Assembly (NCBI GenBank): GCA_947364595.1
Contig: CANATJ010000008.1
Location: 1-34,461 of the forward strand
Source of the DNA: an uncultured Bacillota bacterium
GTDB lineage: Bacteria; Bacillota_I; Bacilli_A; RF39; UBA660
DNA: 34,461 nt
Reading direction: 5' to 3'
The notes under the pieces are model-generated. The model saw only the letters and a list, made by a program, of their open reading frames with translations, was not told the origin of the DNA and did not search any database. The translations under genes were made by a program, and so were the position numbers. Numbering within the stretch: the first letter of the stretch is position 1; every line of letters begins with the position of its first letter. Shown here piece by piece: positions 1 to 34,461 of this stretch.

Positions 1-781
1 TTAATACCTGCCCAATACTTAAATTATTGCTTGTTAAATTATTTAAAGATTTAAGCTCATTTACAGTTGTATTATATCTATTTGCAATGCTCCATAAACT
101 GTCGCCAGATCTTACTGTATATATATTTCCACCACTAACTGATTCACCACTAGGCACCTTTAAAGTTTGACCAATAGTTAAATTATTACTTGTTAAATTA
201 TTTAAAGATTTAAGCTCATTTACAGTTGTATTATATCTATTAGCTATACTCCATAAACTATCACCAGATTTTACTGTATATGTGTTTCCACCACTAATTG
301 ATTCACTACTAGGAACCTTTAAAGTTTGACCAATAGTTAAATTATTGCTTGTTAAATTATTTAAAGACTTAAGTTCATTCACAGTTGTACCATATTTATT
401 AGCAATACTCCATAAACTATCACCGGATTTTACAGTATAAACATTTTCTCCTACTACAGTTCCCCCACTACTAGCACCAGTAGGTAACTTCAAAACTTGA
501 CCAACCGTTAAATTATTACTAGATAAATTATTTAAAGACTTAAGTTCATTTACAGTTGTATTATATTTATTAGCGATAGTCCATAAACTGTCACCAGATT
601 TTACTGTATATGTATTTCCGCCTGTTCCGGTTCCACCAGTAGAACCTGGAACAAGTAATATTTGACCAACACTTAAATTATTATTTGATAAACTATTTAA
701 AGACTTAAGTTCATTTACAGTTGTATTATATCTATTAGCTATACTCCATAAACTATCTCCTGATTTTACTGTATATGTATT
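1..781 (-). repeat. Five tandem LysM-encoding repeats
   Basis: Near-identical units of about 150 bp, each encoding one LysM module plus a short variable linker, lie at roughly 1-135, 155-290, 310-450, 485-620 and 645-781. They differ mostly at synonymous sites and in the linkers, which suggests recent duplication or gene conversion. The fifth unit is cut by the window edge, so the true number may be higher. Confidence 0.9.
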
Positions 782-1384
782 GCCTCCACCAATTGGTGAA
801 ATAGTTTCACCCTTCGCTGTATCTATTACGGCATCAACAACCGCATCAACATATTTACGATAATTATTTTGAATTCTAGCTAAATCAGTAGGATTATCAA
901 TAAAACCATATTCAACAATAACTGGTTGCGTTCTACTACCTGTTTGACGATGAATAAAATAATAATCTTTTGAAGTATCGCTAGGAAGTCTTCTTTGATA
1001 ATATCTTCTCATCTTTTGACCAGCATTTCCTAAGGCCTGTAAAATATTTTTAGCTAACTTATCATCATTACGTAAGGCATATATTACCTCTGCACCTTCA
1101 GCCCCTTGAATACCTGACCCAGCTGCATTTATGTGATTAGAAATAACAACTACATTAGGATTATCCCCATAAGCCGCTAATATTCTATTTACCCTATCAG
1201 TTGGTGAAATAGTTTCATCAGTACTTCTTATTAAAGTTACTGGAACCCCTCTGTTTTGAAATTGCTCATACATATATCTAGCAATTTGTAAATTTAAATC
1301 CTTTTCGCGAACTCCACTACTACTAACAGCTCCATTATCAGTTCCACCATGACCAGCATCAATTACAACTTGCAAATTATTCAT
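1..1384 (-). CDS. N-acetylmuramoyl-L-alanine amidase (Amidase_3) with C-terminal LysM repeats, partial
   Basis: Zinc amidase that would cleave the MurNAc-L-Ala bond of peptidoglycan. The ATG at 1384 follows a GGGGTG ribosome-binding site, and 461 codons are open to the window edge, so the C-terminus is missing. Residues about 5-175 form the Amidase_3 domain: DAGHGG (His12), Glu27 in REKDLN, His84 in SNHIN and Glu158 in VIVEYGF are the expected zinc and catalytic residues. Then come at least five LysM units of about 45 residues (YTVKSGDSLWSIAN ... NNLTIGQTLKVP) joined by Gly/Ser/Thr linkers. LysM binds glycan strands. There is no signal peptide: the catalytic motif starts at residue 8, as in CwlC-like or phage-type amidases, so release may need lysis, a holin or a non-classical route. 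A hairpin with a T-run (1437-1466) lies just upstream. Confidence 0.95.
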   Translation of the reverse strand, partial: MNNLQVVIDAGHGGTDNGAVSSSGVREKDLNLQIARYMYEQFQNRGVPVTLIRSTDETISPTDRVNRILAAYGDNPNVVVISNHINAAGSGIQGAEGAEVIYALRNDDKLAKNILQALGNAGQKMRRYYQRRLPSDTSKDYYFIHRQTGSRTQPVIVEYGFIDNPTDLARIQNNYRKYVDAVVDAVIDTAKGETISPIGGGNTYTVKSGDSLWSIANRYNTTVNELKSLNSLSNNNLSVGQILLVPGSTGGTGTGGNTYTVKSGDSLWTIANKYNTTVNELKSLNNLSSNNLTVGQVLKLPTGASSGGTVVGENVYTVKSGDSLWSIANKYGTTVNELKSLNNLTSNNLTIGQTLKVPSSESISGGNTYTVKSGDSLWSIANRYNTTVNELKSLNNLTSNNLTIGQTLKVPSGESVSGGNIYTVRSGDSLWSIANRYNTTVNELKSLNNLTSNNLSIGQVL

Positions 1385-1436
1385 ACATTACACCCCTTTT
1401 CTAAAATAATATATGAAATTATCAAAATTTGGTTAG

Positions 1437-1466
1437 AAAAAAGCAACAATATTAATAAATTGTTGC
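1437..1466 (-). terminator. Intrinsic terminator-like hairpin upstream of the amidase
   Basis: GCAACAAT (1443-1450) pairs perfectly with ATTGTTGC (1459-1466), and six U follow on the minus strand. It sits 53 nt before the amidase start, so it either insulates that gene from upstream transcription or attenuates it. I see no strong promoter between the hairpin and the amidase ATG. Confidence 0.6.
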
Positions 1467-1521
1467 TTTATTTTATCACTTTTTCAATTTGTTCGCCTGT
1501 TTTAAGGAAATTTATATATTA

Positions 1522-1636
1522 TAAGAAAAACAGCACTCAATCTCATAGATTAAGTGCTAAACCATTTATATGGGCAAGTACTCAACTCTGCAAAGTTAAG
1601 TCTTCCCTTTTTTATTTTATGCAAGTTCCCTTGACA
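1522..1636 (-). ncRNA. Candidate antitoxin-like small RNA, copy 1 (no intact toxin)
   Basis: About 114 nt RNA predicted from a promoter and terminator. Order on the minus strand: 5' hairpin CAAG-GGAA-CTTG (1622-1633), an AU-rich CATAAAATAAAAAAGG linker, a long hairpin (1572-1607), then a terminator stem of about 12 bp (1532-1558) with a U-run (1523-1530). The same architecture recurs at 12717-12831 and 32201-32296, where the RNA is antisense to a small hydrophobic peptide transcript. Here the plus strand shows no start codon with an RBS and a stop for such a peptide. A hydrophobic stretch around 1455-1530 could be a remnant. Function is inferred from the other two loci. Confidence 0.6.
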
Positions 1637-1641
1637 TATTC

Positions 1642-1670
1642 ATAATAACATAAAAAAAGACTTTTAACAA
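1642..1670 (-). promoter_or_regulatory. Promoter of small RNA copy 1
   Basis: -35 TTGTTA (1665-1670), 17 bp spacer, -10 TATTAT (1642-1647), with the start expected near 1635. The -35 lies inside the loop of the tRNA-Arg terminator hairpin. Confidence 0.6.
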
Positions 1671-1677
1671 GTCTTTA
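1651..1677 (-). terminator. Terminator of tRNA-Arg
   Basis: AAAGACTTGTTAAAAGTCTTTTTTT on the minus strand: a 6-7 bp stem followed by a T-run, 10 nt after the tRNA CCA end. Confidence 0.75.
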
Positions 1678-1686
1678 ATTTTAAAA

Positions 1687-1763
1687 TGGCGTCCTTGGGC
1701 AGATTCGAACTGCCGACCTATCGCTTAGGAGGCGATTGCTCTATCCAACTGAGCTACAAAGAC
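1687..1763 (-). tRNA. tRNA-Arg(CCT)
   Basis: Cloverleaf on the minus strand. Acceptor GTCTTTG pairs with CAAGGAC (one G-U), the anticodon loop is CTCCTAA (anticodon CCT), the T-arm has GGTTCGAATC-type sequence, the discriminator is G and CCA is encoded. An extended -10 (TGTTATAAT, 1777-1782) lies 14 nt upstream. Confidence 0.96.
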
Positions 1764-1783
1764 ACATCACATATTTATTATAA

Positions 1784-1816
1784 CAAAAAAGAAATAAGAC
1801 TTAAAGACTTATTTCT
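1784..1816 (-). terminator. Terminator of the HD-domain gene
   Basis: AGAAATAAG (1808-1816 read on minus) pairs with CTTATTTCT (1790-1798), followed by a T-run toward 1784. It ends the gene at 1822. Confidence 0.75.
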
Positions 1817-1821
1817 AAAAT

Positions 1822-2325
1822 TTATCTAATTGTTCTAAAAATGAAAAGTAAGAACAAACTATAAACATATTTAAGTTTAAAACTACATTTAAGTGATAAT
1901 TCATTAACAGCAACTGCCTTATCAACACCACTTACAATCCAACTTTCCAAATACTTTGGAATAGATAAACTCATTGGAAACATATGTGATTTAATCATAT
2001 CTTTTTCTTTTAAAGTTAAATCAAATATATTTTCACTCATTTGTAAAGCTTTTTTAGGATGTACAAAGAATGAAACAGCTCTATCCTTCATATCTCTATC
2101 TTCCTTACTTAAGAAAAAGTCATGAAGTAAACCACCAACAGCTACTTGTTCATAATCAAGTTTTAACATCTTTGAAACCTTATATGAATAGTAAGATACC
2201 TTAAGTGAATGATCATATCTACTAATTCCATGATGTTCTATTTTCTTAATTTTCTGGAAATCTTCATTATCCAAAATATCGTTAACTATCTCTATATATT
2301 GTGAGTCTTTTAAATGACTACTCAT
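1822..2325 (-). CDS. HD-domain phosphohydrolase-like protein
   Basis: 167 residues, with an HD superfamily metal-binding pattern: HH at about 30, a conserved His in RYDHSLKVS, the HD pair in GGLLHDFF, a later His in FFVHPKKAL and another in SHMFPM. HD proteins hydrolyse phosphomonoesters or phosphodiesters of nucleotides; the substrate here cannot be told. I start at the ATG at 2325 because GAGGTG lies 7 nt upstream; a GTG nine bases earlier would overlap that Shine-Dalgarno site. It has its own promoter (TTGAAT-17-TATAAT) and terminator, so it is probably monocistronic. Confidence 0.85.
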   Translation of the reverse strand: MSSHLKDSQYIEIVNDILDNEDFQKIKKIEHHGISRYDHSLKVSYYSYKVSKMLKLDYEQVAVGGLLHDFFLSKEDRDMKDRAVSFFVHPKKALQMSENIFDLTLKEKDMIKSHMFPMSLSIPKYLESWIVSGVDKAVAVNELSLKCSFKLKYVYSLFLLFIFRTIR

Positions 2326-2351
2326 AATTTTCACCTCAAGTTACGTAAATA

Positions 2352-2380
2352 ATTATATCATAATCATAGATAAAATTCAA
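2352..2380 (-). promoter_or_regulatory. Promoter of the HD-domain gene
   Basis: -35 TTGAAT (2375-2380), 17 bp spacer, -10 TATAAT (2352-2357), 27 nt before the ATG at 2325. Confidence 0.65.
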
Positions 2381-2385
2381 ATTGA

Positions 2386-3438
2386 CTACTCACTGTCAGA
2401 TTGTGGCTCTTCACCTTCAATAGTAAGATCTTGCCCTACTGGAGTAATTTGAATAAACGTATTTCCATCATTTACTTTAATCTCATTACCCTCTTTATCA
2501 GTATAAACTGTTTGACTACTTCTACTTGATTTTTTCCAAGTAATTGGAATTGCATACCCATTTGTTATGTAATATCCGTCACCAGAACCAATATTTTCAA
2601 GTTTTTGTCTTCCATATGAATCATAACTATAATTTTTAATAACAGAAATTATAATATTTTTATAAGAATATTGTTTACCAGTAATCGCATCAGTATGTGC
2701 AGTGCCTGACATACTTCTCATATATACCTTATTATTAGCATCATATTTGTAACTAGAATTAGTATAATATGAATACTTAATAAAAATATCATCAGCCTTT
2801 AAAGCATCTTCGCGCTTACTTAAATCAATTTCGTCCACACTATAGTTTAATAATAAATCCTTATTTGTATCACGATCATAGCCTTTTTCTTTAGCATATT
2901 CTTTAATTCTTTCTATGCTTGTAAAAGCAGTATGCTCAGAAGCCTTTTTAAGTTTAGTGTCTCGCCAAAAAACACTAGAAGCAGTTAAACCATTAATATT
3001 ATCAACACCTAAAGAACTAATATCAGACTTAGCTGCATCGCTCCATCCATAGTGAACATAAATAGCATCATTTTCCAAAGCATAGTCTAAATAATAAGGA
3101 CGCGCACTACGTACCGAACCAATTTTAGCCGTATCTTGATCCTTAAATAAAGCCATCAAACGAGTAATACCACCCTCAGCTAAAATTTCATAAGTAATAT
3201 AAGCATCATCTAAACCAGCATGAGGCCAAGCCGCATGGTTATTATTAATCATAACCGCAATTGGCCTAGTTTTAGAATCTTCATCTACAATTTTTAATTT
3301 TTTTACAGGACTTAATTTATCTATTTCCTTTTTAGCATCACTGTTATTCATAACATAAAAAGTAACGCCACCAATTAAAAGCAATATTAGTAAAAAAACA
3401 AGTCCTTTTTTACTTTTCTTTTTCCTACGTCTAGCCAT
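2386..3438 (-). CDS. DUF3048 (YerB-family) membrane-anchored protein
   Basis: 350 residues. A basic N-terminus (about residues 1-12) and one hydrophobic segment (about 13-31), with no lipobox Cys, predict a membrane-anchored protein whose bulk lies outside the cell. The DUF3048 signature is clear: RPIAVMINNNHAAWPHAGLDDA, the YEILAEGGITRLMALF block, then GSVRSARPYYLDYA and YVHYGWSD. A C-terminal partner domain with T.ITGKQYSYKNI and IQITPVGQD follows. The family's biochemical role is not established. An extended -10 (TGGTATAAT, 3465-3470) precedes an RBS (GAGGG) and the ATG. The C-terminal tail is acidic and Ser-rich. Confidence 0.92.
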   Translation of the reverse strand: MARRRKKKSKKGLVFLLILLLIGGVTFYVMNNSDAKKEIDKLSPVKKLKIVDEDSKTRPIAVMINNNHAAWPHAGLDDAYITYEILAEGGITRLMALFKDQDTAKIGSVRSARPYYLDYALENDAIYVHYGWSDAAKSDISSLGVDNINGLTASSVFWRDTKLKKASEHTAFTSIERIKEYAKEKGYDRDTNKDLLLNYSVDEIDLSKREDALKADDIFIKYSYYTNSSYKYDANNKVYMRSMSGTAHTDAITGKQYSYKNIIISVIKNYSYDSYGRQKLENIGSGDGYYITNGYAIPITWKKSSRSSQTVYTDKEGNEIKVNDGNTFIQITPVGQDLTIEGEEPQSDSE

Positions 3439-3539
3439 ATTTTATCCCTCTACTTTCTGATTACATTATACCAAATATAGATAAAATCATTCGAAAAATC
3501 ATCTACCCTCTATGTAAATATATGTATAACATCAATCAA

Positions 3540-4778
3540 TTATTTTGTAACAATCCAAGCATCAGGAATCGCTCTAGTTTCATTATAACCACTACCACTA
3601 ATAGGTTTATTAATAAGACTGTTATTAATTACTAAACCGCATGACGTACCACCATCTAAATTAGCAGCATTATAAGCCCCATACTTCATTAAAATTTCAG
3701 TTAAATCAACCATATCAGCTCCATCAATACCATGAGCATAATCACGACCATCCATAACTAAAAATAAAACAATTCCATCTTTTCTTTGAGCAATAGCGCT
3801 TCTAGGGGCACTTCCCCATCCACCATTACCTTTAATAAATGATGGTGTACCATTAACAATTAAATAAGGGCCAAATTCAACAGCATCTCTAATACCTTTA
3901 CTTAAAGCCGTTTGGGCATCCATTTTTCCAAGAACTAATACATTATCTTTATTAAAACCGATAATTCCTCCACTAACCTTAGATCTAGCTAAATTACTAA
4001 CTAATTTACCATTTTTAATAACCATACCATGAGGATTAGCTCCATTACTCATATAATTAGGATCAATAAAACCACTAGCATTCATCGCAACTAATGCATT
4101 ATTATCCTTAGCCATTTTAACAAGCATCTCACCAGATTTACCCAATCTACTAGATGTTGCCACCTTAACCTTAGATGGATCATATATAGCAACTAAATAA
4201 CCACGTAATCCCTTACCAGTAATATTAATAAGTTTATATATATCATTATCCCCTTTAGTTAAAATTTCCTTTTCATATTTATTTTTATACATAATTTGTG
4301 ACTTACTGTAATCAACAAATTTTATTTGATTAGCATCTGTACTTTCCCCAGATTCATCAACATAGTTTTTTTTCAAAACAGCTTCAATAGTTTTATCATC
4401 ATAAAACCATTTAGCCAAATACTGATGACTCATAGTTGTCATAGCTGTTGTAATAAGCCATTCACGAAAATTAGGATATGGTCCATATAATAAAAATCCA
4501 AAAATTGATCCCATAGCAACAAATAAACAAACTAAAGCAATCACTATTTTTTGCCATAATTTCAATTTTTTCTTTCCACCCTTTTTAGAAGGTTTTTCAT
4601 TTTTTCCTTCCAAATCAGCTTCAACTAATGGACTATCTTTAAATTTCTCTTCAAATTTTTTATAATCATTCTTTTTTTCATATTCTCTAACTTGCTCATC
4701 AATACCATCAGGGAACATATCTACAAGAGAATTATCAGTAACATAATCATCGTCTTCATTAAATACATCTTTATTCAT
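3540..4778 (-). CDS. Phosphodiester glycosidase family protein (NAGPA domain), membrane-anchored
   Basis: 412 residues. The N-terminal 75 residues are charged and cytoplasmic-looking (many D/E/K). A transmembrane segment follows at about 78-97, then an extracellular part. The C-terminal half matches the NAGPA/phosphodiester glycosidase fold: ALVAMNASGF, GMVIKNGKLV, GGWGSAPRSAIAQRKDG, LFLVMDGR, DMVDLTEILMKYGAYNAANLDGGTSC. Relatives remove GlcNAc or similar sugars from phosphodiester links, often in cell-envelope polymers; the substrate is unknown here. Its ATG overlaps the last 8 bases of the upstream gene (ATGAATAA), so the two are translationally coupled. The RBS is GAGG nine bases upstream. 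Confidence 0.88.
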   Translation of the reverse strand: MNKDVFNEDDDYVTDNSLVDMFPDGIDEQVREYEKKNDYKKFEEKFKDSPLVEADLEGKNEKPSKKGGKKKLKLWQKIVIALVCLFVAMGSIFGFLLYGPYPNFREWLITTAMTTMSHQYLAKWFYDDKTIEAVLKKNYVDESGESTDANQIKFVDYSKSQIMYKNKYEKEILTKGDNDIYKLINITGKGLRGYLVAIYDPSKVKVATSSRLGKSGEMLVKMAKDNNALVAMNASGFIDPNYMSNGANPHGMVIKNGKLVSNLARSKVSGGIIGFNKDNVLVLGKMDAQTALSKGIRDAVEFGPYLIVNGTPSFIKGNGGWGSAPRSAIAQRKDGIVLFLVMDGRDYAHGIDGADMVDLTEILMKYGAYNAANLDGGTSCGLVINNSLINKPISGSGYNETRAIPDAWIVTK

Positions 4779-5349
4779 TTTCAGTTACCTCACTTTTACC
4801 AAAATATTCCCCATCATTATCAAAGTCAATATATTTTTCATAAACAGCAAATTTGGCCTTATTAACACTAGGATATTTATTTCCTTGTTCCTTATTCCAT
4901 TTATCATATTCATCAACTAACTTATTATAAAGTAAAACATCACTTATATAATAATTATGCGCAGCCTCATAATTAGCCTTAAAAGTTATACATTTGCCAT
5001 TAACATTAACATCTCCATAAAAAGCCTTACAATCTTCTTTTAAAACTTTAGCCTTACTTTCAACCGTTTTTATACTTTCAGCATATTTATCCATAAAAGA
5101 ATTCCAGTCATTAGCCTTTTCACTCAAAGTTTCTAAATATAAATCTTCTTTATACTTATAAAATAAATTTCTAACTTCAGAAAAATCATCAACACTTTTA
5201 TCAAACAAATTATAATTTGAAACCACTTCATTCATCTTACCTAAAGTAGCCTCTTTATCCTTTTTAATATTAGTAACCCAAATGCCAATACTAACAATAA
5301 TACAAATGATTATTGTAATAGTAATTCCAATTATTAAATGTTTCTTCAT
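4771..5349 (-). CDS. Unknown membrane-anchored protein, partner of the NAGPA-domain gene
   Basis: 192 residues, not recognised. A basic Met-Lys-Lys start and a long Ile-rich hydrophobic segment (about residues 4-27) make a signal anchor. The remainder is a Lys/Glu/Tyr-rich, probably helical extracellular domain. Two Cys residues at about 118 and 131 (EDCKAF, GKCITF) could form a disulfide. It overlaps the next gene by 8 nt, so both are probably made from one mRNA and may form a surface complex. The promoter is TTTACA-17-TATAGT and the RBS is GGGAG. Confidence 0.8.
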   Translation of the reverse strand: MKKHLIIGITITIIICIIVSIGIWVTNIKKDKEATLGKMNEVVSNYNLFDKSVDDFSEVRNLFYKYKEDLYLETLSEKANDWNSFMDKYAESIKTVESKAKVLKEDCKAFYGDVNVNGKCITFKANYEAAHNYYISDVLLYNKLVDEYDKWNKEQGNKYPSVNKAKFAVYEKYIDFDNDGEYFGKSEVTENE

Positions 5350-5376
5350 ACTACAACTCCCTTTACCTTCTTTTAC

Positions 5377-5405
5377 ACTATATCAAATTATAAAAAAAAT
5401 GTAAA
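5377..5405 (-). promoter_or_regulatory. Promoter of the 4771-5349 / 3540-4778 gene pair
   Basis: -35 TTTACA (5400-5405), 17 bp spacer, -10 TATAGT (5377-5382). The -35 lies inside the descending arm of the uvrC terminator, so the two elements share DNA. Confidence 0.6.
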
Positions 5406-5427
5406 GTTTTGTCGAACAACTTCACAT
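5391..5427 (-). terminator. Terminator of uvrC
   Basis: TGTGAAGTT pairs with AACTTTACA (9 bp with one G-U), followed by eight T on the minus strand, directly after the uvrC stop. Confidence 0.8.
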
Positions 5428-7187
5428 TAATTTTTATCAAGATCATCTAAAACATTTTTCAAATTAATAGCTACATTTTTAGGCAAAATAGTTTGTAATT
5501 GCTTTAATGATTGTTTTTTCAAATTATCAACCGTTTTAAACTTTTTAAGTAGTTCCGCTTTCCTTTTATTTCCAATTCCCTCTATACTATCTAAAACACT
5601 TGCATAAAGTCCCTTACTTCTAATTTGTTTATGATAATTAATAGTATAATTATGAACCTCATCTTGCATTCTTTCCAAATAATGAAACAAATTACTACGT
5701 TTCTCAATTTCAATTTCCTTATCAAAAGTAAGTAATGCATTAGTAGCGTGTTTATCATCCTTTTTAAGGCCAACAATATTAATATCCATATTTAAACTAT
5801 CAATAACTTCCTTAGCAACATGCATCTGTCCAAGACCACCATCGACAATAATTAAATCAGGTTTTGGCAAATTATCTTTTAAAACCCTAAAATATCTACG
5901 ATATATAACCTCTTTCATCGTACCATAATCATCATTTTTATCAACAGAAATTTTATACTTACGATACTCATTCTTAGCTGGCTTACCATCTATAAATACA
6001 ACCATACCAGAAACATTATAACTTCCAAATAAATTAGAATTATCAAAAAGTTCAATTCTATCTAACTTATCAAGACCCAAAACATTTTTAAGCTCTTCAT
6101 TTGCTAAAACAGCCTTTTCATCATTTTTAATAATTAATTCAAGATTATCTTCAAGCTGTTTTTTAGCATTCTCACTAGCCATTTTAATAAGCTTTAGCTT
6201 AACACCACGCATTGGTTTTTTTACATGGACATTTAAATAACTTTCAAGTAACTTATCATCAACTAAAGAAGGAACAAGCACCTCCTTAGGAAGTAATGCC
6301 CTATCATAAAATTTAGCAATATAACGTGTAAGTTCTTCACCCTCACTATCGATAAGAGGAATAATTTGATGATGATGACCAGCAATCTTACTAGCACGAA
6401 TAAAAAATATAAATACACTCAAATAATTACCATCATTATAAAATCCAAAAATATCCCTATCTATTTCATCGCTAATCTCAACTTTTTGTTTAACCAAAGT
6501 AATATTAATATAATCCAAAAGTTCTTTAAGCTCTAAAGCCTTTTCAAAATGTAAATTAGAACTTTCAAATTCTATTTCCTCTTTAATCTTCTTAGTAACA
6601 AGTTCATGATTTCCTTTTAGAAAATGAATAATATCTTTCTCCATTTTCTTTATTTTATCTTGATTTACATTATGCGTGCAATAACCTAAGCACTGATTAA
6701 TATGAAAATAAAGACAAGGCCTTTTATTATATGTACTGCATTTCCTAAGCGGATATATTCTATTCAATAAATTAACCGTTTTTCTTGCGGCCACAACATT
6801 AGGATATGGTCCAAACAATCTAGTTTTATTTTTCTTTTTATTAATATTACGAACCACTAACAATCTAGGAACTTTCTCATTTGTAAGCTCAATATATGGA
6901 TAACTTTTATCATCTCTAAGTAAAATATTATATTTTGGATCATGCTTTTTAATTAAATTAATTTCCAAAATTAAAGACTCAGTCTCAGAAGAAACCACAA
7001 TATAATCAAAATCAGCAATTTCACTAACAAGGCGCGCTGTCTTTCCTGTATGAGAAGAATGAAAATAAGAATTTAAACGATTCTTAAGATCTTTAGCTTT
7101 TCCTACATAAATAATAATGCCATCTTTATTTTTCATTAAATAGCATCCTGGTTTATGTGGAACTAATTTAAGCTTTTCAAGTACCAT
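5427..7187 (-). CDS. uvrC: UvrABC system protein C
   Basis: 586 residues. Dual-incision nuclease of nucleotide excision repair, recruited by UvrB at damaged DNA. Domains in order: N-terminal GIY-YIG nuclease (GCYLMKNKDGIIIYVGKAK, about residues 12-31), a Cys-rich FGPYPN...CLYFHINQCLGYC segment (about 140-175), a UVR motif (KEEIEFESSNLHFEKALELKE, about 205-230), an RNase H-like C-terminal nuclease (LFDNSN, IIVDGGLGQ, DEVHNYTINYHKQIR), then helix-hairpin-helix at the end (LDSIEGIGNKRKAELLKKF). The ATG at 7187 with GAGGTGAGAAGT just upstream is chosen over an in-frame upstream codon. The latter has no RBS and would overlap the preceding gene. Confidence 0.97.
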   Translation of the reverse strand: MVLEKLKLVPHKPGCYLMKNKDGIIIYVGKAKDLKNRLNSYFHSSHTGKTARLVSEIADFDYIVVSSETESLILEINLIKKHDPKYNILLRDDKSYPYIELTNEKVPRLLVVRNINKKKNKTRLFGPYPNVVAARKTVNLLNRIYPLRKCSTYNKRPCLYFHINQCLGYCTHNVNQDKIKKMEKDIIHFLKGNHELVTKKIKEEIEFESSNLHFEKALELKELLDYINITLVKQKVEISDEIDRDIFGFYNDGNYLSVFIFFIRASKIAGHHHQIIPLIDSEGEELTRYIAKFYDRALLPKEVLVPSLVDDKLLESYLNVHVKKPMRGVKLKLIKMASENAKKQLEDNLELIIKNDEKAVLANEELKNVLGLDKLDRIELFDNSNLFGSYNVSGMVVFIDGKPAKNEYRKYKISVDKNDDYGTMKEVIYRRYFRVLKDNLPKPDLIIVDGGLGQMHVAKEVIDSLNMDINIVGLKKDDKHATNALLTFDKEIEIEKRSNLFHYLERMQDEVHNYTINYHKQIRSKGLYASVLDSIEGIGNKRKAELLKKFKTVDNLKKQSLKQLQTILPKNVAINLKNVLDDLDKN

Positions 7188-7212
7188 ACTTCTCACCTCA
7201 CAAATTATTATA

Positions 7213-7698
7213 TTAAAATAAACGCTTTTTATCAAGTTTAAAAATAGCAATAGCATTCATAATAAGCATAACAATTTGAATTATAATTCCACTATAAGAA
7301 ACAATGTAAAAATTATATATAAGCCACGTTATACTAGTCACAAACATTCCCATTCTTAAATAACATGGATTATCATAATTAATAATTATTGTATATATTG
7401 TAGTAGCTAAAAGTGGAAGCAATGTATAAACATTCTTATAAGTAATAAAACCAATAATAAAATATATAATAATAAAAATAATAGTCCATAAAAAATTACT
7501 TTTAATTTTATAAAATAATAAATTCCTAATCATCGAAACAAAACTAGATAAAAATCCTGAAACTCCTCCCAACAAATAATAATGAAAAGATTTAAACAAA
7601 AAAGAAATCGTTTGTAAAAGTAAAATTTGTGAAGATTTTTTCCCAAAATTACTCATTATTAAAAACACCGCATATATATAACCAAGTATTTGTCCCAC
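7213..7698 (-). CDS. YgjV-family inner membrane protein
   Basis: 161 residues, almost wholly hydrophobic with about six transmembrane segments. It resembles the Imp-YgjV family (GYIYAVFLIMSNFGKKSSQILLLQ at the N-terminus, then a YYLLGG.SGF and a MIRNLLFY block). Function of the family is unknown. The GTG start at 7698 has AGGGTG seven bases upstream. It ends 25 nt before uvrC on the same strand, so the two are probably co-transcribed, although no functional link is known. Confidence 0.8.
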   Translation of the reverse strand: MGQILGYIYAVFLIMSNFGKKSSQILLLQTISFLFKSFHYYLLGGVSGFLSSFVSMIRNLLFYKIKSNFLWTIIFIIIYFIIGFITYKNVYTLLPLLATTIYTIIINYDNPCYLRMGMFVTSITWLIYNFYIVSYSGIIIQIVMLIMNAIAIFKLDKKRLF

Positions 7699-7744
7699 AA
7701 AATCACCCTACTATATTAAATTAAATTTTCAAATAAATGTGAAT

Positions 7745-7772
7745 TTGACAAATCACCATATTTCGTTATAAT
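7745..7772 (+). promoter_or_regulatory. Strong sigma-A promoter of the 7805 gene pair
   Basis: Consensus -35 TTGACA (7745-7750), 16 bp spacer, consensus -10 TATAAT (7767-7772). RBS GGGAG follows at about 7793, ahead of the ATG at 7805. Confidence 0.85.
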
Positions 7773-7804
7773 AGCACGTATATTCTTAAAAAGGGAGAAA
7801 TAAT

Positions 7805-8269
7805 ATGGAAAACAAAAAAGTATTAACTAGAAAAAATTTTATTAAACTAATAGGCGCATTAGGTATATCTGCATTTATAGGAACCAATGTTGTTAAATGT
7901 ACAGACAATCGTGAAAGAATTGGTAAGTGGATTAAAACCGGAAATAAGGTAGTAAAACCTGAAGGTACTCATCTAGTTTGGGAAATTATTGATTTACAAG
8001 ACGCCAGCAATTGCAACATAGATGATTTAAAAGGATCTATAGAGGTTCCTTATGGATACTATGTATTAGATGTTCAAACAATTGAAGAAGGTAATTCACT
8101 TGTAAAACGCACCAAAAGAGTAAAATACGATATGTTAAACTATATTGACGTTGAAGTAGATGAATATATAAATGAGCAAACTCAAGAATACGGTTATCCA
8201 AAACCTGGAACAGCATTAATTACAGAATTTAAACAAGAATCTCAAAAAGTTAAATATAAAAGAATTTAA
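7805..8269 (+). CDS. Unknown exported or membrane-anchored protein
   Basis: 154 residues, not recognised. The N-terminus has TRKNFIKLIGALGISAF, a basic stretch then a hydrophobic segment to about residue 30. This looks like a signal peptide or anchor. It resembles a Tat signal but has Arg-Lys instead of Arg-Arg. The body contains WEIIDLQD and a YGYYVLDVQTIEEG block and is mixed beta/charged. It is the first gene behind a near-consensus promoter, and a second small gene follows after 14 nt, so the pair form an operon ending at the terminator at 8540-8570. Confidence 0.8.
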   Translation: MENKKVLTRKNFIKLIGALGISAFIGTNVVKCTDNRERIGKWIKTGNKVVKPEGTHLVWEIIDLQDASNCNIDDLKGSIEVPYGYYVLDVQTIEEGNSLVKRTKRVKYDMLNYIDVEVDEYINEQTQEYGYPKPGTALITEFKQESQKVKYKRI

Positions 8270-8283
8270 AGGAAAGTGATTTT

Positions 8284-8553
8284 ATGAATGAAAATTGGCA
8301 GTATACAGGAAATACTAAAACAATTCCTATAGGAACTTCAGTATATGAATTTTTCCCTGGTAATAGACCAATCAAAGAAATATATGCCTCAGCCCCTAAA
8401 AATTATAGTATTCAAGTAAAAAATGATCCTAATACATCTGAAACAAAATGGTACTATTTTAATAATCAAGAAATTATTTTATACGAAATAGCAAATGAAA
8501 ATGGACAAACAAAATATATAGATAAAAAACCTACTAAACGCAAGGCAAAATAA
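8284..8553 (+). CDS. Unknown small protein downstream of the 7805 gene
   Basis: 89 residues, not recognised. No signal peptide. Trp/Tyr-rich beta-type sequence (NWQYTGN, SVYEFFPGNRP, KWYYFNNQE) with a very basic tail (KKPTKRKAK). RBS AAAGGAAAG lies eight bases before the ATG. It shares a promoter and terminator with the preceding gene, so a joint function is likely but unknown. Confidence 0.75.
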   Translation: MNENWQYTGNTKTIPIGTSVYEFFPGNRPIKEIYASAPKNYSIQVKNDPNTSETKWYYFNNQEIILYEIANENGQTKYIDKKPTKRKAK

Positions 8554-8570
8554 CCTTGCTTTTTATTTTT
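8540..8570 (+). terminator. Terminator of the 7805-8553 operon
   Basis: GCAAGG (8540-8545) pairs with CCTTGC (8554-8559), followed by TTTTTATTTTT. The stem overlaps the last codons of the upstream gene. Confidence 0.8.
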
Positions 8571-8600
8571 AGATAAAATATAATAAAAATGGTGAAAAAA

Positions 8601-9185
8601 ATGAAAACAATTAAACAAACAATATCAGAAGAAATTATCATTAATAAATCAAAATTTATCGGAATACTAATTCCTATATCTAAAAAAGAAGATGTTTTAA
8701 TGAATATAGATAAAATTAAAAAACAATATCCAAACGCTACTCACTATTGCCTTGCCTATATAGTAGACAATATAGAAAAATGTGATGATAATGGTGAACC
8801 ATCTGGTACAGCTGGTATTGTAATTTTAAATGCCCTAAAAGCAAATAAATTAACCAACATTTTATGCATAATTGTAAGATATTTTGGAGGTATTAAATTA
8901 GGCGCTGGCGGACTTATTAGAGCTTATAACAGTATAACCTGCAAAACTATAAACAACGCAGAAATAAAAGATATAGTAAATGGTTATGAAATAACTATCG
9001 AATTTGATTATGATAACGTTAAAAATATTGATTATATTCTTAAAAATAAAATAATTGAAAAACAATTTAATGAAAAAATAATATATACCTTTAAATTAGA
9101 AACTACTGAATATCAAGAAATAAAAGAAAATTTATTAAAATTTAGTACAATCTTAAAACAAGAAAAAATAAAATTTACAAATTAA
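8601..9185 (+). CDS. YigZ/IMPACT (UPF0029) family protein
   Basis: 194 residues. The N-terminal IMPACT domain is clear: INKSKFIGILIPI, NATHYCLAYIV, DDNGEPSGTAGIVIL, the CIIVRYFGGIKLGAGGLIRAY block, then the smaller C-terminal DUF1949-like domain. YigZ-type proteins are conserved and linked to nucleotide or translation-related roles, but the activity is unproven. The ATG at 8601 is preferred because GGTGA lies seven bases upstream. The ATG at 8589 has no Shine-Dalgarno site. Confidence 0.92.
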   Translation: MKTIKQTISEEIIINKSKFIGILIPISKKEDVLMNIDKIKKQYPNATHYCLAYIVDNIEKCDDNGEPSGTAGIVILNALKANKLTNILCIIVRYFGGIKLGAGGLIRAYNSITCKTINNAEIKDIVNGYEITIEFDYDNVKNIDYILKNKIIEKQFNEKIIYTFKLETTEYQEIKENLLKFSTILKQEKIKFTN

Positions 9186-9208
9186 AAGATCAGTTTACTG
9201 ATCTTTTT
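9184..9208. terminator. Bidirectional terminator between converging genes
   Basis: AAAAGATCAG-TTTA-CTGATCTTTTT: a 10 bp stem with an A-run on the left and a T-run on the right. It serves the YigZ gene on plus and the M16 gene on minus, whose last codons lie in it. Confidence 0.85.
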
Positions 9209-10460
9209 CTAATATAACTATAGCTCTATTATCAAAATTTAAATCCTTAACAGTTTCTTTAAATTGTTCAAAACTTAAATTTTGTATTTGACTATAAACA
9301 TCATAATTAATGTTTCCATAAACAGATATTTGATTAGCTAAAAAATTACAAACGCTTTTCACATTTTCCATAGAAAGTAAGACAGAATTAAGTAAAGTTT
9401 TTTTAATTAAATTAAATATCTTTTCATCATAATCTTGATCTTTTAATTTATTATCAATTAAATTAATAACCTTTTCTGTATCATCTTTAACCGTCACATT
9501 AAAACTAAAAATATCAAAATCTGAAAGTTCATTAACATTATAATAATTTATCATAGACAAAATATTTTCATCTTTTAAAACAATATCACTTAATCCTGAT
9601 AGCCCACCAAATTTCATATTAAGTAAAAATCCATAATATAACTCATCTAAATAATTTTTACGTGGCTTTGAAATCTTATAATTAATAAACATTTCCTTAG
9701 CATTTACATCTTTATATATTACTTCTTTTTCACAAACAACACTTTTTGGTTCACTTTTTTCTTTGACTTCTGGTTTATCTCTTTTTTCAAAAGTTAAATC
9801 TTTATAAAAATCTTTAATAAACTTAATCGTCTTATCTATATCCATTCCACCACATATAGTTAAAACCATATTACTAGGATGATAGAAAGTATTATAACAA
9901 TTATATAAATCTTCTTTAGTAATTGAATTAATATCATCTAAACTACCTAAAACAGTATTTTTAACATCTAAATTATGAAAAGTATTCTCAAGAGCTTTAT
10001 CATAAGTAATCCATAACGGATCATCCAAATCACGTTTTTTCTCTTGTGAAATAATGCCTTTTTCCTTTAAAACATTTTCATCAGTAAAATAAGGTTCATG
10101 AACGCTTTTAAGTAAAGTCTTTAAATTATCGTAAAAATAATCACTACCTGTAAAGTGATAAGCCGTCACAAATTCAGTAGTAAAAGCATTAGCTGATGCG
10201 CCATTACGTTCGTATATTGTCATAGGGTCAATACCATCCTCTTTTTCAAACATTTTATGTTCAAGAAAGTGAGCTAGTCCACCAGGAACTTTAATAAATT
10301 CATCATTCATTTTAAATTCCAAAATACTTCCACCAAATAGTACTGTCATCCTAGCATGAATTTCATTACGGTCAAGAGGAACTAAATAAATACGTAATCC
10401 ATTATCCAAAATTTCTTCATACACATCTACACCTATTTTATTAAAAGTATTTTTTTTCAT
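9195..10460 (-). CDS. M16 zinc metalloprotease, catalytic member (YmfH-like)
   Basis: 421 residues. The inverted zinc motif HxxEH is at residues 64-68 (AHFLEH), and the third ligand Glu is near 144 (ALENTFHN), about 76 residues on, as in active M16 enzymes. The protein is one N-terminal peptidase domain plus a C-terminal homologous domain (YKDVNAKEMFINYKI, SLLNSVLL region). It starts one base after the stop of the upstream M16 gene, with AAAGGAGAG as RBS. The YmfF/YmfH pairing seen in Bacilli fits: a catalytic and a non-catalytic subunit form a heterodimer that degrades peptides. The natural substrate is not known. Confidence 0.93.
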   Translation of the reverse strand: MKKNTFNKIGVDVYEEILDNGLRIYLVPLDRNEIHARMTVLFGGSILEFKMNDEFIKVPGGLAHFLEHKMFEKEDGIDPMTIYERNGASANAFTTEFVTAYHFTGSDYFYDNLKTLLKSVHEPYFTDENVLKEKGIISQEKKRDLDDPLWITYDKALENTFHNLDVKNTVLGSLDDINSITKEDLYNCYNTFYHPSNMVLTICGGMDIDKTIKFIKDFYKDLTFEKRDKPEVKEKSEPKSVVCEKEVIYKDVNAKEMFINYKISKPRKNYLDELYYGFLLNMKFGGLSGLSDIVLKDENILSMINYYNVNELSDFDIFSFNVTVKDDTEKVINLIDNKLKDQDYDEKIFNLIKKTLLNSVLLSMENVKSVCNFLANQISVYGNINYDVYSQIQNLSFEQFKETVKDLNFDNRAIVILEKDQ

Positions 10461-10461
10461 A

Positions 10462-11724
10462 TCATTTCTCTCCTTTTAATAAGAAAATTGTATCTACGTG
10501 CACTTTTTTGGCAAACGCCATTACATCTTCCCTAGTAACCTTTTCCATATTTTTAATCTTCTCATCTATACTATCTGTATTTAGAAATATTTGTGACATA
10601 TAACTATTAGTAACTAAAGCAGGATTATCAAGAGTACTTTTTAAAGAATTATAATAAATATTTTTAACACCTTCAAAAAGGTCTAAAGGAAAATCACCGT
10701 TTTCTATATTTTTCATTTCCTTTAAAGTATAATCAAGTGTTTTTTCAAAGTTTTCACCATCAATACCAGCATATATTTCCATAACTCCTAATAAAGTATT
10801 TCTGGCAGCATATATTGAATAACAAAGTGAGTTTTTTTCCCTTACAGTTTGATTAAGTAAAGAATTCATTCCTCCACCTAATATCCATGAATAAATAACA
10901 AACACATACCATCTTTCAAAATCACTCATATCTAATACTTTACATCCAATTAAAAGTTTACTTTGTTCAAATGGTGCTGGACTAATAATTATATTGGGTT
11001 TTTCATTAAATTGTTTTTGCTCAATAATATGATTACAAACAGTATCATTCTTATTTTTAAAATGAACATTCCTTTTTATAATATCTTTAATCTCATCTAC
11101 ATCCACATCACCAGTAACAAATATATCTAATTTACCATTTTTGATAATCTTCTTATAAAAACTGTATAATTGTTTTTCATCTAAAGATTCAAGCATTTTA
11201 ATGTTTTCCTCTATTGATGGATAATCAAAATCTCTAACTTTCATTTTTTCGTATAACTTAGCCTTAGCATAAGCATCTGGATTATCCTTAAGAGATTTAT
11301 AATTATCTATTCGTTTATTCCTATTAATAACAAAAATATCATGATCAAATCCTTCATCTACCACTTTAGGTTCAAAAAGAACATTTAATAAAAATTGAAT
11401 GTTCTTTTCGTTCATACCTTTTTCAGTATATTTTTCATTGGCAAATGATGCATTTAAATACAAAATATTTTTATTTCCACTAACCTTACAACCAGTAGAA
11501 TATGCTGGATCATATATATCTGCACACGCCATATTTAATTCATGAATCGTTTCATATTTACTACTAGTAGTTCCAAGAAGTTTACCAAGTAAAAATCTAT
11601 ACTTTACATTTTCTCTTTCATCATCTATAACAAGATTAACACTAAGATCAATAGTTTTAAACTTCTTTGTCTTTATAATATGCAAATTATATGTTCCCAT
11701 ATCAAAGTCAAAATGTTCCATCAT
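10462..11724 (-). CDS. M16 family protein lacking the zinc motif (YmfF-like partner)
   Basis: 420 residues. It has the M16 fold signatures (NLVIDDERENVKYRFLLGKLLG; C-terminal ILGGGMNSLLNQTVREKNSLCYSIYA, the typical substrate-side R..Y motif) but no HxxEH at the expected N-terminal position. It is therefore predicted to be catalytically dead but able to contribute the Arg/Tyr substrate-binding residues to its partner. It is immediately upstream of the catalytic subunit (1 nt gap) and about 36 nt downstream of deoD. RBS GAGGTGAG. Confidence 0.92.
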   Translation of the reverse strand: MMEHFDFDMGTYNLHIIKTKKFKTIDLSVNLVIDDERENVKYRFLLGKLLGTTSSKYETIHELNMACADIYDPAYSTGCKVSGNKNILYLNASFANEKYTEKGMNEKNIQFLLNVLFEPKVVDEGFDHDIFVINRNKRIDNYKSLKDNPDAYAKAKLYEKMKVRDFDYPSIEENIKMLESLDEKQLYSFYKKIIKNGKLDIFVTGDVDVDEIKDIIKRNVHFKNKNDTVCNHIIEQKQFNEKPNIIISPAPFEQSKLLIGCKVLDMSDFERWYVFVIYSWILGGGMNSLLNQTVREKNSLCYSIYAARNTLLGVMEIYAGIDGENFEKTLDYTLKEMKNIENGDFPLDLFEGVKNIYYNSLKSTLDNPALVTNSYMSQIFLNTDSIDEKIKNMEKVTREDVMAFAKKVHVDTIFLLKGEK

Positions 11725-11760
11725 CTCACCTCTTTTATATTATGTTCATAAGATGCTTTT

Positions 11761-12474
11761 TTATAATATAGAGTCTAAAGCAAGAGTAATCATTCTATCA
11801 AGTCCAGTTTCTCTTTCCTCAGCAGTAGCAACTCTGTCAATATATTTTGAGTCTACTACACTCATCAAACAAGCAGCTTTTTTATTTAATACTTTAGCTA
11901 CATAGAACAAAGCAAAAGCTTCCATTTCTGCAGATATTGGCTTAATACCTTCTGGAATTCTATTAAAAAATTCATTAACATCAGTCATATATAAATCAAA
12001 GCAATCTAAACAAGCCGTTGTTCCTTCATAAATCTTAACATTATTTTTTGTCGCAGTTTGTCTAATTTTGTCGTTAAGTTCCTTATCAGCTTCTATTAAA
12101 TGACAATCTTCATTGTTTAAAGTAAGTGCAAAATTACCCTCACAATAAGCTTCATCAGATAAAATAATATCAAATAAATCCATTTCTTCTAAATATCCAC
12201 CGCATGAACCAACACGAATAATTTGTTCAACCCCATATACATCATATAGTTCATAGCAATAAATTCCTATACTTGGCATTCCCATACCAGAAGCCATAAC
12301 AGTAACTTCCTTACCTTTATAAAATCCAGTGTAAGCATAAATATTTCTTACACTATTTACTAATTTGTAATCATCTAAAAACTTTTCAGCAATATATTTT
12401 GCTCTAAGTGGATCACCTGGCATGATTACAGTCTTGGCAATCTCTCCTTTTTTGGCACTATTATGTGGTGTCAT
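11761..12474 (-). CDS. deoD: Purine-nucleoside phosphorylase, DeoD type
   Basis: 237 residues, full length for the hexameric DeoD family. It cleaves purine (deoxy)nucleosides with phosphate, giving base plus (deoxy)ribose-1-phosphate for salvage. Family motifs: TPHNSAKKGEIA, MPGDPLRAKYIAE, RVGSCGGY (phosphate binding), ISAEMEAFALF (substrate binding), and a Ser-Asp pair near the catalytic loop (VVDSKYI). RBS AGGAGGATGATAAT, and TATAAT lies near 12500. The two M16 genes follow closely on the same strand and may be co-transcribed. Confidence 0.96.
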   Translation of the reverse strand: MTPHNSAKKGEIAKTVIMPGDPLRAKYIAEKFLDDYKLVNSVRNIYAYTGFYKGKEVTVMASGMGMPSIGIYCYELYDVYGVEQIIRVGSCGGYLEEMDLFDIILSDEAYCEGNFALTLNNEDCHLIEADKELNDKIRQTATKNNVKIYEGTTACLDCFDLYMTDVNEFFNRIPEGIKPISAEMEAFALFYVAKVLNKKAACLMSVVDSKYIDRVATAEERETGLDRMITLALDSIL

Positions 12475-12514
12475 ATTATCATCCTCCTACTTTCATTATA
12501 TCATATCATAATAA

Positions 12515-12539
12515 AAAATAGTAAATAATTTATATAAAA
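12515..12539 (+). repeat. 25-bp direct repeat, left copy
   Basis: AAAATAGTAAATAATTTATA plus five more bases, repeated exactly at 12874-12898. It marks the left edge of the toxin-antitoxin cassette and of its decayed second copy. Confidence 0.85.
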
Positions 12540-12543
12540 AGCA

Positions 12544-12572
12544 TTGCAATGCAAACTAACGTTTGTTATAAT
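12544..12572 (+). promoter_or_regulatory. Promoter of the locus-2 toxin-like mRNA
   Basis: -35 TTGCAA (12544-12549), 17 bp spacer, consensus -10 TATAAT (12567-12572). Transcription should start near 12579, where GGATACATTTGAA begins. That segment is the exact reverse complement of 12791-12803 in the terminator. Confidence 0.85.
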
Positions 12573-12641
12573 GAGCTTGGATACATTTGAAACATATCAG
12601 ATGCTTTCCCTTTCTTTTTTTAAGAAAGGTGGTGGTTAATT

Positions 12642-12719
12642 ATGAGTAAAAGAGAAATTTCTTTTTTTATTATAATTCTACTATTATTCTTCATAGTAAT
12701 CACCTTACTATTTAGATAA
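12642..12719 (+). CDS. 25-residue hydrophobic peptide, candidate type I toxin (locus 2)
   Basis: Short ORF: charged start MSKREIS, then about 18 Ile/Leu/Phe/Val residues, ending TLLFR. It would be a single membrane-spanning peptide. RBS AAAGGTGG lies ten bases upstream, and the mRNA has a near-consensus promoter 70 bp before the ATG. The mRNA 5' segment 12579-12591 is perfectly complementary (13 bp) to 12791-12803, the 3' arm of its terminator (12770-12815). Such 5'-3' pairing keeps several type I toxin mRNAs translationally silent. A convergent RNA (12717-12831, minus) is antisense to the 3' UTR. A peptide of the same length and start pattern is at 32302-32376. Toxicity is inferred from architecture, not shown. 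Confidence 0.75.
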   Translation: MSKREISFFIIILLLFFIVITLLFR

Positions 12720-12757
12720 TAAAAACATCTGATTTCAACATTAGTTGATTTCAGATG
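12716..12757. repeat. 42-bp direct repeat containing a perfect stem-loop, copy 1
   Basis: Identical to 12914-12955. It contains the hairpin CATCTGA...CAAC-ATTA-GTTG...TCAGATG (12726-12757) that terminates the antisense RNA of locus 2. Confidence 0.95.
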
Positions 12758-12831
12758 ACATCCAATAAGGGATAACATTTGATTCACCAATTCAAATGTA
12801 TCCTTTTTATTTTATGAAGTTTCCTTCATCT
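12717..12831 (-). ncRNA. Candidate antisense antitoxin RNA of locus 2 (small RNA copy 2)
   Basis: About 115 nt on the minus strand: 5' hairpin GAAG-GAAA-CTTC (12816-12827), a CATAAAATAAAAAGGA linker, a long hairpin (about 12770-12803), CCCTTATTGGATG, then a terminator stem (12726-12757) with a T-run (12721-12725). It covers the whole 3' UTR of the toxin-like mRNA (stop at 12719) and is perfectly complementary to it over about 95 nt. Layout and linker match 1522-1636 and 32201-32296. Antitoxin function is inferred. Confidence 0.72.
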
Positions 12832-12837
12832 ATATAC

Positions 12838-12866
12838 ATTTTAACATAAATAAAATTATAAATCAA
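12838..12866 (-). promoter_or_regulatory. Promoter of antisense RNA copy 2
   Basis: -35 TTGATT (12861-12866), 17 bp spacer, -10 TAAAAT (12838-12843), with the start near 12831. Confidence 0.7.
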
Positions 12867-12873
12867 TCCTATT

Positions 12874-12990
12874 AAAATAGTAAATAATTTATATAAAATA
12901 TTTACCCATACCTATAATAAAAACATCTGATTTCAACATTAGTTGATTTCAGATGTAATTTTTCAATTTATATAAATTCTAACATAAACA
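12874..12990. pseudogene. Decayed tandem copy of the locus-2 cassette (toxin ORF and promoter lost)
   Basis: The 25-bp left repeat (12874-12898) and the 42-bp hairpin repeat (12914-12955) recur in the same order as at 12515 and 12716. The distance between them is 198 bases shorter than... specifically, the start-to-start spacing is 40 bp instead of 201 bp, so about 161 bp holding the promoter and peptide ORF is gone. After the hairpin, TATATAAATTCTAACATAAA resembles the antisense promoter region (TATATACATTTTAACATAAA), but its -10 is degraded. The surviving hairpin plus T-run probably now terminates the lysozyme gene on minus. Confidence 0.7.
12914..12955. repeat. 42-bp direct repeat containing a perfect stem-loop, copy 2
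   Basis: Exact copy of 12716-12757. On the minus strand the hairpin is followed by TTTTTATTAT, so it can act as the terminator of the GH25 gene ending at 12996. Confidence 0.95.
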
Positions 12991-12995
12991 AAGCT

Positions 12996-13979
12996 CTATA
13001 TTTTTCTTAACTTTCCTTCTTTTAATAATTTAAGTAATTTTGAATTTTCAAAAGCACTACCTTTATAATTACTAATACCATTTTTAGATGCAATGCGTTT
13101 TCTATTTTCAAAAGATGAATCTACACCAATTGATTTTAACCCATCAACAAAAGATAATCCTTTATAAGATGAATAATAATACTCATTAGAATCCTTTTTT
13201 TGTAAAGCCCTTAATAAGTTTTCATTTTGTTTGGCAGTTCCCTTATAAGTATCATTAAATCCTACTTCTTTATATAATCTTTTACGGCTATCAAATGAAC
13301 TATCAAAGTTAACACTCTTTAATCCATCAACAATTGATGTGCCTTTATAATCACTTAAATCAGGTAGATCTGTTTTTTCTCCATCCATATTTACAAAAAT
13401 ATTTCTATATAAATAATCTAAATCAACCTTACCTTTGATACCATTTACTTTTCCACTAGAAGTATATTGCCACATATCATATTTACCTCTATAAGTATTT
13501 TCATTATTATATTGAGCAACCCAACAAGTATATTTATCACCTAACTTTTGATAATCTAGATAAGTAGTAAACCAATACTTATTAGCATATATTCCTGCCC
13601 AGTATCCACCTTTTTCTATTTCATCACAAAAAGCTTCACACATTTTAGTTAAAGTATTTTTACCTAAATTTGTTTGACTTTTGTCCTCAATATCAAAATA
13701 TACTGGTAAATTAAGTTTTCGTTTATTAAGCCATTTTAAAACAACTGAAGCTTCTCTTTTAGCATCGCTTATACTTTTCGCATATGAATAAAGATAAACA
13801 CCTACAGGTATATTTTGATTTCTAAACCCTTCATAATTAGCTTCAAATTTTGGATCTTTTTGACTTTCATACATGCCATAACCAATTCTAACGATTGCAA
13901 AATCTATACCATCGTTTTTTACTTTTTTAAAATTAATATCTCCTTGAAATTTAGAAACATCGATTCCCTTATATCTCAT
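12996..13979 (-). CDS. GH25 lysozyme (muramidase) with two C-terminal repeats
   Basis: About 327 residues. GH25 domain at about 1-195: GIDVSKFQGDI (Asp7), FAIVRIGYG, IPVGVYLYSYA, catalytic DxE in LPVYFDIED (Asp96/Glu98), YWAGIYANKYW and MWQYTSSGKVNGIKGKVDLDY. It would cleave MurNAc-GlcNAc links. Two repeats of about 50 residues follow (about 210-258 and 271-319): YKG.S.VDGLKS..DSSF..RKR and NYKG.A.EN..LL..L. Such tails are common on endolysins and are presumably wall-binding. There is no signal peptide, as in phage-type lysozymes. RBS GAGGAGTG. It ends next to the decayed toxin-antitoxin copy. Confidence 0.94.
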   Translation of the reverse strand: MRYKGIDVSKFQGDINFKKVKNDGIDFAIVRIGYGMYESQKDPKFEANYEGFRNQNIPVGVYLYSYAKSISDAKREASVVLKWLNKRKLNLPVYFDIEDKSQTNLGKNTLTKMCEAFCDEIEKGGYWAGIYANKYWFTTYLDYQKLGDKYTCWVAQYNNENTYRGKYDMWQYTSSGKVNGIKGKVDLDYLYRNIFVNMDGEKTDLPDLSDYKGTSIVDGLKSVNFDSSFDSRKRLYKEVGFNDTYKGTAKQNENLLRALQKKDSNEYYYSSYKGLSFVDGLKSIGVDSSFENRKRIASKNGISNYKGSAFENSKLLKLLKEGKLRKI

Positions 13980-14036
13980 TTTTCACACTCCTCATATTCT
14001 TATATGAAAAAAATAAAATTTAGAAACCACGCTAGT

Positions 14037-14543
14037 CTAAAATTTTACAATTTTACCTGGAATGCCAACAACCGTTACATTACTAGGTACATCATTAAGG
14101 ACAACAGCATTAGCTCCGATCTTAACATTATCACCAATATTTATATTACCAAGTATCTTGGCTCCACAACCAATAAAAACATTATTACCAATATTAGGAT
14201 GCCTTTTACCCATTTCTTTTCCAGTACCACCTAAAGTTACACCATGATAAATTACAACATCATCACCAATAACCGCAGTTTGACCAATAATAACTCCAGT
14301 CCCATGATCAATAAATAACCTTTTACCAATTAAAGCTCCCGGATGTATTTCTATTCCTGTTTTTCTTTTAGATCTTTCCATAAAATATCTAGATAAAAAA
14401 TATCTTTTATGTATATAAAAAAACCTAGATATTTTATATAAAATAATAGCTCTAAAACCCACAGATAAAAATACTTCCCATATACTATTTAAAGATGGAT
14501 CATTTTTTCTTGCAACCTTGATTTGTTCTTTTATAAATTTCAT
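14037..14543 (-). CDS. cysE: Serine O-acetyltransferase
   Basis: 168 residues, the short EpsC/CysE form. It transfers acetyl from acetyl-CoA to L-serine to give O-acetylserine, the precursor of cysteine. A short helical N-terminus ([25 protein letters not shown]) leads into a left-handed beta-helix of hexapeptide repeats. Active-site and CoA-binding motifs are present: [43 protein letters not shown], and [12 protein letters not shown] at the C-terminus. RBS AGGTGATGTT. No cysK is adjacent, and the gene may be monocistronic. Confidence 0.94.
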
Positions 14544-14604
14544 AACATCACCTTATACAACTATTTATGAACAAAAAAAGAATCAAGTTAATGATTACAA
14601 CTAC

Positions 14605-14637
14605 AAAATTAAAACCTTTGATAAAAAATCAAAGGTT
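14605..14637 (-). terminator. Terminator of tRNA-Ser
   Basis: AACCTTTGAT pairs with ATCAAAGGTT (10 bp), followed by TTAATTTT on minus, 11 nt after the tRNA. Confidence 0.75.
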
Positions 14638-14647
14638 AATTTCTAAA

Positions 14648-14738
14648 TGGCGGAGTAGAAGGGATTTGAACCCTTGCGCCAGTTACCCGACCTACACCCT
14701 TAGCAGGGGCGCCTCTTCAGCCTCTTGAGTACTACTCC
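14648..14738 (-). tRNA. tRNA-Ser(GCT)
   Basis: 91 nt with a long variable arm. Acceptor GGAGTAG pairs with CTACTCC, the anticodon loop is CTGCTAA (GCT), the discriminator is G and CCA is encoded. Confidence 0.96.
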
Positions 14739-14756
14739 AAAAGTCTTACGAATACA

Positions 14757-14785
14757 ATTTTACATTAAATATAATATGTTGTCAA
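14757..14785 (-). promoter_or_regulatory. Promoter of tRNA-Ser
   Basis: -35 TTGACA (14780-14785), 17 bp spacer, -10 TAAAAT (14757-14762), 18 bp before the tRNA 5' end. Confidence 0.8.
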
Positions 14786-14819
14786 CCCATAATAAATCAT
14801 AAATTTATACATATTTTTT

Positions 14820-14847
14820 ATAAAAAATAGCAACCAGAGTAGTTGCC
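14820..14847 (-). terminator. Terminator of the prepilin-like gene
   Basis: GGCAAC-TACTCTG-GTTGC followed by TATTTTTTAT on the minus strand, about 70 nt after the stop. Confidence 0.7.
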
Positions 14848-14917
14848 ACTTAAAATATAAATTTTTTTGGTTAACTTTCTTTTTATAAACTCAAGATTCG
14901 TAGTATAAAATATTTTC

Positions 14918-15361
14918 TTAGTTTTCTTTTACACATACCATGTTATTTGGATCTACAGTCTTATCTGTTTCTGATTTTATCGTACTACAACTATAATTAC
15001 TAAATTTTAAATTTTCGGCTATTATAAACCCATCATTTTGAATAATAACAAATCCTGATTCTGGTAATTTTCCACTAATTCTTATCAAAGAACTACCTAC
15101 TCTTGGATTATTTCCAAATTCAATCTTATCACCTAAAACATATTTAGCTTCCGTCATTTGATCCTCAGTATAAGCAGTTCTTACCGCATTTATAACTGCC
15201 AACGCATTAATTTTTGGGGTATCTACACTTTCAACTTTTTTTGTCTTTCCAACTTCCAATTTAGCATTATCAACTACGTTTTGTGTTGCAAATATAGCTA
15301 TAACTACCACTATAATTAATATAATTAACATCTCTACTAAAGCAAATCCTTTTTTATTCAT
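14918..15361 (-). CDS. Orphan type IV prepilin-like protein
   Basis: 147 residues. It begins with a class III (prepilin) signal: MNKKG|FALVEMLIILIIVVVIA. Gly5 sits before the cleavage site and Glu is at +5 of the mature protein, followed by a hydrophobic helix. A prepilin peptidase would cleave and N-methylate it. The globular part has a GSSLIRISGKLPESGFVIIQNDG block and two Cys about 20 residues apart near the C-terminus (probable D-loop disulfide). RBS AAGGTG. No ATPase, assembly platform or peptidase gene is in the window. It could be a pseudopilin of a Com-type system or a dispersed pilus subunit. Confidence 0.85.
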   Translation of the reverse strand: MNKKGFALVEMLIILIIVVVIAIFATQNVVDNAKLEVGKTKKVESVDTPKINALAVINAVRTAYTEDQMTEAKYVLGDKIEFGNNPRVGSSLIRISGKLPESGFVIIQNDGFIIAENLKFSNYSCSTIKSETDKTVDPNNMVCVKEN

Positions 15362-15423
15362 CTATAACACCTTCTTAGTCTATAACATATTAATTATAAC
15401 TTTTATATTTAAAAATGACAAAC

Positions 15424-15444
15424 AAAAAAACAACATAATGTTGC
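15424..15444 (-). terminator. Terminator of the 50-residue protein gene
   Basis: CAACA-TTA-TGTTG followed by seven T on minus, immediately after the stop at 15446. Confidence 0.7.
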
Positions 15445-15445
15445 T

Positions 15446-15598
15446 TTATTTAAAATTTTCTTTTTCGTTTTCTTCACTATTAGGCCCTTCTGCTTCTTTA
15501 ACAATAACCTCATGCATTTTTTCTAAACTACCCTCTTCATTTGGTTCATTATTTTTATATGCAAAAACAACCTTTTCTTCATTTTCTTTATTTTTCAT
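15446..15598 (-). CDS. Small acidic protein, 50 residues, unknown
   Basis: ATG at 15598 with a strong RBS (AGAAAGGA, eight bases upstream), a TAA stop and its own terminator. The product starts MKNKENEEKVVFAYKNNEP and is very rich in Glu, Asn and Lys, with no hydrophobic segment, so it is probably soluble and partly disordered. It lies between aspS and the prepilin gene on the same strand, but terminators separate it from both. Function unknown. Confidence 0.7.
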   Translation of the reverse strand: MKNKENEEKVVFAYKNNEPNEEGSLEKMHEVIVKEAEGPNSEENEKENFK

Positions 15599-15636
15599 AA
15601 AACCATTCCTTTCTAAAAATATTATTTACTAAAATC

Positions 15637-15664
15637 AAAAAAAGATACCATTTTTGGTATCTTA
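15637..15664 (-). terminator. Terminator of the gatCAB-aspS operon
   Basis: AAGATACCA-AAAA-TGGTATCTT followed by TTTTTT on minus, overlapping the aspS stop region. Confidence 0.85.
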
Positions 15665-17404
15665 TCTAATTTTAATATGAACTTCTCTTAATTGTTTTTC
15701 ACTAATTTCTGAAGGAGCTTCCATCATCATATCTTGTGCATTACTATTAAGAGGAAAAGCAATAACTTCACGAATATTAGGTTCATCTTTTAAAAGCATA
15801 ATCATTCTATCAACACCTGGTGCAATACCTGCATGTGGTGGTGCTCCATAATGAAATGCAGTATAAAGTGATTTAAATCTTGCTTTTAATTCTTCTTTAG
15901 TATAACCTGCTATTTCAAAAGCCTTTTCCATAATCTTAACATCATGATTACGAACTGCTCCTGATGAAAGTTCTATACCATTACATACAATATCATATTG
16001 ATAAGCTAAAATATCTTCAGGTTTTTGATTTAAAAGAGCATCCATTCCACCTTGTGGCATACTAAATGGGTTATGAGTAAATATATATTTACCTTCCTCT
16101 TTACTATATTCATACATAGGAAAATCAACAATAAAACAAAATTCAAATCTATCATTATCAATTAATCCTAATTTATTACCAATTTCTGTTCTCATCATAC
16201 CAGCATTTAAACTAGCAATCATTTCATTTTTATCAGCAATAAAGAAAAGAACTGAACCAGCCTTCAAACCAGCTGTTTTAATTAAATCTTCTCTTTCCTC
16301 TTCAGTTAAAAATTTATCAATAGGTCCTTTAAGTGTCATATCATCTAAAACACTTATATAACCAATACCAGGCATTCCAATACTTTTAGCATAATCAACA
16401 AGTTCATTAAACCATGAATTTGACTTAGAAGCAATATCATGAACAGTAATACCTCTAATAATTGAACCAGAAAATGGTTTAAAAGTTGTATTCTCAAAAC
16501 ACTTAGTAACATCAATAATTTCCAAAGGATTTCTTAAATCTGGTTTATCAGTACCATACTTTTCCATCGCTTCTTTATAAGTAATTCTTCTAAAAGGTTT
16601 TGAAGAAACCTTCTTATTAGAAAACTTAGTAAAAGTTTCATATATAACTTCTTCCGCAACTTCATAAACATCTTCAGCTGTAGCAAAAGCCATTTCCATA
16701 TCTAATTGATAAAATTCACCTGGTGATCTATCTGCACGAGCATCCTCATCTCTAAAACAAGGAGCAATTTGATAATATTTATCAAATCCACCAACCATCA
16801 ATAATTGTTTAAATTGTTGTGGTGCTTGTGGTAGTGCATAAAATTTACCTTTGTATTTTCTAGAAGGAACAATATAATCTCTAGCGCCTTCAGGAGAAGA
16901 TGCTGTTAAAATTGGAGTTTGAATTTCAATAAATCCTAAACTATCCATTTTATTTCTTAAAAACTTAATAACTTCACTTCTAAATTTAATATTTTCATGA
17001 ACTTTTTCATTTCTTAAATCTAAATAACGATATTTAAGTCTTACCTCTTCATTAACAAAAGGAGAAGAAATAATTTCAAACGGAAGTTCATTATTAGCTC
17101 TACCTAAAATTTCAAAAGATGAGGCCAAAACTTCAATCGTTCCAGTTTTAATTTTAGGGTTAAAATTCTCTTCATCACGCATTCTAACTGTACCTTCTAA
17201 AGTAACAGCAGATTCCTTAGTAAGTCCTTCAAACATATTATCATCATTACTAACAATTTGAACAAGACCTTTTTCATCACGTACATCGACAAAAATTACT
17301 CCACCGTGATCACGAATATTTTCAACAAAACCACAAACCTTAACTGTTTTTCCAATACTTTCTTCAGATAATTCATCATTATATTGAGTTCTATATTTAT
17401 TCAT
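15662..17404 (-). CDS. aspS: Aspartate--tRNA ligase
   Basis: 580 residues, the bacterial AspRS length. It has an N-terminal OB-fold anticodon-binding domain (about 1-105), class II motif 2 (FRDEDARADRSPGEFYQLDMEMAF), an inserted GAD domain (about 290-410), and motif 3 (GIAPGVDRMIML). The flipping-loop region is SSPEGARDYIVPSR. It charges tRNA-Asp and, if non-discriminating, also loads Asp onto tRNA-Asn for GatCAB to amidate. The context argues strongly for the latter: it is the last gene of gatC-gatA-gatB-aspS behind an Asn T-box and two tRNA-Asn genes. The gap to gatB is 4 nt; RBS AGGTGAGAAT. Confidence 0.96.
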   Translation of the reverse strand: MNKYRTQYNDELSEESIGKTVKVCGFVENIRDHGGVIFVDVRDEKGLVQIVSNDDNMFEGLTKESAVTLEGTVRMRDEENFNPKIKTGTIEVLASSFEILGRANNELPFEIISSPFVNEEVRLKYRYLDLRNEKVHENIKFRSEVIKFLRNKMDSLGFIEIQTPILTASSPEGARDYIVPSRKYKGKFYALPQAPQQFKQLLMVGGFDKYYQIAPCFRDEDARADRSPGEFYQLDMEMAFATAEDVYEVAEEVIYETFTKFSNKKVSSKPFRRITYKEAMEKYGTDKPDLRNPLEIIDVTKCFENTTFKPFSGSIIRGITVHDIASKSNSWFNELVDYAKSIGMPGIGYISVLDDMTLKGPIDKFLTEEEREDLIKTAGLKAGSVLFFIADKNEMIASLNAGMMRTEIGNKLGLIDNDRFEFCFIVDFPMYEYSKEEGKYIFTHNPFSMPQGGMDALLNQKPEDILAYQYDIVCNGIELSSGAVRNHDVKIMEKAFEIAGYTKEELKARFKSLYTAFHYGAPPHAGIAPGVDRMIMLLKDEPNIREVIAFPLNSNAQDMMMEAPSEISEKQLREVHIKIR

Positions 17405-17408
17405 ATTC

Positions 17409-18866
17409 TCACCTTTTTTCTATTTCACTTGCCATAGTACTTCTAGCAATACTAGGATTAGCAGTTCCTCTAGTTTTTTTCATAATTTGACCAACTAAAT
17501 AGTCAACAACATTATTTCTACCATTTTTATATTGAACAATAACGTCTGGATTTTCATCTAATACCTCATTAGCTATTCTAACAATTTCCCCTTCATCAGA
17601 CATTTGTTTCATACCCTTTTCTTCTACAATATCTTTAGGTTCTTTACCACTTGTCAAACATTCAGCAAATACCTCTTTAGCTTGTTTAGAAGAAATTTCT
17701 TTATTATCAACTAATTTAATTAATGAAACAAGCATACTAGGAGTAAGTTTAATATCATTAATAGTTAAATCAAGTTTATTTAAGCTTCCAAGTAAATTAG
17801 TAGTTATCCAGTTAGAAGCACTTTTTGGATTAGCACCCAAATCAATACATTCTTCAAAAAACTCTGCGACTGGTTTTTCTTTAACTAAAATAGTAGCATC
17901 ATAATTAGAAATACCATATTCATTAATATAAGTTTCTTTTCTTTCACTAGCAAGTCTTGGAAGATTGTTTCTAATCTCATCAAGCCACTTTTTAGATAAT
18001 TTAAGTTTTGGAATATTAGGCTCAACAAAATATTTATAATCAATTGCATCAACTTTACTACGCATATAAATAGTTGTTCCACTTTCTTCATCCCAACGTC
18101 TCGTTTGTTGCTCCATCTCATCATACTTACCGTCTTCTTTAAGGTCAAGTTGTCTTTGAATTTCATAATTAATAGCATCTTTAACGCCACCGAAAGAATT
18201 AACATTTTTAATTTCAACCTTTGTTCCCCAGTTATTTGGATCACTAGCGTCTACACCTTTTTCCATAATAGAAACATTAACATCACATCTAACTTGTCCC
18301 TTTTTACTATCAGCCTCACTAATACCAGCATATTGATAAATACTTCTCATAGTCTCTAAAAAAGCTACCGCTTCATCAGCACTATGGAAATCAGGCTCAG
18401 TTACTAATTCAAGTAAAGGAACACCAGCTCTATTATAATTAATTCTAGATCCACTTGGATAATGATCAGAAGAAGCCGCATCCTCTTCTAAATGTAAATT
18501 ATTAATCCTAACAGTTTTTTCTTCACCATTACATTCATAAACTAATTTACCATAACTACCAATTGGAGCTGGTTTAGTTTCTTGTGTAATTTGAAAACCC
18601 TTTGGTAAATCAGGATAATAATAATTCTTTCTTTCAAAATATAAATACTCTGGTTGCTCACAACCTAAAATCATACTAGCCATTAAAGATTTTTTAACAG
18701 CTTCTTTATTAACAACAGGCAAAGTTCCAGGAAAAGCCATATCAACAGGTCTTATATTAGTATTAGAATTTTCCGTAAATGAATTTCTAGCCCCTGAAAA
18801 AACTTTAGTATTAGTTTCACTAATTTCACAGTGCATCTCAAGTCCAATTAAAACATCATAATTCAT
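17409..18866 (-). CDS. gatB: Asp-tRNA(Asn)/Glu-tRNA(Gln) amidotransferase subunit B
   Basis: 485 residues. GatB holds the mis-acylated tRNA, phosphorylates the Asp/Glu side chain with ATP and accepts ammonia from GatA. Family signatures: VLIGLEMHCEI near the N-terminus, the YFERKNYYYPDLPKGFQITQ block, NRAGVPLLELVTEPD, RCDVNVSI, KVEIKNVNSF, and a C-terminal YqeY-like tail (about 330-485, ending with GQIMKKTRGTANP). It starts immediately after the gatA stop (no gap), with AGGAGG inside the end of gatA. Confidence 0.97.
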   Translation of the reverse strand: MNYDVLIGLEMHCEISETNTKVFSGARNSFTENSNTNIRPVDMAFPGTLPVVNKEAVKKSLMASMILGCEQPEYLYFERKNYYYPDLPKGFQITQETKPAPIGSYGKLVYECNGEEKTVRINNLHLEEDAASSDHYPSGSRINYNRAGVPLLELVTEPDFHSADEAVAFLETMRSIYQYAGISEADSKKGQVRCDVNVSIMEKGVDASDPNNWGTKVEIKNVNSFGGVKDAINYEIQRQLDLKEDGKYDEMEQQTRRWDEESGTTIYMRSKVDAIDYKYFVEPNIPKLKLSKKWLDEIRNNLPRLASERKETYINEYGISNYDATILVKEKPVAEFFEECIDLGANPKSASNWITTNLLGSLNKLDLTINDIKLTPSMLVSLIKLVDNKEISSKQAKEVFAECLTSGKEPKDIVEEKGMKQMSDEGEIVRIANEVLDENPDVIVQYKNGRNNVVDYLVGQIMKKTRGTANPSIARSTMASEIEKR

Positions 18867-20324
18867 TTATTTAGCCTCCTTTGCAATTTGATTCTTATAA
18901 TCCATAGAGCTTTCCAAGGCATAAGCAATATTAAGAACATTGATATCATCATAACATTTACCAGTAATATTAACTCCAACTGGTAAATTACTTACAAAAC
19001 CATTTGGTATTGTAATTGATGGAAAACCACCAAAATTACCAATTTGTAAATGGTCTTCTAAAGCCGCTGTATTTTTATCTAAAGCATCCTTAGATCCTTC
19101 CAACTTTTTAGCAGGTCCACTACCAACTGGCAATATAACTGCATCATATTTTTCAAATAATTCATTCCATTTATCAACTAATAATCTTCTTACTCTTTGG
19201 GCATTATGGAAATAACGATCCTTATTTTGAGATTGTAAAACATAAGATCCTATAACAAATCTTCTTTTAATAAGTGGTGAAAAACCTTTAGTACGATAAT
19301 TTTTCATTTCTAAATCCCATTTGTCGCCTTCACTACGTGGTCCAAATATAAATCCAGTTAAATTTGACATATTTGAAGTAGCCTCAGCACATGAAATAAC
19401 AACATATACAGATGGACTAGCCTTAAGTAAAGTTTCATCAACCGAAACCTCCTCAACGTCCATTCCTAAAGATTTACACTTTTCAATAGTACTCATAAAG
19501 TTTTCTAAATGAGCCTTTAATTCATCATCCGCATTTGGATACATATTTATATCACAAAGTTCCTTAATATAACATAATTTCTTACCAGTTACATTTCCAT
19601 CAATAGAATCATATAAATGCATATCTTTACTATCGAAACTTGTCATATCGTTTTTATCGATGCCCTTCATACCATCAACAACAATAGCTGCATCCTTAAC
19701 AGTTCTAGTTAAAGCTCCACAATGATCTAAACTACTAGCAAAAGGAAATAAACCATATCTAGAAATCATTCCATAAGTTGGTTTATAACCAACAATACCA
19801 CAGTAAGCTGCTGGTTTTCTAATAGAATCTCCCGTATCACTTCCTGTCGCATAAGGATATACTCCGGCTGCTACTGCTGCGGCTGATCCAGAAGATGATC
19901 CTGCGCACATTCTTAAATGATCCCAAGGATTTTTAACAACTCCTGTATGTCCAGTAGTTCCAGTTCCTCCCATACCAAATTCATCTAATACAGTTTTATT
20001 AACCGCTACAGCACCTTTACTTTCTAAATTTTTAATAGCAGTTGCTGTAAAAAAAGGAACATAATCTTTTAAAGTGTTAGAAGAACCAGTACTTAAAATA
20101 CCTTTTGTACTGTAATTATCCTTAACACCATAAGGAATACCAGATAAAAGTTCATCAGTAACTTTAGTGGCTTTCGCATCATCAATAATCGTTACAAAAG
20201 CATTACATTCATCTTGCAATTTATAAGACTTTTGTAAAGACTCTTTAATTAATTCCTCACTAGTTACCTCTCCACTTTTTAAAGCTTCATGAATTTCTTC
20301 AATACTTTTACTCATATAATTCAT
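18867..20324 (-). CDS. gatA: Asp-tRNA(Asn)/Glu-tRNA(Gln) amidotransferase subunit A
   Basis: 485 residues, amidase-signature glutaminase subunit that supplies ammonia to GatB. The Ser-cisSer-Lys triad is present: Lys in GIPYGVKDNYS, Ser in CAGSSSGSAAAV, nucleophile Ser in GSDTGDSIRKPAAYCG. The usual GSDTGGSIR is GSDTGDSIR here, a Gly-to-Asp change next to the nucleophile. The ATG at 20324, one base after the gatC stop, is preferred. In-frame codons upstream lie inside gatC, and an alternative ATG three codons downstream is also possible. It is part of the gatC-A-B-aspS operon. Confidence 0.96.
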   Translation of the reverse strand: MNYMSKSIEEIHEALKSGEVTSEELIKESLQKSYKLQDECNAFVTIIDDAKATKVTDELLSGIPYGVKDNYSTKGILSTGSSNTLKDYVPFFTATAIKNLESKGAVAVNKTVLDEFGMGGTGTTGHTGVVKNPWDHLRMCAGSSSGSAAAVAAGVYPYATGSDTGDSIRKPAAYCGIVGYKPTYGMISRYGLFPFASSLDHCGALTRTVKDAAIVVDGMKGIDKNDMTSFDSKDMHLYDSIDGNVTGKKLCYIKELCDINMYPNADDELKAHLENFMSTIEKCKSLGMDVEEVSVDETLLKASPSVYVVISCAEATSNMSNLTGFIFGPRSEGDKWDLEMKNYRTKGFSPLIKRRFVIGSYVLQSQNKDRYFHNAQRVRRLLVDKWNELFEKYDAVILPVGSGPAKKLEGSKDALDKNTAALEDHLQIGNFGGFPSITIPNGFVSNLPVGVNITGKCYDDINVLNIAYALESSMDYKNQIAKEAK

Positions 20325-20325
20325 A

Positions 20326-20625
20326 TTATCCCACCATCCTTGGTACAACTACTTCATCATCTGCATAATCATCACAGTTAGAAAGTAAATCTTCTATAGG
20401 TACAGAATCTTCGACCACATCTTCTCTAAGTTCATATTCAAAATTATCTAAAGCATGAGTCATAGGTTCTACTTCATTAATATTTGGTATTTCATTAATT
20501 ATATCAATAGTTGAATCAATAATTTCAAATTCATCTAAAACCATTTTATTTTCTTCTTCTGTAAGGCCAATTAATAGCTTGTCAGCATAATCATCAACCA
20601 TTTCTCTAGTAAATTTTGCGTTCAT
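20326..20625 (-). CDS. gatC: Asp-tRNA(Asn)/Glu-tRNA(Gln) amidotransferase subunit C
   Basis: 99 residues, the usual size. GatC wraps around and stabilises the GatA-GatB interface. N-terminal helices (FTREMVDDYADKLLIGLTEEE) are followed by the conserved NEIPNINEVEPMTHALDN segment and the DVVEDSVP stretch. Its C-terminus is longer and more acidic than that of many GatC proteins. A near-perfect RBS (AGGAGGGAAATT) precedes the ATG. It is the first protein gene after the T-box and two tRNA-Asn genes. A small hairpin (AAGGA-GTTAA-TCCTT) and TATAAT at 20645-20660 may give a secondary promoter or a processing site. Confidence 0.95.
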   Translation of the reverse strand: MNAKFTREMVDDYADKLLIGLTEEENKMVLDEFEIIDSTIDIINEIPNINEVEPMTHALDNFEYELREDVVEDSVPIEDLLSNCDDYADDEVVVPRMVG

Positions 20626-20683
20626 AATTTCCCTCCTAGAATTTATTATAAAAGGATTAACTCCTTTATATACAAAAAAAAGA

Positions 20684-20759
20684 TGGCGCCCAATGTAGGA
20701 CTCGAACCTACGACCTAACGGTTAACAGCCGTGCGCTCTACCAACTGAGCTAATTGGGC
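20684..20759 (-). tRNA. tRNA-Asn(GTT), second copy
   Basis: Acceptor GCCCAAT pairs with ATTGGGC, the anticodon loop is CTGTTAA (GTT), the discriminator is G and CCA is encoded. Nearly identical to the neighbour at 20767-20842 except in the acceptor stem. It sits between the T-box and gatC on the same strand. Confidence 0.97.
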
Positions 20760-20766
20760 AAATAAA

Positions 20767-20842
20767 TGGCGCCTGATGTAGGACTCGAACCTACGACCTA
20801 ACGGTTAACAGCCGTGCGCTCTACCGACTGAGCTAATCAGGC
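20767..20842 (-). tRNA. tRNA-Asn(GTT), first copy
   Basis: Acceptor GCCTGAT pairs with ATCAGGC, anticodon GTT, encoded CCA. It begins 11 nt after the T-run of the T-box terminator, so its transcription should depend on T-box antitermination. Confidence 0.97.
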
Positions 20843-20852
20843 ATAATTTTAA

Positions 20853-21092
20853 CAAAAAACAGTTATAGCATCCCTAAGGACGAATAACTGCAATTCGCGG
20901 TACCACCTTATTTATCATTTTCATGATCACTCTATAGTTTCCATCTTTTTGAAACTTATAATATGGTAACGGATTACAGCCGACTTAATCTACTAAATTT
21001 CGATAAGTAACTCCGTGGTGTTATTCATATAAGTCTTATTACTAGTTTCCACCATCCTAGTTCTCTACAAACAGGTTCTTATATTACTTCTC
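20853..21092 (-). promoter_or_regulatory. T-box leader (tRNA-Asn sensing)
   Basis: Minus-strand leader of about 240 nt. The T-box sequence AAGGTGGTACCGCG is at 20896-20909. Stem I has a paired base (AAGTAA/TTACTT, near 21084-21089), the distal AGAGAACTAGGATGGTG...CTAG element, and the specifier loop ATGAAT-AAC-ACCACGGAG with AAC (Asn) at 21020-21022. The terminator CAGTTA...CGTCC-TTA-GGGATG...TAACTG with six T lies at 20853-20891; the T-box bulge would pair with the 3' end of uncharged tRNA to prevent it. Downstream genes (two tRNA-Asn, gatCAB, aspS) agree with Asn specificity. No strong promoter of its own is visible. Confidence 0.93.
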
Positions 21093-21134
21093 CACTTCAT
21101 AGTATTTATATAATTTTTAATTTAAAACAAATAA

Positions 21135-21210
21135 TGGTGACCTGTGCGGGATTTGAACCCGCGAATGCATGCGTGAAAGGCATGTGTGTTAACCGCTTCA
21201 CCAACAGGCC
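21135..21210 (-). tRNA. tRNA-Glu(TTC)
   Basis: Acceptor GGCCTGT pairs with ACAGGTC (one G-U), the anticodon is TTC in CTTTCAC, the discriminator is A and CCA is encoded. It lies directly upstream of the T-box with no terminator between. Confidence 0.96.
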
Positions 21211-21217
21211 AAAAAAA

Positions 21218-21294
<77 letters not shown>

Positions 21295-21312
21295 ATTTCA
21301 TTTGACTTTATA

Positions 21313-21341
21313 AGTATACATTATTTTATGAAATTTGACAA
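21313..21341 (-). promoter_or_regulatory. Promoter of tRNA-Ile/tRNA-Glu (and possibly the T-box operon)
   Basis: -35 TTGTCA (21336-21341), 17 bp spacer, -10 TATACT (21313-21318), 18 nt before tRNA-Ile. No terminator follows tRNA-Glu, so this promoter could also drive the T-box and gat operon. Confidence 0.8.
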
Positions 21342-21453
21342 GTACTTTTGCCCAATTTTTCTAAAAAACAATAAATATTTAAATTATTTACCTATAAAAT
21401 TGCAATTAATAGTAGATATTTTCTAAAAATATGATATAATTATTTATGTAATT

Positions 21454-21529
21454 GTCTCCTTAGCTCAGTTGGTAGAGCAACAGACTCTTAATCTGTGGGT
21501 CCAGGGTTCGAGCCCCTGAGGGGACACCA
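21454..21529 (+). tRNA. tRNA-Lys(CTT)
   Basis: Acceptor GTCTCCT pairs with AGGGGAC, the anticodon loop is CTCTTAA (CTT), the discriminator is A and CCA is encoded. TATAAT at 21435-21440 is a likely -10. Confidence 0.97.
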
Positions 21530-21538
21530 TTTGACTTT

Positions 21539-21559
21539 AAAGCCCAAAAGGGCTTTTTT
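21539..21559. terminator. Bidirectional terminator after tRNA-Lys
   Basis: AAAGCCC-AAAA-GGGCTTTTTT: it ends tRNA-Lys on plus and lies right after the PncC gene stop on minus. Confidence 0.85.
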
Positions 21560-21560
21560 A

Positions 21561-22037
21561 TTATATAATTTCTAAAAACTTATCAACAATAACACCTAAA
21601 ATCTGATTTTTACATTCTTTTCTACTTAAACCGTTTACAAAAATATCCAAATCTAAATAATTATCATTAGCTTTATCATATATAGATACAAACACCTCAT
21701 TATCGTCACCAGTTTTATTATTCTTATCAATAGTTCCTAATTTACCAGTAATACCAACACCATAATCACTAGATGAAAAATTACTTATTGCACAGGCCAT
21801 TGCCCTAGCAGTTTCTTTACTATACACAGTATATTTATCAATAATATCAGCTGGAACCCCCATTTTGATTTTAAAATCATTACAATATGTAACAGCACTA
21901 TACTTAATAACGTTACTAGCACCATCAACGTTAGTAAAAGAACTTACAATAAATCCTCCTGTACATGATTCCATTGTACTAAGTGTTTTCTTTTTCAAAG
22001 TTAAAATTTCAATAACTTTACTCAATTTAAAATCCAT
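21561..22037 (-). CDS. CinA C-terminal domain protein (nicotinamide-nucleotide amidase, PncC-like)
   Basis: 158 residues, a stand-alone CinA-C domain with no N-terminal MoCF part. PncC hydrolyses NMN to nicotinate mononucleotide in pyridine nucleotide recycling. Signatures: STMESCTGGFIVSSFTNV.GAS, SAVTYCNDFKIKMGV, VYSKETARAMA and YGVGITGKLG. The C-terminal half is somewhat divergent, so activity is probable but not certain. RBS AGGTGATAAC; an extended -10 (TGGTATAAT, 22055-22060) lies upstream. Confidence 0.88.
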   Translation of the reverse strand: MDFKLSKVIEILTLKKKTLSTMESCTGGFIVSSFTNVDGASNVIKYSAVTYCNDFKIKMGVPADIIDKYTVYSKETARAMACAISNFSSSDYGVGITGKLGTIDKNNKTGDDNEVFVSIYDKANDNYLDLDIFVNGLSRKECKNQILGVIVDKFLEII

Positions 22038-22083
22038 GTTATCACCTATAATTTATTATACCAAAAAAATACAACATATAAAC

Positions 22084-22112
22084 AAAAAACGCTTAAGCAA
22101 TTAAGCGTTTTT
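22084..22112 (-). terminator. Terminator of the 22093-23472 gene
   Basis: ACGCTTAA-TTGC-TTAAGCGT followed by TTTTTT on minus. The stop codon of the gene lies in the stem. Confidence 0.85.
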
Positions 22113-23472
22113 CACTTTTTTTACTATTAATCTTTTCAGAAAGAATTTCCTTATTTTTAAATTTAGAATCTTTAATAGTTACTGTATCATAATTATTCCA
22201 TGGATCAACTAAAATATTTGAAACATTCTTATCAACAGAATCCACTTCTCTAACTAAAACCATGTAATTTGTTTCATATCTATCTTCAATATTTTTTTCT
22301 TTCTTTAATTCATTAAGAATTTTTCCACTATCAACACTCATAGAAATCATTACTTGATATCCAGCAGTTGATAATCCATCAGCAATTCCATTATATGTAT
22401 TTATAAAATCCAAAAGTTTTTCTTCATTCTTTTGATTTTCTAAAACATAGTCATTATTTATAGAATAAATAACTGAATTAACAAAATTATCGCCACATTT
22501 ATATAAAAGTTTTAACATCTTCTTCAATTCAGTAACACCACTATTTTGATTAAAAGCTTTACCATATATAAATGCTCCTATAGGAAAATTTTCTTCTTGA
22601 CAGTGCATAGCATTTTCCATAAAAATATCTTCTTCTCTAATACGGCCAACATTTTGACAAGTTACAAAAACAATAGATGTTTCATTATCTCTAAGTTCAC
22701 TAAAATCCATATCAGTTAAAATATCACCATCAGAAATTTTTTGACCCACTAAATCATTTTCTGTATTATTATCAGTTACTTGAATATCATTAAATGCTTG
22801 TTTTAAAGAAAGTTCCTCAACTTGAGATTCAGTTATAACATCAACTGAAGGTAAAACTGTTGGTCTAACTGGTTCAACTGGTTTAACCGGTTTGACAGGC
22901 TCAACTGGTTTGACAGGCTTAACTGGTTCAACCGGTTTGACAGGTGCAACTGATTCAACAGGCTTAACTGGTTTTTCAACATCACCAATAGTCACACTGC
23001 TTTGAGATACTCTAATAGCATCTATATCATTATTTTTAATATTATTAGATTTTTTCTTCACAATTTGATACTCATTCCAAATTTGTTCCAAAACAGTTAC
23101 ATATTCAACCGTTTTTTCATCAAATTTTGGCACAACAAATTGTTTGTCATTGACAATTATAGAATTATTATCGCCAACAGTAACAAATCTTTTTTCCAAT
23201 AAAGATTGTACTAAACTGTCTTCTAAAAATGCTAGTGCATAATTATATACATTAGCCCACGCTTGTGGATAAGCACTATCCTCCCTAGGTGGAATATTTA
23301 CTATATTCTTAGAATTTTCGTTTGGTCTATTAATATAAACTTCACGAGCAGCAGAATTATAATCAACAAAATTTCTGTTACGAAGTTGTACTTTTATCCA
23401 TCCAATGTGGACAGGCAAAACTATATTAATTTTATTTGTTTGATTAGCCCCATTCCTATCGTGTGATATCAT
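22093..23472 (-). CDS. Proline-repeat protein with a degenerate GH25-like C-terminal domain
   Basis: 459 residues, no family I can name. Residues about 1-145 form an N-terminal domain with [17 protein letters not shown] and [16 protein letters not shown] Lys/Asn-rich linker leads to a PVKPVEP repeat region (about 170-205). The C-terminal part (about 260-420) resembles a GH25 barrel in pattern: [11 protein letters not shown] aligns with IPVGVYLYSYA of the true lysozyme at 12996-13979. The strand that should carry DIE reads IYSINND, so catalytic acids are missing. No signal peptide. The ATG at 23472 with GGGGTG six bases upstream is preferred to a GTG three codons earlier. Own promoter and terminator. 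Confidence 0.75.
22855..22975 (-). repeat. Short tandem repeat encoding VKPVEP units
   Basis: Imperfect 9-27 bp units (AACCGGTTTGACAGG and variants) encode Pro-Val-Lys-Pro-Val-Glu. This is a likely extended spacer between the two domains and a site prone to length change. Confidence 0.85.
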
Positions 23473-23523
23473 ATCCCACACCCCATTCTAATTATATGTG
23501 CGCAATTATATACATATATTTCA

Positions 23524-23553
23524 ATTATACAACCTCTTTACATTTTGTGTCAA
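23524..23553 (-). promoter_or_regulatory. Promoter of the 22093-23472 gene
   Basis: Consensus -35 TTGACA (23548-23553), 18 bp spacer, consensus -10 TATAAT (23524-23529). Confidence 0.8.
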
Positions 23554-23563
23554 TAATTGTAAA

Positions 23564-23593
23564 CAAAAAAGAGAATATTTTATAAACATTCTC
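23564..23593 (-). terminator. Terminator of the P-type ATPase gene
   Basis: GAGAAT...ATTCTC hairpin (23571-23593) followed by TTTTTTG on minus, just after the stop. Confidence 0.75.
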
Positions 23594-23594
23594 A

Positions 23595-25895
23595 TTAAAA
23601 TTTTATTTTTTTAGCAATTTTATCAAACAACTCACTAAACATATTAAAAAGCATAATCGCAATCATAAATAATATAGCTGCTATTATAACTAAATTAATT
23701 GGTAAAAATGTAAGTGAGAATAAACCTTTAAGCATTGTAGTTTCAAAAACAAATAATAAAATTAATCCACCAAACAAACATTTTCTCAAAGTATTAAAAG
23801 GAACACTAATTTTATATAAAAGCATAAACCCTGTTAAAGCTGTCAAAATTACACACAAAGTTGAAATTTGATCTTGAGAAATTTTAATTAAAGATGGTAA
23901 AACCATAATCATTAAAATATTAGCTACAATTGTTAACGCAGTAGGAACTGATTTTTTTAAAACATTAATAAATATTTTGCCATTAATTCTATCATTATTA
24001 GATTCAAAAGCTAAAATAAATGATGGAATACCAATTGTTACCATGCTTGTTAAAGTTAGTTGAATTGGTACAAATGGATATGACCTACCTAAAAAAGTAA
24101 AAATTATGGCCAGTAAAGTAGCATAAATAGTTTTGCATAAAAACAAAGTCGAAGATCTTTGAATATTATTTATACTTCTTCTTCCTTCAGCCACAACCTT
24201 TGGCATTGAAGAAAAATTGGAATCAAGTAAAACTAACTGCGCTACATTACGAGCTGCATCACTACCACTATTCATAGCCACACTACAATCAGCTTCTTTT
24301 AAAGCTAAAACATCGTTAATACCATCACCCGTCATTGCAACTGTATGGCCTTTAGCTTTTAAAGCTAAAATAATCTCTTTCTTTTGATTTGGTTTTACTC
24401 TACCAAAAACATTATATTCATCAACCAAATCAATAATATCTATTTTATTAACGCTCATATCTACATATTTAATATTTTCAAGGCCAACCTTACTAGCTAC
24501 TCCTGCTACTGTTTGCGGATTATCTCCAGAAATCAACTTTATATCAACATTTTGCTCCTTAAAATATTCCAAAGTAGCTTTTGCTTCTTTTCTAATTTTA
24601 TCAGTTATAACAATTAATGCCATAGGACTAATTTTACCAGTTAAATTTTTATTTAACTCTTCATTAGTTTTTGCCAAAAGAACTACCCTATTACTATTAA
24701 CATAATTTCTAAGTTCCTTATCTATTTTAGAAGTATCCTTTAAAACCACCTCAGGTGCACCAATAATATAACTTTCGTTTTCAAAAGAAATTCCTGACCA
24801 TTTAGTTTGTGATGAAAATGGTATTTTTTTAACCACTCTATAATCATTTTTTCTTGCATATTTTTTAGTAATTGCTTCCATAGTTTGAGTATCATTTTCC
24901 ATATGATATCCTAATAAACCTAAAGCATCAGTAATATCACTCATCAAAGTTCCATTAAGTGGTACTAACTTAGTTACCTCCATATCACCTTCTGTAATAG
25001 TTCCTGTTTTATCTAAACAAACAGTATCAACTCTAGCTAATGATTCAATACAAAATAGTTCTTGAATTAAAACGTTATATTTAGAAAGTCTAATAACACT
25101 AATAGCTAAAACAGTACTAGAAAGTAAAACTAAACCTTCTGGAATCATTCCAATTAAAGCAGCGACCGTTGAAACAACCGCATCGGAAAATGTTGAAGCC
25201 TCTTTTAATTGACTCATAAAAAGTAAAGTTCCAATAGGAATAATAGAAATAGAAATATATTTAATAACTTTATTTATAAAATTCATAATTTCAGAATTAA
25301 CTTTTTTTAAATATTTAGCCTCAGCTGAAATCTTAGCTGCATAATTATCAGCTCCAACATGAACCGCTTTAGCATAACATCTACCACTTACTACAAAACT
25401 ACCAGATAAAAGTTCACTGCCATTTTTTTTAATAACCGATTCAGATTCACCAGTAATAAGTGATTCATTAACAAGTATTTCACCATCTAAAATCTCACAA
25501 TCTGTAACAATTTGATTTCCAGATTTAAGTTTTAAAACATCACCAAGTACTATATCATGAATAGAAATTTGTTTTTCCATTCCTTCTCTAATTACAATAG
25601 CTTTAGTTTCATTAAGTAATGAAAGTTTATCTATAACTAATTTACTTCTAATTTCTTGAAAAGTACTAATTAAAGTATTACATATAACAACACCTAAAAA
25701 TAGTAAATTCTTATATGAACCAACCAAAAAAATAGCCAACGCCAAACATAAATTTAAAAAATTGAATGGAGTCAAAAAATTAGTCATAATTATTTGTCCT
25801 ATAGATTTAGTCTTTACTTCAGATTTATAATTAACAAGTCCCTTTTCAATTAAAACTTTTACTTCTTCTTTAGTAAGTCCTTTTATTTTTTCCAT
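23595..25895 (-). CDS. Cation-translocating P-type ATPase (CtpE-like)
   Basis: 766 residues, a full-length P-type ATPase without N-terminal heavy-metal domains. In order: actuator-domain TGES (about 148-151, LITGESES), PEGL in the M4 helix (about 252-255, IGMIPEGLVLLSS), the phosphorylation site DKTGTITEGD (Asp at about 295), a short nucleotide-binding domain, the hinge MTGDGINDVLALKEAD, then six C-terminal membrane segments. PEGL and the LIQELFCIESLARVDTVCLDKTGT block match the CtpE group, linked to Ca2+ transport in mycobacteria. The ion here is an inference. RBS AGGGTGG; an upstream TTTAAA-17-TAGAAT is a possible promoter. Confidence 0.93.
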   Translation of the reverse strand: MEKIKGLTKEEVKVLIEKGLVNYKSEVKTKSIGQIIMTNFLTPFNFLNLCLALAIFLVGSYKNLLFLGVVICNTLISTFQEIRSKLVIDKLSLLNETKAIVIREGMEKQISIHDIVLGDVLKLKSGNQIVTDCEILDGEILVNESLITGESESVIKKNGSELLSGSFVVSGRCYAKAVHVGADNYAAKISAEAKYLKKVNSEIMNFINKVIKYISISIIPIGTLLFMSQLKEASTFSDAVVSTVAALIGMIPEGLVLLSSTVLAISVIRLSKYNVLIQELFCIESLARVDTVCLDKTGTITEGDMEVTKLVPLNGTLMSDITDALGLLGYHMENDTQTMEAITKKYARKNDYRVVKKIPFSSQTKWSGISFENESYIIGAPEVVLKDTSKIDKELRNYVNSNRVVLLAKTNEELNKNLTGKISPMALIVITDKIRKEAKATLEYFKEQNVDIKLISGDNPQTVAGVASKVGLENIKYVDMSVNKIDIIDLVDEYNVFGRVKPNQKKEIILALKAKGHTVAMTGDGINDVLALKEADCSVAMNSGSDAARNVAQLVLLDSNFSSMPKVVAEGRRSINNIQRSSTLFLCKTIYATLLAIIFTFLGRSYPFVPIQLTLTSMVTIGIPSFILAFESNNDRINGKIFINVLKKSVPTALTIVANILMIMVLPSLIKISQDQISTLCVILTALTGFMLLYKISVPFNTLRKCLFGGLILLFVFETTMLKGLFSLTFLPINLVIIAAILFMIAIMLFNMFSELFDKIAKKIKF

Positions 25896-25991
25896 ATTAT
25901 TCCACCCTAATTACAATTCTATCACAAATCATATAAAGTTTAAACAAAACTACATATTTTCCCATATTTTAAGCAATTTTAAGAATATTAC

Positions 25992-26020
25992 TTTACAAGA
26001 AAAATAAAATATTATATAAT
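25992..26020 (+). promoter_or_regulatory. Promoter of tRNA-Gly
   Basis: -35 TTTACA (25992-25997), 17 bp spacer, consensus -10 TATAAT (26015-26020), 12 bp before the tRNA. Confidence 0.75.
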
Positions 26021-26032
26021 TGTAATGTGCTT

Positions 26033-26107
26033 GCAGGTGTAGTACAACGGTTAGTATATGGCCTTGCCAAGGCTAAGATGCCGGTTCGATTCCGGTCACT
26101 TGCTCCA
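26033..26107 (+). tRNA. tRNA-Gly(GCC)
   Basis: Acceptor GCAGGTG pairs with CACTTGC (one G-U), the anticodon loop is TTGCCAA (GCC), the discriminator is T and CCA is encoded. Confidence 0.96.
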
Positions 26108-26114
26108 GATTGGT

Positions 26115-26145
26115 TTTTAGTCGAACTTTTGAGGTTCGATTTTTT
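26115..26145 (+). terminator. Terminator of tRNA-Gly
   Basis: TCGAAC...GTTCGA (26121-26139) followed by TTTTTT. A closely related hairpin at the same distance after a GCTCCA occurs at 27541-27567. Confidence 0.75.
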
Positions 26146-26209
26146 CATAGCTAAAAACACCAACACTATTTCAGAGAGTAATAGAAATAAAATCATTTAA
26201 TATGTTGGT

Positions 26210-26488
26210 ATGGTCGAAGATATTAACAAAGATTTTAAAAATACTGAAATGTTATCAGTAACCTTAAATAATGTAGATACTGAACTTCAAGAAAACAGAG
26301 AAAAAATTAAAATACTAAATGAAAACAATAAAGCATTATCACTTAAAGTTGATACTCTATCTAAAAATATTGATAATAAAAACAAAGAGATTAAAGAGTT
26401 AAAAAGTGACAATAAACACTTACAAGAAATGAATTACTTTATAAGTAGTTCTCTTTTTTTGCTCTTAAACACTATTAAAGTGCTTTGA
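26210..26488 (+). CDS. Coiled-coil ORF, possible fragment
   Basis: 92 residues. Residues about 20-75 form a Lys/Glu/Asn/Leu heptad-like coiled coil (NREKIKILNENNKALSLKVD, NKEIKELKSDNKHLQ), followed by a short hydrophobic end (YFISSSLFLLLN). There is no recognisable RBS before the ATG. The composition recalls the C-terminal coiled coil of MobV-type relaxases, so this may be the remnant of a mobile-element gene. That is a guess from composition only. Confidence 0.4.
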   Translation: MVEDINKDFKNTEMLSVTLNNVDTELQENREKIKILNENNKALSLKVDTLSKNIDNKNKEIKELKSDNKHLQEMNYFISSSLFLLLNTIKVL

Positions 26489-26598
26489 AAAGTAGTATAA
26501 TTAGATTATCAAAGATACACAAATAGCAATTTGAAAGTAAGGTTATAGTATGGATTAAATTGATTTAAATATTCTGAAATTAAGTACTGGAGGTATAT

Positions 26599-27387
26599 AT
26601 GAAAAATAAAAAATTAGAAATTATATTATATGTTATAATTTGTTTACTATTAGCCAATGTTTTTTGGTACTTTGCTTATAATTATATGAATGACACAATA
26701 GGTGTTATAGCTATGATGCTTGGTAGTTTTATACCTATGATTTTAGCACTTATTTTTATTAAAATTTTTAGAGGCAATTATAAAGAATTAGGATTTAGGC
26801 TTAATTTGAAAAAATCCTGGAAAATATATTTGTTGTCATTTATAATTTCAGTATTATTATCTTATGTTGCAACTCCGTTAATGTTATTAATATTTAATGG
26901 AAAAGTATCAGTAGATTTTACGCAGGAAACACTTATGATGTTATTTTTAACGCCAATTATAGGGGCAATATCCTCTATTGAAATGATGGGAGAAGAAATT
27001 GGTTGGATTGGTTATTTGTATCCTAAATTGGAAAAAAACAATGGCACTATTTTAGCTTGTATTATACTTGGTATAATTAGAGGTCTTTATCATTTTGGAA
27101 TTATAATAGTTAGAGATTTTCCAATACATGGATTAATTGAATTAACAGTCTCAAATATACTTTTATCTTTTGTGATGGTTTATCTTTTTAAAAAGAGCAA
27201 ATCTTTATTCCCTATTTGCTTATTACATATATTATTAAATTTATTTCCGATAATTTTAGTATACAAAGATAGTTGGTATTATACATCTATATTTCCAATG
27301 ATTATTAGTATGTTGCCTGCAATTATAATATCATTATACTTTATTTGTTTAATGAAAAAGCAAAACTTAATCGAATTAAAAAAGTGA
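26599..27387 (+). CDS. CPBP-family (Abi/CAAX-like) intramembrane protease homologue
   Basis: 262 residues with about eight membrane segments. Motif 1 is EEIGWIGYL (Glu132-Glu133), where the usual EExxxR Arg is Ile137. Motif 2 is GLYHFG (His165), and motif 3 has His210 with Asn214 in LLHILLN. Two Glu and two His, the predicted metal ligands or catalytic residues, are kept. Family members include CAAX-type proteases and bacteriocin-immunity proteins. RBS GGAGG seven bases before the ATG. It is flanked by a possible ORF fragment and a tRNA-end-like remnant, which suggests accessory DNA. Confidence 0.85.
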   Translation: MKNKKLEIILYVIICLLLANVFWYFAYNYMNDTIGVIAMMLGSFIPMILALIFIKIFRGNYKELGFRLNLKKSWKIYLLSFIISVLLSYVATPLMLLIFNGKVSVDFTQETLMMLFLTPIIGAISSIEMMGEEIGWIGYLYPKLEKNNGTILACIILGIIRGLYHFGIIIVRDFPIHGLIELTVSNILLSFVMVYLFKKSKSLFPICLLHILLNLFPIILVYKDSWYYTSIFPMIISMLPAIIISLYFICLMKKQNLIELKK

Positions 27388-27509
27388 ATCAAATTACAAT
27401 TTATACGAAAGATGATAAAATTCTATTCCATAAACACTCAAAACATGATATATTATTACTAGCAACGGAAGATTATATGTATTCTTTCGTTATTGGAAAA
27501 GAGTTGTAG
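27384..27509 (+). CDS. Possible 41-residue ORF overlapping the CPBP stop
   Basis: The GTG overlaps the CPBP TGA (GTGA) and reads 41 codons to TAG, starting MNQITIYTKDDKILFHK. There is no RBS and no recognised family. It could be a coupled small protein or a broken remnant. Low confidence. Confidence 0.25.
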   Translation: MNQITIYTKDDKILFHKHSKHDILLLATEDYMYSFVIGKEL

Positions 27510-27516
27510 ATAACTA

Positions 27517-27530
27517 CGACACTCGCTCCA
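27517..27530 (+). other. tRNA-Gly 3'-end-like remnant
   Basis: CGACACTCGCTCCA resembles the end of a tRNA-Gly (T-stem, acceptor, discriminator and CCA). Nine of ten bases of ACTCGCTCCA match ACTTGCTCCA at 26098-26107. A TCGAAC-type terminator follows both at nearly the same distance. The rest of a cloverleaf is absent upstream. Possible attachment-site duplicate or leftover of a deleted tRNA. Confidence 0.4.
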
Positions 27531-27540
27531 TTTGATTTTA

Positions 27541-27567
27541 TTCGAACTTTTTAGTTCGATTTTTTTA
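27541..27567 (+). terminator. Terminator upstream of the rhuM-like gene
   Basis: TCGAACT-TTTT-AGTTCGA followed by TTTTTTT. Related in sequence to the tRNA-Gly terminator at 26115-26145. Confidence 0.75.
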
Positions 27568-27605
27568 TTGATTTTTAATTGTCAAGGGCTATAATATGGT
27601 ATAAT
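27568..27605 (+). promoter_or_regulatory. Promoter region of the rhuM-like gene
   Basis: Two overlapping options: TTGATT (27568-27573), 16 bp, TATAAT (27590-27595); or TTGTCA (27579-27584), 15 bp, TATAAT (27600-27605). Confidence 0.6.
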
Positions 27606-27654
27606 AATTATAGATTATGTACAATGGTGATGTATAGAAAATGAGGTGGCAAAA

Positions 27655-28683
27655 ATGACTAAAGATTTAATGATTAGAAGTAGCAGTGCAGAATTTTTGA
27701 TTTTTGAAAGACAAACCCATGAAAAAGGAATTCAAGTAAGATTCGAAAATGGGGACTTATGGCTTACCCAAAATTCCATATCAATGTTATATAATGTTGA
27801 TAGAACTGTTATAACTAAGCATTTAAAAAACATTTATAAAGAATATGAATTGGAAGAAAAAGCAACTAGTGCAAATTTTGCACTAGTTCAAAAGGAAGGT
27901 AATCGTGAAGTAACTAGAAATGTTAAATATTATAATTTAGATGCTGTTATCTCTGTTGGGTATAGAGTTAATTCCGAAAGGGCTATACAATTCAGAAGAT
28001 GGGCTACTTATATATTAAAGGAGTTTTCTAAAAAAGGTTATATAATAGACAAAAAAAGAATGGCAAATGGTGCATTTTTCGATGAAGATTATTATGATTC
28101 TTTACTTGCTGAAATTAGAGAAATAAGATTATCAGAAAGAAGATTTTATCAAAAGATTACAGATATTTATGCAACTAGTGTAGATTATGATTCTAAATCG
28201 CCAACTACAATTAAGTTTTTTAAAAAAGTTCAAAATAAAATGCATTATGCTGTTTCACACAAGACTGCTGCGGAAATTATTTATGATAGAGCCGATGCTG
28301 ATAAAACAAATATGGGATTAAAATCTTGGAAAAACTCTCCAAAAGGGAAAATTTTAGAAACTGATGTTGTAATTGCCAAAAACTATTTATCCAAAGACGA
28401 ACTAAAAAGTTTAGAACTTATTGTATCAGCCTTTCTAGATTTAGCCGAAAATAGAGCTAGAAGACACATACCAATGACAATGGAAGATTGGAGTGCAAGA
28501 ATAGATAAATTCTTATTAAGTGACGATTTAGATGTATTAAAAGATGCTGGTAAAATATCTCATCAAATTGCAACTGAAAAAGCATTATCTGAATTTGAAA
28601 AATATAGAGTTATTCAAGATAAATTATTTGAATCAGATTTTGACAAGTTTATAATTGAAACAAAAAATATAGATGATGAATAG
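27655..28683 (+). CDS. RhuM-family protein
   Basis: 342 residues. It matches the RhuM family, named from a Salmonella pathogenicity-island gene and found widely on mobile and defence islands. Signatures: IQVRFENGDLWLTQNSISMLYNVDRTVITKHLKNIYKEYEL (N-terminal, helix-turn-helix/KilA-N-like), the VKYYNLDAVISVGYRVNSERAIQFRRWA block, and the C-terminal MTMEDWSARIDKFL..D.LKDAGKIS. The biochemical role is unknown. The ATG at 27655 after GAGGTGG is chosen over a GTG inside that RBS. A second gene starts 8 nt after its stop and is probably co-transcribed. Confidence 0.9.
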   Translation: MTKDLMIRSSSAEFLIFERQTHEKGIQVRFENGDLWLTQNSISMLYNVDRTVITKHLKNIYKEYELEEKATSANFALVQKEGNREVTRNVKYYNLDAVISVGYRVNSERAIQFRRWATYILKEFSKKGYIIDKKRMANGAFFDEDYYDSLLAEIREIRLSERRFYQKITDIYATSVDYDSKSPTTIKFFKKVQNKMHYAVSHKTAAEIIYDRADADKTNMGLKSWKNSPKGKILETDVVIAKNYLSKDELKSLELIVSAFLDLAENRARRHIPMTMEDWSARIDKFLLSDDLDVLKDAGKISHQIATEKALSEFEKYRVIQDKLFESDFDKFIIETKNIDDE

Positions 28684-28691
28684 GTGTAAAA

Positions 28692-29126
28692 ATGGAATGG
28701 GAAGATTATACTGGAAAACTAAATGATCATAAAAGTTATTTAAATATGCTAGAAAGATTACAAGATAAAACTGCGTATATTGAAATAGTACTTAGAGATA
28801 ATACAAAACTAAATGAAATAGTTGAACATTTCGAAGAAGATATTATTTCAACTAAAATAGTTTCCGAATGGTGGGGTACAAAAACTGTTGAAAAAAGAAA
28901 ATTATTCAAATTAAAATTTTCAAAAGAAATGTTTAAATTTCTAAAAAAGTATGAAACTTTCTGTAAGTTTTATTGGGGAAGAGATTTTGAAGGAAAAGAA
29001 ACTTGGATTCAAGAAGATACTGATTTTGGTTGGGATGATATTGCATTTTATAATAATCAAAATAAAATATTATTATGTACAACTACCCATGAATGTTATA
29101 TATATGTTAATGAAAGCTTAATTTAA
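28692..29126 (+). CDS. Unknown protein co-transcribed with the rhuM-like gene
   Basis: 144 residues, not recognised. Soluble and rich in aromatic and charged residues (SEWWGTKTVEKRKLFKLKF, FYWGRDFEG, DTDFGWDDIAFYNNQNK), with no signal peptide or membrane segment. It lies 8 nt after the RhuM stop and before a good terminator, so both proteins are probably made together. It could be a partner or antidote of RhuM, but nothing in the sequence proves this. Confidence 0.75.
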   Translation: MEWEDYTGKLNDHKSYLNMLERLQDKTAYIEIVLRDNTKLNEIVEHFEEDIISTKIVSEWWGTKTVEKRKLFKLKFSKEMFKFLKKYETFCKFYWGRDFEGKETWIQEDTDFGWDDIAFYNNQNKILLCTTTHECYIYVNESLI

Positions 29127-29138
29127 TATTAAGATATC

Positions 29139-29166
29139 AAAGGAATATAAAATTTCCTTTTTTTAA
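29139..29166 (+). terminator. Terminator of the rhuM-like operon
   Basis: AAAGGAA...TTCCTTT hairpin followed by TTTTT. Confidence 0.75.
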
Positions 29167-29186
29167 TATAATTATATTTACAATTA

Positions 29187-29666
29187 TTAATACCTCTTTA
29201 TTAAAATATATTCCTTATCTTCGTTTTGAATTTTTTTGCCATCTAAATAATCAAATCCAAATTTACGATAAAATCCACAAGCATAAACAGAAGAAGGTAT
29301 TACTAATTCCTTACAACCAATATTTATTGCAATATCTTCAATTTTTGCAATTAATTTTCTTCCTATTCCTTGGTGATGATTTTGCATTTTTACAAACACG
29401 GTTAATATAATATATTTTTCCCCTGTTTCATCACCTCTATATTTGTCAATACTTGCTGTACCAACAACTTTATTATCCTTTAGCGCAATTAAACATTTAG
29501 TTCTATTAGGAAAGTTTTTCTTTATTTCATCTTCTGTAAAATGTTTTGAAATTTTATCAATTACGTCTTTCCCATGTTCTTTAATATTAATTTTATACAT
29601 ATTACTTAATATTATTTCAGATAATGCTTTAGCATATTCATTTTTATATTCTACAATTTCAATCAC
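29187..29666 (-). CDS. GNAT-family N-acetyltransferase
   Basis: 159 residues. The acetyl-CoA-binding motif A is visible (VKMQNHHQGIGRKLIAKIEDIA, with Q-x-x-G-x-G), preceded by VVGTASID and a YIILTVFV strand and followed by a typical ACGFYRKFGF motif. The substrate is unknown. The GTG at 29666 has a strong GGAGGAAACAAA upstream, so I use it rather than a further-upstream ATG without an RBS. Probably monocistronic. Confidence 0.88.
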   Translation of the reverse strand: MIEIVEYKNEYAKALSEIILSNMYKINIKEHGKDVIDKISKHFTEDEIKKNFPNRTKCLIALKDNKVVGTASIDKYRGDETGEKYIILTVFVKMQNHHQGIGRKLIAKIEDIAINIGCKELVIPSSVYACGFYRKFGFDYLDGKKIQNEDKEYILIKRY

Positions 29667-29790
29667 TTTGTTTCCTCCTTCGATTTTTATAATAGAAAAT
29701 TTAATCTTAATGACAATTTGTTGTTTATTTATTAAAGTAATTATACAGTGTTTACATAATTTCAACAAGTTTAACAATTTTTACTTATAT

Positions 29791-29821
29791 CAAAAAAAAC
29801 AAATTATAAAAATAATTTGTC
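29791..29821 (-). terminator. Terminator of the FAD/Rieske gene
   Basis: ACAAATTAT-TTTT-ATAATTTGT followed by seven T on minus. Confidence 0.8.
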
Positions 29822-29823
29822 TT

Positions 29824-31272
29824 TTAGTCATCATTTATTTTTATTGAAAATACCGAAGGCCCTTCTATTAAATTACCATCAATATCAAATCTTGAGCCAT
29901 GACAAGGACAATCCCATGTTTTATCCGCATTATTAAAAATTAAAGAACATTTAAAATGTGGACAAGTATTCTTAACAATATGTTTGTTTCCTTCTTCATC
30001 TACATATATACCACAAGATATACCATCTATATCTTTTACATATACCTTGTTATAAAATTCTTTATTTTTATTTAACTTAGACTCCACATAAACCTTACCT
30101 ATTTTAAAATTATCAGTAGTAAAATTTTTAGCTTTTTCCAAAGAAAAAGGTCTATTAATTTTAAAAAGTGATTCATATTTATTTTCTTTACCTTTTATTA
30201 AATCAGATAAAATCTTCCCTGATAAAATTCCATTTGTCATTCCCCATTTATTAAATGCAGTCGCAAGAAATAAATTAGGATGATTATCAAACCTACCTAT
30301 CATTGGAAGATAATCATGAGCTTTTAAATCATGTGTCATCCAAACCTCATCTATTGGATTTTCAAAGTAAGTATTATAAAAATTCAATAGTTTATCCTCT
30401 TCACCTTTATAATCAATATTTTCTGATAAAGCATGAGAAAAACCACCAACTATTATATTATCCTTATAAAACCTTATAGAATAAACTTCTTTGTCAATAT
30501 TAATTGCATTAAATTTACCATTAATGTGTTTAGCTGCCATAGCATATGACTGCTCCAACCCCAATTTTATTGGTAATAATCCTGGAATTATAAAAAATGG
30601 ATAATGAGTTGCAATGACTAATTTTTTAGTTTTAATATTTCCCTTTTCCGTTTTTATTAAATAATAATCCTCATAAATATCTAAATCAATCGCTCTAGTA
30701 TTTTCATATATTTTAATCTTATCTTCTACTACACTCTTTAATGCCATTATATACTTAAGTGGATGAAAAACATAAGTATCAGTTACCTTAAAACAATCTA
30801 CACAAGGAATTTTAATAGGCAACTTCGCATCTTCATACTTAATATTACATTTAGTCAAAAAATCTCTTTCTTTATTTAAATCACCATTATCTGAAGTTGT
30901 AAATAAAAATGAATCACTTTTTTCTAAATCACAATCAATATTATATTTTTCTATATTCGATAAAGCTATATCAATAGCCTCTTTTTGTGAGCTTAAATAA
31001 TCTCTAGCAACATCAAAATCATAAGCTTTCATTATATCTCTATATATAGTTCCTTGAAGATATGTAAGTTTACCAGTAGTATGTGATGTAACACCATATC
31101 CTACCTCACCCTTATCAATTAAAACAACATCGTCTTCATCAGTTAAATTTAAAGCAACATTCATTCCAGCCATTCCACCACCTATAATTAAAATATTACA
31201 AGTAATATCTTTATCTAAACTATCTGAAGAAGGATTACTAATTTCATTTAGCCAAATTGATTTTTGTTTCAT
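29824..31272 (-). CDS. FAD-dependent oxidoreductase with C-terminal Rieske domain
   Basis: 482 residues. The N-terminal DAO-type FAD domain has the dinucleotide-binding motif ILIIGGGMAGMNVALNL (about 30-46), an acidic VVLIDKG strand end, and GVTSHTTGKLTYLQG next to the flavin. The C-terminal ~90 residues form a Rieske [2Fe-2S] domain with CPHFKC and CPCHGSRFD, giving the two Cys and two His ligands, then GPSVFSIKI. This fusion (YhfW-like) occurs in Firmicutes; the electron partner and substrate are unknown. The ATG at 31272 follows GAGGTGAAATTA. The upstream GTG lies inside the RBS. Confidence 0.92.
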   Translation of the reverse strand: MKQKSIWLNEISNPSSDSLDKDITCNILIIGGGMAGMNVALNLTDEDDVVLIDKGEVGYGVTSHTTGKLTYLQGTIYRDIMKAYDFDVARDYLSSQKEAIDIALSNIEKYNIDCDLEKSDSFLFTTSDNGDLNKERDFLTKCNIKYEDAKLPIKIPCVDCFKVTDTYVFHPLKYIMALKSVVEDKIKIYENTRAIDLDIYEDYYLIKTEKGNIKTKKLVIATHYPFFIIPGLLPIKLGLEQSYAMAAKHINGKFNAINIDKEVYSIRFYKDNIIVGGFSHALSENIDYKGEEDKLLNFYNTYFENPIDEVWMTHDLKAHDYLPMIGRFDNHPNLFLATAFNKWGMTNGILSGKILSDLIKGKENKYESLFKINRPFSLEKAKNFTTDNFKIGKVYVESKLNKNKEFYNKVYVKDIDGISCGIYVDEEGNKHIVKNTCPHFKCSLIFNNADKTWDCPCHGSRFDIDGNLIEGPSVFSIKINDD

Positions 31273-31318
31273 TAATTTCACCTCTTACTTTGTTATGGAA
31301 TATTTTCTGCTTTTTTAT

Positions 31319-31347
31319 ACAAAAAAATAGATATTTAAAATATCTAT
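31319..31347 (-). terminator. Terminator of the HD-domain gene at 31354
   Basis: ATAGATATTT-T-AAATATCTAT followed by TTTTTTT on minus. Confidence 0.8.
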
Positions 31348-31353
31348 AATCAT

Positions 31354-32094
31354 TTAATTTTGTTTTTCATCAATATATCCATTTATAATATCAAAATATT
31401 CTTTTACAATATCTTTATTATCTAATTTATTATAAATTGTATCTACCAATTTATCTTTTTTTATTTTTTTAAATGAATAATCAAAATTCAAATCATAAAT
31501 TCTACACAATTGAACAAGTAATTTATCCCCATTAGTTTTGATGTCTTCATACTTTATCATTTGCTGATTTTTACAGTCATTTAAAACTTTTTCACTAGCC
31601 TTTTCCATTGGAAAATTTAGCTCACTTTCATCATTACCAATCAAATACAAAATATCTAACTTATCACAATCTCTTAACAATTTACAGAACAATAATTCTT
31701 CTTCATTACAAGAGTTTTCATCAATTAATAAAGTATTATGATTTAAAATAGCCTTTAAAATAATATTTTGTACTCTTTTATCAGTTGTATATTTATTTAT
31801 TAAACCATCTTCAAATAAAAGCTTAGCCCCTATTAAAGCATGATCCATTTTCTTATCACTAAGTGTTCCTAATTTACTTAATTGATAAAATCTACCATAA
31901 TCATGAAGTAAACCAACTAATCTAGCAATACTTATTTTTTCATCATCTAATCCTAAATCTATAGCTAAACTTTCACAATTATCCATAACTCTTATAGAAT
32001 GAAAATAGCGTTGATTTATTCTTTGATTATTAAAATCATAATGATTAACATCTTCTTCAAATATTCTTCTACATAAATCTATATTTAAAATCAC
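31354..32094 (-). CDS. HD-domain hydrolase
   Basis: 246 residues from a GTG at 32094 that has AGGAGTGG seven bases upstream. An ATG nine codons earlier has no RBS. HD-domain metal site: YFHSIRVMDNCE (first His), VGLLHDYGRFYQ (HD pair), MDHALIGAKLLFEDG, ILNHNT and RDCDKLDIL (distal Asp). Members of this group hydrolyse phosphate esters; the substrate is unknown. Unrelated in length and detail to the HD protein at 1822-2325. It lies just beside toxin-antitoxin-like locus 3. Confidence 0.88.
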   Translation of the reverse strand: MILNIDLCRRIFEEDVNHYDFNNQRINQRYFHSIRVMDNCESLAIDLGLDDEKISIARLVGLLHDYGRFYQLSKLGTLSDKKMDHALIGAKLLFEDGLINKYTTDKRVQNIILKAILNHNTLLIDENSCNEEELLFCKLLRDCDKLDILYLIGNDESELNFPMEKASEKVLNDCKNQQMIKYEDIKTNGDKLLVQLCRIYDLNFDYSFKKIKKDKLVDTIYNKLDNKDIVKEYFDIINGYIDEKQN

Positions 32095-32165
32095 ATTACC
32101 ACTCCTAATATCATTTACCATTTAATTATATCTCATAAATATTTATCTTTCAATAGCTATTGCTA

Positions 32166-32194
32166 TTGTATATTTTATAATAATATGGTATATT
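32166..32194 (+). promoter_or_regulatory. Promoter of antisense RNA copy 3
   Basis: -35 TTGTAT (32166-32171), 17 bp spacer, -10 TATATT (32189-32194), with the start near 32201. The spacing from the -10 to the 5' hairpin (9 nt) matches copies 1 (8 nt) and 2 (10 nt). Confidence 0.75.
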
Positions 32195-32200
32195 CTAATT

Positions 32201-32296
32201 AGTGAGGGAAACCTCATAAAAAAGGAAACACTGTAACTTATCAGTGTCTACCTTATTTGTGGGTGACACTAAGCTAATGCTTGGTGTCTTTTTTAT
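32201..32296 (+). ncRNA. Candidate antisense antitoxin RNA of locus 3 (small RNA copy 3)
   Basis: About 96 nt: 5' hairpin GAGG-GAAA-CCTC (32204-32215), ATAAAAAAGGA linker, hairpin ACACTG-TAACTTAT-CAGTGT (about 32227-32247), ACCTTATTTGTGGGTG, then terminator GACACTAAGC-TAAT-GCTTGGTGTC (32265-32288) with a T-run (32289-32294). It is antisense to the 3' UTR of the peptide gene at 32302-32376, with both transcripts converging. Same order of elements as copies 1 and 2. Antitoxin role inferred. Confidence 0.72.
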
Positions 32297-32301
32297 TTAT
32301 C

Positions 32302-32376
32302 CTAAACCCCCTGATTTAAAATTAACAAAATTATAATTATAATTAATAACAAGACTAAAAAATCTTTTTTATTCAT
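32302..32376 (-). CDS. 24-residue hydrophobic peptide, candidate type I toxin (locus 3)
   Basis: Starts MNKKDF, then about 14 Leu/Ile/Val residues, ending LNQGV: a single membrane-spanning peptide. A strong GGAGG lies ten bases upstream of this ATG; an in-frame ATG two codons earlier is only four bases from it and is less likely. The pattern M-(S/N)-K-(R/K)-(E/D) and the length match the peptide at 12642-12719. The mRNA 5' part GGTGTCTGCC (32414-32423) can pair over ten bases (two G-U) with GGTAGACACT in its terminator region (32243-32252), mirroring locus 2. The terminator is the hairpin at about 32226-32248 with a T-run. Its own promoter is weak (TGTAACAAT, about 32430). Confidence 0.7.
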   Translation of the reverse strand: MNKKDFLVLLLIIIIILLILNQGV

Positions 32377-32630
32377 AATCATAAAACCTCCACTCTAGTC
32401 TAATGACTTGGAAGGCAGACACCAATAATTGTTACAACGTTTCCTGAAAAACAATATACACTTATGATAAAAATAATGCAAATATATAATTTGGAACTTT
32501 CATATTGAATTTTTCCTGAATTATAAATTTTCATCTATAAAAAATAAAAATTTGTAATCTTATAAACTAACAATTTATATAATTTATAAATTAATCTTTA
32601 AAAACTGTTTGAAAAATAAAATTTTTTTTG

Positions 32631-32736
32631 ATAAAATATTAAATGTTTTATAACAAATAGTAACGACACATGTATAGTCATAAGACTTGTAAATCTGATT
32701 ACGGTACAACTATTACCAAATCGATTTACAAGTCTT
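32631..32736 (+). promoter_or_regulatory. Leader with attenuator-like hairpin before the DUF2798 gene
   Basis: Possible promoter TTGATA near 32629 with TATAAC/TAACAA near 32650. It is followed by a perfect 14-bp stem: AAGACTTGTAAATC (32682-32695) pairs with GATTTACAAGTCTT (32723-32736), and TTTTTG follows. The 27-nt loop holds a second small hairpin (GGTA...TACC). This is a complete intrinsic terminator between the likely promoter and the gene start at 32769, so attenuation is possible. It may instead insulate the gene from upstream transcription. Confidence 0.55.
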
Positions 32737-32768
32737 TTTGTTATAAAATTTAGGAAGGAGGTTTTATC

Positions 32769-33275
32769 ATGCCAGAAACAAAAAATCAAAAAAGAATATT
32801 TGCTCTTATAACAGTTATTATAACAGTACCTTGTTTTGTATTTTATTGTTTAAGTATTGAAAACGGAAGGCTATTAAATGTTGATCCTTTATTTGGATTA
32901 GTCTTAATACCAATAGAATTAGTATTAGCATATATTTGCGCAACAAAAATTGGAAGTCCACTAGCTATTAAATTAGCCCTTAAAGCTGTACCCCCTAAAG
33001 ATTATAAGCCGAAAATTGTAGAAACAGCTATAGTATGTGCAACCGCATGCATTATGTGTCCATTAATGACATTTTTAGCTACCATCTTATATCAAGGAAT
33101 TTTCCCAGCATTAATATTTAAAGATAGTAGCTTTACATTAATAAATTTCTTCATAAATTTTATTCCAATTTTTTTACAAAGTTTTATACAAAACTTTCCG
33201 TTCGCCCTATTAGGACAACTATTCTTCATTCAACCACTTGTTAGATCAATATTTAAATTTATATATAAAAAATAA
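32769..33275 (+). CDS. DUF2798-family membrane protein
   Basis: 168 residues with four hydrophobic helices. It has the family start M.(E/K)(T/N)K.QK.IFALITVIITVPCFVFYCLS, and a second, similar half from about residue 80 (AIVCATACIMCPLMTFLATILYQG). Ends with a basic FKFIYKK. Function of the family is unknown. A perfect AAGGAGG RBS lies eight bases upstream. It is preceded by a terminator-like leader and followed by a bidirectional terminator, so it is a single-gene unit. Confidence 0.85.
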   Translation: MPETKNQKRIFALITVIITVPCFVFYCLSIENGRLLNVDPLFGLVLIPIELVLAYICATKIGSPLAIKLALKAVPPKDYKPKIVETAIVCATACIMCPLMTFLATILYQGIFPALIFKDSSFTLINFFINFIPIFLQSFIQNFPFALLGQLFFIQPLVRSIFKFIYKK

Positions 33276-33306
33276 GTAGCATATTAAAAACTCTACTTAT
33301 TTTTTT
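33272..33306. terminator. Bidirectional terminator between converging genes
   Basis: ATAAGTAG...CTACTTAT stem with T-runs on both sides. It serves the DUF2798 gene (plus) and the kinase gene (minus). Confidence 0.8.
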
Positions 33307-33313
33307 ATTAAGG

Positions 33314-34461
33314 TTAAAATCTTTTCAATACTCTTTCAATTTCAGATTCAAGTTTTGATTTGCTTATTACATCAGCAAATCCATCTTTTAAATAATGAAG
33401 TTTTATTCCTTCTTTATTATCATTTATCATAACTACTACTGGTGTTTTAAAATCTTTTACCTTCTTAAGTGCTTTTAAAACCTCATAGGCACTATAAGTA
33501 TCCATCTCATCATCTAATATAATTAAATCATACTTAATCTTAGTTCTAGCTTTTTCTATCGCATCTCTTCCATATACAGATGTACTAACCATAATGCCAT
33601 CTTCTTGGATTTGCTTTTCGATTTCCTTAAGTTCTCTTTCGTCATCATCAATAACTAGTATTTGCTTTTCTCCATAAATAGAATGTTCATAACTTTCTAA
33701 TTTTTTAGTTATTTCTGTTTTAGTAGTTTCTACTATCTTTTGTTCTAATATAACTGTTACTGAAGTCCCTACGCCTTCTTCGCTTTTTATCATCAAAGTT
33801 CCACCAAGCATATTAACCAATTTCTTAACTGCAAATATATCTAAATTTCTATTTTCAATATCAGTTACATCTATCTTAGATAAATCTTCACCACTTAAGC
33901 TTAATATTTCATTTATTCTATCAATGCTTATTCCCTTACCTGAATCTTCAACTGTAATAATTAATCTACAAATTCCATATCTTTCAATACTACTTATATC
34001 TAATGAAATAAAGCCCTCTTTAGTAAAATCATTAGAAATATTAATTAAAGATGAAATAATTTGTTTTAATTTAATTGAATCACCATATAAGTAAGTTGGA
34101 ATACTACTACCAATACTAAAATCAAACTTAATTCCCTCTTTTATAACCTCTTTCGCTCTAAAAGTTACCTCTTTAAATACATTATTAATATTATATCTAC
34201 TATCAAATACTTTTATCTTTTGTGTATCCATATTTGATATGTTTAAAGCCTTATTAATTAAATAATCTACTTGTTTTCCATAATTATTAATAGATTTACT
34301 AGCAGATAATAATTCCTTAGAATCTTTCATACTAACCATTCTATCACTAATATCAACAATATCCTTAACTGGTTTTTTAATATCTTGAGTCATTCTGAAC
34401 ATAAATTTAGAATGATCTTCATTTGTCTTTTCAATTAATTTCTTATTTTTATAAAGTTCAC
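33314..34461 (-). CDS. Hybrid histidine-kinase-like/receiver protein without the H-box His, partial
   Basis: At least 381 residues, open to the window edge (the 5' part is missing; the Met at 34402 is internal). A dimerisation helix has HSKFMFRMTQDIKKPVKDIV, which aligns with the HisKA box (SEFLANMSHEIRTPL), but the phospho-accepting His is Gln. An HATPase domain follows with an N-box (SLINISND), DSGKGI and LVNMLGGTLMIKSEEGVGTSVTV, so ATP binding looks possible. A C-terminal receiver domain (about the last 118 visible residues) has the acidic pair in VIDDDE, the phosphorylatable Asp in LIILDDEMD and the conserved Lys in VISKSK. It may act as a pseudokinase regulator or take phosphate from another kinase. 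N-terminal sensor not visible. Confidence 0.85.
   Translation of the reverse strand, partial: ELYKNKKLIEKTNEDHSKFMFRMTQDIKKPVKDIVDISDRMVSMKDSKELLSASKSINNYGKQVDYLINKALNISNMDTQKIKVFDSRYNINNVFKEVTFRAKEVIKEGIKFDFSIGSSIPTYLYGDSIKLKQIISSLINISNDFTKEGFISLDISSIERYGICRLIITVEDSGKGISIDRINEILSLSGEDLSKIDVTDIENRNLDIFAVKKLVNMLGGTLMIKSEEGVGTSVTVILEQKIVETTKTEITKKLESYEHSIYGEKQILVIDDDERELKEIEKQIQEDGIMVSTSVYGRDAIEKARTKIKYDLIILDDEMDTYSAYEVLKALKKVKDFKTPVVVMINDNKEGIKLHYLKDGFADVISKSKLESEIERVLKRF

Follow-up and report, generated by a model that had tools for sequence, protein, structure and literature searches.

A probable type I toxin–antitoxin family, present in multiple chromosomal copies, in uncultured small-genome gut bacteria

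Introduction

In the par/Fst system (pAD1 RNA I/RNA II), the 5'-UH ties up the 5' end of the toxin mRNA while the 5'-SL masks its Shine–Dalgarno (SD) sequence (PMC7472228). Binding of the antitoxin SR4 at the 3' end of bsrG extends SD sequestration and promotes decay by RNase III, as summarized in a Bacillus review whose only examples of SOS-driven type I toxins are from E. coli (PMC6562991). A long interaction between the 5' and 3' parts of the toxin mRNA is a hallmark of hok and aapA (PMC6733600), and the type I toxins of Clostridioides difficile (e.g. CD2517.1-RCd8) are peptides of 34–59 aa with a lysine-rich C-terminus, several of which are located on prophages (PMC6563280).

Here we describe a locus (locus 3) in a stretch of 34,461 nucleotides (the window; contig CANATJ010000008.1 of assembly GCA_947364595.1) from an uncultured Bacillota bacterium of RF39, an uncultured order described previously (PMC10868615). 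The locus is very probably a chromosomal type I toxin–antitoxin module, one of seven to eight copies in this genome, of an undescribed family. Computation shows the anatomy and homology of the module, selection on its coding sequence and, at the RNA level, on both helices, and a predicted refolding; transcription, toxicity, decay by RNase III, action at the membrane and a physiological role are inferred.

Results

Layout of locus 3

The general features of type I systems are present at locus 3 as sequence signals, namely a short hydrophobic peptide gene with a ribosome-binding site (RBS) and an antisense RNA with its own promoter and terminator (Table 1). Both halves of the module had been proposed in an earlier note on this DNA, as a 24-residue peptide starting MNKKDF behind a GGAGG and a convergent RNA from a TTGTAT-17-TATATT promoter, and both were confirmed, the RNA at the level of its sequence signals. 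The peptide is hydrophobic and comprises 24–26 aa, depending on the start codon: GGAGG lies 10 nt from the MNKKDF start and 4 nt from a second in-frame ATG at 32382, which would give a 26-aa product beginning MIM. The start of the toxin mRNA is predicted at about 32446–32444, some 8 nt past the TATATT box and exactly at GGAAACGUUGUAAC. Folding of the full-length mRNA yields a minimum free energy (MFE) of −79.8 kcal/mol, which none of 200 shuffled sequences matched, and the locus carries three terminator-like sites compared with 0.1 expected. Each RNA has a terminator of its own, which falls within the transcript of the opposite RNA, and hairpin 1 of the antitoxin lies beyond the mRNA terminator and is thus not antisense to the mRNA.

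The mRNA leader is a same-sense near-copy of the antitoxin hairpin 2 region, and its entire length (32444–32414) pairs with the mRNA 3' end in a helix of about 31 bp. The pairing of GGTGTCTGCC (32423–32414) with 32252–32243 (10 bp, two of them G·U), which the earlier note had put forward as a 10-base contact, was recovered, the helix itself being about three times longer. The antitoxin is a perfect complement of the mRNA 3' region, free of the G·U pairs that weaken the helix within the mRNA.

Locus 3 lies between an HD-domain gene and a DUF2798 gene. No other fetched locus of the family sits between such genes, and the flanking genes share no more than 32–42% identity with their homologues within the genus. 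Elsewhere in the window, a strong hairpin with a T-run behind it (32683–32740, plus strand; AAGACTTGTAAATC...GATTTACAAGTCTTTTT) precedes the DUF2798-like gene at 32769, in whose 5' region it resembles a putative attenuator; it has no Rfam match.

Table 1. Positions of the predicted elements of locus 3 and of the further copies in the window.
Feature	Position	Strand	Basis
Antitoxin RNA promoter, TTGTAT-17-TATATT	32166..32194	+	sequence; homologue consensus TTG...TATG.TATAAT
Antitoxin (antisense) RNA, predicted, ~95 nt	32200..32294	+	covariance model E 3e-8; fold z −6.5
Antitoxin hairpin 1, GUGAGGGAAACCUCAU, GAAA tetraloop, near-invariant signature	32201..32217	+	homologue comparison
Antitoxin hairpin 2, sequence variable, pairing conserved	32228..32247	+	homologue pairs; fold z −6.5
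Antitoxin intrinsic terminator (hairpin 32265–32288) and T-run	32265..32294	+	terminator prediction
Toxin mRNA, predicted, ~228 nt	32219..32446	-	fold z −9.5
mRNA 3' partner of leader; core is mRNA terminator hairpin 32249–32226	32224..32254	-	terminator prediction, folding
Toxin-like peptide ORF, MNKKDFLVLLLIIIIILLILNQGV, 24 aa	32302..32376	-	purifying selection in homologues
Shine–Dalgarno GGAGG of peptide ORF	32387..32391	-	sequence
mRNA 5' fold-back leader; partner is mRNA 3' end	32414..32444	-	pairing and folding analyses
Toxin mRNA promoter, predicted, TTTGCA-18-TATATT (alternatively TTGCAT-17-TATATT)	32453..32482	-	position relative to conserved GGAA element, 81 loci
Locus 2 toxin promoter, LexA-like box CAAACTAACGTTTG at 12552–12565	12544..12572	+	promoter and box scan
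Locus 2 toxin mRNA, predicted; ORF 12642–12719, MSKREISFFIIILLLFFIVITLLFR	12578..12812	+	ORF and folding
Locus 2 antitoxin RNA, predicted	12717..12830	-	covariance model E 1e-12
Third copy, antitoxin-like RNA, toxin ORF and leader missing	1526..1638	-	covariance model E 3e-6, match 1638–1574

Relation to known type I systems

The layout most closely resembles that of par/Fst, and the proposed action would resemble that of bsrG/SR4. As in par/Fst, a toxin mRNA of ~230 nt is faced by a convergent antitoxin RNA and the terminator regions are complementary (PMC7472228); the mRNA 5' end lies in a predicted helix (96% of 81 mRNAs), and local pairing between SD and leader is predicted. Unlike par, in which both RNAs use one bidirectional terminator and the repeats (DRa/DRb) are direct, the modules described here have two separate terminators, inverted repeats at the mRNA ends and an antitoxin with a non-antisense 5' GAAA hairpin. 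The Fst motif P-x-x-x-G/C occurs in none of the 81 peptides, and an Fst-like peptide, defined by this motif together with a charged C-terminal tail, was not found among them; a Pfam search gave no match.

With bsrG/SR4 and txpA/RatA of B. subtilis the modules share a convergent antitoxin that overlaps the mRNA 3' end over about 100 complementary bases, and the antitoxin action proposed below, SD masking combined with RNase III cleavage, would be similar to that of SR4. They differ in their shorter mRNA and antitoxin, in a peptide without sequence kinship (no family match), in a leader that copies the antitoxin's own hairpin region and in that searches of phages and viral contigs gave no prophage location. 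The Helicobacter aapA/IsoA and the hok/Sok systems likewise combine a long 5'–3' interaction with several paralogous copies per chromosome (PMC6733600), whereas the helix described here is not predicted to mask the SD, the antitoxin overlaps the mRNA 3' end, and neither peptide nor RNA sequences match a known family. Common to the C. difficile modules and ours are a small hydrophobic toxin, a convergent overlapping antisense RNA and a Gram-positive host (PMC6563280), but the peptides of the present family are mostly 22–34 aa long, chromosomal and family-restricted. Judged by these comparisons, the candidate modules are classed as a new family of their own among type I toxin–antitoxin systems and not as members of par or hok/aapA.

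Copies in the window and in the genome

The earlier note had also pointed to the likeness of locus 3 to locus 2, which lies in the same window, and the relation proved closer than claimed: the loci are homologous, as a single covariance model describes both antisense RNAs (68 bits for locus 2, 47 bits for locus 3). Both antitoxins begin with a GAAA-loop hairpin (GAUGAAGGAAACUUCAU or GUGAGGGAAACCUCAU) followed by an A-rich linker and GGA. The covariance model was built from 19 sequences that include loci 2 and 3; the third copy in the window was not among them. In this third copy, which adjoins a tRNA-Arg gene, promoter, hairpins and terminator are intact, and it represents either an orphan antitoxin or a decayed module.

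Locus 2 is followed by an apparent decayed tandem copy. The AT-rich stretch upstream of the locus (12511–12539) recurs 359 bp further on at 12870–12898, and the terminator segment 12716–12757 is repeated exactly (42/42) 198 bp downstream at 12914–12955; the remnant looks as if its middle had been deleted, and the 359-bp step agrees with the spacing of intact tandem arrays elsewhere.

Across the genome, six of seven examined copies contain a peptide ORF. Pairing of an antisense RNA is much stronger with its own mRNA than with those of other copies, with some cross-pairing of the C17, C2 and C18 copies; the values of this comparison are upper bounds because it takes in the region of the first antitoxin hairpin.

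Distribution of the family

A simple pattern search (hairpin with GAAA loop, A-rich linker, GGA) found three places in the genome to which the window belongs, as well as matches in 12 of 59 relatives, while the reversed pattern, used as control, found none. A covariance model comprising hairpin 1, linker and hairpin 2 of the antisense RNA (R1) matched eight places in this genome and had hits in 41 of 44 genus members; single genomes contained as many as 13 matches, and tandem pairs ~350 bp apart were frequent. Beyond the genus, the taxonomic family is represented by 53 genomes, of which about 32, from 26 other genera, contain matches. When applied to 395 genomes of the class, R1 matched 33 genomes of this family, counting the present one, and a single genome among the ~340 that belong to other families of the class; among 392 genomes of the phylum it produced nine matches, all within the same family. 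The only copy outside the taxonomic family (L068, G233:C32:11745-11809, in a genome of family f5) is a real copy of the RNA and reflects either transfer or mis-binning. Arrays in which two or three modules follow each other ~350 bp apart were seen in L011 and others, the L011 modules (G031:C3:40157, 40512, 40866) each with a different peptide.

Named matches belong to assemblies of uncultured Bacilli, Tenericutes or Erysipelotrichales, many of them from rabbit, ruminant or chicken gut. No covariance model of Rfam 15 matched at gathering or relaxed thresholds. A plasmid search returned two short partial matches only, which were judged to be chance, a phage search returned no match, and the single match to viral contigs lacked the rest of the element and was likewise attributed to chance.

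Coding evidence for the peptide

Of 150 distinct hairpin loci, 114 have a hydrophobic ORF of 17–45 aa with an SD sequence on the strand opposite to the RNA, a number that takes in a few chance hairpin matches from unrelated genomes. The other 36 loci, some of which are chance matches in unrelated genomes and some decayed, have no peptide passing the filter. Three types of peptide were seen repeatedly: M(S/N/T)KKDFL... (locus 3), M(S/T)KRE... (locus 2) and MKTKTF...KK (contig C17). Their ratios of synonymous to non-synonymous changes are 1.13, 0.63 and 0.94, respectively, compared with 0.32–0.35 expected (1.13 versus 0.35 for the locus 3 type), indicating that the ORF is under purifying selection. 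Searches of Pfam, NCBIfam, PHROG and PADLOC gave no significant family match. The peptide is probably a single hydrophobic helix that acts at the membrane.

Selection on RNA pairing

The claim that the differing stems of loci 2 and 3 reflect covariation needed qualification: two loci are insufficient for it, and covariation became visible once homologues were added. In the homologues nearest to locus 3, one inner position of the 5'–3' helix is U-A (locus 3), U·G (L007) or C-G (L016), and one A-U to G-C double change is found in the outer helix; two isolated mismatches, one per homologue, are also present. Double changes affect nine of nine pairs in hairpin 2 of the antisense RNA. Stem changes without compensation, named beforehand as the refuting outcome, were looked for in the homologues, and that pattern was not found.

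Family-wide, the 5'–3' helix is present with at least 15 pairs in the MFE structure of 96% of 81 mRNAs (median 25 pairs). In a direct test, for which the two ends were selected independently, cognate 5' and 3' ends pair at 87% of positions, compared with 65% for shuffled partners (maximum of 2000 shuffles 73%). A MAFFT alignment of the concatenated helix ends put rows out of register and was left out of pair counting. Duplexes of leader and 3'UTR have mean energies of −36.7 kcal/mol for cognate and −24.1 kcal/mol for non-cognate combinations, and 56 leaders have their cognate 3' region among the top three of 94. The middle element of the leader can also pair with a second site further upstream in the 3'UTR, which is complementary to the antitoxin terminator; this pairing too is cognate-specific (−15.4 versus −11.6 kcal/mol, permutation p 1e-4).

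Transitions between leader and antitoxin arm keep G·U pairing in 93 cases and break it in 16 (p 2e-14, an optimistic value because related loci are counted as independent, although both transition classes agree, with keeping-to-breaking ratios of 58:2 and 35:14). Independently chosen ends gave 69 versus 15. Because of this bias a duplicated DNA repeat does not explain the pairing, which points to selection at the RNA level; that the locus produces functional RNA, as the earlier note proposed, is well supported by these data on pairing.

Predicted refolding and proposed mechanism

The leader lies just upstream of the SD and has a predicted alternative pairing with it. Antitoxin binding was simulated by barring the 3'UTR from pairing, in thermodynamic folding that ignores kinetics, and under these settings the pairing of SD and leader increases at locus 3 from 0.11 to 0.97, and over 81 loci from a mean of 0.53 to 0.67 (Wilcoxon 7e-7), with rises of more than 0.3 in 19 loci and a fall of more than 0.3 in one. 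Overall SD exposure barely shifts across the family (0.20 to 0.18, p 0.06) and the start codon is predicted to be paired in every state of the 81 mRNAs, so that only locus 3 and a minority of the other loci show a clear switch. A simple model in which the helix closes the SD and trimming opens it was rejected in view of predicted accessibility.

In the mechanism that we propose, the leader, as a near-copy of antitoxin hairpin 2, would pair with the mRNA's own 3' end until the antitoxin binds there and displaces it. The antitoxin should outcompete the leader because its complementarity is perfect whereas the leader helix contains G·U pairs. The freed leader could then mask the SD, and the antitoxin–mRNA duplex would be exposed to RNase III, which this genome encodes. 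Upon a shortfall of antitoxin, the 5'–3' folded mRNA would persist and might leak peptide. Very probably, the opposing small RNA silences the peptide gene.

LexA-like boxes at toxin promoters

At least eight of ten matches to the Gram-positive LexA box were found between the −35 and −10 elements of 22 of 81 toxin promoters (0.4 expected) and, at the same threshold, in none of 80 antitoxin promoters. The lexA gene is present in all eight genus genomes examined, and seven of the eight loci have two LexA-like boxes beside it, the commonest combination being CAAACAAATGTTTG and CGAACAAATATTCG or a sequence close to it. A LexA-like box is present at the toxin promoter of locus 2 and absent from that of locus 3, so only some copies may be SOS-controlled.

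Discussion

Several properties of the family could also arise in other ways. A mobile repeat of the non-autonomous kind (MITE- or REPIN-like), with inverted ends that would only resemble RNA pairing, would account for the multicopy occurrence, the compact length of about 270 bp, the inverted repeats at either end of the mRNA and the ~350-bp spacing of tandem copies; given the bias of repeat mismatches towards those that keep G·U pairs (93:16), the conserved promoters and RBS and the coding selection, we consider it very improbable. Membrane proteins can be regulated by very short hydrophobic peptides, and the peptide might accordingly be a small regulatory or signalling membrane peptide whose level is merely tuned by the antisense RNA. 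The abundance of paralogues in single genomes, their three divergent types of peptide, each with a dedicated antisense RNA, the lack of a fixed genomic neighbour and the orphan antitoxin remnants speak against such a role, and LexA-like boxes at only some toxin promoters fit a toxin–antitoxin system better, which makes the regulatory peptide a quite unlikely explanation.

Control of the Hok/AapA type, in which the 5'–3' folded mRNA would be inert, 3' trimming would activate it and the antitoxin would catch the trimmed form, shares its long helix with the hallmark of these systems (PMC6733600). We retain it since the leader pairs cognate-specifically with a second 3' site, as expected if the leader switches partner after trimming. 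Yet 3' trimming is predicted to raise SD–leader pairing (mean 0.53 to 0.72; 0.11 to 0.997 at locus 3) and the helix is not predicted to sequester the SD, both of which render this type of control unlikely. The favoured reading is a type I module with an antitoxin that would displace the leader. Whether the whole family can be described in one scheme is a more tentative matter: conceivably, though somewhat short of probably, the leader is a G·U-weakened mimic of its own antitoxin in bistable competition for the 3' sequence, within a repeatedly duplicated, lineage-wide type I family in which LexA, and hence DNA damage, acts at a subset of toxin promoters.

The antisense RNA/peptide family appears, by the sequence searches made here, to be previously undescribed and multicopy in small-genome uncultured gut bacteria. 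The conserved 5' hairpin of the antitoxin offers an immediate search model (R1) for loci missed by databases, and with hundreds of naturally varied sequences the co-evolution of the mRNA ends, SD masking and antitoxin binding, a question of long standing, becomes directly testable. Several addiction-type modules in host-associated genomes of roughly 1 Mb are unexpected, and their copy number raises phage defence, stress arrest or selfish maintenance as possible roles. The LexA-like boxes found at part of the toxin promoters suggest that a Gram-positive lineage has type I toxins driven by the SOS response; if the leader is indeed such a mimic and LexA acts as proposed, these roughly 1-Mb genomes would carry a mixture of SOS-driven and constitutive modules.
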